Below are positions 1-64,000 of a stretch of DNA of 64,000 nt, piece by piece. The stretch lies in NCBI GenBank assembly GCA_028820655.1, contig JAPPIK010000025.1, forward strand, positions 124,001 to 188,000, read 5' to 3'. Position 1 is the first letter of the stretch, and each line of letters begins with the position of its first letter. The translations under genes were made by a program, and so were the position numbers. The notes under the pieces are model-generated. The model was given only the letters and a program-made list of their open reading frames with translations. It had not been told where the DNA came from and ran no database searches. The stretch is from Candidatus Poribacteria bacterium. Lineage in GTDB: Bacteria > Poribacteria > WGA-4E > JAJDTR01.

Positions 1-102
1 GATGTTAAATTCAATCATCTGGCGGAATGCGGCGTCGTTCAATTTTCCGTCCGGTGTCATCGGAGTAGCCACCGCAGGAAATACACCTTTAAATTCATCC
101 AT
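1..102 (-). CDS. Dihydrodipicolinate synthase/N-acetylneuraminate lyase family protein, N-terminus only
   Basis: The gene runs off the left edge, so only about 34 residues are visible. They contain FKGVFPAVATPMTPDGKLN followed by an amphipathic helix, the typical first beta-strand of DapA/NanA-type TIM-barrel aldolases, where the Thr-Pro-Met/Phe turn precedes the pyruvate-binding core. An in-frame Met also lies at 117, but the later Met at 102 has GGAG nine bases upstream and is preferred. It follows the permease gene on the same strand after a gap of about 135 bases. The catalytic Lys and Tyr are outside the window, so DapA cannot be told from other family members such as sugar-acid aldolases. 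Confidence 0.7.
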   Translation of the reverse strand, partial: MDEFKGVFPAVATPMTPDGKLNDAAFRQMIEFNI

Positions 103-237
103 AAATTCGTTCTCCATATTGTCCGGATAATTTTGTCAAACCCCATTTCGCATCGTTATCAAACCTGTTTGAAGTATACTATGATCCAAGGAGATGAACA
201 AGCAAAACCGGAGTAATCGGCAGCAGCCGATGTCGAT

Positions 238-1146
238 TTAGATTGAAACCCACCATACGCCTATGACGCAGAGTCCCACACCCAACGCGAGCCGAAGGCT
301 AATCTTCTCTTTCAGAAAAACCAATGCCATAATCAGACTAAAGACTGGTGAAGTTGATATAAGCGCGGACGTTTTGGAGGGGCCTATCTTGGATAGCGCC
401 ATCAAGTACAGCAGTGAACCGAATCCCATGCTGAAGATTCCAGTACCGGCAATTAGCAGGAGCGATGACATACTGGGTTTGCCGGTTTTCTTCGAGCCGA
501 GGGTCCATGCCGTGTATAGAATTACCGTGACGAATGGCAGACGAACGCTGTTGACCTGAATCGGAGTAAGGGTTGTAAGTCCCGCTTTGAGGAGAACCGT
601 GCTCAATCCCCAGAATAAGGCGGTCAACAATGCGAGCAGAATTCCAACAGTGAATCTCTTGGACCGAATCGAGTCAGCAGGCTTGGGCGCATTTCGAGGT
701 GCCCGGGATAGACAAATTACTCCCAAGACAACGAAGCAACTTCCGACAAACAGCGTCCAGCTAACGCCTGACCTAAGCAGTATCCATTCGAAAAACAGCG
801 TGGTTAACGGCTGGATGCTGCCAACCGCCGAAGCGTGCGATGCGCCAATCTCTTTAATGGCAACAAGAAATAGGGTGTCGCCGATGCAGACTCCAACAAT
901 CATCGAGCCAAACACTGCTGCCCATTCGTGCGCGGGCACCTGTCGAAATGCCGTAAGCGGATCATCAAACGGTAGCATCACCCAAAAGAGGAGTGTCCCC
1001 GTCGCGCAACGAGCCACATTTGCAAGCAACAGTGGAATCTTCTGTGACTGTGTTTGGAGAACGAGGTTGCTGCCCGCCCACAATAGGGCGCCGGAAAGAG
1101 CGGAGAGTTCACCCAAGGAAAAAGAGAAGTCGGTATTTGTGGTCAC
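238..1146 (-). CDS. DMT-superfamily permease with two EamA domains
   Basis: This 302-residue protein is almost entirely hydrophobic, with about ten membrane helices in two homologous EamA halves (roughly residues 12-145 and 165-300). Each half carries the Gly/Ala/Ser-rich helix packing of the drug/metabolite transporter superfamily, for example GALLWAGSNLVLQ near the start and FWGLSTVLLKAGL at the second half. The family exports or imports small metabolites; the substrate is not readable here. The start is a GTG without a strong ribosome binding site. Lying just upstream of a DapA-family gene, it may be co-transcribed with it and handle a related metabolite, but that is inference. Confidence 0.85.
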   Translation of the reverse strand: MTTNTDFSFSLGELSALSGALLWAGSNLVLQTQSQKIPLLLANVARCATGTLLFWVMLPFDDPLTAFRQVPAHEWAAVFGSMIVGVCIGDTLFLVAIKEIGASHASAVGSIQPLTTLFFEWILLRSGVSWTLFVGSCFVVLGVICLSRAPRNAPKPADSIRSKRFTVGILLALLTALFWGLSTVLLKAGLTTLTPIQVNSVRLPFVTVILYTAWTLGSKKTGKPSMSSLLLIAGTGIFSMGFGSLLYLMALSKIGPSKTSALISTSPVFSLIMALVFLKEKISLRLALGVGLCVIGVWWVSI

Positions 1147-1562
1147 ACTACGGGATCATCGGCTTTGAATCTTCATCTGTGAAGTAAAACCGACTGTCAA
1201 TTATTCGAAGCGGTAAGTTCGGTTTCCTAACATAACCGTCATTTATTCAATCTCCATGTGCCGAAACATGTGTAAATTTGAATGGATTTGACTTCAGATA
1301 TCAGGTTCCGGGGAAGGAGAAGCCATGCCGATTGACGAGGTGAAACAGGTCAATCAAATGCGCGATCGGCATGTGATGCGGGTTGATACTATCGACTAAT
1401 TCGTCGAGGAAGGCGCACATCAGATCATGTGGTCGAGACAAACACACCCGCGAAATGCTGCCCTAAATTTACAGGTTGGGAATCGAATTCGGGAGCATCC
1501 ACGGATTAATGTGCACGTTTGGACTGGCTAACTGCCGCTATTTCTTGGCAACTGAGCGTGGG
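1147..1562. other. Intergenic stretch with a weak small-ORF candidate
   Basis: There is no clear gene here. At 1325-1399 (plus) a 24-codon frame starting MPIDEVKQVNQM follows a GGAG ribosome-binding-like site, and the frame continues open for about 40 codons past its TAA, which could mean a decayed gene. The segment near 1209 (taagttcggtttcc) recurs at about 57375 and belongs to the dispersed intergenic repeats of this genome. Confidence 0.3.
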
Positions 1563-2603
1563 TCATTCGGGTACACCGGTGGTGCGCCGAGGAATATTGT
1601 TTGATGTCATGCAGCTTGAAATCTTCGCAACTTGGCTCTGCGCAAATCGCAGCGCCTTGGCAACTCTTGCATTCACAGGCGGTTCATCCAAGTACTTTTC
1701 CCACAGTTTATCGAAGGAATCGAGTGCATCGTTCCAATATGCATGATCCTCGTCCGCAAGTATCATATAAGCCTCGCCAATCTGCGCCAAAGAAAGGTCC
1801 GCAAACATTGAATCCGCATACTCGGCGACAATATAGCGGAATTCAGCAATAACACTTTCAATCGCCGCCTGTTGCAGGTCTTTGTCGGCAGTTTTAGCGT
1901 TTTCGAAATGTTTCGCGGCTCGAGTGTAGCGATCAGAAGCGCGTCTCGGATATTTGAATGTGGCGAGGCTTATTCCAGTCGCTATTGCCCACAAATTGAC
2001 AATATCGTCCTCCTCCCTGACAGCCAGGGTTTCCCCTTCGGGAGAAACTGCCAAAGCGGCAACTCGGTTCTTATTCCCTCGTAGAGTCACGAGATGTGTT
2101 CTTGTTTCGATATTCCAGAGTTTAATGTCATCACTTGTACCGGACGCAAGAGTTTTGCCGTCGGGAGAAAATGCAAGTGTTTCGACTCTACTGTCAGGCG
2201 CATCTCGAACCAGCGAATCGAGCAATCGTTGGCTTTTGACTTCCCAAAGTTCAACCGCGCCATGGCCGGTTCCTGCGGCAAGCATCAGCCCGTCGGGCGA
2301 GTACGCCAAAGATCTGATTTCAGTTTCGCACCCCTCGTTCAGCTCGGTAAGTCTCTTGGACTCTAGGTCGTAAACCCAGATGCTGATGCCGCTTGTGTGT
2401 GCGATATGTTTTCCGTCAGGCGAATGGACGAACACCTTACCTGAACCTCCCGTGACACCCCTGCCTAAGGGAAAAATGCCACCATCGGACCAGTTCCATT
2501 TGAGAATGTCCGGGTGAGTTGAAACCGGACGGGGTAGGGGTTCATCCAAGGGAGGGTGTGAGACTAACGACCCAACAGAAAGATAGACTACTATAAAGAT
2601 CAT
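1563..2603 (-). CDS. WD40-propeller protein with a C-terminal tail copied from the adjacent TPR protein
   Basis: From the Met at 2603 the product is about 346 residues: an N-terminal hydrophobic segment (MIFIVVYLSVGSLVS) fitting a signal or anchor, then about four WD40 blades with repeated SPDGK/LA..T/LW motifs, then an alpha-helical tail. The last 115 or so residues (AEYADSMFADLSLAQIGEAY onward) match the end of the neighbouring 1564-residue TPR protein nearly residue for residue, down to the final SNNIPRRTT. The frame stays open to 2912 inside the TPR gene, but that part does not look like protein, so 2603 is used although its ribosome binding site is weak. WD40 domains are scaffolds; the specific role is unknown. 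It is the last gene of a sigma/anti-sigma/TPR cluster. Confidence 0.7.
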   Translation of the reverse strand: MIFIVVYLSVGSLVSHPPLDEPLPRPVSTHPDILKWNWSDGGIFPLGRGVTGGSGKVFVHSPDGKHIAHTSGISIWVYDLESKRLTELNEGCETEIRSLAYSPDGLMLAAGTGHGAVELWEVKSQRLLDSLVRDAPDSRVETLAFSPDGKTLASGTSDDIKLWNIETRTHLVTLRGNKNRVAALAVSPEGETLAVREEDDIVNLWAIATGISLATFKYPRRASDRYTRAAKHFENAKTADKDLQQAAIESVIAEFRYIVAEYADSMFADLSLAQIGEAYMILADEDHAYWNDALDSFDKLWEKYLDEPPVNARVAKALRFAQSQVAKISSCMTSNNIPRRTTGVPE

Positions 2604-2702
2604 TAGTCTAAGTGTAGATGGGGAGTGATAGGCGGCTCTTGACCTTATATTGGAAGGAGTTGACGGTACATCCACAAACTGGCACGCTAATCGACAAGGT
2701 TT

Positions 2703-2734
2703 CCGAAGGGACCGCAAATCTGCGTTCCCTTCGG
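2703..2734 (-). terminator. Stem-loop between the TPR and WD40 genes
   Basis: A 9-bp perfect stem (CCGAAGGGA / TCCCTTCGG) extended by a 4-bp inner stem around a GATT loop lies just after the TPR gene stop. There is no T-run after it, so it may be an attenuator, a processing site or a dispersed palindrome rather than an intrinsic terminator. Confidence 0.35.
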
Positions 2735-2770
2735 AGGTGGAGTGTATGCCGTTTACGCGCGAAGTCGAGG

Positions 2771-5700
2771 CTATTCGCCGCCAGCGGTTGTGCGGCGATG
2801 AATATTGTTCGATTTCATGAATGTGGTAATCATCGCGACTTGGCTCTGCGCATACCGCAGCGCTTTGGCGACTTGAGCATCCACGGGCGGCGCTTCGGTG
2901 TACTTTACCCACAGCTTATCAAAGTAATCGAGCGCATCGTTCCAGTATACCTCCTCTTCGTCCGCAAGGATCATATACGCTTCTCCGAGTTGGACATAAG
3001 AGAGATCCGCATACTTTGTATCGGCATAGGTATCGATGATATCTTCGAATTCAGCAATGACATTCTCGATCGCCGTTTTCTGGATGGATTTTTCGGCAAC
3101 CTTTGCTCTGGTAAAATTCGAGGTAACCTGAATATAGACATCAGTGGCAAGCGCCCCCAATGTGTCTTTCAAGTATCCTTTGGCGGTGTTCTTGGATCCA
3201 TCGCTGATTCCCGGGGTATCTACCGCTTGCTGATATTTCTCAATCGCGACTCTGTACAACCGTATGCGCTCTGTTTTTTCAATGTCTTCGGCCGATCCTT
3301 CATTAAAATACCTGTTACCCAAGTTTATCAAGGCGTCCGCCGTGTAGGGACTGCTTGGGTAATCCTGCACAAGGATCTCGTTGACCTCGTATAACTTCGA
3401 GTGCCACTCGTCCTGCGCAACGGGATCGTTCGCCAATTCCGCGCTAACGGCGAGACCATTGTAGCAAGTCGCCATAGCATACAGCGCTTCAGGGGCGCTC
3501 TGATGTTTCGGGTTGATGGTTCTTACCCTTCGGTATTCCGCTATAGCGGATTCATATTTCTCGGCCGCGTAGTACGACTCTCCCGCCTGATACTGCCAGA
3601 GCGCCGCATCCTTCGCGCTCGGGTAGCGTTTGACGAGATTCTTGAACGCGTTAGCCGCGCGCAAAAAGTAATCGGATGCCGCTTCCGACAACTCGTTATC
3701 AATGCCAAGCTGCAATCGTCCCAGTTCGAAGTAAGTAGAGCCGGTGTAGGTCAATGCAGTCTCGAGGTTTGTGGTCAAATCATCCGAAGCCGGAAAAATC
3801 CCTTTGTCCGCATACTCCACGAACTTCATCAAAGGTGGGAGACAGTTATGCAAATCCTCAGGTAGTTTTATGCCCGAACCAAGAGAATAGTAAAGTTGCC
3901 CGGCTTGGAACAGCGAGTTTTGAACATAGGGAATCACCGTGTTCTTATCCGCCTGCTCGATCGGCTGGGCAGCCTCGTTCACGGCAAAATAAGCTTTGGC
4001 AGACAAGCGACTTGCGTCGATGTACGGCTGCAAGTCGGTTCCCGGCGCGTTGGAGAATAGACTCTGTGCCTTGTCAAAGTACAGGAATCCCAAATTGTAC
4101 TGCGCCGACACTTTCTGTGGAATCGTTGAGTTTGGATTCTCATTTGTTCGCTTCCACGTTTCCACCGCGTCCGCAATGGCATGGTCCAAACGCCCAAGTT
4201 TGGCGTATAGATCGGATTTTCGCAATCCCGCATCAGCGACCATCGCGTTAATGTTGGAATTGGTTGACGCGGAATAGCCCTTCACCAGCGCCTCGTACAT
4301 ATCGACAGCCTTGTCCAAATCTTTTAGTTTGTCTTGATAAATCAAGCCTGAACGATAGTACGATTGTGCTTGAACAAGGGGGTCGCTTGCCAGATTAATG
4401 GCATTCTGGTACCCCAGCAACGCATCGTCATACTTTTTCAGTTGTGCGTCAAGGACATAGGCCATTGCAAAGTACGACCGCCCCTTCAAATCATCTTCCT
4501 CTGTATGCTCGATGATATATTGGTATTCTTGGACGGATGCCGTATAATCGCCGATAGCGGTATTCAACTCCGCCAAACGAGAATGGGCTTGAGAGATAAG
4601 CTTTTGCCGGCCTTGGTCGTCCGTTTGCCCCTCATAGGACGTAGTTTGCCGGAAGGCTTCAACCGCCCCCTTATTGTCGTTCACACCCAATCGTGCGAGA
4701 CCGAGTGTATAGGACGCGCTAATCAGGTCGTTCACTTCAGAACTCTTGTCGATCACTCGTTGGGCGGTATTTGCAGCGTTCTGATAGGCCAACTGTTTGG
4801 TTGCCTCATCACTTGCCGCCTCGGCTAGCTGGTAATGGCAGACCGCAGCCTGATAGAGAGCATTGATGACAAGCTCCCCGATATCAGGGAACATCTGCAC
4901 GAACGTCTGGTATTCGGTCAATGCGTTGGCGTAATCTTTTTCTTTGTAGTAAAGATGCCCAATTTTTAACTGTGCACGAGTGCGCGCATCTTGCGGGGCA
5001 ACTTCATTGTTTACGATACGCTTGAGGCTCGCGACGAGTTCTTGCCTCTGCTCATCGGAATCGATCCCTTGCTTTTCAATAGCAGTAGCTTTAACGAGGT
5101 CAATGTGACCGATCGTCTTGCGGACTGTGTCGTCTTGACTATCCGCATATTTTTCGTTGGCGCGATCCACGGTTGCTACGACATTTGGCCATTGGGAAGC
5201 GTCGCCTCTTTTCAGTGCAATATCACGGTACGCGAGGGCCAGTCCGTAATATGCTTCAATCGCATTAGGACTATCACCATAATCGGCAATCATCTTTTCA
5301 AAGGCAGCAACCGAGTTATCCAAGATAGCGGGATCGTCCGCAGCCGCCTTATAGTAGCATAGCCCTATCAAGTATTGAGCGTCATCCGCGTATTCACCCG
5401 AAGGATTGTTAGCGACAACATTCTGATACTGTTCGGCCGCTTCAGCAAATCGTTCCTCAGCTCGCAGCAGGTCGGCCAGCTTGATTTCCGCGAGGGAACG
5501 GTTATCCGGGCTCAGGATATCCATAATCGAGTTATAGATATCGATCGCCGCGGTAGGATTCCCTTCTTTTATATGGCTTTGGGCAATAAGCAGTTGTGCT
5601 TGCTCATAATTTCCACTAGCATCAGGAATTGCGGCATAAAGTTCACGCGCTCTACTCCAGTCGTCCAGTTTTTCGTACGCCAGCGCCTGATTCATCGTAC

Positions 5701-7465
5701 AAGCTTCAACCTGCTCTACACGTTCGGCGAAGTCGTCATAGCGACCATCTTCCACACCTATAAGGAATGCACTATCCTCAAATGTGTTGACCGCGTCTTG
5801 ATACGCTTTAACCGATTTTTCCAAAAGGTCGGTCCTGAAGTCAACGCCTTCGGTGGAATCCCCTTCACGGAATCCCGAAGGCATTGCCGCCTTGTAAAAC
5901 GCTTGCCCTTCTTGAAATTTACCGATTAACTTTAGGCGATGGAACTTGGGAAGCGGGGGATAAGTCCACAGTTTTGCGTATTCTTCGGCGGCCTCTTCGT
6001 AGCGCTTGAAATCATTAAACTTAATGTCCGCGAACTTCAATTGGACTTCCGCCGCGAAAATATCAAGCTCAGGGTCTGCTTTGTTCTGTTCGATGAACTT
6101 TTGTGCGATAGCTTCAAGTTCTTCTTTACGATTGAGATCGTTTAGGGCCCAAATGGCACCATATAGTGCATGAGGGGCAACCGGATCCGTAGGATACTCA
6201 TCAATTGTCTTCTGGTACCACTTGAGAGCGATTTCCAGATTCTCGGCAGCTTGCGCTTCTTCACCACTTTTCCTCAGATTCGTGCCGATTTCATAATATG
6301 CCCCACCAATTTGGTAAGAACAGTAAGGAATAAAGTCGAGTTGATCGGGGTGCTCACTGATTACCAACTCGTATCCGGCAGCCGCCTCGCTCCATTTTGA
6401 AAGTTTGTAATAGCTGTCTGCAATGCCAAGTCTGGCTTCCGCGATGAATTCGCTTTCGGGATATTCATCAAGAAGCTCATTGTAAGCGACAACCGCATTC
6501 TCATAGTCTTCTTGGTCGTAGTAGGTCCGTCCAATCGCAGACTTGATTTCCGCTTGCAGAGAGCGGTCCTCAGTATTTTGCAGCGCCAACTCATAGTTTA
6601 TCCGCGCATTTTCATAATCTTTTTGCTTCGAATAAATTGCACCCTGATCGAAATACGCAGCCGTTACGTACTGGCTATTCGGGAATTTGGTGATAAAGTT
6701 AGTGTACCGTCCAATCGCATCATCATCACGTCCGAGCTGATTCATACAATAAGCGGCTTTGTACATGGCTTCCGCTTGAAGATCTACGTAATTCTTATAC
6801 TCTTCAGTGGCCAATTTATCAAATTCGGCGGAGGCCTGCTCGTAATTCTTCTCATTCAGAAAGCCTTGCGCAATAAGATGCTGGGCATCATCTCTGAAGG
6901 TGGAGTTTGGAAAATCATCAACGACATGCTTGAACGCGCTTCGAGAATCCTCATAATTTTCCAGCTTATAGTTGAGTTGTCCGATTGCATACCATGCATT
7001 CTCAACAAAGAGACTATTGGGGTAATTATTAATCAGCGCCTGAAACTTCGGCTCCGCGAGTTCAAACTTCTCTTGCTTGTACAAGACATGTCCCCACAGA
7101 TAGGTCAATCCCTCCAAGTGTTTTGGGACAGTCGCCGTGGGGGCTACCTCTTCAATATTCTCGAGGGCATTGTCGTAGTAGCTAACATCCTCCGTCTGTT
7201 CGGCCAATTTGGAGTAGCAGACAGCAATTTTGTATTTGGCAAGCGTCGGGAAATCTTTGTCGATTACCTCGGTTTTAACGCCCCATTCCGTCGATTCTTC
7301 GAGGGCTTGGGTGTACTTGGAAATGGCTTCTTCATATTCGGACTGACCGTACATCTGTTCGCCCTCATTGAAAAGCCGTTCAACCTTTTTAGAACTACCG
7401 GAGGGCCAAAGCAAAATAGCGACAAGAGCAATTCCGCCTAAGGCGCCTAACAGTTTCGGATCCAT
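2771..7465 (-). CDS. Giant membrane-anchored tetratricopeptide-repeat protein (1564 aa)
   Basis: The first residues (LLGALGGIALVAILLWPSG, about 5-23) form a single membrane anchor or uncleaved signal. The remainder is a continuous solenoid of TPR-like helical pairs with the usual A..Y..A/G..Y and P-bearing pattern (for example YPESEFIAEARLGIADSYYK), including many sub-repeats like those of Tol-Pal YbgF/BamD-type periplasmic proteins. TPR solenoids act as protein-binding scaffolds; no catalytic domain is visible. An AAAGGAG site sits just before the ATG. It lies 83 bases after the anti-sigma gene, so it probably belongs to that operon and could be an envelope-stress or assembly factor. Its C-terminal segment was duplicated into the next gene. 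Confidence 0.85.
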   Translation of the reverse strand: MDPKLLGALGGIALVAILLWPSGSSKKVERLFNEGEQMYGQSEYEEAISKYTQALEESTEWGVKTEVIDKDFPTLAKYKIAVCYSKLAEQTEDVSYYDNALENIEEVAPTATVPKHLEGLTYLWGHVLYKQEKFELAEPKFQALINNYPNSLFVENAWYAIGQLNYKLENYEDSRSAFKHVVDDFPNSTFRDDAQHLIAQGFLNEKNYEQASAEFDKLATEEYKNYVDLQAEAMYKAAYCMNQLGRDDDAIGRYTNFITKFPNSQYVTAAYFDQGAIYSKQKDYENARINYELALQNTEDRSLQAEIKSAIGRTYYDQEDYENAVVAYNELLDEYPESEFIAEARLGIADSYYKLSKWSEAAAGYELVISEHPDQLDFIPYCSYQIGGAYYEIGTNLRKSGEEAQAAENLEIALKWYQKTIDEYPTDPVAPHALYGAIWALNDLNRKEELEAIAQKFIEQNKADPELDIFAAEVQLKFADIKFNDFKRYEEAAEEYAKLWTYPPLPKFHRLKLIGKFQEGQAFYKAAMPSGFREGDSTEGVDFRTDLLEKSVKAYQDAVNTFEDSAFLIGVEDGRYDDFAERVEQVEACTMNQALAYEKLDDWSRARELYAAIPDASGNYEQAQLLIAQSHIKEGNPTAAIDIYNSIMDILSPDNRSLAEIKLADLLRAEERFAEAAEQYQNVVANNPSGEYADDAQYLIGLCYYKAAADDPAILDNSVAAFEKMIADYGDSPNAIEAYYGLALAYRDIALKRGDASQWPNVVATVDRANEKYADSQDDTVRKTIGHIDLVKATAIEKQGIDSDEQRQELVASLKRIVNNEVAPQDARTRAQLKIGHLYYKEKDYANALTEYQTFVQMFPDIGELVINALYQAAVCHYQLAEAASDEATKQLAYQNAANTAQRVIDKSSEVNDLISASYTLGLARLGVNDNKGAVEAFRQTTSYEGQTDDQGRQKLISQAHSRLAELNTAIGDYTASVQEYQYIIEHTEEDDLKGRSYFAMAYVLDAQLKKYDDALLGYQNAINLASDPLVQAQSYYRSGLIYQDKLKDLDKAVDMYEALVKGYSASTNSNINAMVADAGLRKSDLYAKLGRLDHAIADAVETWKRTNENPNSTIPQKVSAQYNLGFLYFDKAQSLFSNAPGTDLQPYIDASRLSAKAYFAVNEAAQPIEQADKNTVIPYVQNSLFQAGQLYYSLGSGIKLPEDLHNCLPPLMKFVEYADKGIFPASDDLTTNLETALTYTGSTYFELGRLQLGIDNELSEAASDYFLRAANAFKNLVKRYPSAKDAALWQYQAGESYYAAEKYESAIAEYRRVRTINPKHQSAPEALYAMATCYNGLAVSAELANDPVAQDEWHSKLYEVNEILVQDYPSSPYTADALINLGNRYFNEGSAEDIEKTERIRLYRVAIEKYQQAVDTPGISDGSKNTAKGYLKDTLGALATDVYIQVTSNFTRAKVAEKSIQKTAIENVIAEFEDIIDTYADTKYADLSYVQLGEAYMILADEEEVYWNDALDYFDKLWVKYTEAPPVDAQVAKALRYAQSQVAMITTFMKSNNIHRRTTAGGE

Positions 7466-7548
7466 TGTAATCTCCTTTTGGTTTAAATGTTGGGTAACTC
7501 AGATTCTCAATACTTTATTTGGGATGAAACTAATTCCGTTATAAAACA

Positions 7549-8475
7549 CTACAACTTGACAGAATCGTAGACCTCCGTGAGCGATAAGTCACGGACAGCC
7601 ACGTGTTTCAATACTCGTAACCATGAATTCGATTGGCGTCCTTCCCTTTCAAATTTCTCAGGAAAGGGAGAATTAATCGCCACCGCACCGGAAAACTCGC
7701 GCGTTGTGAGGGCGGGATGCGGTGCAGTCAACTGTGCGGAAGCAATGAGTTCGGGAAATACATCGCTATCATCCGTATGCCCACGGGGTGTCTCGCTGGT
7801 ACTGTTGAATGCGGCGTGACCGTAACTATCCAAGCCTTGGTTGGACAGATCTGTAATCTCCAATTGATGATTCACCTTCCGAGGAGCGCGGCGATTCCGG
7901 ATCCCCTGCGTAAGCCCTAACGCTTTATCACGCTTTGCGACCAACGCCCGATTTTCTCGAGCGTGAACCAATTGAACCGGGGACTCTTTTAAGGGATTGC
8001 TTATTTGATCCACTCTCGCGCGTCTTTTTTCCTCTGGCGCCCGCGAAAACTGGGTTACGAGGAAGATTCCTGACATGATGAGGAAGATAATACTGTAGGC
8101 CGGGGCGATTTTACTCCATTTGAACGACCGTCGGCTAGGGGCTCCAACAAGCGTCTGAAAAGAATCAACCAGTCGATAAAACAGATTCTGCCCGGCATTG
8201 CGCACATTGCGCCAAAGCGCCCACGCCGGTTGAGACTCATTTTGTTCAATCGTAGACTGCAGTTCGCGCCAAAATAGTTGGTGATACCCCTTGGGCGGTT
8301 CAGGTTCAACATAATAGTTCAACAACCCCGTTGTGCGTCTTAAAGATTCAAACTCGTAGCGGCATGCGGTACAGTGACGCAGATGATTCTTCACCGCGGC
8401 ATGTTGGCGATCGGAAAGCCCGCAATCAATATATTCTGATAAACATGCTTGAATAGAGCGGCACTTGAATCTCAT
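7549..8475 (-). CDS. Membrane anti-sigma factor with N-terminal zinc-finger (zf-HC2) domain
   Basis: The cytoplasmic N-terminus has the zf-HC2 pattern H-x3-C-x2-C (HLRHCTACRYEF, about residue 35) after an upstream Cys (ACLSEYIDCGLSDRQHAAV). This is the ZAS fold that clamps an ECF sigma factor. One membrane helix follows near residue 130 (YSIIFLIMSGIFLVTQF), then a roughly 180-residue extracytoplasmic part of low similarity to anything I recognise. The Met at 8475 lies 4 bases after the sigma factor stop, which implies translational coupling. An open frame extends upstream, but it overlaps the sigma gene. The protein likely holds the sigma factor at the membrane and releases it on an envelope signal. 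Confidence 0.85.
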   Translation of the reverse strand: MRFKCRSIQACLSEYIDCGLSDRQHAAVKNHLRHCTACRYEFESLRRTTGLLNYYVEPEPPKGYHQLFWRELQSTIEQNESQPAWALWRNVRNAGQNLFYRLVDSFQTLVGAPSRRSFKWSKIAPAYSIIFLIMSGIFLVTQFSRAPEEKRRARVDQISNPLKESPVQLVHARENRALVAKRDKALGLTQGIRNRRAPRKVNHQLEITDLSNQGLDSYGHAAFNSTSETPRGHTDDSDVFPELIASAQLTAPHPALTTREFSGAVAINSPFPEKFEREGRQSNSWLRVLKHVAVRDLSLTEVYDSVKL

Positions 8476-8479
8476 CTTC

Positions 8480-9085
8480 TCAGTCCCTCTCTTTTTTGCG
8501 TGGGCGATTGACGCCGTCCACATAAGGTCTTAGCATTTCGCGGAGTTTGCGGCGTGCATAATGCAAGCGGGATCGCACGGTGCCCTCGGAGCAATTGAGA
8601 ATAGCGGCGATTCGAGGGTGAGTCAACCCTTCAAATTCATGCAGGATAACAACCGTGCGGTGCTTGGCTGGCAAACTGTCTACAGCTTGGGTTACCCACC
8701 TTTGCAATTCTTTCTTTTCCACTTCCGCATGAGGCGTGTCTCGATAGTCGTTGTGCACCCGAAGATCGCAACGGATGTCAAATTCGGCTTCATTTGAAAT
8801 GGAAAATTCGCGGCGTCGATCCCGCCGCTTGACTAAGTTCAACCCCTGATTCACGACAATGCGGTAGAGCCAAGTCTCGAAAGCCGACTCTTGTCGGAAG
8901 GTTCCGATGGATTCATGCACCTTCAGAAAAGTCTCTTGCATGACATCATTCGCATCCTCATGATTCTTGGTGATCTGAATCGCGAGCCGATACACCAATC
9001 GGCCATACTTCTCCACGATGGATGCTAACGCTGTTGTATCTGCCTCAAAGAGGTCGGCGACGAGGAGTGTTTCGGTTCGCTCCAC
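8480..9085 (-). CDS. ECF-type RNA polymerase sigma-70 factor
   Basis: At 201 residues it has the two ECF domains: sigma-2 with DANDVMQETFLKVHE and the -10-recognition helix around FETWLYRIVVNQGLN (about residues 45-95), and sigma-4 with the helix-turn-helix LTHPRIAAILNCSEGTVRSR (about 150-180). There is no sigma-1.1 or sigma-3. The start is GTG with AGGGAG eight bases upstream. It is the first gene of a cluster with its anti-sigma factor and the TPR protein, so it probably autoregulates this cluster and drives a regulon responding to an extracytoplasmic signal. Confidence 0.93.
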   Translation of the reverse strand: MERTETLLVADLFEADTTALASIVEKYGRLVYRLAIQITKNHEDANDVMQETFLKVHESIGTFRQESAFETWLYRIVVNQGLNLVKRRDRRREFSISNEAEFDIRCDLRVHNDYRDTPHAEVEKKELQRWVTQAVDSLPAKHRTVVILHEFEGLTHPRIAAILNCSEGTVRSRLHYARRKLREMLRPYVDGVNRPRKKERD

Positions 9086-9125
9086 TAGAAATGCTCCCTA
9101 CGCAATGATTGCCATCTGAAATGGT

Positions 9126-9153
9126 TTAGACAACCGAGACACGGTAAACGTTC
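9126..9153 (-). promoter_or_regulatory. Candidate ECF-sigma promoter of the sigma operon
   Basis: Read on the minus strand, GAACGTT and TCTAA are separated by 16 bases, and the TCTAA lies about 40 bases before the sigma-factor start. This resembles the GGAACTT-N15/16-TCTGA layout of RpoE-like ECF promoters and would fit autoregulation. A 12-base A/T homopolymer lies just upstream. Confidence 0.35.
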
Positions 9154-9620
9154 AAAAAAAAAAAATGGAAAGATTAATTCTTATTGAAATGCAATCCATG
9201 ACAATTGTTCATTATAACAAGGTAGAATATCTATGTCAATTCAAATTTTTTTGGAACAATCCCGTCAAGCAACATCCGACCCCCGACGACTCGAATGCAA
9301 GTCTGAACGGGTGTCGCGCGACCGGCGAGTCTTTCATTGCGTATTGCCACGACAGCGAGTAGTTGAACAGGAAGGTCTTGCCATACCCGTGAAACGTCAA
9401 TAGAAATCTTTCCAACTTAATGTCAATCGTATCGGACCTTTTTCGCGGTGTTGAGTGACTAAAGGGGCTATGCACTGTCGAGAGATTGAAGGAATGTCCC
9501 TATTTGCCTGTTTACCTGCTTGTCTTTTCACCTCAAGCCTCAAACCTCATTATCTTCGTGGATTGACCAATGCGTGTTGCGACCTTTGCAATGCCTACGG
9601 GAGCTCTACGGGATTTCGAT

Positions 9621-9786
9621 GGGATCTCTATCGCGCTCGCTATTCACCCGCTTGATAAGTCATTATCCATTCTCTTGATCACTCGCTATCCGCTCGTTTG
9701 AGGGATTTCTATCGCACTCGCTATCCACTCGCTTGAGGGATTTCTATCGCACTCGCTATCCACTCGCTTGATCCCCGCCGGGGCTA
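9621..9786. repeat. Cluster of 35-bp repeats
   Basis: The unit GGATTTCTATCGCACTCGCT continues as ATCCACTCGCTTGA. It occurs as a perfect tandem pair (9700-9734 and 9735-9769), with degenerate copies before it, and ends in GATCCCCGCCGGGGCT, a small GC palindrome. Copies lie back to back without spacers. Confidence 0.75.
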
Positions 9787-10440
9787 TGTGAGTTAATTCG
9801 ATAAAGCCTTTAACACACAGATCTGGTGGAGTTAACGTTTAGGTACTTCAATCTTAGCGTAGAGTCGATAGATTTTCAATCGGCAGCAGCTCGGGTCAAT
9901 GAGGAAAGATGTCTAACGCAAGTTGCTACCTATAAGAAAGAAACCAAGTTTTTGGTTCAGATTGCTGAATTATGCGTAAATTGATGTCATTTTCGTCAAT
10001 TTCATGCGTCCACGTGGGAAAAAACTCGGTTTCTGCGCCCTGTCGGACCAAGGCGTCAACTTAGGTTGTCTATAGTTTTTTCACTTTTTTCACCAACTAT
10101 TTCACTATTTCAGTTTAGTCAGTCCGCTTTTCATCGGTGACGGTGGGCTACACACCTAATCCGGCGAAAATATCTCGAAGCCTGTGAACGTTATTTGGAA
10201 ACGTTTCGAATTCTGGTTCTCGCAATGAACCGCGCAGACTGTCAGCCGTTAAGTGAAGCTTGCTTGCGATTATATTTTGCCGGTGCGCCGTACTTATTCG
10301 CTCATCCGGTAACAGTGAATGTCAAGCTCGGTAATTGAATGGTTCTCTCGCCAAGTGAGTAATGCAAATAAGAAGGTCGCGACCGGACGGTCGCTCCTAC
10401 CGATAGTTTGGTGGTGAAAGACGGTTTACGGCACACGGAG

Positions 10441-10551
10441 ATCTCTACAGTATTTTTATCGCCTTCGCTATCCGCTCAGTTGATCACTCGCTATTCACTC
10501 GTTTGCTGGATTTCTATCGCGGTCATTATCCATTACCTTGATCACTCGCAC
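10441..10551. repeat. Second cluster of the 35-bp repeat family
   Basis: Three degenerate units with the TATCGC-CGCTATCC-CTCGTTTG pattern follow each other in the same orientation as the cluster at 9621. Confidence 0.6.
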
Positions 10552-10597
10552 ATTTGATCTCCTAACAGGGGGCCGATTGATCGCCGCGGGGGTCGGG

Positions 10598-10835
10598 GAT
10601 CGCTCCTACAGCCAACCAACGTGTGATTCACATGGCACTCCGCCGGAGAGCGAGAATTGTGCGGGTTCCTTCCTATCAACATTCCGCTCCGCAAGAGCGG
10701 GGAATCGCGATTCGGAGATCGCTCCTACAGACAAATAACGTGTGATTCACATGGCACTCCGCCGGAGAGCGAGAATTGAGCGGGTTCCTTCCTATCAACA
10801 TTCCGCCCCGCAAGAGCGGGGAATCGCGACCGGCA
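10598..10835. repeat. 119-bp tandem duplication
   Basis: Two almost identical 119-bp copies start at 10598 and 10717. Each begins GATCGCTCCTACAG, contains CATGGCACTCCGCCGGAGAG, and ends with the palindrome CCGCxCCGCAAGAGCGGGG. They differ at only a few positions, so the duplication is recent or maintained. Confidence 0.85.
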
Positions 10836-10847
10836 GAAGATTTCTAT

Positions 10848-10969
10848 TGGAGTTCTACCGCGCTCGCTATTCACTCGCTTGCTGGAGTTCTATCGCGGTC
10901 GTTATCCACTCCCTTGATCACCGTCTGTCCCTTGATCACTGGCTGTCCACTCGCTTGATCACCGTATTT
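10848..10969. repeat. Third cluster of the 35-bp repeat family
   Basis: It contains degenerate copies of the TATCGC/CGCTATTCACTCGCTTG unit plus shortened copies of CTTGATCACxGxCTGTCC, in the same direction as the other two clusters and directly after the 119-bp duplication. Confidence 0.6.
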
Positions 10970-11374
10970 TCTCATTGAGGCGATTTAGTGGAAAGAGATG
11001 CTAACGGAGCGCCGGTTTAAGCGACGTGTTAGAATTATATAAAATGGAGAATCCCTTTGCCGGAGCGGGTTCTCAGGAATCGTGATGCTAACAAGATGCG
11101 AACAGAAAAAAGTTGCCCCTCATTCCGGGCGCCATGTTAAAATATACCATATACATGTTAAGTTGTCAATATAATGTTTCCAAGTTGCGGGAGGGAAGAG
11201 AAGTTCGCTTGACAGCGGTTGTCAGGGCACAGCCAAACTGTATTTCCCAGGCCCATCAAGGAACATCGGAGCCAGCGCTTGATTCACGGAATGGGTAATT
11301 CAATCGAGAATGGATGCCACAAGATGGTTACCGTGAGCATATCGTCAGACGATGTAAGATTTGTTACATCACTA

Positions 11375-11516
11375 AGAGCCTGTTTGAAAATTACGATTTG
11401 CGAGGTGCGCACTAAGAAATCTGCGGAATTGTGCTAGAAAGGAACCAAGTTTCTAGGAAAAAACTCGGATTCGACACGCATGATTCTGCTCGAAATGACT
11501 TTTCAAACAGGTTCTA
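11375..11516. mobile_element. 142-bp MITE-like element
   Basis: The left end AGAGCCTGTTTGAAAA and right end TTTTCAAACAGGTTCT form 16-bp terminal inverted repeats with one mismatch. Inside is a second palindrome (CCAAGTTT...AAACTCGG). It has no coding capacity. Short size, terminal repeats and a truncated relative at 11630 fit a miniature inverted-repeat element mobilised by a transposase elsewhere. No clear target-site duplication could be assigned. Confidence 0.6.
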
Positions 11517-11629
11517 AAGGCATCCGTCGAGAATGCATCAAATAGTATAGTTATTTTTATCTTCCGCATTATCGAGCACCTAAAAGTTTAATTTCTCATG
11601 CGGCCGTATCGCGCACCATTATTGACAGA

Positions 11630-11673
11630 AATAAGCCCGTTTGAAAAGTACATTTGTAGGGTGCGCACTGCGC
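11630..11673. repeat. Truncated copy of the MITE-like element end
   Basis: AAGCCCGTTTGAAAAGTACA, continuing to GGTGCGCACT, matches the left end and adjoining inner part of the 11375 element; the right end is missing. Confidence 0.5.
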
Positions 11674-11688
11674 ACCAGCATTTAAAAG

Positions 11689-11823
11689 CCCCAGAGGGGA
11701 TCAAGCGAATGGATAGTGAGTGCGATAGAGATCTTGAAGGTGTGTAGAAATGCCAGAACCCCGTGCACCTAAGCCCCGGAGGGGATCAAACAAGCGAACA
11801 GCGAGTGCGATAGAGATCCTACA
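11689..11823. repeat. Inverted-orientation copies of the 35-bp repeat
   Basis: Two copies near 11689-11738 and 11770-11823 read AAGCCCCxGAGGGGATCAA then GTGCGATAGAGATC. This is the reverse complement of the family at 9621, including its GC palindrome. A further copy lies at about 16310-16350. Confidence 0.65.
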
Positions 11824-11943
11824 GGTACATAGCGGACAACAATAAAAACACGAAAAACCTTCCTACGAGTGACTAAATAGTTTATTCGCTAAGAATTTAA
11901 TGCTTACGAGACTGACACAGTGTACGGATCCACCACGCCGGTA

Positions 11944-11964
11944 GGTGCGGTTTCTAACCGCACC
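11944..11964. repeat. Perfect inverted repeat
   Basis: GGTGCGGTT-TCT-AACCGCACC forms a 9-bp stem with a 3-base loop. Related GTAGGTGCGGT sequences occur near 27140 (reverse strand) and 57430. Confidence 0.6.
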
Positions 11965-12453
11965 GGCACCCAACACTAACCATATTTATTTGGAAAATAC
12001 ACCACTAAAAATGGCTCTGCTACCGATTATTCTACCAGGCTCTGAAGCTGATGATGGAAGCGCAAAATCGGTCAATCAATCGGACTCGGGGTAGTATCTC
12101 GGTGATTTTGGGTCGTTCGTGGAGATACGCTCAAGATCTAGTATGTGAAAATTCGAGATTACACAAGTCTATTATGCGGAAGATGAGTTATTCTAATCAA
12201 GAGGGTTACCGTACCCCCAAAGAGCTATATCTGAAAGATGTCTACTGAAGTTCGATAACCATGATGCCACAAGTGCAGAAAAACGCAATGAGGATTTACA
12301 GAGGTTTTGTGATATAATAATATTACGCATTAAGGTAGTTCAAAACCTTCATCACTTTCGTGCGTCCAAGGCAATGCAATTAGGGGCCAGGATACTTGAT
12401 TAGAGAAATAAAGACAGGCTATTGAGAGGCGACAGGAAATAGGGAGGATGGCT

Positions 12454-13920
12454 ATGGAACAACTAGGATACGTCGTGCTTGGCTGCGCACTAGTGTTAGC
12501 CGCGTTGGGGCTGCGCCGAGTGAACTGGTCAAAATTCAGATTGCCGGCACGTGGGCAAGGCAAGTCAGCGTGGACGCCGAGAACGAAGAACTCCGTACTC
12601 TTGAGCATTGCGATACATTCTTTACTAGCGATGATCGGTGCGCTATTTATAGTCACGAAGGAAATCGAACACGATTTCATCAATGTTGAATGGGTCAAGC
12701 TGCCACGGACAATGCGAACGATAAAGACACCCGAAGTCAAACCTCTCCAACCTCGCGTTATTCAGCCTCCCCGCCAGGTGGCGACGCCGCGAGCAAACCC
12801 GATGGCGAAACCGGATGACGCAAAGGTTGCCGCAAGACGATCGATTTCTCTGGTGGAACGGAACGTCGATTTGTCGGTAAGCACGAGCGAGACAAAGGTC
12901 GGAAACATTGAAACCAAAGCTGAATTAGTTGCCAAACCGCAGGAAATACCGCTAGCTTCACGGGATGGGGAGTCCGGAAGAGGGATGCTATCAGGAAGCG
13001 GCGCCGGACCCGGCAGAGGCAGCGGAAAGACGGTGGGCAAGAGCGGACTGGGGGCATCGATAAAACAGACGGGAACGGTTGATTCCGCAAGCCTCGAGGG
13101 TTCCGAATTCTCGCATCTCGAATCCGTACCCGATGGCGAGTTGGGTGCAATTATTTCGGGAGAGGACAAGGACATCGTTGCACACATCCGGCTGATACGT
13201 TTGAAACATTCGCTTTCGGACTGGTGGCAGGATCCCACGGCGTTGCCCAGTTTTATGGCATGGCTTCGAGAAAATACGCGAATTCGAGCAGATATGAAAT
13301 ACAAGAGCGGATCGCTTCGATTGACCGAACCGGACATACAGGATGCGCCTATGGTAATCATGACGGGACATGACAAGGACATCACGGTCAGCCGAAACCT
13401 CGGCAAAGACGGGCCGTTGACGGACGGGTTCACCCCCGCAGAACGCGCGGCGCTGCGGAAGTACATTATCGACCGGGGCGGGATGCTGTTTTTCGATGAC
13501 TGCGGATTTAACGGGCTTTTTGCACAGCAGGTCGCTCTCGAGTTCGACAAGACCTTTCCGGAATATCCACTCAAGGACATTCCGCACAACCATGAAATCT
13601 ACAAAATTTATTACGAGCTACCTATTCCCCCGAGAGGCGGTGACGTTTTTTGGTCGGCACCGGGTGCAGCCCAGGGCGCGGGAGGCGTCTATCGACCGAT
13701 CTCGTCAAGATTCGCATACCAGAAGGGCATCTCAATCGGCACCAGACTGGCGGTCATCTACAACCGCAAAGATTACCTGTGCTCGATGGAGACCGCGGAA
13801 GTGGATAGCCGAGCGAGACTTCGGGACAGGCGGTCGCCCGACGTGCATCGATTCATGACCAACCTGTTGGTATACGCGATGAAATACGGAGGAAACACCG
13901 ACCGGAGCAATTACGAATAA
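12454..13920 (+). CDS. Membrane-anchored DUF4159 protein with TonB-like N-terminal region
   Basis: The 488-residue product has two hydrophobic segments (about residues 5-20 and 48-65, the second LLSIAIHSLLAMIGALFIV). A Pro/Lys/Arg-rich linker follows (TPEVKPLQPRVIQPPRQ), then a Gly/Ser-rich stretch, and from about residue 245 the DUF4159 fold: LKHSLSDWWQDPTAL, IVMTGHDKDI-like strand, ERAALRKYIIDRGGMLFFDD. DUF4159 is usually found in aerotolerance/VWA gene sets and resembles a glutamine-amidotransferase-like fold; its activity is unknown. The early part resembles TonB energy transducers. Two ATGs compete: GGGAGG abuts the one at 12448 and is 6 bases from 12454, so 12454 is preferred. The gene stands alone. 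Confidence 0.75.
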   Translation: MEQLGYVVLGCALVLAALGLRRVNWSKFRLPARGQGKSAWTPRTKNSVLLSIAIHSLLAMIGALFIVTKEIEHDFINVEWVKLPRTMRTIKTPEVKPLQPRVIQPPRQVATPRANPMAKPDDAKVAARRSISLVERNVDLSVSTSETKVGNIETKAELVAKPQEIPLASRDGESGRGMLSGSGAGPGRGSGKTVGKSGLGASIKQTGTVDSASLEGSEFSHLESVPDGELGAIISGEDKDIVAHIRLIRLKHSLSDWWQDPTALPSFMAWLRENTRIRADMKYKSGSLRLTEPDIQDAPMVIMTGHDKDITVSRNLGKDGPLTDGFTPAERAALRKYIIDRGGMLFFDDCGFNGLFAQQVALEFDKTFPEYPLKDIPHNHEIYKIYYELPIPPRGGDVFWSAPGAAQGAGGVYRPISSRFAYQKGISIGTRLAVIYNRKDYLCSMETAEVDSRARLRDRRSPDVHRFMTNLLVYAMKYGGNTDRSNYE

Positions 13921-14070
13921 CTTAGACAGTAATGGGTCGACTCGAATTGTTTGGAGTCATAGGTTTCTGAAGCAGGTCTGCGAAGGACAATCCACTTGCA
14001 TCCGTTTACTTGAATAGCGATTGGCACTCACTAGCATCCACAGGCTTATCACATGTGGTTGTAATTTAAC

Positions 14071-14982
14071 CTAATCAATCGGTCTAATCTTCAATACCGG
14101 ACACTTTAAGCCGCCTCCTCGCGGGATGACACCGACAATGTCGATTTTTAGGTTAAGTTTCGCGAAGGAGGCGCAGATTTCTTCACGCATGTCCGAAGAC
14201 ACCACAAAAACCATCTGTCCGCTCGGTTTGAGCACGCGACGCAACTCCCGAATCGATTTCAACACCGCCGGGCGGTGAACCGTGCGAAATGGCGGTTCGG
14301 TGACAATTAGGTCAATGCTGTTCTCCGCGAGCGGCAAGAGACGGGCATCGGCGACATAACAGCTCCCCGGGGTAAGCGCCGAGAGGCCCGGAGTCAGGGT
14401 GTGATCGATATCAGAAGCCATCACCGACAGGCCGCGGCGCCTGCCCTCAAAGACGATGCCGCCATACCCGGCGAACGGGTCTAGAACCACATCGACCGGC
14501 GACGGCATAACAATGTTAAAGAGGAATCGGACGTCCAAAACAGACATCGCTCGGTGGGCGTGATGCCCAAACGCTAGTCGTTTCTCGCCTCCCTGCTCAA
14601 TTTGAAATCCGCGTTTGTCCGGTGCGTATTTCAGGAGCGCTCCGGAGTCTTGAACGTACACCTCCGTCTGATACACTTTTCGTTCCCGCCGACGTACCCA
14701 ACCCACATGCCATCGTCCGCGTTCAATCGGGGATAACGCTTCATCGCGATACGGCTCCGAGTGCAAGTGCAGGATTGCTTCCGTATAACCGAGATCCGCC
14801 GCGCGAGTTTTGACATCAACCGGCTCTAGATCGAGATCAACATGCATATGCCGGCGGGCCCAAGACTCGCTCGTGATTACCATACCGAAGTCGTTGAAAA
14901 CCGCCTGAAACTCTGTTTTCGCCAACTCATAGGGAATACCGATGCCGCCACGACTAATTCTAAAATAGATATGGTAATGCAT
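14071..14982 (-). CDS. Class I SAM-dependent methyltransferase, TRM11/N6-type
   Basis: The 304-residue protein has a variable N-terminal half and a Rossmann methyltransferase half: VVLDPFAGYGG (SAM-binding motif I, about residue 160), ASDID (motif II), and VTEPPFR, a variant of the [DNS]PP[FYW] catalytic motif of amino-methyltransferases. FLFNIVMPSP ahead of motif I also resembles TRM11/THUMP-type RNA guanosine methyltransferases. The target is therefore likely an exocyclic amine of RNA or DNA, with RNA favoured. GTG at 14985 or ATG at 14982 could start it; neither has a good ribosome binding site. It follows the upstream PotD-like gene by 11 bases and is probably co-transcribed with it. Confidence 0.75.
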   Translation of the reverse strand: MHYHIYFRISRGGIGIPYELAKTEFQAVFNDFGMVITSESWARRHMHVDLDLEPVDVKTRAADLGYTEAILHLHSEPYRDEALSPIERGRWHVGWVRRRERKVYQTEVYVQDSGALLKYAPDKRGFQIEQGGEKRLAFGHHAHRAMSVLDVRFLFNIVMPSPVDVVLDPFAGYGGIVFEGRRRGLSVMASDIDHTLTPGLSALTPGSCYVADARLLPLAENSIDLIVTEPPFRTVHRPAVLKSIRELRRVLKPSGQMVFVVSSDMREEICASFAKLNLKIDIVGVIPRGGGLKCPVLKIRPID

Positions 14983-14993
14983 CACGGAGGTAC

Positions 14994-16022
14994 CTATTGG
15001 GCTTTAATTTCCTCCCAAGCGCGATTGTATTGGACGGTAAATTCCTTGACATCGATTAACGACTCCATCCTGCTCAATACTTCCTCGGAGGGATAGATAC
15101 CTGGCTCGTCCCGAAGCTTTTCGGAGACGTATTCCTTGGCCGCACTCACACAGGTTCCGTACTTGGTAAAATTCGTGATTTTCGCGTTGACTTCGGGACG
15201 AAGAAGATAATCAATGAATTGCTCAGCCAACTCTTTGTGAGGTGCTCCCGCAGGGATGCACACCGTGTCGATGAACTGAGTCGATCCCTCTTTGGGAATG
15301 AAATATCTCAAGTCAGGTCGATTCTCTGCGGCGCGGAAAGCGTCGCCACTCCAGCAATGGGCTATGTCAACGTCACCAGAGCTAAGGATTTCATCCGCTT
15401 CGCTTCTGTAGAGCTTCACAAGGGGCTTCTGCTCCAGGAGTATTTGTTTGGCAGCCGCCAATTCCTCGAGGCTCGTGGTGTTGACGGAATAACCCAGCAA
15501 CTTCAGCGCAGCGCCAATCACTTCGCGCTGATCGTCGAGCATGCTGAAACTGCCGCTATATCTCGTGTCCCATAGAACCGTCCAACTGTCGGGAGGCGGC
15601 TTCACCTTGGAGGAATCATATGCGATTCCAGCCGTGCCCCATGTATATGGCACTGAATAGAGGTTTCCCGGATCGAAGTATTTTCCCAAGAATTGCGGGC
15701 TGATATTCCTGAAATTAGGAATGTTGTCGCGATTCAGTTCGGTTAACAGATCCCCCTCTATCATTACGCCGACCATGAAATCTGACGGCATAACTATGTC
15801 GTAACCCGATGCCCCCGACTGCAACTTGGTCAAAAGATCTTCGTTGCTCGCGAACGTGTCCACGACGACGCGCGCCCCAAACTCTCTTTCAAAAGCGGAA
15901 CGGATATCGTCGCTAACGTAATTTGCCCACGCAAACACGTTTAGTTGATTCTGCTCCGCCCCACCGCAGCCGGACGCTACCAATATGATAAACAGAGCGC
16001 ACAAGACTCTTCGCTTTAACAA
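14994..16022 (-). CDS. Polyamine-type ABC transporter substrate-binding lipoprotein (PotD/PotF-like)
   Basis: The 342-residue protein begins with a lipoprotein signal (LFIILVASGC). It continues with the family 1 periplasmic-binding pattern of spermidine/putrescine receptors: LNVFAWANYVSDDIRSAFE, then GYDIVMPSDF and SVPYTWGTAGIAYD. It should bind a polyamine or similar cation outside the inner membrane. The start is TTG, supported by GGAGG four bases upstream. The permease and ATPase partners (PotABC) are not adjacent, so they must be elsewhere or the protein has another role; downstream is a methyltransferase gene. Confidence 0.88.
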   Translation of the reverse strand: MLKRRVLCALFIILVASGCGGAEQNQLNVFAWANYVSDDIRSAFEREFGARVVVDTFASNEDLLTKLQSGASGYDIVMPSDFMVGVMIEGDLLTELNRDNIPNFRNISPQFLGKYFDPGNLYSVPYTWGTAGIAYDSSKVKPPPDSWTVLWDTRYSGSFSMLDDQREVIGAALKLLGYSVNTTSLEELAAAKQILLEQKPLVKLYRSEADEILSSGDVDIAHCWSGDAFRAAENRPDLRYFIPKEGSTQFIDTVCIPAGAPHKELAEQFIDYLLRPEVNAKITNFTKYGTCVSAAKEYVSEKLRDEPGIYPSEEVLSRMESLIDVKEFTVQYNRAWEEIKAQ

Positions 16023-16489
16023 GATTCCTCCGTTCGGCTATGTCGAAAATATAAATCTTAATGGTGCGTTTGCAATTGTTTGGTTCAGTCCAGAACTTAC
16101 GCGCCAACAGGAAATCGCGACCTGGAGATCGCTCCTACATTACGCTCATGGTGTAGGTACGAGGATTGAACTAAAACACGACGAACCAACATTCCTATAG
16201 CAGATTGATTGACTAAACAGTTACGTGCATTTTAACGCCTTGCGGTGCTCGTGATTCGAGGAGACTGCTTTAGTCCATCAACCTAGATTGCCGATCTCGG
16301 TTTGTAGTAGTAAACAAGCGACTGAATAGGGAGTGCGATAGAGATCCTATTCATTGCACGTCCACCGTTTGCATCAAATGGACAGATTCTACTCGCCCGA
16401 TCAGGGCAGATTCGTAGGTTAGGTTGAACGGTCCAACACGAACCAACGTGAACGCCAACAGAACATCCGCCCTATAACAACATTGTCTT
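16023..16489. other. Intergenic region with dispersed palindromic repeats
   Basis: It contains one CGCGACC/GATCGCTCCTACA element (16117-16139), an inverted copy of the 35-bp repeat near 16310-16350, and a GTAGGTTAGGTTGAACGG motif near 16412. It must also hold the promoter of the PotD-like gene, but none is clear by eye. No gene is seen. Confidence 0.5.
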
Positions 16490-17322
16490 GTGAATAGAAG
16501 AAGTGAAACCCCGACTTTCGGGTTTTCCGAATCGCGTCTTCGTTGGGTTTCACTCTGTTTTGAGGGATTTAGAGCGCGATCGAAGTGACCGAACCTAGGT
16601 GGAACATCGGGTGTTCTTCCGGTTGGTGTCGTTCAACCCAACCTACGGTTTATCTGAACATCTTCCAAATGCACGATTTTTAGTTGCAATGACCATAAAA
16701 ACACACTTTGTCGACTCGCGGGAACCGTGATTCGAGAATGTTTCGGCCGGAGTTCACGATTCCGCCTTCCAATATAGAAAAAGTGAAACCCAACTCTCGG
16801 GTTTTCCGAGTCGCGTCTCCGTTGGGTTTCACTATGTTTTGTGGGATTTTGAGCGCGTTCGAAGTAACCGGACCAAGGTGGAACATAGGGTGTTCTTCCG
16901 GTCGGTGCCGTTCAACCCAACCTACAGTTTATCTGTACATCTTCCAAATGCACGATTTTTAGTTGCAATGACCACAAAAACACATTTTGCCGACTCGCGG
17001 GAACCGTGATTCGAGAATGTTCCGACCGGAGTTCACGATTCCGCCTTCCAATATAGAAAAAGTGAAACCCAACTTACGGGTTTTCCGAATCGCGTCTTCG
17101 TTGGGTTTCACTATGTTTTGAGGGATTTTGAGCGCGATCGAAGTGACCGAACCTAGGTGGAACATCGGGTGTTCTTCCGGTTGGTGTCGTTCAACCCAAC
17201 CTACGGTTTATGTGTACATCTTTCAAATGCACAATTTTTGGTTGCAATGACCATAAAAACACATTTTGCCGGCTCGCGGGAACCGTGATTCGAGAATGTT
17301 CCGGCCGGATATCACGATTCCG
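16490..17322. repeat. Array of 279-bp tandem repeats with long hairpins
   Basis: A partial copy (from about 16490) is followed by copies starting at 16662, 16941 and 17220, with an exact period of 279 between the last three. The last copy is truncated one base before the pepA stop codon. Each full unit holds a 12-bp perfect inverted repeat, GTGAAACCCAAC / GTTGGGTTTCAC (hairpins at 16503-16553, 16783-16832 and 17062-17111). A smaller CTCGG-GTTTT-CCGAG-type hairpin lies inside it, and the unit ends with CAACCCAACCTAC. No coding frame is shared among the units. Confidence 0.9.
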
Positions 17323-17323
17323 G

Positions 17324-18808
17324 TCACCAATCTTGGACAACTTGCACCAAGAGACGTACACCGTATCCCGATGCTGTCTTGGGGACATAGGACGAGCCTT
17401 TCATATCCCAAGCAGTGCCGGCGATGTCCAGGTGGACCCAAGGATAACCTTCCGCGAATTTCTTCAAGAACACCGCCCCGGCGATCGTACCCGCGGTTCC
17501 GTCACCGACGTTTTTCGCGTCTGCGGTATCGCTCTTGATTTGCTCGTCGTAGTCGTCCCACAGCGGTAACTGCCATACTCTCTCGTGCGTTTTCTCTCCG
17601 GCGGCACGTAACCGATCCATCAATTCCTGATCCGTTCCCATCATCCCCGCGGTTAGATTCCCGAGCGCGACGATAACGGCTCCGGTTAGCGTAGCAAGGT
17701 CAATCACCGCCCGCGGCTCATAGCGAGCGGCATAGCCCAAGGCATCGGCGAGAACCAATCGCCCCTCTGCATCCGTATTGATAATTTCCACTGTTTTCCC
17801 GCTATAAGATGTGACCACGTCACCGGGCTTAATCGCGGTGCCGCTCGGCATGTTTTCAGTAGCGGCAATCAATCCGACAACGTGTAGATCCGGTTTGATG
17901 TCCCCGATGACCTGCATTGCACCGAGGACCGCCGCCGCGCCCGACATGTCGTGCTTCATCTCCTCCATGCCTTTTCCGGGTTTTAGCGAGATGCCGCCGG
18001 TGTCAAAGGTAATCCCTTTCCCCACAAGCACCACGGTGTCTATGTCCCCGCCTTCGGGAACATACTCTAGCGCGATGAACCGCGGTTCCTCTTCACTTCC
18101 CTGAGCAACCGCCAGCAGCGTTCCAAACCCTTTTTCTTTTAACTCTGCCAAATCAAAAATCTCGCAATCCAGTCCCGACACCTCCGCGACCTGTTGCGCT
18201 TTTTCGGCTAACATTGTCGGCGTCAGTTTGTTGCCGGGTTGATTGCTCAAATCGCGGGCAAGCATCGTTCCGCGCGCTAAAGTGTCCCCGAGGACCACCG
18301 CTTCCTCCAAAGCAGGGCTGCCTCCCTGATCCGAAACGATGTATGTGATGGCGTCAAGTTCTTTTACGTCGTAAAGTCCTTCGGTTTTATGTTGGTTAAA
18401 CTGGTACAGCGCCAGAAGGCTCCCCTCGGTTGCCGCTTGAATCATCTCCGGCGGTGCGTCCGACGGCGTCGGGATCCCAATCGTCTTTACGCCTAGATCT
18501 CGGAGACTGCAGGCAATTTCGCCGGCGGCTTCCCGCGCTTTTTCGGCGTCAAACTGATCCGACTTGCCCAGACCGACAACGGCGAGCCGAGGTGCGGCGA
18601 CAGCATCGTTCGTGTAGAGCACAGCCGTTTGTTTGTGTTTGCCCTCAAAATCGCCCAATTCGACCAACCGACGGATTGCGCCATTCAATGCTTCGTCCGC
18701 CACCCGAACGATCCCGCTTCTTGTATACTCTTCGCCTTCAAATACACCGATAACGAGGGCGTCAACCGCCGCCGATTTGAAATCTCCGACCATTACGTTT
18801 ACATCCAT
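17324..18808 (-). CDS. pepA: Leucyl aminopeptidase (M17 family)
   Basis: The 494-residue protein has the two-domain layout of cytosolic leucine aminopeptidases. The catalytic C-terminal half shows the metal and active-site motifs VGKGITFDTGGISLKPG (catalytic Lys and first Asp), KHDMSGAA, and the family signature NTDAEGRLVLADAL with its Glu and Arg. It removes N-terminal residues from peptides using two metal ions and is normally a hexamer. AAGGAG lies seven bases before the ATG. Its stop codon is immediately followed by the 279-bp repeat array. The family's usual length is about 480-500 residues, so the gene is complete. Confidence 0.96.
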   Translation of the reverse strand: MDVNVMVGDFKSAAVDALVIGVFEGEEYTRSGIVRVADEALNGAIRRLVELGDFEGKHKQTAVLYTNDAVAAPRLAVVGLGKSDQFDAEKAREAAGEIACSLRDLGVKTIGIPTPSDAPPEMIQAATEGSLLALYQFNQHKTEGLYDVKELDAITYIVSDQGGSPALEEAVVLGDTLARGTMLARDLSNQPGNKLTPTMLAEKAQQVAEVSGLDCEIFDLAELKEKGFGTLLAVAQGSEEEPRFIALEYVPEGGDIDTVVLVGKGITFDTGGISLKPGKGMEEMKHDMSGAAAVLGAMQVIGDIKPDLHVVGLIAATENMPSGTAIKPGDVVTSYSGKTVEIINTDAEGRLVLADALGYAARYEPRAVIDLATLTGAVIVALGNLTAGMMGTDQELMDRLRAAGEKTHERVWQLPLWDDYDEQIKSDTADAKNVGDGTAGTIAGAVFLKKFAEGYPWVHLDIAGTAWDMKGSSYVPKTASGYGVRLLVQVVQDW

Positions 18809-18923
18809 TTCATCTCCTTACTGTCCATGTTTTTTTCTGGGCTGCGTGTGGTTGCCAGTTGGATTATGCCGAATCGCCAAACTCGGGGGCAGAATCAGCA
18901 AGAGTCCGCAGGCACAGTGCTCG

Positions 18924-19796
18924 CTATGGTATGACCTTGTTCAAGGGATATTCAATTATTCCTTCCGCGCCGACGCGCTTCAATTCCGGTATGAGGTCCC
19001 GCACGACATGCTCATCTATAATTGTTTCAACAGCGCGCCATCCATCCTCGCTGAGCGAAGAGATTGTCGGTTTTTTCATGGCAGGTAATATTGCCAAGAC
19101 GTCGTCAAGATTTTCTTCCGAAATATTCATCTTCAGCCCGACCTTCTTTTCCGCCGCCAAGGCGCCGGAGAGCAACAGGTACAGGTTCTCGATTTTCGTG
19201 CGCTTCCACGGGTTCGTCCAACTTTTTTTGCTGGCAACAAGGGTCGTCTCGGACTGTAAAACAACATCGACAATCCTCAGTCGATTCGCTTTCAGTGAAC
19301 TGCCCGTCTCCGTAATTTCTACAATCGCGTCGCATAGGTGAGGGATTTTGACTTCTGTCGCACCGTGGGAGAACTTCACCGACGCGTTCACGCCGTTCTC
19401 GGCAAGGTAGGTTTTCGTGGCTTCGACCAACTCTGTAAACACTACCTTTCCCTCGAGATCCGCGACAGTTTTGATTGGAGACTCCTCCGCGACGGCTAAT
19501 ACCCAGCGGGCAGGTCGGTTGGTCTGCTTACTGTAGGTGAGTGAGCCAATTTCAAGCACATCAGCCTTGCACTCGCGCACCCAGTCGCTTCCCGCGAGTC
19601 CAATGTCGATCACTCCCCGTTCTACGTACAGCGCCATATCCTGGGGGCGCAGCAACATGGTTTTGATCTCGTCGTCGTCGATGGTCGGATAGTAGGATCT
19701 GCTACTGATGCTTATGGTGTAGCCTGCTTTCTTGAAAAATTTTAATGTAGAATCTTGTAAGGTTCCCTTCGGGATACCCACTTTCAACAGGTTCAT
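18924..19796 (-). CDS. hisG: ATP phosphoribosyltransferase, long form
   Basis: HisG condenses ATP with PRPP, the first step of histidine synthesis. The N-terminus [19 protein letters not shown] matches the PRPP/ATP-binding start of the family. The signature [20 protein letters not shown] lies near residue 160, and residues about 210-290 add the regulatory C-terminal domain of the long form (290 residues), so no HisZ is needed and feedback by histidine is expected. AAGGAA precedes the ATG. No other his gene is adjacent, so the pathway is dispersed. Confidence 0.95.
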
Positions 19797-19961
19797 GTTT
19801 TCGTTCCTTAGATTGATAATTTACCACAGTATGTATACAGTTCAATAGATGAGGTCATAAGAATGTCATGTTTCCGGTTTCTGTCATCATGCTTCTCCCT
19901 TGCAGATGGCTATGCAGTGTTGACAATTTCAACCAAGATCGCTAGCTCGACCTGGCTTCAA

Positions 19962-22900
19962 TCAAAAGGTGGCTCCAAGTCCAACCTGAATACTTGAATT
20001 GTCGTAGCCTCCCAAACGCCACATACCGTATCCAACTTTGAAATTGAGCGAAGAACTCATGTAGAGGCGAATTCCTATCTCGTAATGATGGAAAAAGTCG
20101 TCCGCGAAGTTGGATTCTCTATTAACATCGCTGTTGTCGGATTGAAGTTTCATCGAAGCCGTCAGGTCCGCGGCGACGCTGTCCAGCGGAAAGAACTTCA
20201 TACTACCGCCGAGAATCGGGGTGAATTGCCTTGATTGGCGTACCCTCGACGAATCGGGATCGGAAGCCCGGTATCCGGTGACGCCAGCGAGGAATGCGAA
20301 CGCGACGGGGTTGTCTCGCGTCGAAGGGCCCCATTGCAACATGGCGTTGATGTAATCCGGGTTTTCATAGGTGTAATCCAATTGCGCGGCGAGTACATCA
20401 AGACCTCTGCCCTCTCGCACAAAGGCAAGACTCAAAACATCTCCCCGTTCCCAACCGGAGTAAAAGCCATCGTCGGCAGCGAGGTTTGACCAGGAATGGC
20501 TTGCCCAAATGCCGCGGTGCTCTTGAGTCGTCGGTTCTTTGGTTTCGATCATTCTATCTTCCGTTTTCGATTGCATTCCCGTTCCGGTGGTTGCAGCCAC
20601 AAAATACCAGATGTATCCCGGCTTTTGGTTGTGCTCTTTCGGGATCTTGCCGGTGTAGGTGTAGGATGATTTGTTCTCCAGCGTCTTGGAAGGCGAGGTA
20701 TCAGAAAGTTGCTTTCTCACGGAATTGTAGTAAAGGCGAACTTCTTTGATGGGACCGTCAGCTTTTACCTCTGCTTCGATGCTGATGGGATCTCTAGTTG
20801 GGAATACGGCGGCGCCAGGCGGTGTTAGAACAGATACCTCGGGAGGAGAAACAACACTCGTGATGGGGCTATCTTCCCGACGCCGGATTGTTACCGACCT
20901 AACGTCTGACCGTAATACATTCCCCTCCGTATCTGCCGCTGCGACATAGTACGAGAAAGTCCCAGCCGCCCGAACGTCGCTGCGCGGAATAGTGCCAACG
21001 TAGATTTCAGGAGTACCGGTTGTTTCGAGTTCCATCCATCCGTCGTCGTCGTAGTGAACGAAGACCGTGTCGATTGAAATGTCACTATTTACTTCAGCCT
21101 TAAGTTTAATACTGTGGTTTGTGTAGATCCAAGCATCATCCGATGGTTCTAGAATGACGATTCCGGGAGGAGGGTTTGAGAGCATATCCTCCCCGTCAAC
21201 ATTAATGCGATACTCTAATTCACCGGCTGGCGTAGACGGGGGCCATTTCACGTGATAAACCCAGGCACCTAAGTCAGTTTTTGTCCCCTGCGGCTGCATC
21301 TGTAGGACACCCCGATCCAATACCTGCCCAGAGGTACCATATATTTCATATTGGACGTCAACTCGATAAGGCTTTGCTGCGCGCACAAGCTCCACGGTGA
21401 GTTCTCGGCTAGTTGCCGCCGGGGTTTTTGCAATCTCACGATCAAGAAGATGGTGAACACCCGGTACAATGCTTACAGTCCTCAAGTCGGACGCTTCACC
21501 AACGGTGCACGTGACGGTGTATTCGCCTTCGAAGAGCCGACAGTGATTGACGCTTCCAACACCCTCTTTGATTATGTGCCCGCGACTTCCTAAAATCGCG
21601 ATCTGCGTGTGTGGTGGCGACGCATTCACCGTGAGGGTGCCGGTTGTCTGTTTTCGGGTCTTCTCAAGTAGGGGACTGAAGACTGGGTGGTTTTGGCCAA
21701 CTTGCGGCGGCAGTTCTATATTAGGGTTGTGGCTCAGGGCTTCTTGAAACTCGGCGATTATGCTCTCTTGCGGATCCCCGCGCCCCCATTTCGAACACCC
21801 CAAGTAAAGATGCGCTCTAGCTCTATTTGCCGGATGAGTCAATCCGCCCAACGCTGACTCCAAGAGCCGATTTGCTTCTTCGAATTCTGCGTGTTCATAT
21901 CGCTCGATACCACGCAATAACCACTGTGCATAAGGTGAGGCATCAGCATAGGGATCTGGTTTCGGAGAAATATTTACATTTGGAGAAGGGGAAGGGGTAG
22001 AAGCCGAGTCACCTTTGGCTTCGAGAAACTCAGTCAGATACTTTGATGGAATCGCGAAATTGAGCGAACCATCAAGCTCCGGAACCTTTAGCGCCGTGAC
22101 CGCTACAACTTCACCGCTGCTGTCTACTATTGGACCGCCCGCACTTCCGGGCTCCACCAGAGCGTCAATCTCGAAGTATTGGACGCCGCCCATAAAGCGG
22201 TTGCGACTGATCGTTCCTTCGGAGAACTCGCCGGAAGAAACCGACGAATTATTGAAAATACGAATTTGGTCACCCGCCTGAATCGTGTCACTGTCCCCGA
22301 TAGGGAGCGTTGGAGCATAGGCGGTTTCGACATGAATTAGAGCCAGGTTTCGGGCTTTGTCTGACTCCAGCAATTGGGCGGGGAGCGATTCATCGGCAGA
22401 ATGCAAGCGCCGCCGGACAGGTTTCACTTCGTTCAACGTTGAACCGTCGACGACGTGAAAGTCGGTTGCCACCTGATTGGGCCGCACGAAGAATCCTGTT
22501 CCCAAACGCCCTTGCCTTCCATTTGGATCCCGTCCGAAAATGTGTACGGTAGCGGTTTGAAGTCGTTTAACTGTAGATTTTTGGTGATCGGAAACCCCGT
22601 CCTTCCTCCCCGTAGACGTCTCTACCTCGGTCTTCGCACGCTCATTATTGTCTCGCTTCGCCTCCAAATCTTCTTTCTCCCCGTCGGCTATTTCTGGCTG
22701 AGTTTTGGGTTTCTCCGTTATCGGGATTTCCGGGGGCGTGTGGTCTGCCTGTTCTTGTTCACGTTCGTTCCCACCAGTATCGGAATTGCGCTTGGGCGGT
22801 AATCGAACACCAGCCTGCCGAAGCATCTCCTTTAGATATTTTGATGGTATAGCAAAATTGAGGTTTTGGGCATCGGCGCTTACAGAACCAAGATTGGCAA

Positions 22901-23459
22901 TGCCTATGACTTCAGCGTTTCCGTTTAAGACGGGGCCGCCGCTACTTCCTGGAGACATTGGAGCCGTGATTTGAAGCAGATCAATGCCGGCATTCCGGCG
23001 AAATGCACTTAGTGTGCCCTTCGAAAATGTACCGTCCAATCCGTGTGGATTACCGGCGACGTAGACCGTTTCGCCTTTCTTAACTGAATCACTGTCGCCG
23101 ATGTAAAGCGGCGAGACTTGGGTTAATGGAACTTCCAGTATTGCCAAATCATACGCCGTATTGAAGCCTCTTACGGACTTGATTGAACGAGGTTGTAATC
23201 CTTCGACATGCTTATAGCTAACTGGCGTGGCTTTGTCGATGACGTGAAAATTGGTTACAATCAGGGTTGGGGTTACAAAGAACCCACTTCCCTCAACCAA
23301 ATCAGTGATGATCGACACAGTGGCCTCGTCAACGCGAGCCGCAATTTCCACGCCGGTGAGTTCGTCCGCAGACACACGGCACAACAAAAAAACCAACGCC
23401 AAACTTGCAAGGATCGCGAATGTATTTTTCTTATTTCGCCAAATCTTTAACATTCGCAT
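19962..23459 (-). CDS. Exported double HtrA/trypsin-like protein with barrel-like C-terminus (1165 aa)
   Basis: A signal peptide (FAILASLALVFLLCRVSA) precedes two S1C trypsin-like domains. Domain 1 (about 30-210) keeps the triad: TNFHV His, AYDLAIL Asp, PGSSGGP Ser. Domain 2 (about 290-480) keeps TDFHV His and PGSAGGP Ser but reads RNLALIHV where the Asp is expected, so it may be inactive or a binding module. Then come a TPR-like segment, a PEGA-like/Ig-like beta-rich middle with repeated VRSVTIRR-type strands, and a final 180 residues of alternating strands ending in ...VGLGATF, like an outer-membrane barrel. This looks like an envelope quality-control or secretion-linked protease. PDZ domains of classical DegP are not evident. 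Confidence 0.75.
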   Translation of the reverse strand: MRMLKIWRNKKNTFAILASLALVFLLCRVSADELTGVEIAARVDEATVSIITDLVEGSGFFVTPTLIVTNFHVIDKATPVSYKHVEGLQPRSIKSVRGFNTAYDLAILEVPLTQVSPLYIGDSDSVKKGETVYVAGNPHGLDGTFSKGTLSAFRRNAGIDLLQITAPMSPGSSGGPVLNGNAEVIGIANLGSVSADAQNLNFAIPSKYLKEMLRQAGVRLPPKRNSDTGGNEREQEQADHTPPEIPITEKPKTQPEIADGEKEDLEAKRDNNERAKTEVETSTGRKDGVSDHQKSTVKRLQTATVHIFGRDPNGRQGRLGTGFFVRPNQVATDFHVVDGSTLNEVKPVRRRLHSADESLPAQLLESDKARNLALIHVETAYAPTLPIGDSDTIQAGDQIRIFNNSSVSSGEFSEGTISRNRFMGGVQYFEIDALVEPGSAGGPIVDSSGEVVAVTALKVPELDGSLNFAIPSKYLTEFLEAKGDSASTPSPSPNVNISPKPDPYADASPYAQWLLRGIERYEHAEFEEANRLLESALGGLTHPANRARAHLYLGCSKWGRGDPQESIIAEFQEALSHNPNIELPPQVGQNHPVFSPLLEKTRKQTTGTLTVNASPPHTQIAILGSRGHIIKEGVGSVNHCRLFEGEYTVTCTVGEASDLRTVSIVPGVHHLLDREIAKTPAATSRELTVELVRAAKPYRVDVQYEIYGTSGQVLDRGVLQMQPQGTKTDLGAWVYHVKWPPSTPAGELEYRINVDGEDMLSNPPPGIVILEPSDDAWIYTNHSIKLKAEVNSDISIDTVFVHYDDDGWMELETTGTPEIYVGTIPRSDVRAAGTFSYYVAAADTEGNVLRSDVRSVTIRRREDSPITSVVSPPEVSVLTPPGAAVFPTRDPISIEAEVKADGPIKEVRLYYNSVRKQLSDTSPSKTLENKSSYTYTGKIPKEHNQKPGYIWYFVAATTGTGMQSKTEDRMIETKEPTTQEHRGIWASHSWSNLAADDGFYSGWERGDVLSLAFVREGRGLDVLAAQLDYTYENPDYINAMLQWGPSTRDNPVAFAFLAGVTGYRASDPDSSRVRQSRQFTPILGGSMKFFPLDSVAADLTASMKLQSDNSDVNRESNFADDFFHHYEIGIRLYMSSSLNFKVGYGMWRLGGYDNSSIQVGLGATF

Positions 23460-24369
23460 TCAATTGAAGTTCGAGCTGGAATTCGTATTATTCGACAAAG
23501 TCGACTTTCGTTCGTGTGAATAGCGCTATTCATCTTGCCAAAATCATGCTGGGGGCTGACAGCATTTACTTTCTATGCAATTGAGTTTGGTTTGGAGATT
23601 CTGGTCAGACCGCCATCGGTGCACGGGTCTCGTTTGGTGGATGGTGTGTTGAGCGAAACTTGCGGGGCCGTGGGGGACTTTATTGAAAAGGTCTGAAATC
23701 ATGCTCGAGGCCTCTTCGATTGCGGTTTGAAGCAACGTGCGACACTTGTCGTCAAAATTCGCGAACGTCCCCTTGAGGCTAGTGCCCACTACCAGGGGAA
23801 CCCTTAGGATGCTAATAAAAATGCGCGGACACGTCACATATCGGAGGAATACCCTACTTCCGCGTATCGGGATTTCCCACAGCCATGAATTGATGGATTG
23901 CGAGGTTGTCGCCTCACCGTGGGCTCTGCCGATGGATGCGCTCGTTACCATGCGCGAGGTTATTTTATTTTGCGTACCATTAATTCGTCCTTCTAGGTGA
24001 CTGACAATCAGAATTTACTAACGCCTACGTCATCTCCCCAGATTATTACTTTTAAGTTGGGTTTGGAGCAGTTGAACTCGCCTATGTTCAAAGCGCGTTT
24101 TTCCGCAATTTGCGGCAAGAAGCCGCTTGTATACGAGACCAAAAGGACTTCCCACCGACAGTTTGCCTGAAGCTGTCGAGATTTCAACGCATGCCAGAAA
24201 TCAATATTATACAACACGTTAAGCAAGGTTTTCAATTGTGCGTTAGGGAATTGGAGGCATCGGTTGCGAAAACATTCTGTGTGGGCGACTGGGGTCGATC
24301 ACCTATTCACATGAAAAAGTTGCCATTCAATGCCTCCGAAACCTTGACAAATCTTTGATTGGAAATATA
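23460..24369. other. Intergenic stretch with probable gene debris
   Basis: About 900 bases without a convincing intact gene. Open frames of 75-135 codons exist on both strands but have no good start signals, and only the fragment listed at 24011-24067 resembles a known family. Confidence 0.4.
24011..24067 (-). pseudogene. Possible N-terminal remnant of a sulfatase
   Basis: The translated segment KPNLKVIIWGDDVGVSKF ends at a stop. It closely resembles the first strand and metal-binding Asp pair of type I sulfatases (KPNIxxIxxDDxG). Nothing downstream in any frame resembles the rest of a sulfatase, so this would be a decayed fragment. Short length makes chance similarity possible. Confidence 0.3.
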
Positions 24370-25776
24370 TTAAAACCTCAATCGAACGATTGCGCCGAAA
24401 CGGTTCTTGCCGGTCACCGGATTGAAGCCAAACCTTCTGCCACTCGTCGCCCCATGTAATTCACGATTGATCCTGTTCGCAGATACACCAGCGTGTATTG
24501 CAGAACCGATGGAGAATACTATGGCTGCTCCGAGTCCCCCTAGAGCCACCCCGTCTTCCTCCAATGCGGTACCAACGACAAAAGTCGTCCACGATGCGGT
24601 GTGAAGAAGGAAAAACCCCACCCCGTCTGCATATTGTTCATTGTAGGCTTGTCCCAATCCGGGCATAAGGAAAGACAATCCGACCGCGAGCCCCGGATTT
24701 TTTTCGCCGGACAAAGCAAAAAGCGGCGGGTTTCGCTTGGGGGGATAAACAGGAGTTTCTGTAGTGTGCGTAAGATTAACATTGGTTGGCTTTCTAGATG
24801 GAAGATCGAAGCTATGCGTGTCTCTATCGGGCACAATTAGCCTTTCGATTTCCAGAATTTGGTCCCTTCGATAAACCAATTGATTGCCATCCGTCATACG
24901 AATCTCAATGGACCGGTCAGGGCTTTCCTTGATGATCGTACCCAATAGTTTCGAACCGTTTGTAAGGTACACAACGACGGTTGGCTCTGGTGGAGGCGCA
25001 TGTCGTTTGATGTGGCGTATGTCGTCATACGAATAAACTAACTGACTGCCATCGGACGTGCGAAGCCAAAGGCACTCATCTGGAATTTCCCTTATGATTC
25101 TACCGATAATCCTTGAACCGTTTTTGAGTTGTACCACAACCGTTGAATCCGCTTCGGTCGGAACCCACAATCTTTCAATTTCCAGCACACGGTCCATCGA
25201 ATAGACCAATTGGTTTCCTTCGGTTGTCCGAATCTCAATTCTATCTGGGAGTTCCTTAACGATCGTACCAATAATCTTTGAACCACTCCGGAGGTGGAGG
25301 ACAGCCTTTGCGTCTGCGATTGCCGAGACCCAGAGCCGTTCAACTTCCATTATCTCCTCTTGGGCATAAACCAAGTGGTGCCCCTGGGCCGTGCGGATTT
25401 CGATGGACTCTTTCGTTGACGAGGTGAAGTCCGGGGATTGATCCCTGGCCTGCTTGACCATTGTCCCGATAATTTTGGAACCGTCTTTGAGATAAATGAC
25501 AACCTTCTCGTCGGCAATCGTGGAGACGGAGAGTTTTTGAATGCCGAGGATGTCGGCTACGGGTCGAATCAATTCCTTCCCGTCAAGAGTTTGAATCGAA
25601 ACGGATTCATTCGCGAGTTTCTTGATGATTTTACCAACATCCACGGAACCGTCTTTTCGATAAATCACGGCTCTTTCTTCTGTGTCGGCGGTTATTGATG
25701 TTGTGGTGGCGATTGTAGCAGCTAGGACGAGTATGGTTCCAATTCTGATCGGGGATAACTTTTGAGGCATTTTCAT
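24370..25776 (-). CDS. Exported protein with five SH3-like repeats and a C-terminal membrane domain
   Basis: From the ATG at 25776 (AAAGGAG seven bases upstream) the product is about 468 residues with a signal peptide (IGTILVLAATIATTTSITA). Five repeats of roughly 47-58 residues follow, each of the form VVYLKDGSKIIGTIVKE, then IEIRT.DG.QLVY, then I.EIERL. These are short beta-barrel units resembling the Sm/SH3-like surfaces of other exported repeat proteins. The last 110 residues (LSFLMPGLGQAYN, then two hydrophobic helices) resemble the DUF5683/TM2-like module and end in Phe. The repeats could bind a polymer or protein. It follows a PEGA-protein gene on the same strand. I do not recognise a named family. 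Confidence 0.75.
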   Translation of the reverse strand: MKMPQKLSPIRIGTILVLAATIATTTSITADTEERAVIYRKDGSVDVGKIIKKLANESVSIQTLDGKELIRPVADILGIQKLSVSTIADEKVVIYLKDGSKIIGTMVKQARDQSPDFTSSTKESIEIRTAQGHHLVYAQEEIMEVERLWVSAIADAKAVLHLRSGSKIIGTIVKELPDRIEIRTTEGNQLVYSMDRVLEIERLWVPTEADSTVVVQLKNGSRIIGRIIREIPDECLWLRTSDGSQLVYSYDDIRHIKRHAPPPEPTVVVYLTNGSKLLGTIIKESPDRSIEIRMTDGNQLVYRRDQILEIERLIVPDRDTHSFDLPSRKPTNVNLTHTTETPVYPPKRNPPLFALSGEKNPGLAVGLSFLMPGLGQAYNEQYADGVGFFLLHTASWTTFVVGTALEEDGVALGGLGAAIVFSIGSAIHAGVSANRINRELHGATSGRRFGFNPVTGKNRFGAIVRLRF

Positions 25777-26062
25777 GAAGTTCTCCTTTTTGTAGTTTGA
25801 ATCACCGGCGGAGATGCTGCCGCAGAGTGGGATTCGAATACAGGAAATTGCATAGTAGAGTTGAATCTCCCCCAAGAATCCACTGAAAAATAGAAAATTG
25901 ACACAATGTTGAATTCGCAAATATCCCTAATTGCGATTACGCGCGGGCATTCAGATCCAGTACGTAATAAAGTTTCGAATGGATGATAGTTAGCCGAGTG
26001 GTATTGCAGAATGACAGGAGATTGTAGCTGTGCCTGGAAGGTAAGGGTTCTTTCAGATGTCT

Positions 26063-26446
26063 TCACGGATTCAAAAAATTGTGCGAGATTCTCTCTGTAC
26101 TCTTCCACGATTCGTAATTAAAAGTCTTTTCTTTTCCCTCATAGACTAATCTGATAGCGGTGCCGATTGGAACTTTCAGACCGCCTCGTATCGGCGTTAT
26201 GTTGGATGCTATGTTTGGCGGGACTCTGAAATTGGCGTCGACGGGTCGCTTAATGAAAACATTAGCCCATGGCACGGCGTTGATAGACACCGACACGTCG
26301 GCGGCAGCAGCAGGCCTACCACTGGGCACAAGTGTCTCATCTCCTCCGCTTCCAGTTGAAACCTGCCAGCTTCTAACGAGAATTGCAATTGCGACTACAA
26401 CAACCACAATTCCGAAGCCGAGAAGCACCTCACCGTGTTTCGTCAC
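26063..26446 (-). CDS. Membrane-anchored PEGA-domain protein
   Basis: With the GTG at 26446 (AAAGG eight bases upstream) the product is 127 residues. It has an N-terminal membrane helix (GFGIVVVVVAIAILV), a Ser/Gly/Ala linker, and a PEGA domain (VSINAVPWANVFI, then GGLKVPIGTAIRLVYEG). PEGA domains are extracellular beta modules associated with surface layers and with Ser/Thr kinases; here the domain stands alone. A longer open frame upstream to 26551 reads as non-protein-like basic residues and is not included. The next gene on the strand is the SH3-like repeat protein 286 bases on. Confidence 0.72.
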   Translation of the reverse strand: MTKHGEVLLGFGIVVVVVAIAILVRSWQVSTGSGGDETLVPSGRPAAAADVSVSINAVPWANVFIKRPVDANFRVPPNIASNITPIRGGLKVPIGTAIRLVYEGKEKTFNYESWKSTERISHNFLNP

Positions 26447-27436
26447 TATTGTGACCTTTCTTAAAAGCAATGGGACGACAGCTATCTTCGGTCGACTTCG
26501 GCCTCGAATGCAAATGCATCTAAAGCTGCACAAACCCAACCGAAGACTCATTCTTTAGAGCACTTCGTAATCGCAAACACCGAACATGTTAGCACAATGA
26601 TACACCGCTTTCCACAGAATTATTTGGCAGGTGTCCATCGGCGCGCCACGTTTATTGAGCACGCTCTTGATATGACTGCACGAATCTCCGTCTAAGCCGG
26701 TAAATACGCCGGATTCGGCGTCGTCGAATTACCATCACAAGAGTGCGCCAAAGCGCTCCTATTATTTTCACGCTCCCTATTGAGTTTAGATACCGGAGGA
26801 CTTGATCGCCGAATCACTTAAGGGAATTTCCAACGTGCTCATCCATTGTCTAATTCGAGCGTGAAACTAGTGTACAACACATTTAACCCATCCTTAAAGC
26901 AATAGTTGTGCCACCGGAGCACAAATTTGGGAAGTGTGCCGGCATTTATTAGACTCGGAGGTTACGTTTGCAAGGACGGGTTTGAGGAGATTCTTAGGCC
27001 AGCCAATTACCAACAGATGGCGCGCGAAGGTCAGAGGAATGCTCTCTCCCTCCCGAGTTCCGCGTCAAGCTAGCGATGTTATCATTGAAAAGCGGTAGAA
27101 CCTGCCACGTGATTAGGAGGGGAAATTGCCGAATTGATGGTCGCCGACCGCACCTACAAAAGCGTGATCCAACCGCTTCATTCATTGGCGTTCAATAGTG
27201 GCGCCTTATACGCAATCATGTATCAATTTTCCAACGCAACCGAAGAAGAGCCTTGGTATGACGGTATCCGAAGAATCAGATTATCCCGATCTGTTATGGA
27301 TTCGCGCATTCGCTGTACAAGGAAAACTCTTGACAATTTGGTCGTGCTACAGTATGCTTTTGCGATAGCAACAGGTCTTCATTTCGGATAATTTACCGTC
27401 TATTGTATTTTGCGGCGGCACGACGAAGGAGCGAGT
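26447..27436. other. Intergenic region, no gene seen
   Basis: About 990 bases between divergent genes. It carries a GCGCCAAAGCGCTCCTAT motif near 26747 and a reverse GGTGCGGTCGGCGACC motif near 27140, related to the dispersed repeats. Short frames on both strands lack support. It should hold promoters for both flanking genes. Confidence 0.45.
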
Positions 27437-28567
27437 ATGGATGCGAGGGAACTTACGGTGGAACTAATCGCCCACAATACCGTGAGTTATAACAGCAATG
27501 TTGAAGTAATGAGGTTTCTCAGGCAACGAATGTTGGAGATCGATTGCCAAGTCGAGTGGGTCGAATACGTCGATCCGAGCGGCGTGCAGAAGGTCAATCT
27601 CATCGGCAAGAAAGGCGGCAACCACGACCCGGGAGACCGGGGAATCGCGCTGCTCGGACACATCGACACTGTTCCGGCAGTCGGTTGGGAATCCAATGCA
27701 TTCGAGGCTCGGATCGAGGGGAGCAAGATGTACGGACGCGGAAGCTGCGACATGAAGGGCAGCGTCGCCTGTATGCTCGAAACAGCCGCCAAATACTCTA
27801 ATTCCGATCTGGACTACCCGCTCTACGTCATTGTGACCGCCGACGAAGAGGTTGGTTTTCTCGGGGCGCAAGCGGTTACGGACAAATCGGAACTGTTCAA
27901 GGGTGCATTTCCGCGCTACGGCGTTGTAGGCGAGCCAACGCTACTCGGAGTCATCAACGCGCACAAAGGGATCGTTCAGATGGCAGTGACCGCCCGTGGA
28001 CGAGCGGCACATAGCAGCACGGGCGAAGGGGACAACGCCAATCTGAAGTTGATACCGTTCCTGACGGAGATGCGAGGAATTTACTACACCTTGACAACGG
28101 ACTCAAAATATTTCAATGATGACTTTGACCCGCCCTTCGCAGATTGGAACATCACGATTGACAACGGCGATTGCGCTCCAAACATCACGCCTCCGTTCAG
28201 TATATGCAGAATCAACTATCGTCCGATGCCCGGTCAGAACGCGCAGGAATGGATAGACCGCGCTCGCCGATCCGCCGAGAAACATGGGTTGGAGTTTGAA
28301 CTTCGCGCCGCCGCCGAGCCGATGGTTACTCCGGTTGAATCCGAAGTGGTACAAGCCGCGCTTGAGATTACGGGGGAGGAGAATGCCCGAACGGTCGCAT
28401 ACGGCACCGACGGCGCGGTGTTTGGTCAACTCATGGAGTTGGTGGTAATCGGTCCCGGGAGCATCTTACAAGCGCATACCGTGGATGAGTGGATGGAACT
28501 CGATCAGTTTCCACAAGCCGTGTCCGTATTCAGCAAATTCGTCGAACGATTTTGCAAGAAAGCGTAA
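27437..28567 (+). CDS. M20-family amidohydrolase (ArgE/DapE type)
   Basis: The 376-residue metallohydrolase shows all the usual zinc ligands and catalytic residues: GHIDTVP (His, Asp), GRGSCDMKGS (bridging Asp), TADEEVGFLG (catalytic and metal Glu), VGEPT, and LQAHTVDEW (last His). The dimerisation lid lies between residues about 180 and 290. The family deacylates N-acyl amino acids such as acetylornithine or succinyl-diaminopimelate. With lysA following downstream, DapE function in lysine synthesis is attractive but not proven. AAGGAG precedes the ATG at 27437; an open frame starting 27 bases upstream has no site. Confidence 0.9.
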   Translation: MDARELTVELIAHNTVSYNSNVEVMRFLRQRMLEIDCQVEWVEYVDPSGVQKVNLIGKKGGNHDPGDRGIALLGHIDTVPAVGWESNAFEARIEGSKMYGRGSCDMKGSVACMLETAAKYSNSDLDYPLYVIVTADEEVGFLGAQAVTDKSELFKGAFPRYGVVGEPTLLGVINAHKGIVQMAVTARGRAAHSSTGEGDNANLKLIPFLTEMRGIYYTLTTDSKYFNDDFDPPFADWNITIDNGDCAPNITPPFSICRINYRPMPGQNAQEWIDRARRSAEKHGLEFELRAAAEPMVTPVESEVVQAALEITGEENARTVAYGTDGAVFGQLMELVVIGPGSILQAHTVDEWMELDQFPQAVSVFSKFVERFCKKA

Positions 28568-30119
<1,552 letters not shown>

Positions 30120-30244
30120 AGTTAGGGGTTATTTATAGTGGTCGTAGGCTATTCTGCAGAATGAAACCCTTTTTAGGAATCTTTGCTGAAAATGCCATTA
30201 ATGGCGCGACCGCAAACTGATGAAAAGGAACAGGAGATATTAAA

Positions 30245-30763
30245 ATGCGAACTTTAGTAGTTTCATGCCTGATAATTTGTTGTTTGGCATTACAAAGTTG
30301 CTCTGAAGATTCCGGCGAACCGATGGTACCCGACAAAGACATCGACACGTCGCTACCGATCGCTCCCAACTTTACATTGCTGAATACCGAGCTTGAAGAA
30401 ATCACCCTCACCGATTTTAGCGGCAAGGTGGTTCTCTTGGATTTCTGGGCGACATGGTGCAAACCGTGCGAGGAGGAAATCCCAATTTTCATTGGACTGT
30501 ACGACGATTATCGGGCACAAGGATTTGAAGTGGTTGGAATCTCACTGGATGATGAGCGATTAAAGGTTGTGGCTCCTTTCATTGAGGAATTAGGTGTAAA
30601 TTATACCATCCTTCTCGGAGAAGCCGAGTTACTTGATTTGTACGATATTCCCGTAATGCCCTCGGCGTTTTTGATAACCCGCGAAGGTCGAATCGCCAAG
30701 CCGTTTTTCGGCGCCCAAGGCGATAGGGAAACCTATGAAAAGGAATTGAAAAAACTGCTATGA
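30245..30763 (+). CDS. TlpA-like thioredoxin-fold lipoprotein
   Basis: The 172-residue protein has a lipoprotein signal ending LALQSC and a TlpA/ResA-type redoxin domain. It shows the resolving motif FWATWCKPCEEE (CxxC active site, about residue 77) and the cis-Pro loop IPVMPSAFLI. It should act outside the inner membrane as a disulfide reductant. AGGAGA lies before the ATG. Its stop overlaps the start of the next gene by 4 bases, so it is translationally coupled to the selenocysteine-containing redoxin, its probable partner. Confidence 0.92.
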   Translation: MRTLVVSCLIICCLALQSCSEDSGEPMVPDKDIDTSLPIAPNFTLLNTELEEITLTDFSGKVVLLDFWATWCKPCEEEIPIFIGLYDDYRAQGFEVVGISLDDERLKVVAPFIEELGVNYTILLGEAELLDLYDIPVMPSAFLITREGRIAKPFFGAQGDRETYEKELKKLL

Positions 30764-31671
30764 TGAACCAACGAATCCACACGATGCTCTTTCCTACGCT
30801 ATTGATTTGCATGCTTAGTGCGGCATGGGGATGCGGCGAGAGCGAGACCGGAATCACGGACGAAATAGACAAGATTGACGAGGACAAAGTTGATGTGATA
30901 GATGAGGGACCAGCTTCAGTCGGCACTGGCAGTATTCGAGGGCTGTTGGTGGACCAAGGAACGAAACAGACCTTGAGGAATTCCCCGGTTCAGCTTGTCG
31001 ATAGCCAAGGTGAAGTTAGGGAAACCGTGACTTCACGATCCGGAGTCTTTGAATTTGCGAATCTACCCGTCGGTCAAAAATATACGGTGGTCGTTGAACT
31101 GGACGGGTATGACAAACATGAATCTGTTGTCACTCCCGCCGCGGCTGATGAGACGGTGACAGTTACGGTCAATCTCGCACCTACTATCAATGAGGAGGAA
31201 TTTCCTCAGGGCGACGGCTTGAGCGTAGGCACAAAGGCGCCGAATTTTGAGCTCAAGGACGGAAACGGAAAAGCACATTCGCTTGCCGATTACGCCGGCA
31301 AACAACGTGTCGTATTGCTATTTGATCGAGGGGCGTGGTGACCGTTCTGCACCCTGCAATTCGGCGAATTGCAAAAGAGCTATCAGGCAATCAAGGCGGA
31401 GAACGCGGAACTTGTGGTCATTACTACGGACAAGCAGGCGGTAGTCAAGGATACCGCAAACAAGCTTGGGCTCGAATTTGTCACGCTTTCGGATCCAGAT
31501 AGACAGGCGATCGACGCGTACAACGCCGCAGACCCGTTCAATCCTCGCATAGCACGGCCACAGTATTATATTGTCGATGAATCCGGGATCATTCGATGGA
31601 AGTTCCTCGATGAACGTAAGGTTGGCCGGCTGCCAGCACCCAAGGTAGTAGAGGCGCTGAAGAATCTTTAA
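30760..31671 (+). CDS. Exported carboxypeptidase-regulatory/redoxin fusion, predicted selenoprotein (UGA = Sec)
   Basis: Read through the TGA at 31339-31341, the product is 303 residues: a lipoprotein-like signal (LICMLSAAWGC), an acidic linker, and a carboxypeptidase-regulatory-like beta domain (about 45-135: GSIRGLLVDQGTKQTLRNSP). An AhpC/TSA redoxin domain follows from about residue 150 (KAPNFELKDGNGKAHSLADY). The TGA falls in the active-site motif GAW-U-PFC, where relatives have Cys-Pro-x-Cys. The rest of the domain follows in frame (KAENAELVVITTDKQ, PQYYIVDESGIIRW), which argues against a nonsense mutation or frameshift. A SECIS-like hairpin lies just after the TGA. The gene overlaps the TlpA gene by 4 bases and precedes the DUF362 gene by 14. 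If the TGA really stopped translation, the product would lose its whole catalytic core. Confidence 0.85.
31355..31373 (+). promoter_or_regulatory. Candidate bacterial SECIS hairpin
   Basis: TGCAATTC-GGC-GAATTGCA is a perfect 8-bp stem with a three-base G-rich loop. It begins 13 nt after the in-frame TGA, so the loop guanines lie 22-23 nt after it. Bacterial SECIS elements are small hairpins at about this distance within the coding region, with a conserved guanine in the apical loop for SelB binding. Confidence 0.75.
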
Positions 31672-31685
31672 CAAGGTTTGCACGC

Positions 31686-32855
31686 ATGGGAAGAATGGAA
31701 GAACCAGCCGGACAGGCGGCGTCGGATCCGATTGTGGCACAGATTTTGGCTGACTGCGCACAGGTTTCAGGTGAGTTGTCCCCCGATACTGAACCTATTG
31801 AATCCATCACTCGCAGGCGCTTTTTGAAGGGCGCGATCGGAGCAGGCGTCGCCGCGAGCGCATGGGCTAGTGTCAGCCGCGAATCGTCAGCGCAATTAGA
31901 CACATTACCGGCAGATGGCGAATCGCTGGAGCCGCTCGTTCCCGTGGTCGAAGTCACGAGCGACAAGGCTTGGAAGGACGATGTCCTTGATGAGCAGATT
32001 GTTAGCGAGATGATGGATCGTGCAGTTATGAAGTTGGCGGGACGTGATTCCGCCAAACAGGCCTGGAAAGACTTTGTTCTTCCGGACGACATTGTCGGGA
32101 TCAAGGTAAATCCTCTTGCCGGAAAACAGTTTAGTACCCGACGTGTTATCGTAGACAAGATTATTGAAGGTTTGTACGGCGCCGGGGTACTCAAGAATCA
32201 GATTGTCATTTGGGATCGATTCGAGGCACATTTAATCGACGCCGGGTATGAAATCAATCAGACAGATCGTGGTGTTCGAGTGTACGCTACGGACAGTCCG
32301 GGAGTCGGCTACGACGATACGATTTTCTACGAGACAGAAAAAGATAGCGTCATTCGCCGCGAAAACGACGGCATTAAATCTCGGTACTCCAAGATTGTTA
32401 CACGGGACTTGGACGTCATCATCAATGTTCCGGTGATGAAACACCACGCCATGACCGGCGTGAGCGGGTGTCTGAAAAACCTCGCATTTGGGAGTGTCGA
32501 CAATACGCGTCGTTTCCATCCGAGTCCGCTGCACTGCGATCCTGCGGTTGCAGAGGTGTTCGATCATGAAATTCTCCGGGGCAAAGTGGTATTGAATATC
32601 GTGGACGGACTTCTGGCTTCATTTGACGGCGGTCCCATGTACAGTTCGAAAGGCGAATGGAAATACGGCGGGATACTCATGAGTAGAGACCCCGTTGCGC
32701 TAGATCAGATCGTACTTCGATCCGTTGGAGACAAACGCGAGGAACAGGGGTTGCCATCGATCACGCGCTTGTCCAATCATATCCGTTCCGCGTGGCGGGC
32801 AGACATCGGGACGAACGATCTTGATGAGATGGACATTCAGCAGATTAAGGTTTAG
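31686..32855 (+). CDS. Tat-exported DUF362 protein
   Basis: The 389-residue protein has a twin-arginine signal, RRRFLKGAIGAGVAASAWA, preceded by about 40 residues. The body is a DUF362 domain (VGIKVNPLAGKQFSTRR, then NVPVMKHHAMTGVSGCLKNL and IVDGLLASFDGGP). DUF362 proteins are of uncertain function and often occur with ferredoxin-type redox genes; Tat export implies a folded, possibly cofactor-bearing protein outside the inner membrane. The extra N-terminal residues before the RR are unusual; a start at 31695 is also possible. It follows the redoxin gene by 14 bases and is likely in the same operon. Confidence 0.85.
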   Translation: MGRMEEPAGQAASDPIVAQILADCAQVSGELSPDTEPIESITRRRFLKGAIGAGVAASAWASVSRESSAQLDTLPADGESLEPLVPVVEVTSDKAWKDDVLDEQIVSEMMDRAVMKLAGRDSAKQAWKDFVLPDDIVGIKVNPLAGKQFSTRRVIVDKIIEGLYGAGVLKNQIVIWDRFEAHLIDAGYEINQTDRGVRVYATDSPGVGYDDTIFYETEKDSVIRRENDGIKSRYSKIVTRDLDVIINVPVMKHHAMTGVSGCLKNLAFGSVDNTRRFHPSPLHCDPAVAEVFDHEILRGKVVLNIVDGLLASFDGGPMYSSKGEWKYGGILMSRDPVALDQIVLRSVGDKREEQGLPSITRLSNHIRSAWRADIGTNDLDEMDIQQIKV

Positions 32856-32922
32856 GGCGAGATTTTGCGAGGACTCAATCGACAGTGACTTAAGTTTTCG
32901 AATACACCAAGCGAGTTCACCA

Positions 32923-33462
32923 ATGATGCCTCAATCCATAGCCATGCTCACGGCACTCGCTGTCGCAGCCATGGGATGCGCTGCGATTGGAAAAGGCAAT
33001 GGGCCGAGTTCTTACTCCACCGTCCCTAAGATGGTATGCACATCACCTCAGATGGTAGACGGAGATCTAAACACGGGAGACACCCTATACATTGAAGGGA
33101 CGATGGGGTCGGGCGAACGAACGGTGAGCACTCCCGACTCGCAGTACGCGGACATGTTTGCACCCACGACCGTGACGCTGCCCGCAAAACGGAGGGTGGT
33201 TTCGATTGTACTCCACGCCAGAAACCTCACCAATTTCAAAGTGCTGGCGCGGGACGGAAGTGAATGGAAGGAGTTGCACCGAATTCGAAATAACCGATTA
33301 AACCGTGTCGTACTGACCAAATCGGTTGAAACGGACGCGTTACGATTCATAGCCATTGACTTTGGTCAAATTCGCGGGCGACCCCGCCCTGAAATCCAGG
33401 AGATAGAAGTATCTGTAGAAATTCAAAAGGAAGAAGCATTTCGAAGCCTTTCAGGGAACTAG
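32923..33462 (+). CDS. Lipoprotein with discoidin-like beta-sandwich
   Basis: From the ATG at 32923 (a second ATG follows at once) the product is 179 residues with a lipoprotein signal (LTALAVAAMGC). The mature part has the strand pattern of an F5/8 type C (discoidin) domain: RVVSIVLHARNLTNFKVLA, then SEWKELHRI and RFIAIDFGQ. Such folds bind carbohydrate or other ligands at surfaces. The longer open frame upstream overlaps the DUF362 gene and is not protein-like. The gap to DUF362 is 67 bases on the same strand. Family assignment is by pattern only. Confidence 0.6.
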   Translation: MMPQSIAMLTALAVAAMGCAAIGKGNGPSSYSTVPKMVCTSPQMVDGDLNTGDTLYIEGTMGSGERTVSTPDSQYADMFAPTTVTLPAKRRVVSIVLHARNLTNFKVLARDGSEWKELHRIRNNRLNRVVLTKSVETDALRFIAIDFGQIRGRPRPEIQEIEVSVEIQKEEAFRSLSGN

Positions 33463-33568
33463 TCCGAAACTACTACACGTGAATCTCATCAATTTCTTTA
33501 TGGAACGCCTCAAGGTACGGCGTTCCGATTATCACTCATCGCGTTTCATGTATATTGAGGAGGTTATC

Positions 33569-33811
33569 ATGCGAAAAAACTGGCTAACCACTTGGTCATT
33601 CGTAATCCTCGCGGCACTGGTTACTTTATCAGGCTGTGTGACGACGTTTACGCCAACAGGACAGTTTCAGGTTGGTCTGACACAATCGGCAAACGACAGT
33701 GTACCCGAGGTGCTCGCGGACTTTGAAACCAGTGAAGAAAGCAGTGTTGCCGGCGATGTTACGAAGAAGTCTAGCAGTAGCTGCGCCGGCGGCGTGTGCA
33801 CGATCTATTGA
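33569..33811 (+). CDS. Small lipoprotein (80 aa)
   Basis: AGGAGG lies five to six bases before the ATG at 33569. The product has a lipoprotein signal (FVILAALVTLSGC) and about 55 mature residues rich in Ser, Thr and acidic residues. It ends SSSCAGGVCTIY, whose two cysteines could form a disulfide or a metal site. I do not recognise a family. It sits between two other exported-protein genes on the same strand, 21 bases before the next. Confidence 0.7.
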   Translation: MRKNWLTTWSFVILAALVTLSGCVTTFTPTGQFQVGLTQSANDSVPEVLADFETSEESSVAGDVTKKSSSSCAGGVCTIY

Positions 33812-33832
33812 GAGAAGGGGAGGGGAAATCCG

Positions 33833-34654
33833 ATGATTAGGAAAATCTCTTGTCCTGTTCTTGTTTTCTTTTTAGTAACATTAATGCTGGGGAGTAACAG
33901 TTCCGCACAGCATGTGCAGGTAGAAGATTTCGCAAAGGATGCGGAATTTACGGCTACGCTCGAAGCGCTCCCTGAACGATCCTCAGGGCTGGAACGTCCG
34001 ATTGTTAGGCTGCAACATCCGCCAATCACCATTCACCCGGAAACCCACACCGAGTTTCGGGTTCCCCTCGCACCATCCAATTCTAACCCCACTAAGTGGA
34101 AGATTCTGACGGTAACACCGGATCCGAATTTTGATTACAAGATTGAAGTTAAAACACCCGATCCGGGGACAGATTACAAAATGAACATTGTCCCCAATCA
34201 GATGCAATCGCCCCCCACTACTTGGGTGCAAGGACTCCCTCACGGGCAGGTCCCAGAATTCCCTACCGCGCCGCGAAAAATGGACGAGGAATCAACGGCT
34301 AGGCTTGAAGCACTACCTGAACAATCCTTAGGGCTGGAACGTCCGATCGTCCGGCTGCCACATCCGCCAATCACGATTCACCCCGAAACGCACAGCGAGC
34401 TTCGGGTTCCCATCGTACCTCCCAATTCAAACCTTAGGTGGAAGATTCAGACGGTAACACCGGATCCGAATTATGATTACAAGATGGCAGTTGCCACACC
34501 CGATCCGGGGACAGATTACAAAATGATCATTGTTCCCAATCAGATGCAATTGCCCCCTAACACCGGTATACAAGGACACCCTCACGGACAGATCCCGAAA
34601 TTCCCTACCACGCCGCGAAAAAGGGAATACCAGCCGCGGGGTGACGCGAAATGA
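33833..34654 (+). CDS. Exported proline-rich protein made of two long repeats
   Basis: The 273-residue product has a signal peptide (ISCPVLVFFLVTLMLGSNSSAQ) and then two copies of a roughly 115-residue unit (starting near residues 42 and 155). Each unit holds LERPIVRL, HPPITIHPETH, WKI.TVTPDPN, DYK and TPDPGTDYKM. The units are also alike at DNA level, so the duplication is recent. There is no globular signature; the Pro/Asp/Thr repeats suggest an extended surface or periplasmic protein. The stop overlaps the AlkD-like gene start (ATGA), so the two are probably translated together. No known family was recognised. Confidence 0.7.
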   Translation: MIRKISCPVLVFFLVTLMLGSNSSAQHVQVEDFAKDAEFTATLEALPERSSGLERPIVRLQHPPITIHPETHTEFRVPLAPSNSNPTKWKILTVTPDPNFDYKIEVKTPDPGTDYKMNIVPNQMQSPPTTWVQGLPHGQVPEFPTAPRKMDEESTARLEALPEQSLGLERPIVRLPHPPITIHPETHSELRVPIVPPNSNLRWKIQTVTPDPNYDYKMAVATPDPGTDYKMIIVPNQMQLPPNTGIQGHPHGQIPKFPTTPRKREYQPRGDAK

Positions 34655-35334
34655 CATTGCAGGATGTTCTACAAGAACTGGAGTCACTAGGTACGGCGCA
34701 GAACCGAAAGGTTTACCGGCGTCACGGTGCATGCGAGAATCTTTACGGCGTGAGTTTCGCCAACCTAAGAAAGATGGCGAAACAACTGAAAATCGACCAC
34801 TCCTTGGCGCAACAGTTGTGGTCAACAAGCAATCACGAAGCCCAACTTCTTGCGAGCATGATTGCCGATCCGGAAACGGCAGAGGAGAGCTTGGTGGATA
34901 GGTGGATAACGGAATTGGCTGACCGCATCGTGACGAGCGAGTTCACGGTTTTTGTCAGCAAGACACCATATTTCCACGCGAAAACGGGGGAGTGGCTCGA
35001 TTCCGAAGAGGAGTGGATTGGGCGAGCCGGTTGGCAACTCTTGGCACTGCTTGCAATGAACGACGAGAGTACGCCGGATTCTTACTTCGAGAATTACCTT
35101 GGGATTATTGAGCGCGAGATTCATACGCGGCAGAATATGGTACGCGATGCCATGAACTCCGCGCTGATTGCTATCGGCATTCGCAACCCGGCACTCGAAA
35201 AAAAAGCGCTGTCAGCGGCGAAAACAATAGGAAAAGTAGAGGTTGATCACGGCGAAACGAGTTGTAAAACTCCGGACGCGGCGGAGTATATTCGCAAGAC
35301 GGTTGCGCGAAAGAAACAGCGCAAGAAACGTTAG
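34651..35334 (+). CDS. DNA alkylation repeat protein (AlkD-like HEAT-repeat glycosylase family)
   Basis: The 227-residue helical protein fits the AlkD/AlkC family that excises N3- and N7-alkylated purines without base flipping: LRKMAKQLKIDHSLAQQLW, then WITELADRIVTSEF and WIGRAGWQLLALLAM, then REIHTRQNMVRDAMNSALIAIG and a basic end (KKQRKKR). The cytoplasmic repair function contrasts with the exported protein whose gene it overlaps by 4 bases. The start ATG at 34651 is clear from the overlap. Several family members are non-catalytic, and I cannot confirm the active-site Asp by eye. Confidence 0.85.
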   Translation: MTLQDVLQELESLGTAQNRKVYRRHGACENLYGVSFANLRKMAKQLKIDHSLAQQLWSTSNHEAQLLASMIADPETAEESLVDRWITELADRIVTSEFTVFVSKTPYFHAKTGEWLDSEEEWIGRAGWQLLALLAMNDESTPDSYFENYLGIIEREIHTRQNMVRDAMNSALIAIGIRNPALEKKALSAAKTIGKVEVDHGETSCKTPDAAEYIRKTVARKKQRKKR

Positions 35335-35471
35335 AGACACCTTCCCAAAGGGCTGTTGGTTTGGCTAATTTTCCGCGAGAATTACATTCCAAGAATGCCG
35401 CCTTTTCGATAACTGCCTCAAACACTATCCCTCCATCTGCAACCTCACGAATAGAGCCGTCTCTCCAGAAT

Positions 35472-36146
35472 TTATTTTGCAACCGGCTCCATCATCACCT
35501 GTCCAAGTGAGAACCGTTGACGTGGCTCCAGCGCTTCCACATGGCGCGGGAACGGCACATAGCCCGGTTTACGGATATAGATGTTTGATGCTATTCCAGA
35601 CCAAAGGTCAAGGGAGAATCTACCACTTTCATCCGAGACAGCGCTCAACGTTGCACACACCCCGGTTGAACACTCGACCTGAATCTCCGCGTTTTCGAGC
35701 GGCAGTTTGTTCGATTTGTCAACGGTTTGCCCTACCAACGTGGCTGCTTCCGACCTGTCTCTCAGGATAACAAGGTCCGCTTCGACAGATTGTCCCGGTT
35801 CAACCTTGAGATTTCGAATCGAAATGTCGGTGAAAAACCCCGTCGCAACGACTTGCAAACTGTACTCTCCCCTATGCAGGAGGGTTATTTCATAGCGTCC
35901 CGTTTCATCGGCGGTTGTGGTGGTATATTCATTTCCATTCCGATAGGCAATGACCAATGGTTGAACCTTTTGGGGCAGAATGCGTCCCGTGATTTTGGCG
36001 CCTGTTTCGGAGTCTGAATCGGTAAAGTCCCTAGATTCACTTGCAGGTTCAAGCGTTCCGCTGTCTCCGCAACCTACCGCGATCAATAGACAAAATACAG
36101 CCAGCCGATAAAGCCCCACCGTCGAGCACCCCTTAAAACACAACAT
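35472..36146 (-). CDS. Lipoprotein with two carboxypeptidase-regulatory-like domains
   Basis: From the ATG at 36146 (AGG four bases upstream) the product is about 224 residues, with a lipoprotein signal (LAVFCLLIAVGC), an acidic linker, and two beta-sandwich repeats. These are about 55-130 (ITGRILPQKVQPLVIAYRNG, then ETGRYEITLLHRGEYSLQV) and 140-215 (LVGQTVDKSNKLPLENAEIQ). This transthyretin-like fold is common in exported bacterial proteins that bind surfaces or act as spacers; the same domain occurs in the redoxin fusion at 30760. It converges with the AlkD-like gene. An earlier Met at 36173 is possible. Confidence 0.78.
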   Translation of the reverse strand: MLCFKGCSTVGLYRLAVFCLLIAVGCGDSGTLEPASESRDFTDSDSETGAKITGRILPQKVQPLVIAYRNGNEYTTTTADETGRYEITLLHRGEYSLQVVATGFFTDISIRNLKVEPGQSVEADLVILRDRSEAATLVGQTVDKSNKLPLENAEIQVECSTGVCATLSAVSDESGRFSLDLWSGIASNIYIRKPGYVPFPRHVEALEPRQRFSLGQVMMEPVAK

Positions 36147-36452
36147 AAAACCTGTCGAAAGATGCAAATCCATTAGAGTGTTGAGGATTTATTTCTAATA
36201 TGATACACTCACGCAGCGGGGAATTCCAAGAACAAATATTGGGAGCCCCGCCAAACCAAATTAGCGCGATGGCTTGCAGAGTTCCGGCGAACGCCTGGTT
36301 TATGTAACGGGATAAGGATGGCGATCGAGTTCCCATCGCGACAGAGAATCTCTTGACGGCCCGGCAAGATTTGACGAACGCCGATGGTACCGTACACAAA
36401 GGAAATCGTCAAGACAACAGCACATGTAAGCGCGCAACGAGGACTGCAACTC

Positions 36453-37280
36453 ATGGAAGACAGTCAACGAGAAAAGTACCAAGTTTCGGTCGAACAGCGA
36501 CGATTTTTTGGGCGAAACGGCTATCTGAAAGTTGAAGGGCTTGCAACGCCCCAAGAAATTGAGGAACTCGGCGAACACACAATGAACCTCGCTATGGGAA
36601 GGGTGGATTTTAGCAAACTGGAAGGTGTTACTCCCCGGAACGAAGGCAACTCGCCCGCAGAAATGGAGGATAAGTTCTTTCGTTTTATTCAATTTCACCG
36701 CCATCTTCCGCTTCATGAAAAGTACATGTTGCACCCACAAATCCTCGATGTACTTGAGGTGCTCATAGGGCCCGACGTGATGGCGATGCAATCGATGCTT
36801 TTCATTAAGCCGCCCCGTAAGAAAGGTCAAGCGTATCACCAAGATTCCTTTTATATAAAAACAGCCCCGGACACACTATGCGGGGCTTGGATTGCGGTAG
36901 ATGACTGCGATGAGGAAAACGGTTGCATGTACTTTATTCCCGGCTCAAACTTCGATCCGATTTATCAGGATGTCGCAGACCCCGACGACACCGGTAACTT
37001 CCATATCGGGATGACCGAGATTGTCGGCGTGGATGAAGACAGCGAGATTCCCGCGATAGCAAAAGCAGGGGATGTCATCTTTTTCCACGGCCACCTTATA
37101 CATCGCTCAAAGCAAAACAACTCTCCGGATCGATATCGTAGAGCGTATGTCTGTCATTACGCGAACGCACGGTCGTACACCGAATGGGGCGATGGCAATC
37201 AGAATCACATCCTAGCTCGCGGCTCTACCCATTTGCCGTTCGCCACCAGTCGTTTTGTAAAGCACGATCCCTCGGCGTGA
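36453..37280 (+). CDS. Phytanoyl-CoA dioxygenase (PhyH) family oxygenase
   Basis: This is a 275-residue Fe(II)/2-oxoglutarate oxygenase. The facial triad is visible: His and Asp in AYHQDSFYI (about residue 130), and the distal His in VIFFHGHLIHRSKQN (about 215), with a following Arg (PDRYRRAYVCHY) suited to bind 2-oxoglutarate. Members hydroxylate lipids or small natural products; the substrate is unknown. The Met at 36453 (MEDSQREKYQ) follows GAGGA by ten bases. A longer frame from 36384 is less likely. PhyH genes are numerous in sponge-symbiont genomes, consistent with the suggested source. Confidence 0.9.
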   Translation: MEDSQREKYQVSVEQRRFFGRNGYLKVEGLATPQEIEELGEHTMNLAMGRVDFSKLEGVTPRNEGNSPAEMEDKFFRFIQFHRHLPLHEKYMLHPQILDVLEVLIGPDVMAMQSMLFIKPPRKKGQAYHQDSFYIKTAPDTLCGAWIAVDDCDEENGCMYFIPGSNFDPIYQDVADPDDTGNFHIGMTEIVGVDEDSEIPAIAKAGDVIFFHGHLIHRSKQNNSPDRYRRAYVCHYANARSYTEWGDGNQNHILARGSTHLPFATSRFVKHDPSA

Positions 37281-37377
37281 AACGTCAGGCTCGGCGGTAT
37301 AGGCTAGATTTCACTCCTTGAGCAAGCCTTATCGGCTGAAACCAAAAGGCAATGTCTACCATTCGAGGCAGCCGACC

Positions 37378-37683
37378 ATGTTATTTGTTATCGCGATTTT
37401 CTTCGTTCCCCTCGTTACGTGGTTAGTTTTGTGGACCATTTCAAAACGTAGGGCGAAGGAAGAATCCGAGCCGCCGACCCTTCTTGAGATCTGTGCGCTC
37501 TGTCACGAAGAATTCGAGATGACCGAGCTTATCGAGAAGGAGGTTGGGGAGTATGGAAGAGTTTACTGTTTCTGCGGAGGCTGCATCGAAAGTTTGCTGC
37601 GTGAGTTTCGCCATCGCAAGGTCACGGGGAATGGGGCGGACGAATCTATCGTTGCTCAAGAGACTGGGGACATCAAGAATTAA
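37378..37683 (+). CDS. Small membrane protein with Cys-rich tail
   Basis: The 101-residue product has a membrane helix (FVIAIFFVPLVTWLVLWTI) and a soluble tail with CALCHEEFEM and YCFCGGC, two CxxC-type pairs that could bind zinc or form a zinc ribbon. A TTG at 37318 would add 20 residues. The family is not recognised. The end overlaps the glutamine cyclotransferase gene by about 50 bases, which suggests coupling or that one start is wrong. Confidence 0.55.
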   Translation: MLFVIAIFFVPLVTWLVLWTISKRRAKEESEPPTLLEICALCHEEFEMTELIEKEVGEYGRVYCFCGGCIESLLREFRHRKVTGNGADESIVAQETGDIKN

Positions 37684-38506
37684 CACCCATTTGCCTGCCG
37701 TGCTGGCAATGGGTGTCCTACTCACTACGGCCTTCCCGGAGGATGCGCGGTCGGGCGATCGTTCCTCTACTCTTCGGCACAACTCTGAGTCTCGAAGCGC
37801 CTCGACTATCCCCGTCTATACTTTCAAGGTGATCAACGTTTACCCTCATGACAGAAACGCATTTACGCAGGGACTCATTTTTGAGGATGGGGTTTTCATT
37901 GAAGGGACGGGGCTATATGGGGGATCGTCGCTACGCCGAGTTTCAATCAAAACCGGGGAGATCTTGCAGTACCGCGAACTTCCTCTCCATTTCTTTGGAG
38001 AGGGCGTTACAATATATGAGAATAGAATCATCCAATTGACGTGGCGATCGCACGTCGGCTTCGTTTATGACAAGGACAGTTTCGAACTGCTGCGGGAATT
38101 CAACTATCCAACGGAAGGCTGGGGTATTACATGCGACGGCAGACACCTCATCATGAGTGACGGCACCGCAAATCTTTATTTCCTGCATCCGGAAACTTTC
38201 GCAGAGCAAAATCGGCTGGCGGTTCAGGATGACTACGGCGCCGTTGACAGGCTAAACGAGCTAGAATTTGTAGACGGCGAAATCTACGCGAATGTTTTTC
38301 AAACCGATCGCATCGCGAGGATCAATCCGAAGACCGGTAGAGTGGTTGGATGGATTGACCTGAAAGGAATTCTTAGTCGCAAAGACCTTCAGCGACCGGT
38401 TGACGTGTTAAACGGTATCGCCTACGATGCTGAAAAAAAACGTCTGTTTGTCACGGGAAAACTTTGGCCCAAGCTATTTGAGATCGAGTTAATCCGGTTG
38501 GATTAA
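37631..38506 (+). CDS. Glutaminyl-peptide cyclotransferase (plant/bacterial beta-propeller type)
   Basis: This protein type converts N-terminal Gln to pyroglutamate. From the ATG at 37631 the product is about 291 residues, with an export signal (KRLGTSRINTHLPAVLAMGVLLTTAF) and a five-bladed propeller. Typical motifs are PHDRNAFTQGLIFEDG, EGTGLYGGSS, EGWGITCDG, LNELEFVDGEIYANV and NGIAYDAEKKRLFVTGK with LWPKLFEI near the end. All the characteristic acidic and Trp-containing turns are present. It should act in the periplasm. An open frame extends upstream to 37544 but overlaps the previous gene further. Confidence 0.9.
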   Translation: MGRTNLSLLKRLGTSRINTHLPAVLAMGVLLTTAFPEDARSGDRSSTLRHNSESRSASTIPVYTFKVINVYPHDRNAFTQGLIFEDGVFIEGTGLYGGSSLRRVSIKTGEILQYRELPLHFFGEGVTIYENRIIQLTWRSHVGFVYDKDSFELLREFNYPTEGWGITCDGRHLIMSDGTANLYFLHPETFAEQNRLAVQDDYGAVDRLNELEFVDGEIYANVFQTDRIARINPKTGRVVGWIDLKGILSRKDLQRPVDVLNGIAYDAEKKRLFVTGKLWPKLFEIELIRLD

Positions 38507-38641
38507 ATCCACTAGGGCTCGGAAGGCCTACCGTATTTATTATCGGGAGTTCTGTTACTCCTATTCGGCACTACCGGAATTGGGAAAACATAATTCCAAC
38601 TTTGCGCCGAGAACACACGCGAAATAAAAAGGAGTGCGTTA

Positions 38642-39634
38642 ATGCCAAAAAAGATTTTGCTATCGCGTCTTTTCTATAACACCGATTTCGATTCTGAACC
38701 GCGCCGCAACGGGCTAGCGGATTTGGCGGAATATGGATCACTCTCCCAACATCCCGATGAACTGACCGAGGAACATGCGGAAGATGTGATTGCGGTACTT
38801 GCGGGCGGTCCCCAAGTCCACGAGAGCTTTTACAGGGCGGCGAAAGACCTTAGGATTATCGCTCGATGGGGTGTGGGATTTGAAACCGTCAACGTGGATC
38901 TCGCGACAAAATACGGCGTAATTATTACCCTCGCGCCGGCACACCTAGACACGGTCGCCGAATATGCGATTGCCCAATGGTTTGCGACACATAAACGACT
39001 CTATACCATCAATGAGCGCGCGCATGAAGGTGACGCTTCTCTCATGCGCAATTTTGACGTAAGGGGGTCTACGCTTGGAATCTACGGACTGGGACGAATC
39101 GGGCAGGAGGTCGCGCTACGTGCGAAGCCGCTTCTCGGCGAGGATGGTCGGCTACTCGTGTACGATATAAGACCCGACATCATGGAGCTAGCGGCAAAAT
39201 TCGGCGCCGAAGCCGTCGATAACCCGATGACACTCTTCGAAGAATGCGACACTATCTCGCTCCACGTTGCCGGCGCAGATCCCATTGTCACCTATGAATG
39301 CCTGTGCGCCATGAAGCCGCATGCCTCTCTAATCAACCCGTCGCGCGGCAATTTGGTTGACGACGAGGCGGTACACCGCGCCATTCGCGAAGAACGGCTT
39401 TACTATTACGTCGTCGATGATCCATTGACCGGTTCAAGATCCATCCACAAGGGCCATCCACGCATCATCGCCACGAACCACTTTGCCGGGATAACCGTGG
39501 AGTCTTCAATACGCCTCGATCTTTGCACAATCGGTCAAGCCATCGACGCTCTAAACGGACGCGAACCGGCTCATGTCCTGAACCCCGATGTGTTGGTTCA
39601 CCCGCGGGTAAAAGGATTCTTGGGGAGGAGTTAA
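38642..39634 (+). CDS. D-isomer-specific 2-hydroxyacid dehydrogenase
   Basis: The 330-residue NAD-dependent enzyme has the catalytic and cofactor domains of the phosphoglycerate-dehydrogenase family. The Rossmann motif is TLGIYGLGRIGQEVA (about residue 143). An acidic residue after the second strand (VYDIRP) indicates NAD. The substrate Arg lies in NPSRGNLVDDEA, and the C-terminal ATNHFAGIT holds the catalytic His. Its exact substrate cannot be named. AAAAAGGAG precedes the ATG by eight bases. The FKBP gene starts 3 bases after its stop, so the pair forms an operon. Confidence 0.92.
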   Translation: MPKKILLSRLFYNTDFDSEPRRNGLADLAEYGSLSQHPDELTEEHAEDVIAVLAGGPQVHESFYRAAKDLRIIARWGVGFETVNVDLATKYGVIITLAPAHLDTVAEYAIAQWFATHKRLYTINERAHEGDASLMRNFDVRGSTLGIYGLGRIGQEVALRAKPLLGEDGRLLVYDIRPDIMELAAKFGAEAVDNPMTLFEECDTISLHVAGADPIVTYECLCAMKPHASLINPSRGNLVDDEAVHRAIREERLYYYVVDDPLTGSRSIHKGHPRIIATNHFAGITVESSIRLDLCTIGQAIDALNGREPAHVLNPDVLVHPRVKGFLGRS

Positions 39635-39637
39635 TCC

Positions 39638-40066
39638 ATGAAATTCTTCGGATTCAAGGACAGGAAGCAACTCGCCGAGGAGAACCTATCTCAAGGAGAG
39701 GCGTTCATTGCAGAGAATGGAAAAAGGGAGGGGGTCGTTTCGCTGCCGAGTGGTTTGCAATACGAGGTGATTCACGACGGCGGCGGCGATACGCCGGGCA
39801 CAACGGACACGGTTGTCACGCACTATCGCGGGACCTTGATTGATGGCAAGGAGTTCGACAGTTCACTTCGCCGCGGCGAACCCGCAAGGTTTCCCGTGAA
39901 TCGCGTGATTTCGGGCTGGACAGAAGCCCTCCAGTTGATGAAGGTTGGCTCGAAGTGGAAACTGTTCATACCTTCGGATCTCGCTTACGGCGAACGGGGC
40001 GCAGGTAAGGTGATCGGACCAAATGCAACCCTAATATTCGAAATTGAATTATTGGAAATTCAATAG
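39638..40066 (+). CDS. FKBP-type peptidyl-prolyl cis-trans isomerase
   Basis: The 142-residue protein has a short helical N-terminus (FGFKDRKQLAEENLSQGEAF) and one FKBP domain: LPSGLQYEVIHDGGGDTPG, VVTHYRGTLIDGKEFDSS, VISGWTEALQLMKVGSKWKL and IPSDLAYGERGAG. The aromatic and Asp residues of the proline pocket are kept. It resembles FkpA/Mip, but no signal peptide is present, so it is probably cytoplasmic. GGAGG lies within the end of the dehydrogenase gene. Confidence 0.94.
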   Translation: MKFFGFKDRKQLAEENLSQGEAFIAENGKREGVVSLPSGLQYEVIHDGGGDTPGTTDTVVTHYRGTLIDGKEFDSSLRRGEPARFPVNRVISGWTEALQLMKVGSKWKLFIPSDLAYGERGAGKVIGPNATLIFEIELLEIQ

Positions 40067-40231
40067 CGTTTCGCGGCAATTCATCCGTAGGGTGAGATCA
40101 GAGCAGCGTAAAGAGATTAATCGAGCGACTGGACCACCGGCATGATAGTGGATACCGGCGGCGTCCACCCACCCTCTATTTCGTGAGGAGCGCATCAGTA
40201 CCGTTTATAAGTACAATATCCAGCCAAGGAC

Positions 40232-41611
40232 TCAGCTTTGCTCGGGGGGTTCGACAAGCGATGCGCCGCCCGTCACGGCATCACTTGCAGCCAGCATAGC
40301 CAATTTGGCGTGAATCGTGTTGATCAACCCATCCAACTGCACCATGAGAGCGACATAATCATCGCCTGGCGGAAGCCTACCGTCAACGCGATCGTCTACC
40401 GCGCGCTTCTTGACACGAGATAGCACATCCAACAAACGATAGAGCTGCTGCGGGTTCGTTTCACCTCGCTGATCGGCTTCAATGTCTGCGATTCGCGTCA
40501 TGAATTCGTGCAATCGCATGCTCATACTCCGCCGCTTTTCGATGCGGTTTTGACGCAGCGTTGCACCGACCACAATAACCAGAATAGCCAGGACCAAGAG
40601 ATACGGCAGGGTATCGTTGAATGCTTCCGCCACGCTTGATGAAAAGGTAGGTTCGCCGCGATGATAATAATCCATGGCGCCGCGGTGGATGGGAAAATCC
40701 TGTTCTTCTTTCGCGAACCCTTCTGACAACTCCCTTAACCAGTTGCGGAAGGTCGTCGAGAGCGCCGTCTGCGTCATCGTACGCACGAGGAATGCGGGAA
40801 CATCCCGATGTGTGATGAGACTTGCTTTGACAGCAAGGCAGGTCGTGTCTTGCGTCGGCACAACATGCTCCCCCGAATACACGCTACGCGGCAATTGGAA
40901 AGGAAGGAATGCAGTGTTCTTGAAGACAAGCGCGTTCACCTCTTGAATGGGCAGGAGATCGTACTTTCCCGTCCCGAGCAATTTCCTCATCATCGGCGAA
41001 AGGCTGCCGGTAACGATAAACGCCGCGTCAATCTCTCCGCTGTCAAATGCCTTCAAGGTGTCGGCAAAATTGAGTTTGTGCATCTGCTTGTCATTCACGC
41101 TCATGTTGTAATGCCGAAGCACGTGTTGCGCCATCTGAATTGTGCCACTCTCTTTGGCACCTACGGAGACATTCACGCCGCTTAATCCCTGAATACCGTT
41201 CACGTTCATGCTCTTGCGAACGATGATGTGTAACACCTCAACGTAAAGATTGGCGACCGCCCTAACCTCTCGGAACGCTTCGACACTCTCACCCGATTCA
41301 TCTCCGTCGGCACCCCCAAGCCGCGAGCTCCCGTTGTTCTGAAAAAACGCAAATTGGACTTTACCTTCCGTGATTCGATTCAGGTTATCCGCAGAACCGT
41401 CTGTTGTCTGTATTTCGACCGTAATCCGGGGATATTCGAGTCGGAGCAGCTTCTTGAGCTGCAGTGCCAAGTGATGATATGCTCCACACTCCGATCCTGA
41501 AGCGATTGTGATGGAATGCGGAAGGCGTGAAGCAAGGCGATTATAACTGACGCCGGCGAAGATTATGCAAAGCAGAATTACAACAACGAGAATCCATCCT
41601 CGAATGTTCAT
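40232..41611 (-). CDS. TAXI-family solute-binding protein with two membrane segments
   Basis: The 459-residue protein starts with a membrane helix (GWILVVVILLCIIFAGVSY). A TAXI domain of TRAP transporters follows (about 30-320): ITIASGSECGAYHHLALQLKK, VQFAFFQNNGS and VNVSVGAKESGTIQMAQHVL. A second helix lies near residue 335 (LPYLLVLAILVIVVGATL), then a roughly 100-residue helical tail. Normal TAXI proteins are soluble, about 320 residues and paired with a fused TRAP permease; none is adjacent here. Instead its start overlaps the stop of an RCK potassium-channel gene by 4 bases. The extra helix and tail suggest a fixed sensor or regulator. Confidence 0.85.
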   Translation of the reverse strand: MNIRGWILVVVILLCIIFAGVSYNRLASRLPHSITIASGSECGAYHHLALQLKKLLRLEYPRITVEIQTTDGSADNLNRITEGKVQFAFFQNNGSSRLGGADGDESGESVEAFREVRAVANLYVEVLHIIVRKSMNVNGIQGLSGVNVSVGAKESGTIQMAQHVLRHYNMSVNDKQMHKLNFADTLKAFDSGEIDAAFIVTGSLSPMMRKLLGTGKYDLLPIQEVNALVFKNTAFLPFQLPRSVYSGEHVVPTQDTTCLAVKASLITHRDVPAFLVRTMTQTALSTTFRNWLRELSEGFAKEEQDFPIHRGAMDYYHRGEPTFSSSVAEAFNDTLPYLLVLAILVIVVGATLRQNRIEKRRSMSMRLHEFMTRIADIEADQRGETNPQQLYRLLDVLSRVKKRAVDDRVDGRLPPGDDYVALMVQLDGLINTIHAKLAMLAASDAVTGGASLVEPPEQS

Positions 41612-42738
41612 CCGATTTCCTCCTTGTCAATCCCAAGTTGGTCGAGCAGTCTCTGTCTCAACCCACTCTTGCCGGTAGCGTTCCACGCGTGCTTGCGATC
41701 GCCAAGCAGAATAAGTCCATCGCCATCCTCGACCATGAAATCTTTTTCGGGCGCCATGATGATTCTTCTCCCACGTATAACTCCCTGTGGCAGCACTCGT
41801 TCCTCCAATTCCACCAGACATTTGGAGATTTGAGCGAAAGTATACCCATCAAGTTGCGCATCCTGGATGCTGTAGAGTGTCGACTCGGTCCTGGTATCAA
41901 GCGTTGCAAATACCGACGGTCCAACTCCTCTATCAATAGCCGTTTTCGACAAAATTAGCGGCACAATCTCCCCCGTAAACACGATACGCTCACAGCCATT
42001 TCGCCGAAACAACCCTTCATTCTGCTTATCCAAACATTCCGCGACAATCTCAAGGCGTGGATGCAGATCGTCAATGATTCCAACAGCCGCCGCGGTAAGC
42101 ACATCGGCGCTGGAATCTTCTCCGCTGGCAAAGACTATTGCCGTGCGCGCCTCTGCCACGTTAGCTTGGATATATGTATTCGCGTTGGTTGGCGAACCGT
42201 GCGAAAAATAAATGTCATCGAAATTGTCGGCAACCCGGTTGGGCAATTCCTCAAAGGCCTCGGAGACAATCGCGATTGGAGACTCGCAGGTGTCCGCATC
42301 GGTGCGCAGATTCTCAATGACCGTTGTAATCTTGTCAGGGTTTTTGCTCCAATCTACTATTAATATGTGCCCATTCAGACGTAATCGAACCAATCCCTTC
42401 ACCCGCCTTTCATGAATGTCGGATAGCTTTGTAATTAGTTGGCTGGCCACTGTTGAAAAACACCCCAATGTTATGATGCTGAAGATGATTGTGGAAATTC
42501 GTCCTGCGTCGGTCTTAGCGGAAATGTCCCCATAACCGATGGTTGTCATGGTGATGAACGCTACCCATACCGAATCAAAGAGTTCCAAATTCGGATTTTC
42601 TCGCTCCTCAAAAGTGTGGAACGCGAACACATACAAAAGAAATGCGAGGAACATTATTTCGGAGACGAGCAAGGATGCACCACTTTTCCAAGGCAGCCAC
42701 CGACGTAATCGTTTTGCGATATGCTGGGGCGACATCAT
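41608..42738 (-). CDS. Two-helix potassium channel with RCK (TrkA-N/C) domain
   Basis: The 376-residue version from the Met at 42738 has TM1 (LLVSEIMFLAFLLYVFAF), a pore helix with selectivity filter TMTTIGYGD, and TM2 (ISTIIFSIITLGCFSTVA). A cytosolic RCK domain follows (GHILIVDWSKNPDKITTV, about residue 130). A TrkA-C-like end lies near residue 320 (RRIIMAPEKDFMVEDGDG, then LILLG). This is the MthK-like plan for ligand-gated K+ flux. The RCK glycine motif is altered (IVDWSKN), so the bound ligand may not be a nucleotide. Starts further upstream (to 42858) have no better site. Coupled to the TAXI gene by ATGA overlap. Confidence 0.87.
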   Translation of the reverse strand: MMSPQHIAKRLRRWLPWKSGASLLVSEIMFLAFLLYVFAFHTFEERENPNLELFDSVWVAFITMTTIGYGDISAKTDAGRISTIIFSIITLGCFSTVASQLITKLSDIHERRVKGLVRLRLNGHILIVDWSKNPDKITTVIENLRTDADTCESPIAIVSEAFEELPNRVADNFDDIYFSHGSPTNANTYIQANVAEARTAIVFASGEDSSADVLTAAAVGIIDDLHPRLEIVAECLDKQNEGLFRRNGCERIVFTGEIVPLILSKTAIDRGVGPSVFATLDTRTESTLYSIQDAQLDGYTFAQISKCLVELEERVLPQGVIRGRRIIMAPEKDFMVEDGDGLILLGDRKHAWNATGKSGLRQRLLDQLGIDKEEIG

Positions 42739-42893
42739 AATTGAATGGAGACCTGTAAACCGAGCGCTCGTCATTGACGACAACCGGCACCGTATCGCGG
42801 CAAGGAATACAGTGCATAACGATAGGATGTTCCTATCGTTAACGACAGGAACTATCAACTATGCGCTGACTCAGAGCCAAAACTATCCCCTCA

Positions 42894-43829
42894 TTAGGAA
42901 TCTGCCAGAACCGTGGATGGTCTGGTACCGAGTTCCCCTTCTCGCGACTTGTCATAGAATCGCCGCGTCGGATAGGCGAAGTTGATGTCTTGGTGGGCGG
43001 CAAACTGGTTCAAGACATCTTCCCAAATTGTCTCCGATGTGCCGCGGCGGGTACGCGGTTCACACAAATAACGGATGGTCAGTAGAACCCCACTTTCCGC
43101 GATGCTTGTGTAGACCGTGGGCGTTAGCACGGAATAGAATATCATGAACCTGCGGCTCGCCTCTTGAATTCGTTTCTGGGCAGCTTCACTTGAGTGCTGA
43201 GCGTGCTTCGTAACAATCTCTAGTAGAATCGTCTTGGCCTTTGTCCAATTGCTCTCGAAGGTCACCATCACCGGAAGTTCATTCCAGATATATTGAAACC
43301 CACTACTATAATTCGACACGACTTCACTCAACACTAAACCGTTGGGTATGTGAAGGAGTCGCCCAGTGCTCTGATCCGCATCCACCCAATTCCCGATTTC
43401 CATCAAGGTAAACTTAAAGATTCTCACGTCAATCACATCGCCTGCATGCTCTCCTATCTGAATTCGATCGCCCACATTAAACGGCCGACGCCAGATGACA
43501 TAAAACCATCCGGCAATAGCTGTCACTACGTCCTTCAGCGCAATCAGTAATCCGACAGCAGCAACAACTAGAATGGATGCCAAGTATTGAATGCCTTCGA
43601 ACCATACGCTTCCGACGAGCACAACCCCAAGAGCAGCGGCAACGCCCTTGGATGTCTTTCGCCATCGATATCGGAGACGTACGTCTTCCACTCTCCGCAG
43701 GACGATAGACATGACTACGGTACGGAGCAGCCAGAGTATCAATATGATGACTAATGACGTGAAGAGATTTCTCTGAATCAACGGCGTCAGTTTTGTTATT
43801 TGTGGAATCCATTGTGTAAGTGTTTCCAT
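42894..43829 (-). CDS. MscS-family mechanosensitive ion channel
   Basis: The 311-residue protein has four or so N-terminal membrane helices. The pore-lining TM3 region is AAVGLLIALKDVVTAIAGWF. The MscS beta-domain signature follows: RRPFNVGDRIQIGEHAGDVIDVRIF. A mixed alpha/beta C-terminal vestibule follows. It releases solutes on membrane tension. A TTG one codon upstream is also possible. It is first in the minus-strand set MscS, K+ channel, TAXI protein, with 155 bases between MscS and the channel. Together they suggest ion and turgor control. Confidence 0.9.
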   Translation of the reverse strand: METLTQWIPQITKLTPLIQRNLFTSLVIILILWLLRTVVMSIVLRRVEDVRLRYRWRKTSKGVAAALGVVLVGSVWFEGIQYLASILVVAAVGLLIALKDVVTAIAGWFYVIWRRPFNVGDRIQIGEHAGDVIDVRIFKFTLMEIGNWVDADQSTGRLLHIPNGLVLSEVVSNYSSGFQYIWNELPVMVTFESNWTKAKTILLEIVTKHAQHSSEAAQKRIQEASRRFMIFYSVLTPTVYTSIAESGVLLTIRYLCEPRTRRGTSETIWEDVLNQFAAHQDINFAYPTRRFYDKSREGELGTRPSTVLADS

Positions 43830-43907
43830 CAAGAATAACCCGTCTCCATCTCCTATTCGTTGTTAATTAATCATTCCAAACCGATTGTGATGTGCGACCG
43901 CCAACGT

Positions 43908-44837
43908 CTATTCGCGCGTGTAAGGGACGCCCAGCGCTTGAGGGGGAGTGGACCGGCCAACGAAGCCTGCCAGAACCAATAGTGTCAATACGTATGGCAG
44001 CATGAGCATGAACTGGTAAGGAACGTCCCATCCAATGGCTTGAAAACGGACCTCCAGCGACTCTCCAAGACCAAATAGGAGGGCTGCCCCGCACGCTTTG
44101 ACAGGATGCCATTTGCCAAATATTACGATTGCCAGAGCTATGAAACCCCTTCCGACGGTCATACCGGGGGTAAAGTAGGGAACATCGGCGAGTGACAGAT
44201 AGCCGCCAGCGAATCCCGCAATCACTCCTCCGAACAATACGCACAGTGTGCGTAATCTTCGCACATCAACACCGACCGCATCAACAGCTTTGGGGTGTTC
44301 GCCGCAAGCCCGAATTGTCAAGCCGTGTGAAGTTTGGAACAGATAAAAATACACGCAGGGAACAATTAGAAAGGTTAGAAAAACAAGGATGTTGTGCTGA
44401 AAAAAAGCCGCACCCACCCAAGGTATTCCGGACAGTAGAGGAATATGAACCTCACCAAACGCGGCAACTTTGAGCGCTGAACCGGTATAACCGAATAGTC
44501 TTTGATAGATAACCTCGGTCAAGCCTAACGCTAACAGCGTGATGCCCGTCCCGGTAACCACCTGATCTGCTGAAAGTCGAATGGTCAGGAATGCAAACAC
44601 ATAAGCGGTCATTCCTCCACTTAATCCGGCGGCAACTATGCCTATCCATGGAGCCAGGTTCGGAAGAGCGATGCCGGTATAAAAGGATCCCAACATTCCG
44701 AAGAATGCCCCCATTAGCATCATTCCTTCAATACCGATATTAATGACGCCGGAGCGCTGGACAATAACCTCACCCAATGCAGCCAAGAGCAATGGGGTTG
44801 CTTGTCGTATGGTTGCCGCGAGGATCTCTTCAAACAT
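43908..44837 (-). CDS. ABC transporter permease of the BMP/nucleoside type (NupQ/YufQ-like)
   Basis: The 309-residue membrane protein has eight to ten helices and the family signature EVIVQRSGVINIGIEGMML near residue 22, as well as ACGEHPKAVDAVGVDVRRLR, the cytoplasmic coupling loop that contacts the ATPase. Permeases of this type import nucleosides or simple sugars with a BMP lipoprotein, an ATPase with two domains and a second permease. None of these is beside it: a PEGA gene lies upstream and MscS downstream. The ATG at 44837 lacks a strong ribosome binding site. Confidence 0.9.
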   Translation of the reverse strand: MFEEILAATIRQATPLLLAALGEVIVQRSGVINIGIEGMMLMGAFFGMLGSFYTGIALPNLAPWIGIVAAGLSGGMTAYVFAFLTIRLSADQVVTGTGITLLALGLTEVIYQRLFGYTGSALKVAAFGEVHIPLLSGIPWVGAAFFQHNILVFLTFLIVPCVYFYLFQTSHGLTIRACGEHPKAVDAVGVDVRRLRTLCVLFGGVIAGFAGGYLSLADVPYFTPGMTVGRGFIALAIVIFGKWHPVKACGAALLFGLGESLEVRFQAIGWDVPYQFMLMLPYVLTLLVLAGFVGRSTPPQALGVPYTRE

Positions 44838-44909
44838 TGATGATAGAGACTAGGATATATTGAAACGAAAACACTCTCATGCTGTCGCGGATACGCGCAA
44901 AACGGCGAC

Positions 44910-45323
44910 TCACTCCGTGGGCGCTTGCACCTCGCCGGGATGCATGTCGATTTTAACAGTTTGCGAAGGGGTGATCCCCGTGATTTCAACCATTTCCCTT
45001 CGATCCGTATAGCCCTGCTTTTTCAATAGGATTTCGTGCGTCTTCCGCCCAAGGTTGAGAAGTTTTGCTTCGCGGCGGCTATCGGAAGTGACCGTCTTTT
45101 GTTGCCCGTTGAGATACACCTCTGCCCCGCCGACATTGGATTTTATGGTCAAGTGAACTCGGGGATAGCGCATCGGTGCAGTCGGTTGAGGTGCGACTAT
45201 TGGCCGAAAAGATTGGATAATGATTACGATAACGACGAGAGCGGCAATCGCCCCAATGGCAATCCACGGAAATAGATTCCGGGGCACCTTACGACTTACA
45301 GTGGACTCTTCATTTTGCTGCAT
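44910..45323 (-). CDS. Membrane-anchored PEGA-like protein
   Basis: From the ATG at 45323 (AGGGAGA nine bases upstream) the product is 137 residues: a short polar start, one membrane helix (LFPWIAIGAIAALVVIVIII), a Pro-rich linker and a PEGA domain (VHLTIKSNVGGAEVYLNGQQ, then HEILLKKQGY). It is a second stand-alone PEGA protein like that at 26063, unrelated in linker. It may present the PEGA module outside the inner membrane. The permease gene follows 72 bases on. Confidence 0.75.
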   Translation of the reverse strand: MQQNEESTVSRKVPRNLFPWIAIGAIAALVVIVIIIQSFRPIVAPQPTAPMRYPRVHLTIKSNVGGAEVYLNGQQKTVTSDSRREAKLLNLGRKTHEILLKKQGYTDRREMVEITGITPSQTVKIDMHPGEVQAPTE

Positions 45324-45746
45324 ACTATGTTCTCCCTGGGAGCCATCTAAGCACAAGCCAATTATCCTCGACCAATGTTAACCTAAGACCAATTGAGCGT
45401 GTATCTTATCATGAACTGCCGAGACGATGCAAACAGATACGACCATGATTGTATCGACCGCGATCGGCAACGTGGACGTTCGTATCGATTCAGATTGTGG
45501 TACGGAAGCACATATTATGGCTCTTCTCGTCTACACCGCACATGAACCCGAAAAACCAAATAGCAATGTCTAATACGGAGTCACGAAGTCGGTATAAGCC
45601 ACCATCCGTGATTTCGGATTGCGGCTTTTCCACGAGGACTTCAACCCGCCAATCTTCTAATAGAGCATAGACAAGCGTCGCAAAGTGACTGCCGCTCTAT
45701 CAACGGAGGTTAGAAGCAATCGCCCCATGGAGCGCCAAATCTGTAC
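45324..45746. other. Divergent intergenic region
   Basis: About 420 bases between the PEGA gene and the rpsB promoter. No gene is supported; a short frame at 45449 lacks a start signal. Confidence 0.4.
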
Positions 45747-45776
45747 TTGACACGATTCGCGAGAATATGTTATATT
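45747..45776 (+). promoter_or_regulatory. Sigma-70-type promoter of the rpsB operon
   Basis: TTGACA (45747-45752) and TATATT (45771-45776) are separated by 18 bases. The -35 hexamer is a perfect consensus and the spacing is near optimal. It would give a leader of about 130 nt before rpsB. Confidence 0.75.
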
Positions 45777-45782
45777 TCTTCA

Positions 45783-45913
45783 ATTATTGAGGTTCGATTC
45801 GAAATCAAACACACTTCCCGATTTACACAGAGGGTGCTCTCAGTTTGAGAGTCTGATGTAAGTTTGAAGGGAGTGAACGCTAAAACCCGAGGCAATACAG
45901 GAGGATTATTTTT
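45783..45913 (+). promoter_or_regulatory. rpsB 5' leader with a hairpin, possible S2 autoregulation
   Basis: The leader contains CTCTCA-GTT-TGAGAG (45837-45851), a perfect 6-bp stem, and a TTCGATTCGAA palindrome (about 45793). Autogenous control of rpsB through its leader is known in other bacteria; whether this leader does it is inferred. Confidence 0.35.
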
Positions 45914-47347
45914 TTGAGAACTACGATGAAAGCACTCCTTGAATCCGGAGTTCACTTTGGTCACCAGACGCGACGTTGGAACCCCAAAATGGCGAAGTAC
46001 ATATTCGCCGAACGCAACGGCATTTACATCATTGACCTTCAGAAAACGTTGCGTATGCTCGAGACCGCATGTGAATTTGTACAGGAGATAGGAGCACGCG
46101 GCGGTTCAGTGCTCTTTGTGGGAACAAAGAGGCAATCCCAAGAAGCTGTGATAGAAGAAGCCACTCGGTGTCAAATGTTTTATGTTAGTCATCGTTGGCT
46201 TGGGGGAATGCTCACCAACTTCCAAACCATTCGACGAAGTATTCAACGACTCGAGAAATTGGAATCTGACGAAGCCAATGGCGTCTTTGACCAACTCCCC
46301 AAGAAGGAGGTTATCCGTCTAGGGCGAGAAAAATCGAAATTGACCAACAACCTAACCGGAATCAAGTCAATGAAGCGCTCCCCGGACGCGGTAGTCATTA
46401 CCGACACGCGAAAGGAACATACCGCTATATTGGAGTCGAACAAACTAGGAATTCCGGTTATCGGTATTGTTGATACAAATTGCGATCCCCAGTTAATTGA
46501 TTTCCCGGTTCCCGGCAACGACGATGCAATTCGAGCAATTCGGTTGATATGTTCCGTTTTGGCAACTTCGATAATTGAAGGGAGAGGGACCGCATTGGAA
46601 GGCGCGGACACCCAAGAAGCCGTGGCGCCTGAAGCGGCGGTAGAAAGCGATGCACCGGAAACCGTCGAATCGGTCGACGAGGCAGCAATTAGCGCAACCG
46701 ATGGCGCGGGAGAAACTTCGAAGGACACCGCTGAAGTCGAGACTACGGCAAAGCGTCCACAAAGAAGACGACGCGCAAGCACGAAATCTAGGAAAACGGA
46801 CACAGATTCTTCGGAGGTTGAAGCCTCAGCTGTCCAGCCTGCTCAAGCGGGTACCGTGACCGAGGTTAAGACCGAAGGAGAGGTCGAGGAAACGCCCAAA
46901 CCTACACGCCGCAAGAGGCGCACTAGCACAGGAACCAAGAAGGCAGACGCGGAATCCGAGACTACCAAGGCCGAATCCACAGCGACCAAGGCGATTTCAC
47001 AGGACAGTTCTAGTGGAGAGAAGGCAGAGCCGGCCGAAGTCGATTCAACTGCCAAACCTGCACGCCGCAAGCGGCGCACTAGCACAAGAACCAACAAAGC
47101 GGATTCGGAAAACAGGACTACCGAGGCCGAATCCACAGCCACCGAGGCAATTTCACAGGACAGTTCTAGTGGAGAGAAGGCAGAGCCGGCTGAAGCGGAT
47201 TCAGCTGCGAAACCTGCACGCCGCAAGCGGCGCACCAGCACAAGAACCAAGAAGGCAGACGCAGAAACGGCTGAAGGCACGGCAGCAGAAATCCCAACGT
47301 CATCCAGCACTTCTGCGGACGACGAAACTACCAAAGCGGAGGCCTAA
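45914..47347 (+). CDS. rpsB: 30S ribosomal protein S2 with a long repetitive C-terminal extension
   Basis: Residues 1-228 are a normal S2 ([20 protein letters not shown], then [33 protein letters not shown] and [16 protein letters not shown]). The start is TTG with AGGAGG nine bases upstream. The next Met, 4 codons on, is 21 bases from that site, and family starts also favour the TTG. The remaining 240 or so residues are low complexity: Ala/Glu/Thr/Ser segments alternate with RRKRRTST basic clusters, in 52-residue repeats matching the 156-bp DNA repeat. The tail is not needed for known S2 function; it may bind RNA or a partner. First gene of the rpsB-tsf-frr-cdsA-dxr-rseP run. Confidence 0.95.
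46907..47263 (+). repeat. 156-bp tandem repeat within rpsB
   Basis: Units begin at CGCCGCAAG at 46907, 47063 and 47219 (the last incomplete). The unit is a multiple of 3, so expansion or contraction changes the S2 tail by 52 residues without a frameshift. Confidence 0.85.
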
Positions 47348-47388
47348 TGCTCTCGTTGAACAACAATCATTGGAGGTTTTCTTCCTAG

Positions 47389-47991
47389 ATGGATATCACA
47401 GCAAAAATGGTGAGTGATCTTCGGACACGTACGGGGGCCGGCATCATGGACTGCAAAAAGGCTCTCTCCGAAACAAACGGCGACGTAGAGGCGGCAATTC
47501 AGTTCCTCCGTGAAAAAGGGCTGCGAGCTTCTGAACTGAAAAGTGGCAGAGCGGCTAGCGAAGGTTTGGTTGTGTCATACATTCATCCCGGCAACCGAAT
47601 CGGGGTATTGGTGGAAGTAAACTGTGAAACAGACTTTGTGGCGCGAACCGACCAGTTTCAGAATCTTGCAAAAGAGATAGCCATGCAGATTGCCGCGGCC
47701 AAGCCAAAGTACGTGAGCAAGGAGGATGTATCGGAAAGCGTATTGGATGCTGAAAAGGCGATTCTCAGAACGCAGACACTCGATGAAGGAAAGCCCGAGA
47801 GAATAGTAGACAAAATTGTCGAAGGACGGATGGGCAAGTTTTACTCGGAAATGTGCTTAATGGAGCAAGGCTACATTCGCGATGCCGACAAGACGGTCAA
47901 ACAGCTTTTGCAGGATTCAATTGCACAACTAGGGGAAAACATCATCGTGAAACGTTTTTCGCTTTACGTATTGGGGCACGACGACGATTAA
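47389..47991 (+). CDS. tsf: Translation elongation factor Ts (short form)
   Basis: EF-Ts recharges EF-Tu with GTP. The 200-residue protein carries the N-terminal UBA-like part (VSDLRTRTGAGIMDCKKAL), the core EVNCETDFVAR signature and a dimerisation part (MEQGYIRDADKTVKQLL). Its length fits the short form found in several phyla, lacking the second core subdomain of E. coli EF-Ts. It follows rpsB as usual. GGAGG lies 12 bases before the ATG. Confidence 0.95.
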   Translation: MDITAKMVSDLRTRTGAGIMDCKKALSETNGDVEAAIQFLREKGLRASELKSGRAASEGLVVSYIHPGNRIGVLVEVNCETDFVARTDQFQNLAKEIAMQIAAAKPKYVSKEDVSESVLDAEKAILRTQTLDEGKPERIVDKIVEGRMGKFYSEMCLMEQGYIRDADKTVKQLLQDSIAQLGENIIVKRFSLYVLGHDDD

Positions 47992-48040
47992 TAGTACCCC
48001 TATGGCATACCAAGAATATTCTTTCACGAGGATTTAGAAA

Positions 48041-48628
48041 ATGGCAGATATCACTTTACAGCAGGCGGAATCACTTATGAAAAAAGCGGTGGACGCGACC
48101 GCGAAGAATTTCTCGCACGTCCAAACCGGACGCGCCTCCGCATCACTATTGGATAATGTCTTCGTAGATTACTATGGGAGCAAGAGTTCACTAACCCAAG
48201 TTGCAACCATAACCACACCCGAACCGCGAGCTTTGTTAATCCAACCTTGGGACAAGACAATACTCAAGGAGGTTGAAAAAGCAATTGCTCGCTCCGATTT
48301 AGGTTTGAATCCCAACAATGATGGAAACGTCATTCGCATTCAGATTCCGGAGTTGACTACAGAACGCCGCGAACAACTGACGAAATATGTCCGCAAGTTG
48401 GCAGAAGAGGGACGCGTTAGCGTCAGGAATATCCGCCGTGACGCGAATGAAGCGGCGCGCAAGGCAGACCAAGATTCCGGATCCGGGGAGCGAAAAGGAA
48501 AAGGTAGAGGGACGGACAGAAAGAAATCCCGCGGAAGCGACGACCCCGTTCAGGCAATAACCGACAAACATATAGATCAAATCAATCAGCTTTTGAAATC
48601 TAAGGAAGAGGAATTGCTTGAGCTTTAA
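48041..48628 (+). CDS. frr: Ribosome recycling factor with a basic/glycine-rich insert
   Basis: RRF splits post-termination ribosomes with EF-G. The 195-residue protein has the family motifs NFSHVQTGRASASLLD, PEPRALLIQPWDK, RSDLGLNPNNDGNVIR, and NIRRDANEAARKAD near the third helix. The loop that usually reads as a charged helix (about KxxEISEDEL) is replaced by a Gly/Lys/Arg stretch (GSGERKGKGRGTDRKK), which makes the protein about ten residues longer. It follows tsf directly; pyrH, usual between them, is missing. GAGGA precedes the ATG. Confidence 0.93.
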   Translation: MADITLQQAESLMKKAVDATAKNFSHVQTGRASASLLDNVFVDYYGSKSSLTQVATITTPEPRALLIQPWDKTILKEVEKAIARSDLGLNPNNDGNVIRIQIPELTTERREQLTKYVRKLAEEGRVSVRNIRRDANEAARKADQDSGSGERKGKGRGTDRKKSRGSDDPVQAITDKHIDQINQLLKSKEEELLEL

Positions 48629-48663
48629 TCGGCTGGATTGAAGGCAACTGTTCCCAAAAGCCA

Positions 48664-49470
48664 ATGCTTTGGAAGCGGCTTCTGAGTGCCATTGTCGTGA
48701 TTCCGGTACTCATTCTGATCATCCATTGGGGTTCGTCTTTCTATCCAGTGCTACTCGGCGTCGTAGTCGCAATAATGTTGGTCGAGTTTCACGAACTCGC
48801 ACGCGCCATCGGATCCAAGGGTCATAAGGTAACGCTTTTTCTTTCAGCAGTACCGTTTTGTCTCTCGGCGCAACTCGGTTTTTCGGTTGCATTGGCTATT
48901 GCACTATCCCTTGTAATTCCTTTCGCTTCGGAGATTTTTAGAAGGCAGGTGGGCGACGTTTTTCTATCTGTTTCCAGCACCATCACCGGAAGTATCTATG
49001 TTGGATGGGCGTTTGGTTACCATCTGTTACTGTTGCGGCAGATTGATGGACAGGTAGGTAGCAGCTTAGTCTTCTTCCTTCTCGCGACCGTTTGGTGCGG
49101 GGACAGCGGCGCATACCTTATAGGGAGCACCTTAGGCAAACGAAAGTTGTGTCCCGCAATTAGCCCAAATAAAACAATTGAAGGCGCAGTTGCGGGGTTA
49201 ATCACGGGAACGGCGGGCGGATTCGCCGTCTGGTTCTTGCTTATGCGGGAATCCGTGGATGTCGTACACGTGCCAATTCTAGGACTGTCTCTAGGCATCA
49301 TCAGCCAAATCAGTGATCTGAGTGAATCGATAATAAAGCGGAATGCACAGGTGAAAGATTCGAGCAGTGCCGTGCCCGGGCACGGAGGATTGCTAGACCG
49401 ATGTGACGGTTTGATTTTTTCTTCTCCCGCGCTCTATTACTATTTTGAGCATTTCATGGACTCCACATGA
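48664..49470 (+). CDS. cdsA: Phosphatidate cytidylyltransferase
   Basis: CdsA makes CDP-diacylglycerol from phosphatidate and CTP in the inner membrane. The 268-residue protein has about seven helices and the C-terminal signature SDLSESIIKRNAQVKD, then PGHGGLLDRCDGLIFSSP; the consensus DRxDS reads DRCDG here, with the metal-binding Asp retained. SPNKTIEGAVAGL is also typical. It follows frr by 35 bases; uppS, which often lies between frr and cdsA, is absent. The ribosome binding site is weak. Confidence 0.94.
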   Translation: MLWKRLLSAIVVIPVLILIIHWGSSFYPVLLGVVVAIMLVEFHELARAIGSKGHKVTLFLSAVPFCLSAQLGFSVALAIALSLVIPFASEIFRRQVGDVFLSVSSTITGSIYVGWAFGYHLLLLRQIDGQVGSSLVFFLLATVWCGDSGAYLIGSTLGKRKLCPAISPNKTIEGAVAGLITGTAGGFAVWFLLMRESVDVVHVPILGLSLGIISQISDLSESIIKRNAQVKDSSSAVPGHGGLLDRCDGLIFSSPALYYYFEHFMDST

Positions 49471-49557
49471 TTTGTATTGGACCCTGCGCATCATTTCAAG
49501 TTCCATATCTTTTTTAACTCTCCCTCTCTTGAAAGACCTTCGCTCAATTCTAAAAAT

Positions 49558-50742
49558 ATGAAACACCTTGCGATTCTCGGCTCGACAGGATCCATCGGAA
49601 AGAGCGCTCTTGCGGTCGCAGCAACTCATCCTGATGAATTCAGTGTCGCGGGAATCGCGGCAAATACGTCCGTGGATCTAATGGAGTGTCAGATCCGTCG
49701 TTTTCGCCCGAGGTGCGCAGCCCTCACCGACACGTCCGCTGCAGATGAATTGCGAAAGCGAATACGTGATTTGAAGTCGGTTGAAGTTCTCGGGGGGCCA
49801 GAGGGGGTGTTGGCGGTCTCGACAATGGCCGAGGTAGATCTGGTACTTGAAGGAATTGGCGGAAGTTCCGGTCTGCTGCCAACGCTAGAAGCGATAAGGG
49901 CTGGCAAGGATTTAGCCTTTGTCAACAAGGAAGTTTTGGTGATGTGCGGTTCCCTCGTCATGCAAGCGGTCAGAGAGCATGATGTACGACTGTTACCCGT
50001 CGATAGCGAAATGAGCGCTATTTTTCAATGTCTTTGTGATTGCGACGAAGACAGGCGGAATCGGGGTGACGTCCATCGCCTCATTCTTACAGCATCGGGA
50101 GGTCCCTTTCGCCATACCGACATAGATCAACTAGACTCGGTAATACCGAAGGAGGCGTTGAAACATCCCAAGTGGGAGATGGGCAGCAAGATTTCAATCG
50201 ACTCCGCAACAATGATGAACAAGGGATTGGAGGTCATCGAAGCCCAATGGTTGTTCGGCATAGAGTTGTCAAAGATCGACGTAATCATTCACCCACAAAG
50301 TATTATTCATTCCCTGGTCGAATTTGTCGATGGCTCAATCCTTGCCCAATTGAGCGTCACGGATATGCGTCTTCCGATTCAACATGCCCTAGCTTATCCC
50401 GACCGTTTGTCGACACCCGTTCCGCGACTCAACCTTTGCGACATCCGGACACTACAACTCGAACCCGTTGATTACGAGAAATTCCCCTGCCTTGCTCTTG
50501 CGTATGCCGCCGCCGAAATCGGAGGAACGCTACCCACCGTGCTCAGTAGCGCGGATGAAGTGGTTGTTCAAGCATTTTTGAACGAGCAAATCGGGTTTAT
50601 GGACATTCCGGGCATCCTAAAGATCGTGATGGACCTGCATGACTCAGAGCCAAGACCCAGTTTGGATGACATTCTAGCCGCAGATCAATGGGCTAAAACG
50701 ACAGCACAAGAGTTAATTCAGAGGCAGGGGTTTGTTACCTAG
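49558..50742 (+). CDS. dxr: 1-deoxy-D-xylulose 5-phosphate reductoisomerase
   Basis: Dxr converts DXP to MEP, committing the non-mevalonate isoprenoid pathway. The 394-residue protein starts with the NADPH motif HLAILGSTGSIGKSAL. It has ALVNKE-like FVNKEVLVMCG, the metal-binding segment PVDSEMSAIFQCL, LTASGGPF and SIDSATMMNKGLEVIEA. The usual SEH is SEM here, so a conserved His next to the metal ligand Glu is replaced. ATG at 49558 aligns with family starts; a TTG at 49477 would add an unlikely leader. It lies between cdsA and rseP as in many bacteria. Confidence 0.94.
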   Translation: MKHLAILGSTGSIGKSALAVAATHPDEFSVAGIAANTSVDLMECQIRRFRPRCAALTDTSAADELRKRIRDLKSVEVLGGPEGVLAVSTMAEVDLVLEGIGGSSGLLPTLEAIRAGKDLAFVNKEVLVMCGSLVMQAVREHDVRLLPVDSEMSAIFQCLCDCDEDRRNRGDVHRLILTASGGPFRHTDIDQLDSVIPKEALKHPKWEMGSKISIDSATMMNKGLEVIEAQWLFGIELSKIDVIIHPQSIIHSLVEFVDGSILAQLSVTDMRLPIQHALAYPDRLSTPVPRLNLCDIRTLQLEPVDYEKFPCLALAYAAAEIGGTLPTVLSSADEVVVQAFLNEQIGFMDIPGILKIVMDLHDSEPRPSLDDILAADQWAKTTAQELIQRQGFVT

Positions 50743-50853
50743 GGAAGAATCCTTCCTCATTTATCATAGTAAACCCTTACATTGGATTCTTACGTTTTAT
50801 ATTCTACAGGTACTAATCTCACGGCGTAACACAATACAAGACGGTGATATTAT

Positions 50854-52710
50854 ATGTTTGGTTCGATAAATGGAATAATTCTTGCCATTTTCACGCTCGG
50901 ATTTCTGATATTCATCCATGAGCTTGGGCATTTTCTAGCGGCTAGACGCTGTGGGATCCGGGTTGATAAATTCTCGATCGGTTTTGGTCCCAAGTTAATC
51001 GGTTTCAAGCGAGGCGACACGGAATACTGCATCTCTCTGATTCCGTTTGGCGGTTTTGTGAAAATGCCGGGCGAAAACCCCGATGAGCGCACCGGGGAAC
51101 CCGACGAATTTCCCTCTGCGCCGGTAGGTCATCGCATATTCGTCGCGATTGCCGGTCCCGCGATGAACGTTGCATTCGGCATCATCGTGTTTTCTTTCAT
51201 CTACCTATTTTCCGGAGAATACGTTCGCAAATCACTCGAAACGACCCTGATCGGGCATGTCGTTGACGGTAGTCCGGCGGAACTCGCTAGTCTTCAACCC
51301 GGCGATAAGCTGATTGCCATTAACGGGAAACGGCTAAAGGATTGGGGAGACTTGCAGATGGTAGTTGCAGTAAACCCCGACGAAGAGCTGGATATCGAGA
51401 TCATTCGGAACGGTCAAAAACAGACGTTGCACAATGTAAAAACGGAAACGAAGGAAGTCAAGGCACGCAAGATCGGTCAGCTTGGCGTGTCGCCGAAGCA
51501 GGAAGTTTTGATTTCACGCATCGAAGAGGGTAGTGGGGCTGAGAAAAGCGGTCTTGAAGTCGGAGATTTGATCGATAAAATCAATGGCGAGGCTATCTAT
51601 AGATACGCAGACTTTCACGAAATTGCCAGACAGAGCCACCGTAACACGGTTCGGCTTGACATCCGGCGTGGGTTCGTGTTTGATTTTGATGTGATTCCCC
51701 AAAAAAATTTGAACAAAGGTTCGATTTCACGGCAGTTGCGTCGCATGTTTAACGAACACGGTGTGAAACTATCCGGCGATGCCGCAATTTCAACCTTGGA
51801 AGACGGTAGAGTCTGGCAGATTACCGATTTGGATCGGGTTTTTACACTCCAGGAAGGCGAAGGTAAAATCAATGTTTTCAAAGCAAACGGCGGTTTCTTC
51901 GCAAAAGATCTGCAAGTCGATCGGAAACTGATTGTGGGGGCGATTCAGAAAGACAGTCACATCCAAGATAAAGGAATTCGGGTTGGCGATCAGCTAATTT
52001 CAATTGTCGGCGTACCTGTCCAAACCGTCGATATTGACCAGACAGTACAAGAACTCGCGAAAATCCACGGCGATCAGCCTGTTGAATTTGAATTCCACCG
52101 CGACCTACCGCTTCGTCCCGAATCAGAAATCAACAGGACTGATTCGAATTCTCTCGATGACAAGGACATCCATAACTCGGACACTGGGTCGTTCACGGTG
52201 ATGCTGAATTTGATGGATCCCCAAGATGGCGAGAATCTTCTGATAAATGAAATGCGAATCGCCCCCTTGGTTAGCGGACTTGGACTCACCGAACCGGTGA
52301 GGATTACAAAGTATAATTTGGTTACAGCGTGGGGTCGTGGGATTCAGGAGAGTTTCTCAATGGTGAGTCAAGCTCTGTCGATGGTTGGTCAACTGGTAAC
52401 TGGTGAAGTTTCCCCGGAATTGCTTAGTGGGCCGGTTGGAATTGTTAGCGCCACTGCAGAAACCGCTCGTTTTGGTTTCCGAGAGTTAATCTACTTCGCC
52501 GGATTCATCTCGGTCAATCTTGCTTTTGTCAATCTACTTCCGATTCCAATCGCTGATGGTGGACTAATCTTGTTTTTCATCATTGAAAAACTACGCGGCA
52601 AGCCGTTGGGCAACCGGAACCAGTTGATAATTCAGCAAGTCAGTATTGTGCTAATCATCGGACTGTTTCTATACATCACATGGTTTGACCTCATCGGGAT
52701 TTTCAAATAA
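50854..52710 (+). CDS. rseP: RIP/site-2 metalloprotease RseP with three PDZ domains
   Basis: The zinc motif HELGH lies in TM1 (LIFIHELGHFLAARR). The other half-site is NLLPIPIADGG in the C-terminal membrane part; the usual LDG is ADG but the Asp ligand stays. Between them are three PDZ units (about 120-185, 205-275 and 345-420) instead of the one or two in most RseP proteins, which explains the length of 618 residues. It cleaves anti-sigma factors within the membrane and so links to the ECF/anti-sigma pair at 7549-9085. It follows dxr by 111 bases. Confidence 0.93.
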   Translation: MFGSINGIILAIFTLGFLIFIHELGHFLAARRCGIRVDKFSIGFGPKLIGFKRGDTEYCISLIPFGGFVKMPGENPDERTGEPDEFPSAPVGHRIFVAIAGPAMNVAFGIIVFSFIYLFSGEYVRKSLETTLIGHVVDGSPAELASLQPGDKLIAINGKRLKDWGDLQMVVAVNPDEELDIEIIRNGQKQTLHNVKTETKEVKARKIGQLGVSPKQEVLISRIEEGSGAEKSGLEVGDLIDKINGEAIYRYADFHEIARQSHRNTVRLDIRRGFVFDFDVIPQKNLNKGSISRQLRRMFNEHGVKLSGDAAISTLEDGRVWQITDLDRVFTLQEGEGKINVFKANGGFFAKDLQVDRKLIVGAIQKDSHIQDKGIRVGDQLISIVGVPVQTVDIDQTVQELAKIHGDQPVEFEFHRDLPLRPESEINRTDSNSLDDKDIHNSDTGSFTVMLNLMDPQDGENLLINEMRIAPLVSGLGLTEPVRITKYNLVTAWGRGIQESFSMVSQALSMVGQLVTGEVSPELLSGPVGIVSATAETARFGFRELIYFAGFISVNLAFVNLLPIPIADGGLILFFIIEKLRGKPLGNRNQLIIQQVSIVLIIGLFLYITWFDLIGIFK

Positions 52711-52879
52711 ACTGTAATGGTAAGCCCACGCGGGGCACCCATAGCAAATCCGGCTCCGCTTAGATTGCCAAAACTAGGACTTCAGCGAACAAGCTCTGAA
52801 TGCGCTATTGCAGCACAATTTGTAAACTGTCATCACCCTTAAAATTGTAATTTCAGACTCTTTATTGCACTTCGAAACC

Positions 52880-53593
52880 ATGTCCGATCAGGATACCGTT
52901 CAAGAATACCTGCAGGTTGTAGCGACAGTGAGGGAATTCGTGGAAGAACAGATGGAACTCGGTTTCGCAGTATTGGCGGAACCGGAATCGGCCGAACCGG
53001 AAAATCCATCTCCATTCGCAGGTTTCGACATTAGTCGTTTGCGCGACGAAGCAATGGCTTGCGAGCGGTGTGAGTTGCACGCAACGCGCAACACGGTAGT
53101 ATTTGGAACCGGAAATGACAAAGCCGACCTCATGTTTGTTGGCGAAGCACCGGGCGCCGATGAAGATCAACAAGGAGAGCCGTTTGTTGGACGCGCCGGG
53201 CAACTTCTTACCAAGATCATCATGGCAATGGGATTGACCCGAGACGATGTCTATATTGCCAACATCATCAAGTGTCGTCCGCCGGGCAATCGAAATCCGA
53301 AACCCGTTGAGATTGAGACGTGTGAGCCTTTTCTGCTTAAACAGGTCGAACTCATTCAACCCAAGGTTATTTGCGCGCTCGGAAGCTTTGCGGCACAAGC
53401 ACTCTTGCACACCGACGAGAAGATCTCTAGACTGCGAGGGCGGTTCCACGATTACCACGGCGCCAAACTCATGCCCACCTACCATCCCGCCTTCCTTCTC
53501 CGGAATCCGCATTCGAAACGCGAGGTGTGGGAAGATATGAAAAAGGTCATGGCTGAATTGGGACCAGGTGGCAATACAGACACCGGGCAGTAG
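52880..53593 (+). CDS. Uracil-DNA glycosylase, family 4 (iron-sulfur type)
   Basis: The 237-residue protein has a variable N-terminus and a UDG core: GEAPGADEDQQGEPFVGRAG (motif 1), IANIIKCRPPGNRNP, and YHPAFLLRNP (uracil-recognition motif 2). Four cysteines (ACERCEL, IKCRPP, ETCEPF) fit the [4Fe-4S] ligands. It removes uracil from DNA. The ATG at 52880 was chosen; a TTG 15 bases upstream is possible. It precedes priA, suggesting a small replication/repair group. Confidence 0.93.
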   Translation: MSDQDTVQEYLQVVATVREFVEEQMELGFAVLAEPESAEPENPSPFAGFDISRLRDEAMACERCELHATRNTVVFGTGNDKADLMFVGEAPGADEDQQGEPFVGRAGQLLTKIIMAMGLTRDDVYIANIIKCRPPGNRNPKPVEIETCEPFLLKQVELIQPKVICALGSFAAQALLHTDEKISRLRGRFHDYHGAKLMPTYHPAFLLRNPHSKREVWEDMKKVMAELGPGGNTDTGQ

Positions 53594-53658
53594 GTCATGG
53601 GATTTACGGTTGTCTGATCTTCCATTCCGTCGTCACCCGCCACAGACGCCCTATACTC

Positions 53659-56127
53659 ATGAACTATGCAAACGTTGTGTTCCCTCTGCCTCAAGATCTC
53701 TCATTCACCTACGCCATCCCGGATCGCCTAAAATCCAACGTACATTGCGGCAGCCGCGTAGTTGCCCCGCTTGGAAGACGTTTTCAGGAAGGGGTTATCG
53801 TTGCCCTATTAGACGAACCTGCCCTGCCCGAGCGCTCTATTGAGATCAAGAATCTATCCGATTGTTTAGATGGGCCCCCGACATTCTCTTCGGAATTGAT
53901 CCTACTCACCAGATGGATGGCAGGATACTACTTATCCTCTCACGGAGAGGCACTGAGTTGCGCCGTCCCTGCAATAATACGGAGCCACCGCCGCCGTATC
54001 GTGCATCTGCTCGCCACTGACGGGCAAATTGAGGCGTTTGGAAAACGAGCAAGGGTCCAGGCGGAGATTCTGCGTACCTTGCAAGCCTGCGGGAGTCTAT
54101 CGCCAAACCAGCTTACCGCGCGGCTGCGCCGCGATAATTCGAGTTTGAAACGTGCTCTAAACATCCTGCAGGGCAAAGGATTGGTTGAAATCAGGTCAGA
54201 CCTGAGCGTTAAAACCAAGCCGAAAATCGAGAGATTTGTTTCTCTTAAAAAATCCGTCCCGGAGATTGAATCGGAAGTCGAACACTTCACAAAACGAGCA
54301 CCGAAGCAGCATGAGATTCTGCGCCTACTGATCAACATCAAGCAGCCAATTTCTACAACCGAAATTTCAAGACGAGCAAGAACAAACTTTAGCACGCTAA
54401 AGCAACTTGAGAAAAAGAAGCTTGTCAAGATTGACGCCGTCGAGGTTCTGCGAAATCCGCTAAGCCTCGAATCGGTTTCTCCAAACAGAGCGTCTATTCT
54501 CAATGCGGACCAATTGACGTCGTTCAAAGCCATCAGCAGGGCAATAAAAGACAATCAACACAAGGTGTTCCTTTTGCATGGAGTTACCGGCAGCGGTAAG
54601 ACAGAAGTCTATATGCAGGCAATCAGCAGAGTCATTGATAGCGGGAAAGGCGCGATTGTGTTGGTTCCCGAAATCTCCCTCACGCCTCAGATAGTTTCTC
54701 GATTTGTCGGTCGGTTTGGATCCCGCGTAGCAATTCTACACAGCAATCTTTCAGATGGAGAACGTTTTGATCAGTGGCATCGCATACGGGCGGGAAACGC
54801 CAACGTTGTGGTTGGGCCCAGGTCAGCGATTTTCGCACCCGTGACAAACCTCGGTATCATCGTGGTCGATGAAGAGCATGAAACATCGTATAAGCAGGAA
54901 GACACCGCTCCTCGATACCATGCGCGTGACGTGGCCGTGAAACGAGCGGAACTCGCCAACTGCCCCCTTGTGCTCGGAAGCGCAACACCATCGCTAGAAA
55001 GTTACCATCTCGCCCAACGAGGAGACTACGATCTCCTTCGCCTGCCATCTCGAGTCAAGAATATCAAGATGCCTCCGGTTCGAATTGTAGATATGTGCAA
55101 TGAATTGAAGCGAAACAACCGGACGATTTTTTCAACGATGCTGCGGAATGCCATCAAAGATAGGCTCGGAAATAATGAGCAGATTATCCTGTTCTTGAAT
55201 CGGCGCGGGTATTCATCTTACGTGTTTTGCCGGGCTTGCGGGTTCGTCGAACAGTGCGACAACTGTTCAATTTCATTGACGTTTCACTTTGACACAAAAT
55301 CAATGATGTGTCATCACTGTGGAGATGCGCGATCTACTTCCAATCTCTGTCCCGAATGCGGCAGTCCCTATATGCGCTATTTTGGACTTGGAACCGAGCA
55401 GGTTGAACAGGACACTATCAAAGCTTTTCCGCAAGCAAGTGTGAAACGGATGGACGCCGATTCAACATCGAGGAAAGACGCGCACCAAAAGATTCTTGAC
55501 GCGTTTAAAACACGCGAGATTGACATCCTTGTCGGCACACAGATGATAGCCAAGGGATTGGATTTTCCGAATGTTACTCTCGTGGGCGTGATTTCTGCGG
55601 ATACAGCTTTGAATTTTCCTGACTTTCGCGCGGGCGAGCGATCATTCAATTTGTTGACACAGGTTGCAGGCAGATCGGGACGCGGCAAAGCCGGAGGGGA
55701 GGTAATCATTCAAACTTACATGCCCAAGCACTACAGCGTACGCGCGTCCAAAACTCACGACTATCTGAGTTTCTACCGACAAGAGATCGCGTTTCGAGAA
55801 GAATTGCTCTATCCACCACTGACGCACGCGGCAACGCTTCTGCTCCGCGGCGAAGTAGAAACCGAGGTGATCCGCCTGGCAAACAGAATGCTAGAGCGAT
55901 TAAGAATGCTCAAGACGGAACAGTTTCCGGATGTTGAGATTCGCGGTCCGGTTGCCGCCCCATTGTCGAAGATTATGGGGAAGTATCGCTGGCATTTTTT
56001 TCTACGAAACGCAAACGTTGAGAAGCTACGCGAATTTGTCCAGAAGGCAGTTCGCAGCACCGACGCTCCTCGCGTACCGAAAAATATAGACTTGGTCGTG
56101 GATATCGATCCGGTGACAGTGTTGTAA
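53659..56127 (+). CDS. priA: Primosomal protein N' (replication restart helicase PriA)
   Basis: The 822-residue protein has the N-terminal 3'-DNA-binding and winged parts, then helicase motifs: Walker A GVTGSGKTEVYMQ (about residue 305), DEAH-type DEEHETSYKQ, and motif VGTQMIAKGLDFPNVTLV near 610. The zinc region CRACGFVEQCDNC, CHHCGDA and LCPECGSP gives eight cysteines for two zinc sites. It reloads the replisome at collapsed forks. Length is near the upper end because the linker around residues 150-270 is longer than in E. coli PriA (732 residues). No strong ribosome binding site is seen. Confidence 0.96.
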   Translation: MNYANVVFPLPQDLSFTYAIPDRLKSNVHCGSRVVAPLGRRFQEGVIVALLDEPALPERSIEIKNLSDCLDGPPTFSSELILLTRWMAGYYLSSHGEALSCAVPAIIRSHRRRIVHLLATDGQIEAFGKRARVQAEILRTLQACGSLSPNQLTARLRRDNSSLKRALNILQGKGLVEIRSDLSVKTKPKIERFVSLKKSVPEIESEVEHFTKRAPKQHEILRLLINIKQPISTTEISRRARTNFSTLKQLEKKKLVKIDAVEVLRNPLSLESVSPNRASILNADQLTSFKAISRAIKDNQHKVFLLHGVTGSGKTEVYMQAISRVIDSGKGAIVLVPEISLTPQIVSRFVGRFGSRVAILHSNLSDGERFDQWHRIRAGNANVVVGPRSAIFAPVTNLGIIVVDEEHETSYKQEDTAPRYHARDVAVKRAELANCPLVLGSATPSLESYHLAQRGDYDLLRLPSRVKNIKMPPVRIVDMCNELKRNNRTIFSTMLRNAIKDRLGNNEQIILFLNRRGYSSYVFCRACGFVEQCDNCSISLTFHFDTKSMMCHHCGDARSTSNLCPECGSPYMRYFGLGTEQVEQDTIKAFPQASVKRMDADSTSRKDAHQKILDAFKTREIDILVGTQMIAKGLDFPNVTLVGVISADTALNFPDFRAGERSFNLLTQVAGRSGRGKAGGEVIIQTYMPKHYSVRASKTHDYLSFYRQEIAFREELLYPPLTHAATLLLRGEVETEVIRLANRMLERLRMLKTEQFPDVEIRGPVAAPLSKIMGKYRWHFFLRNANVEKLREFVQKAVRSTDAPRVPKNIDLVVDIDPVTVL

Positions 56128-56198
56128 AACAGGAATTGTGATCGGGAAGGAACTCGTGCAATGGACTTCGAAATGACACATTCATTCAGGAGAAGATT

Positions 56199-57161
56199 AT
56201 GGGAGAGCGTGTATTCGAGAAACTAGAAAGCAGCGACCGACTTGACGCCAGTCCGATTTTTGTATTTGCCGCCGATCCGCTTGCTGCGGTTGGTATCCAG
56301 GGGCTAGGGTATGTGCAGCACCCAAAACCGCACTATCGCACACGCCCTGAATTCTTACAGTTGCAGCGCGACCTCGTGGCGGATGGTAGTATCGATGGAT
56401 TATTGATGACGCCTGCCGATGCAGAAATACTTGCACTCGAGGAAAGCCTCTTTGATGGCACCCCAGTGACGCCGCTGGTACGGATGAACGCTGAAACTGC
56501 CATCTGGAGTCCGCGATTCGGCACCTATCAGTCCCAGCATTCGCGACCATTTCAAACCGTATTCCCGGACGACGCACGTGCTTATTGCGAGGCACTTGTG
56601 GCACCCGCACTGGAATGCCGAGTCTCGCTCGGTTTGTATTCGATCACGCTAAACAACGATGTGGTAGCTGATGAACGAATGCTGAACGCCTATATACAGT
56701 TCGCTCACACTGTGGGTGAGATGAAAGGATTCGATCACATTTTAGAGGTATTTCTCCCGAATATCAGGCTGCCCGGATTAGACGATGAAAAACGGGGAAT
56801 GTACGTTGCAGATTCGATCGTTCGGACGATGAACTACCTGCGCAAACATCAGCGACCACGATTCATAAAAACAGCGTACACGACTGCCAAGGTTTGGAAG
56901 GAGCTAACACAGTTTGACCCTACAATAATTATCGGGGCATTGGGAGGACCACGTGAAAATGCTCGCAAGACGCTACAACTCGCTGACAACGTGGTTCAAA
57001 ACGGAGGGCGTGCGATCCTTTTCGGGCGAACAATCTTTGGTGAAGAATCTCCTGTCGGCATTGCGAGAGCATTGCGAAACGTATTGGATGGGGAGATAAG
57101 CCCGGAGGATGCTCATTCGGTTTATCAACAGTCAGTTCGCGAAAACACGGCCGAGATCTGA
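56199..57161 (+). CDS. Class I aldolase-like TIM-barrel protein (DeoC/LacD/FbaB-type)
   Basis: The 320-residue protein is preceded by AGGAGAAGA. Its end, IIIGALGGPRENARKTLQLA followed by GGRAILFGRTIFGEE, matches the last strands of DeoC/LacD/FbaB-like class I aldolases, where the GG and FGR loops bind phosphate. RFIKTAYTTAKVWKEL may hold the Schiff-base Lys (the Lys of FIKTAY). The substrate would be a phosphorylated sugar; I cannot name it. It follows priA on the same strand after 71 bases. Confidence 0.72.
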   Translation: MGERVFEKLESSDRLDASPIFVFAADPLAAVGIQGLGYVQHPKPHYRTRPEFLQLQRDLVADGSIDGLLMTPADAEILALEESLFDGTPVTPLVRMNAETAIWSPRFGTYQSQHSRPFQTVFPDDARAYCEALVAPALECRVSLGLYSITLNNDVVADERMLNAYIQFAHTVGEMKGFDHILEVFLPNIRLPGLDDEKRGMYVADSIVRTMNYLRKHQRPRFIKTAYTTAKVWKELTQFDPTIIIGALGGPRENARKTLQLADNVVQNGGRAILFGRTIFGEESPVGIARALRNVLDGEISPEDAHSVYQQSVRENTAEI

Positions 57162-57499
57162 TACAGTTGGATTTAGGGAAAAGCCGAAATTCACCATTGA
57201 GCAGGAGTCACAGCTTTGGGGGCAGGTGTGAAAATCAGGTAAGGAGCAAACGCAGAAAGCGCATATTGGATTACACTGGTGTCACCTAGTTATGACACAA
57301 TTGTGACAGATCTGTAATGCGTTTTGGCATTATCGAGAATTATAGTAAAACCGAGCATCATTCATCCACTACAGTAAGTTCGGTTTCCCAACCAAAGTGA
57401 TTTTCATCCCGTCTCGTAGTTGCGGTTGGAAAACGCACCTACCGGCGTGTGTGCAGAGATTAATGGTATTGGGTATAAGAGAAAACCGCATTGCGAGAC
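57162..57499. other. Intergenic region
   Basis: It holds a copy of the taagttcggtttcc motif (also near 1209) and a TTGCGGTTGGAAAACGCACC imperfect palindrome at about 57425. No gene is supported. Confidence 0.45.
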
Positions 57500-57532
57500 A
57501 AAAAAATCGGCTAAGACGTTTTGTCTTAGCCG
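57500..57532 (-). terminator. Rho-independent terminator
   Basis: On the minus strand CGGCTAAGAC-AAAAC-GTCTTAGCCG, a perfect 10-bp stem, is followed at once by a run of seven T. It lies 45 bases after the stop of the 74-residue gene. This is the clearest intrinsic terminator in the window. Confidence 0.9.
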
Positions 57533-57576
57533 CTAGTCGTCCCTTTCGGTTAGAATCTTAGGTAATCGAAGAGGTG

Positions 57577-57801
57577 TTATACCTGAAATGCAGGGCTAAA
57601 ATCTGAGCGCAACGTCTCCTGCCACGATGTCTCTCTTGATTGAATCTGCGCTGCAAACTCGTCGGATATACGCGACAGGTTATTAATAAAACTCTCCCAG
57701 TCAGTCTCGCCACTTGAGTAGTCTCTGGATTGGCTGCTCGCCAAGAGTAAAGAGAGTTCGTAAAAGTTCGGTTGGCTTCCTTCTAGTTCTTTTGTTTCCA
57801 T
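57577..57801 (-). CDS. Small acidic protein of unknown function (74 aa)
   Basis: GAGAGG lies seven bases before the ATG, and a strong intrinsic terminator follows the stop, so this is a genuine single-gene transcript. The product (METKELEGSQPNFYELSLLL ...) is acidic, predicted to be mainly helical, with no membrane segment or cysteine, and ends SDFSPAFQV. The repeated Ser-Arg elements (SSQSRDYSS, NLSRISDEF, QSRETSW) give no family. I do not recognise it. A peptide-precursor role is possible but no modifying enzyme is adjacent. Confidence 0.7.
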   Translation of the reverse strand: METKELEGSQPNFYELSLLLASSQSRDYSSGETDWESFINNLSRISDEFAAQIQSRETSWQETLRSDFSPAFQV

Positions 57802-58193
57802 TTTTCAGCCTCTCATCATATAACGTTCAGAGCGTCAAGGATATTGTAACAGTCTTTTCTTTGTATATCGGTCCTAATGGTGTGTACCGTGTTTCATACA
57901 AAACTGTATCAAAATGTGACGTCTTTTCCGCTTTGTCCGTTTCAAGATTCGAGAAAATCGACGTTTTAACTTGATTTCCTCACTGTCTCGAAGTTAGTAG
58001 ATTCTCATCTACCCAATCACTAGCAATAATAATGCCAATTTTCGCCAAAATCAGCCTCAGGTGATTACCGGTGAGAATCGGACCATATCTGCGCTAGATT
58101 CTCCCCTCCCATTCCGGTTCAACATGTGCGACTGCATTCCTCTCGGCTGGGTTTCGGTGTGATTAAGAATACAGCGGATGAGGCACAAATTCA
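57802..58193. other. Intergenic region, nothing recognised
   Basis: About 390 bases hold a GAGAATC/GATTCTC inverted repeat around 58073-58107. No gene is supported. Confidence 0.4.
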
Positions 58194-58982
58194 TCAGGTC
58201 AAAGGCACCACATCCGCATACACATAAGTCGGCGAACTGTTTCCGGTGTGGATTTCATCATCGCTGCCGGTGGAAGCCGAGGCAATGTGTCGCTTCACAA
58301 TTCTACCGGGTTTGGCTTTGATAGGTGCGCTGAACATTGGACCATCAACGACGCACGTATGAAACTCGCCGTTTTCGCCCAGTGGGTCTACCCCTTCCGG
58401 CAAATCTGCGAGAAAATCGGAATCGAACCAGCGTCCCGCGAATTCTTCCGGCACTTGCGTTGGATTTATAGCTGTTACAATCGCCCGAATACCGGAATCA
58501 ATCATCTCGTGCGCGAGCGCGGCCGTGTTCCGACCCCATACCGGAAAAATCGGCGTAAAGCCCGTCCCGCATAATTTTTCCTCGCGATACCTGCGAATGT
58601 CCTCCAAGAAAAGATCGCCGAATGCGAAGTGCGTTGCTCCCGCGCCTTCCGGAAGTTCCTTCACTCGGTCGAAGAACGCCTCCATTGCGGATTCATACTG
58701 TTCATTGGAACAGGGATACGGTATCGGTATCTCGTACAAGGGAACACCGAGTTTTTCGGCTTGCTGCTTTAAAACCCACGAAGGCGTGGAGTGTATGGAC
58801 ACTCTATCAAATGTCTTGGTTACTGTAGTGAACACACCGCGAACCGAATAGAGTTCCGGACGTTTACATAGTGTGTAAAGTGTCCAGGCAGAATCCTTAC
58901 CCGAGGACCAGGACACTAGAACAGGGGTTGGGTTACCATGCCGGGGCTCAATAGTCATCGAAAATATCTTCCGGTTCTTCAT
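58194..58982 (-). CDS. Dph6-like ATP pyrophosphatase (diphthine-ammonia ligase family)
   Basis: The 262-residue protein has the PP-loop VLVSWSSGKDSAWTLYTL at its start. Further family motifs are FAFGDLFLEDIRRYREE, then PIFPVWGRNTAALAHEMI, and GENGEFHTCVVDGPMF. Members adenylate a carboxylate before amide formation; true Dph6 acts on eukaryotic/archaeal EF2, so the bacterial substrate is unknown. The start may be the Met at 58982 or that at 58958 (GGAAG upstream). No obvious partner gene is adjacent. Confidence 0.88.
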   Translation of the reverse strand: MKNRKIFSMTIEPRHGNPTPVLVSWSSGKDSAWTLYTLCKRPELYSVRGVFTTVTKTFDRVSIHSTPSWVLKQQAEKLGVPLYEIPIPYPCSNEQYESAMEAFFDRVKELPEGAGATHFAFGDLFLEDIRRYREEKLCGTGFTPIFPVWGRNTAALAHEMIDSGIRAIVTAINPTQVPEEFAGRWFDSDFLADLPEGVDPLGENGEFHTCVVDGPMFSAPIKAKPGRIVKRHIASASTGSDDEIHTGNSSPTYVYADVVPLT

Positions 58983-59371
58983 GCAGGACTAACGTTTTCG
59001 AATCATTCTGGCTGATAGCCTTGGTCCCCGAATAACACATCCGTCAAATTCCGCATGAATTTTTGTCATTAAACGTCCAATTGGCGTGCCTACCTCGATG
59101 GGTTCGGCAAATTATGCGGCAGTTACCAACATCTGCAGACAAGAAGCGCCAAAGTGACACCAGCCACGCAGAAATTACGAATAGGAGCAGATTCGCGTTT
59201 CAGTAAAACATCGCTGAGTCTACTGGTAGGAATGGTGCAGAATCCGTTCTGTTGTGGCCGATTTGGTGCAAGACGGTTGTTATGAGCGCCTGCCGATGTG
59301 GAATGGCGAATGCTTCAAGATTACCCTTTCGTTTAATGAGCCACAGGAAATTGGGCGATAATATCTTTTCT
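58983..59371. other. Intergenic region, nothing recognised
   Basis: About 390 bases with no supported gene, terminator or promoter. Confidence 0.35.
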
Positions 59372-61279
59372 TTATTCATCCAGATACTTGCGAAACCAAC
59401 GCAACTTCCGTTCGAGGCGGTCTCTGTAACCGCGTTTGTTTTGGGTTAGGTCGTGGCCCTCCCCTTTGTAAAGGACATATTCGACCGTTTTGCCGCAATC
59501 TGAAAGGTAGTTTGCGTACATTTCGGCTTCGATAGCAGGCCAATCATGCTCTCCGTGGAAGAGTAAGACGGGGGTTTCAACCTGCTCAACGTATAAAATG
59601 GCACTCGTCAAAAACCAATCCGGCACTTCCAATGCAGCTTTCCACTTGTCGTTCTCACGGACGGCGGTGCGTCCCACATGAAAGCCAAGCTCGAACAGGC
59701 CTAGGTAGCCATAACTTCCGCCAGACAGGACAGCTGCCCGGAATCGATTTGTCTGCCCAATAATGTAAGCCCCAAGAATGGCGCCGTAGCTGAAACCACT
59801 CAGCGCGATGTTTAACGGATCACATTTCCCGTTTCGGGCAAGCCACTCAATGCCGCTCATGACATCTCTGTAGTTCATTTCTTCGGTGGGCGGATTTACG
59901 TATCGATACTGTTGACTACCGCGAAAGTCCGGCGCGAAGACCTGAAAGCCTTGTGTCGTGAACCAATTCCACTCTTGGTCGCTAATCGCCTGGGCGGCGC
60001 CAACGGGACCGCCGTGCAGAAAAACGATGGTTGGACGCTCCCGGCTCATTGACTTGCCGCTGGGGGAAACTACCACGCCTTGCAGCACCAAGCCATCGTA
60101 CGACTTCCACTCGACTACTTCCGTCGTCGGCAGCTCGTATTCATTGAACTGGTCTGTGTAGTGGGTGACGGCTTTTGACTGCCCCGAATCGAGCGAGACC
60201 AGATAAACATCTCGAAGGTTGTTCAGCCCTTCCCAATGGATTAGAAGCGTTTTGCCATCTTGACTGAGGCCCCCAAGATAGGTCCAACCGGTCCAGTCTA
60301 CCACCTCTTCGGTACGTTTCGTAACAGTATCCACACAGACCACGCGATGGCTCAATCCCTTGAGACCGTTGAAAAACAGTCTCTGACTGTCATGACTCCA
60401 ATAGGCGACTTGGTCACACCAATATTCTTCGCTCAAAATCTGTACCTGGTCTGAATCGTGCTCCATCATGGCGCACACGGGACGGACTTCAACCGAGTAT
60501 GGCGAATACCCAAAAGCTAGTTTGTTTCCGTCAGGAGACCACCTAAGCAATCCCATCTCGCCGGCACCGGGGCCGACGCGACTTCGTTTGTTCCCGTTTC
60601 TGATGTCAATATCGAAAAGATGCCAATCAGAGATGCAATGACCCGTCTCGAATGAGGACGTTGATTCTAGTCCGACCTGAATCTCCGGATCTGCGCCTTG
60701 GGAAAGCACGGTTAGCCAGTTGCCGGAGGGATGCCAAGCGACGCACTCGTAGGTTTCGTAAGGGGCTGCCGCTACTTCAAAGGTGACGGCTCCCGTTGCG
60801 ACTTCAAGAACGACCAGTGCGTCTGTACTCGCTGCAGGCGACAGATTCACGACCTCCACCCCTTCCGTACCCCCGTGTGAACCTGAGTCTATCTCCTCTG
60901 AATCCCGCTCAACGACCATCGCCAGAAACCTACCATCAAAAGACCACTCAAGTGTATGGCCGCCATACGTCCACTCTCCGGTTTTCACCGAGCCTATGCT
61001 CTCACCCAAATGCCGTTCGGTGCCATCCAAGTGTCGAATGAATACACCGGAACGGCTTGATTTCAGATAAGCGATCGCATTTGGATCAGTAGGCGACCAC
61101 TTGGGGCAATCTCCAGCAAATGAGGTACCAAGGCACCATTTTTCCAGATTGAAAATGGCGATGTTTCCCTCATACTTGTAGGCGACCTGCATTGCATCCA
61201 GCGAAAGGTGGCATCTGCCACGGGTAACCCCTGAAAAGGGAAACGATAGCACGTCGTCAATAGTAAATGATTTGCACAT
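59372..61279 (-). CDS. S9 (prolyl oligopeptidase/acylaminoacyl-peptidase-like) serine peptidase
   Basis: The 635-residue protein has an N-terminal seven-bladed propeller (about residues 15-390) with repeated WSPD-G/LAF units, and a C-terminal alpha/beta hydrolase. The nucleophile elbow is ALSGFSYGAILGAY (GxSxG), the Asp lies in FHGEHDWPA and the His in KGEGHDLTQ. FLHGGPVGA supplies the oxyanion region. No signal peptide is seen, so it acts on cytosolic peptides, possibly N-acyl peptides. The ATG at 61279 has GGAG eight bases upstream. Confidence 0.9.
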   Translation of the reverse strand: MCKSFTIDDVLSFPFSGVTRGRCHLSLDAMQVAYKYEGNIAIFNLEKWCLGTSFAGDCPKWSPTDPNAIAYLKSSRSGVFIRHLDGTERHLGESIGSVKTGEWTYGGHTLEWSFDGRFLAMVVERDSEEIDSGSHGGTEGVEVVNLSPAASTDALVVLEVATGAVTFEVAAAPYETYECVAWHPSGNWLTVLSQGADPEIQVGLESTSSFETGHCISDWHLFDIDIRNGNKRSRVGPGAGEMGLLRWSPDGNKLAFGYSPYSVEVRPVCAMMEHDSDQVQILSEEYWCDQVAYWSHDSQRLFFNGLKGLSHRVVCVDTVTKRTEEVVDWTGWTYLGGLSQDGKTLLIHWEGLNNLRDVYLVSLDSGQSKAVTHYTDQFNEYELPTTEVVEWKSYDGLVLQGVVVSPSGKSMSRERPTIVFLHGGPVGAAQAISDQEWNWFTTQGFQVFAPDFRGSQQYRYVNPPTEEMNYRDVMSGIEWLARNGKCDPLNIALSGFSYGAILGAYIIGQTNRFRAAVLSGGSYGYLGLFELGFHVGRTAVRENDKWKAALEVPDWFLTSAILYVEQVETPVLLFHGEHDWPAIEAEMYANYLSDCGKTVEYVLYKGEGHDLTQNKRGYRDRLERKLRWFRKYLDE

Positions 61280-61558
61280 GAACAAACTCCATGAATTGTT
61301 GAAGTTTCAGGTCCAAATCGCGAGATTTTTCGCGGAGGTAATGTACAGGTTACTTTCAACCGGGGTGCGACCTGACTCACACTCCCGCCGGAGACAATAT
61401 CCACCGTATCTTCCTGTCTCATTCATCCTGAAAAGTCCACCCTAATCACGGGTGGGACATCCAGCCTGTAACGAGAAAATTCATCACCACAATAGGACTT
61501 AACACAGAGTTCTGACACCGGCTGCAACTCTCTCACGGTTCTTTGGAGAGTATGCAGC

Positions 61559-61933
61559 TTAGAACCACACTCCGCGTTTCGTGCATACTTTGCGAATCTT
61601 GTTAATCGCACCGCCGACACACTTCCCTTTCCGTTTCACGCCAAAGAGATGCTGGCTCACCACTCGCCTTGAGATTCCGAGTGTCGACGCAATCCGCTCT
61701 TGGGTGTGCCCTTCAAAAAAATAGAGCATCACGCAATTGCGCTGGATAGCCGTGAGTTCCTCATCGATGATATCACGGATTTGCGCCAGAACGGTTTCCT
61801 TTTTGGCTAGGCGCGCAAGTTGAAGTTCGCGATGTTCGGGGGATTCGTACTGAATCTGGTCTTCGTTACAGAACTGATGAAAATAGGTCGACGGAACGAG
61901 GATTTCCCAGAAATCCGGGTTGAATCGCGGCAT
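61559..61933 (-). CDS. Sigma-70 region-4-like DNA-binding protein
   Basis: The 124-residue protein has AGGAG about 12 bases before the ATG. Its second half holds a helix-turn-helix of sigma region 4: ELTAIQRNCVMLYFFEGHTQ, then ERIASTLGISRRVVSQHLFG. Region 2 is absent, so it is not a full sigma factor. It could be a split sigma or an activator. Lys/Arg-rich GVKRKGKCVGGA ends the helix. It stands alone between the S9 peptidase and MFS genes, with two tiny frames upstream. Confidence 0.75.
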   Translation of the reverse strand: MPRFNPDFWEILVPSTYFHQFCNEDQIQYESPEHRELQLARLAKKETVLAQIRDIIDEELTAIQRNCVMLYFFEGHTQERIASTLGISRRVVSQHLFGVKRKGKCVGGAINKIRKVCTKRGVWF

Positions 61934-62035
61934 AGACGGTTTTCTCCTTCATCTAAATCGGGTCAGAAGGTACCTATGCCACTACCGGTCAAACGTCTCG
62001 TTCCAATCGCATCGGGAGATGACGAGGAGAGGAGT

Positions 62036-62125
62036 TCATTTAGGGCGGGGGGCAGAGGTACCAGTGCCGAAAATCTTGTCGCATCCGTTGAGCGACATTC
62101 GTGGATGCAGAATTGACTTGCTCAC
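62036..62125 (-). CDS. Possible 29-codon ORF upstream of the sigma-4-like gene
   Basis: GTG at 62125 has AAAGGAGG six bases upstream, a near-perfect ribosome binding site. The peptide starts MSKSILHPRMSLNGCDKIF and ends SAPRPK. Its stop overlaps the ATG of a further 16-codon frame (61989-62039), which ends 55 bases before the sigma-4-like gene. It may be a leader peptide, a decayed gene or chance. An upstream in-frame ATG lies at 62152. Confidence 0.35.
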   Translation of the reverse strand: MSKSILHPRMSLNGCDKIFGTGTSAPRPK

Positions 62126-62390
62126 AGTTGCCTCCTTTCTTGTCTTCAGCATCTTGCCTGAAGAATCTTGTGCCGTCGGTTATGAGGGCCGACGTTTTCG
62201 TTTAACAATGGTCATTGTAGTATTGTGCCGGAACTTTGGCTCTGAACAATATACAGTGTTCACTCAGTCAGAACAACCATAAAATCCTTCGCAGAAAAAC
62301 CTGATGAACATCGCGAGTGTATGACGCAAGGGATTCATATTCATTGAGCGACCTTGGCTAGTAATGTACACGTTTTGTTTAACAGATATG

Positions 62391-62430
62391 GGCTAGCGGA
62401 ACGGAGGGCAAAGCCTCCACTCCGCCAGCC
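62391..62430. repeat. Long imperfect inverted repeat
   Basis: Arms GGCTAGCGGAACGGAGG and CCTCCACTCCGCCAGCC (14 of 17 paired) flank a six-base loop GCAAAG. It lies 210 bases after the MFS gene stop, without a T-run. It is either a weak terminator or a dispersed REP-type palindrome. Confidence 0.55.
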
Positions 62431-62639
62431 TGAGTGCGACTTCAACGGTCACACCACCTCAAAAATTTCATAGTCACTACCCCCTTCCCCGCTGAGGAGC
62501 GGTATGGGATAAGATTGCGCCCCACACGATGGCAGTTCCACAATGCGATTTACAATCTCTCACTATAACACAGATTCGGATGCACTTTTTGCGGGATTGA
62601 GCGGAAAAAACATGAATATTCAGTTTTTTTCAATCCCCT

Positions 62640-63839
62640 TCACTCTTGTACGCTCACGTTTACCGAAACCGGGCTCAAACCGCGCTGTCCCCAATACCAG
62701 ATTAAGCCGGCTCCAAGCAACAACAGTACTCCCATCAACTGAAACATCTGATTGAAGTCGAACCGATCGATCAAAATGCCGCCTAAAATCGGTCCGACGA
62801 CTTTACCGGCATTTTTTAAGGTACCGATCAAACCCATGCCGGCCCCCGTATACGCCGAGCTTATCTGGGTTAACACCAGCGCAATGGTAGCCGGGAAAAC
62901 AAACGCCTGCCCTGCGCCAATTAGCATTGCGAGCATGAAAAGACCGAACATTCCGTTGGCAAGCGCGAGTAGAGGAAGCGCTATACCGACGAAACTCATA
63001 CCAATGAATATCACACCTAAATACCCAAATCGATCCCCGAGCCGTCCTCCCATAGGCTTCAGTACCATGTGCGTTCCCTCCTGGATAGCGAAAAATGTGC
63101 CAATCAGGGCAACGTTAACACCCAACGAACTCGCATACACCGGCAGAAAAGCCTTGGTCGCATATAGAGCAACAAACAGCCCGGACTCAAGGCCGCCGGA
63201 AAACCAGATGGAGGGTGTTTTGATACCAGCCTTCAGCGCCTCTGCAGCTTGTCGGCGGATAGTCGGACGATCAATCCAAGAACGGGTGTGCCCACCTTTT
63301 TTCAATAAAAACACAGGGATGAACGCTAAGCAACTCAATAGACCTATTATGTTGAAAACGGACACCGGATCCATCGTCAACAGCAGCCAACCACCAATCA
63401 CAGGTCCAAGGATGTAACCGGCTTGGCGCGCCATACCGAACCAACCTAACTTCTCGGCACGCTTAGTCTTCGTCTGCTCCGCGACGAAAGCCAATGTCAC
63501 GGGACCATAAATGGCTGTTGCCAGACCGTGGAAGACGCGAATGCCAAAGAGACCGTCGGGTGTTTCGACAAACCGATACAAAAACGGCACCCCGGCAAAA
63601 AGTACGGTACCCGCGATGAGCCACCTATATCGTCCCCAGCGGTCGGAGAGGATGCCAATCGCCGGTTTGAGCACCATACCCGTGATTGTGGAGACGGAGA
63701 CTATAAATCCGAGAAACGTCCAAGGGGCGCCCAACCTTGCCGCAAAAATCGGCAGGATTGGTGTCTTGCCAATCTGGTACGCCGTTCTGACTATGAAATC
63801 GGCCACCGTGATGCCAATTAAATTGCGGCGTTGCTTCAT
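62640..63839 (-). CDS. MFS-superfamily transporter (DHA1-like)
   Basis: From the Met at 63839 (MKQRRNLIGITVADF) the product is 399 residues with twelve membrane helices. The loop-2 motif between TM2 and TM3 reads AIGILSDRWGRYRWLI. A homologous motif, GGRLGDRFGYLGVIF, lies between TM8 and TM9. The family exports drugs or metabolites by proton exchange; no specific substrate is indicated. An open frame extends to 63884 but its residues are not typical of an MFS start. The ribosome binding site is weak. Confidence 0.9.
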   Translation of the reverse strand: MKQRRNLIGITVADFIVRTAYQIGKTPILPIFAARLGAPWTFLGFIVSVSTITGMVLKPAIGILSDRWGRYRWLIAGTVLFAGVPFLYRFVETPDGLFGIRVFHGLATAIYGPVTLAFVAEQTKTKRAEKLGWFGMARQAGYILGPVIGGWLLLTMDPVSVFNIIGLLSCLAFIPVFLLKKGGHTRSWIDRPTIRRQAAEALKAGIKTPSIWFSGGLESGLFVALYATKAFLPVYASSLGVNVALIGTFFAIQEGTHMVLKPMGGRLGDRFGYLGVIFIGMSFVGIALPLLALANGMFGLFMLAMLIGAGQAFVFPATIALVLTQISSAYTGAGMGLIGTLKNAGKVVGPILGGILIDRFDFNQMFQLMGVLLLLGAGLIWYWGQRGLSPVSVNVSVQE

Positions 63840-63909
63840 TTCGCGGGTGTTGATACAGTATCTGAGTGTGCCCCATTCGCACACGAATCACGTTGGACAG
63901 GTGTCGATA

Positions 63910-64000
63910 ATGACAACGCCAAAGATAGAAAAGCCGCACTACCCACCAACGGCTGGCAGATTAGCGGAGCCAATCAAAGTATTGAACTCCGAAACATCAC
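63910..64000 (+). CDS. Start of an unidentified gene, cut at the right edge
   Basis: ATG at 63910 opens a frame that stays open to the window end (30 codons: MTTPKIEKPHYPPTAGRLAE and so on). It runs divergently from the MFS gene. The AGGT seven or so bases upstream is a weak site. Too short to assign a family; it may also be chance. Confidence 0.4.
   Translation, partial: MTTPKIEKPHYPPTAGRLAEPIKVLNSETS

Follow-up and report, generated by a model that had tools for sequence, protein, structure and literature searches.

What is a TAXI-family binding protein doing directly behind a potassium channel gene, and do the two products work together? Here, we report that in a 64,000-nucleotide stretch of DNA (hereafter the window), on contig C56 of a 5.88-Mb Candidatus Poribacteria MAG (G000), the TGA stop of an MthK-like channel gene sits within the ATGA of the TAXI start, the two being separate ORFs in different frames. 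The pair occurs in two families of Poribacteria, a little-studied bacterial phylum, which suggests a putative two-part solute-sensing ion channel. The minus-strand transcription order is BPD_transp_2 permease, MscS-type channel, MthK-like K+ channel and TAXI protein (Table 1). An initial annotation of this DNA had noticed both the overlap and an MscS gene upstream of the channel on the same strand, and both are present as described; the MscS and channel genes are separated by an intergenic gap of 155 bp, without overlap. A convergent FKBP gene lies downstream of the TAXI gene, and a promoter/terminator scan gave matches at chance level.

Table 1. Features of the TAXI-channel locus in window coordinates.
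Feature	Position	Strand	Remarks
BPD_transp_2-family permease	43908-44837	-	
MscS-type channel	42894-43829 (ATG 43829)	-	MS_channel_2nd E=2.7e-12; neighbor within the genus, outside the conserved pair
MthK-like 2-TM potassium channel with RCK domain, 376 aa	41608-42738	-	
Selectivity filter TIGYGD	42526-42543	-	T65/G67/Y68/G69/D70 invariant in the alignment of relatives
ATGA, channel stop/TAXI start overlap	41608-41611	-	overlapping arrangement retained in G001 and G070
TAXI-family binding protein, 459 aa, two membrane helices as anchor	40232-41611	-	
TM1/signal anchor of TAXI protein, residues 3-21	41549-41605	-	mean hydropathy 2.72
TAXI ligand-binding domain, residues 36-316	40664-41506	-	NMT1_3 match
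TM2 of TAXI protein, residues 334-352	40556-40612	-	hydrophobic helix
Helical tail, predicted cytoplasmic, residues 356-447	40271-40546	-	AlphaFold2 helices and basic flank

The channel (Ion_trans_2, E=4.6e-16; Slo-like RCK, E=9.7e-8) has two hydrophobic helices flanking the filter and an RCK domain after them, i.e., the 2-TM pore, K+ filter and RCK domain of the MthK-like RCK K+ channels. Among solved chains it comes closest to MthK (best E=8.9e-18, residues 27-345), followed by the BK channels. The ATG at 42738 or 42735 was preferred as the start over the upstream TTG of the ORF, because similarity to relatives begins only there. Bacterial RCK channels answer to cytoplasmic ligands. The primary Ca2+ site of MthK, which we take to be D184/E210/E212, is mostly replaced here: in an alignment with MthK the positions of D184 and E212 are F202 and L235, and that of E210 alone is still acidic (E233), therefore Ca2+ gating at this site is not predicted.

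The TAXI protein carries the substrate-binding domain of its family (NMT1_3, E=9.5e-36; TRAP_TAXI, 144.5 bits against a cut-off of 84.35, residues 6-317). The closest solved chain is that of Thermus TtGluBP (1us4, E=3.9e-20), deposited under the title 'putative GluR0 ligand binding core'. Residues Y45, S73, Q91 and E125 align with Y45, S75, Q93 and E125 of VcGluP, and VcGluP Y200 and M201 are replaced by I199 and V200. In VcGluP, Y45 and Q93 are the key determinants for L-glutamate (PMC11574862). Judged by the retained pocket residues, L-glutamate would be our best guess for the ligand, a guess that is only weakly constrained because the main pocket residues are common to TAXI proteins generally. 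The second membrane helix and the helical tail, both claimed at first reading, were also found: AlphaFold2 places helices at residues 325-381 (continuous through TM2), 387-409 and 417-447, giving a helical tail of about 90 residues. Please note that this model was built on a two-sequence alignment; its mean pLDDT is 42.9, the binding domain is not resolved, and it is confident in the tail alone (residues 361-440 at pLDDT about 69-85). A basic stretch, RQNRIEKRR, directly follows TM2 and, by the positive-inside rule, the tail is therefore placed in the cytoplasm.

The pair was then sought in 85 genomes of the phylum and in plasmid and viral collections. A channel at least 60% identical to that of the window is present in three of the 85 genomes, and the same three have a closely related TAXI gene; two belong to one genus, and the third (G070) to another family of the same class. 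Channels at about 32% identity, in other families, have no TAXI neighbor. The scan of genome contigs found a single relative, of the same genus, and the IMG/VR viral scan found none; the nearest named relative is Candidatus Poribacteria bacterium isolate jk18x1bzbins.36, whose TAXI protein is 88% identical. In G001, of the same genus, the entire gene order is retained, MscS included. In G070 identity to the window's proteins is 62% for the channel and 58% for the TAXI protein, and the gene overlap is retained, while accA takes the place of MscS upstream, and an RnfC-like and then a PduT-like gene take that of the convergent FKBP gene downstream; this pair is split between two contigs, which can be joined inside the TAXI gene because the last 141 bases of one match the other exactly at its end. 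The coupling of TAXI protein and channel proposed in the initial annotation, for which conservation in relatives had been set beforehand as a refutation test, is thus upheld by an overlapping pair in another family with different flanks. Because pair and overlap stayed while both flanks were exchanged, gene order argues that the pair travels as a unit and is more than a chance neighborhood; its independent occurrences number only two, both within one phylum. A TAXI-channel fusion protein was not seen in the 85 Poribacteria genomes or the plasmids.

Between the window genome and G070, the linker and TM2 of the TAXI protein (residues 321-355) are identical at 30 of 35 positions (86%), as against 129 of 235 (55%) in the lobe (Fisher p=4e-4). 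This conservation suggests a constrained membrane contact, although it does not name the partner. As a separate observation, the TAXI stop in G070 overlaps the RnfC-like gene (ATGA; L043:1-2522), and the PduT-like gene that comes next is a microcompartment shell gene; the operon may tie the pair to a redox or microcompartment function.

Taken with the analogy to GluR0 and to TAXI-GltS, on which the proposal of a sensor subunit acting in trans is based, we consider that the two genes may encode a ligand-responsive potassium channel whose TAXI subunit modulates the channel, a reading that in our judgment stands at an even chance. In such an assembly the TAXI protein would be held by its two helices in the inner membrane with the Venus-flytrap domain outside; the domain would close on an amino-acid-like ligand, and TM2 with the continuous cytoplasmic helix would relay the closure movement to the tail. 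The tail might then touch the pore or the RCK ring of the channel translated just before it, and so alter the open probability, in either gating direction, with a possible physiological role in the control of K+ and turgor or of membrane potential. A more specific version, i.e., a split ligand-gated K+ channel in which the separate TAXI subunit gates the RCK channel via the second helix and tail, having evolved independently of GluR0 and with one input from outside (TAXI) and one from inside (RCK), is put forward tentatively, at somewhat under an even chance.

As an architecture, the tailed TAXI protein is not in itself novel: channel-less examples occur on proteobacterial plasmids and in other Poribacteria. 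In the phylum, G019 has a TAXI protein with second helix and tail next to a transposase and without a channel. Two genomes of distant Poribacteria families, G065 (L044:6878-9259) and G021 (L047:3991-7421), have in common a tailed TAXI gene about 12 and about 2 bp, respectively, downstream of a DUF481 gene, which is the only DUF481 gene detected in each. DUF481 is the YdiY family. Elsewhere, DUF481/YdiY carries the annotation of a putative outer membrane protein induced by salt (PMC5504864). A Roseovarius plasmid (L085:4409-7212) also has a tailed TAXI gene downstream of a DUF481 gene, at a distance of about 700 bp. In G021 (L047:4989-7421) the TAXI protein is 810 aa long and contains a tandem pair of TAXI domains followed by a hydrophobic C-terminal helix and a tail. 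Plasmids of Caballeronia, Burkholderia, Pseudomonas and Roseovarius encode two-helix tailed orphan TAXI proteins with varied neighbors, and in five annotated records neither a TRAP permease nor a channel gene was found beside them; the probe was a consensus-like proteobacterial TAXI sequence, and the conclusions rest on the records that it retrieved. Homology between the poribacterial and the proteobacterial tails is not established (hhalign probability 35%). On two Rhizobium plasmids (L089 and L090), MthK-like 'ion channel' genes lie in a conserved cluster with PspA, YjfI, YjfK, DUF350, DUF1190 and glutathionylspermidine synthase-like genes; no TAXI gene was found beside the related channel in these two records, the YjfK/DUF350 genes being there instead. 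As the tailed TAXI protein occurs without a channel, the tail is not evidence for a channel partner, and it is the conserved pairing, not the architecture alone, that points to the channel.

These channel-less proteins also feed the alternative that survives best, namely that the two products are co-expressed from a shared transcript in one K+/solute-stress response without forming a complex, the TAXI protein acting on some other target. We regard it as unlikely, yet as deserving real weight: tailed TAXI proteins do occur with other partners (DUF481 in G065 and G021, varied genes in proteobacteria), and the G070 operon continues into the RnfC-like gene, but the overlapping pair has outlasted the exchange of its other neighbors, and the conservation of linker and TM2 suggests a membrane partner. 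Rather improbable is a tailed orphan transducer that came to lie behind the channel by chance, its conservation in two families reflecting inheritance or a single transfer with no functional meaning. The rarity of the pair, three of 85 genomes with two of one genus, agrees with that account. Against it, the overlap is retained between proteins that are about 60% identical, in loci whose flanks both differ.

A TRAP permease encoded elsewhere, e.g., the fused permease on contig C15, might instead be what the TAXI protein of the window feeds, and this we judge very improbable. No TRAP permease gene was found on contig C56, all DctM matches of the genome lying on C15, C2 and C4, so that the earlier claim of no such permease nearby stands. 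The C15 fused permease (L094:6570-8480) has no adjoining binding-protein gene, a point in favor of this reading; however, a TAXI protein on C17 (L095:6944-7990), which bears a lipobox-like signal but neither a tail nor a neighboring permease gene, fits it better, C2 has a standard TAXI-TRAP set, and the window protein possesses a second helix and a tail, both superfluous in a shuttle. The C15 permease and the C17 TAXI protein are possibly a split TAXI-TRAP system. No GltS gene was found in the genome either, as a TAXI-GltS system would have. Finally, a three-part osmotic unit that includes MscS, as initially suggested, was rejected and is hardly credible. In its favor, the MscS gene precedes the channel by 155 bp with the same orientation, and it is present in G001 too; but G070 keeps the pair although no homologue of this MscS was found there at E<=1e-5, and the space between MscS and channel is a gap, not an overlap.

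If the two-gene ligand-responsive channel is real, a dedicated periplasmic sensor subunit would couple K+ flux and membrane potential directly to solutes outside the cell, and the emerging roles of TAXI proteins beyond TRAP permeases would widen from transporters (GltS) to channels. Our literature search found no paper combining 'TAXI family' with 'potassium channel'. Compared with MthK, the channel has the same 2-TM pore plus RCK domain, while two of the three Ca2+-site acids are gone; to our knowledge MthK itself has no TAXI partner. The proteobacterial tailed TAXI proteins resemble that of the window in the N-terminal helix, TAXI domain, C-terminal helix, tail and lack of an adjoining TRAP permease, and differ from the poribacterial pair in having no adjacent channel gene. 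The TAXI-TRAP proteins (VcGluP, TtGluBP 1us4) share the binding domain and main pocket residues; however, they are soluble or lipid-anchored, lack a second transmembrane helix and work with an adjacent fused QM permease, whereas the window protein has two helices and a tail and no permease nearby. In TAXI-GltS of Bordetella pertussis (BP0403/BP0402), the TAXI gene begins over the stop codon of a gene for a non-TRAP membrane protein, to which it is translationally coupled (PMC12344293). The pair has the same kind of overlap, and both systems have a TAXI protein of unusual length and no TRAP permease (PMC12344293); in TAXI-GltS, however, the partner is a transporter, and the TAXI protein carries its extra domains at the N terminus and has a lipid anchor. 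GluR0 of Synechocystis, a prokaryotic glutamate receptor K+ channel, joins an outward-facing binding domain and a pore whose topology is inverted in a single chain, and it contributes to volume regulation when KCl is high (PMC13099474). The pair is not of the GluR0 family in the strict sense, as binding domain and pore lie in two ORFs, with a TAXI domain and an RCK-bearing channel of usual topology, but it would, like GluR0, work as one unit made of a Venus-flytrap domain outside the cell and a two-helix K+ pore of the GYG type.
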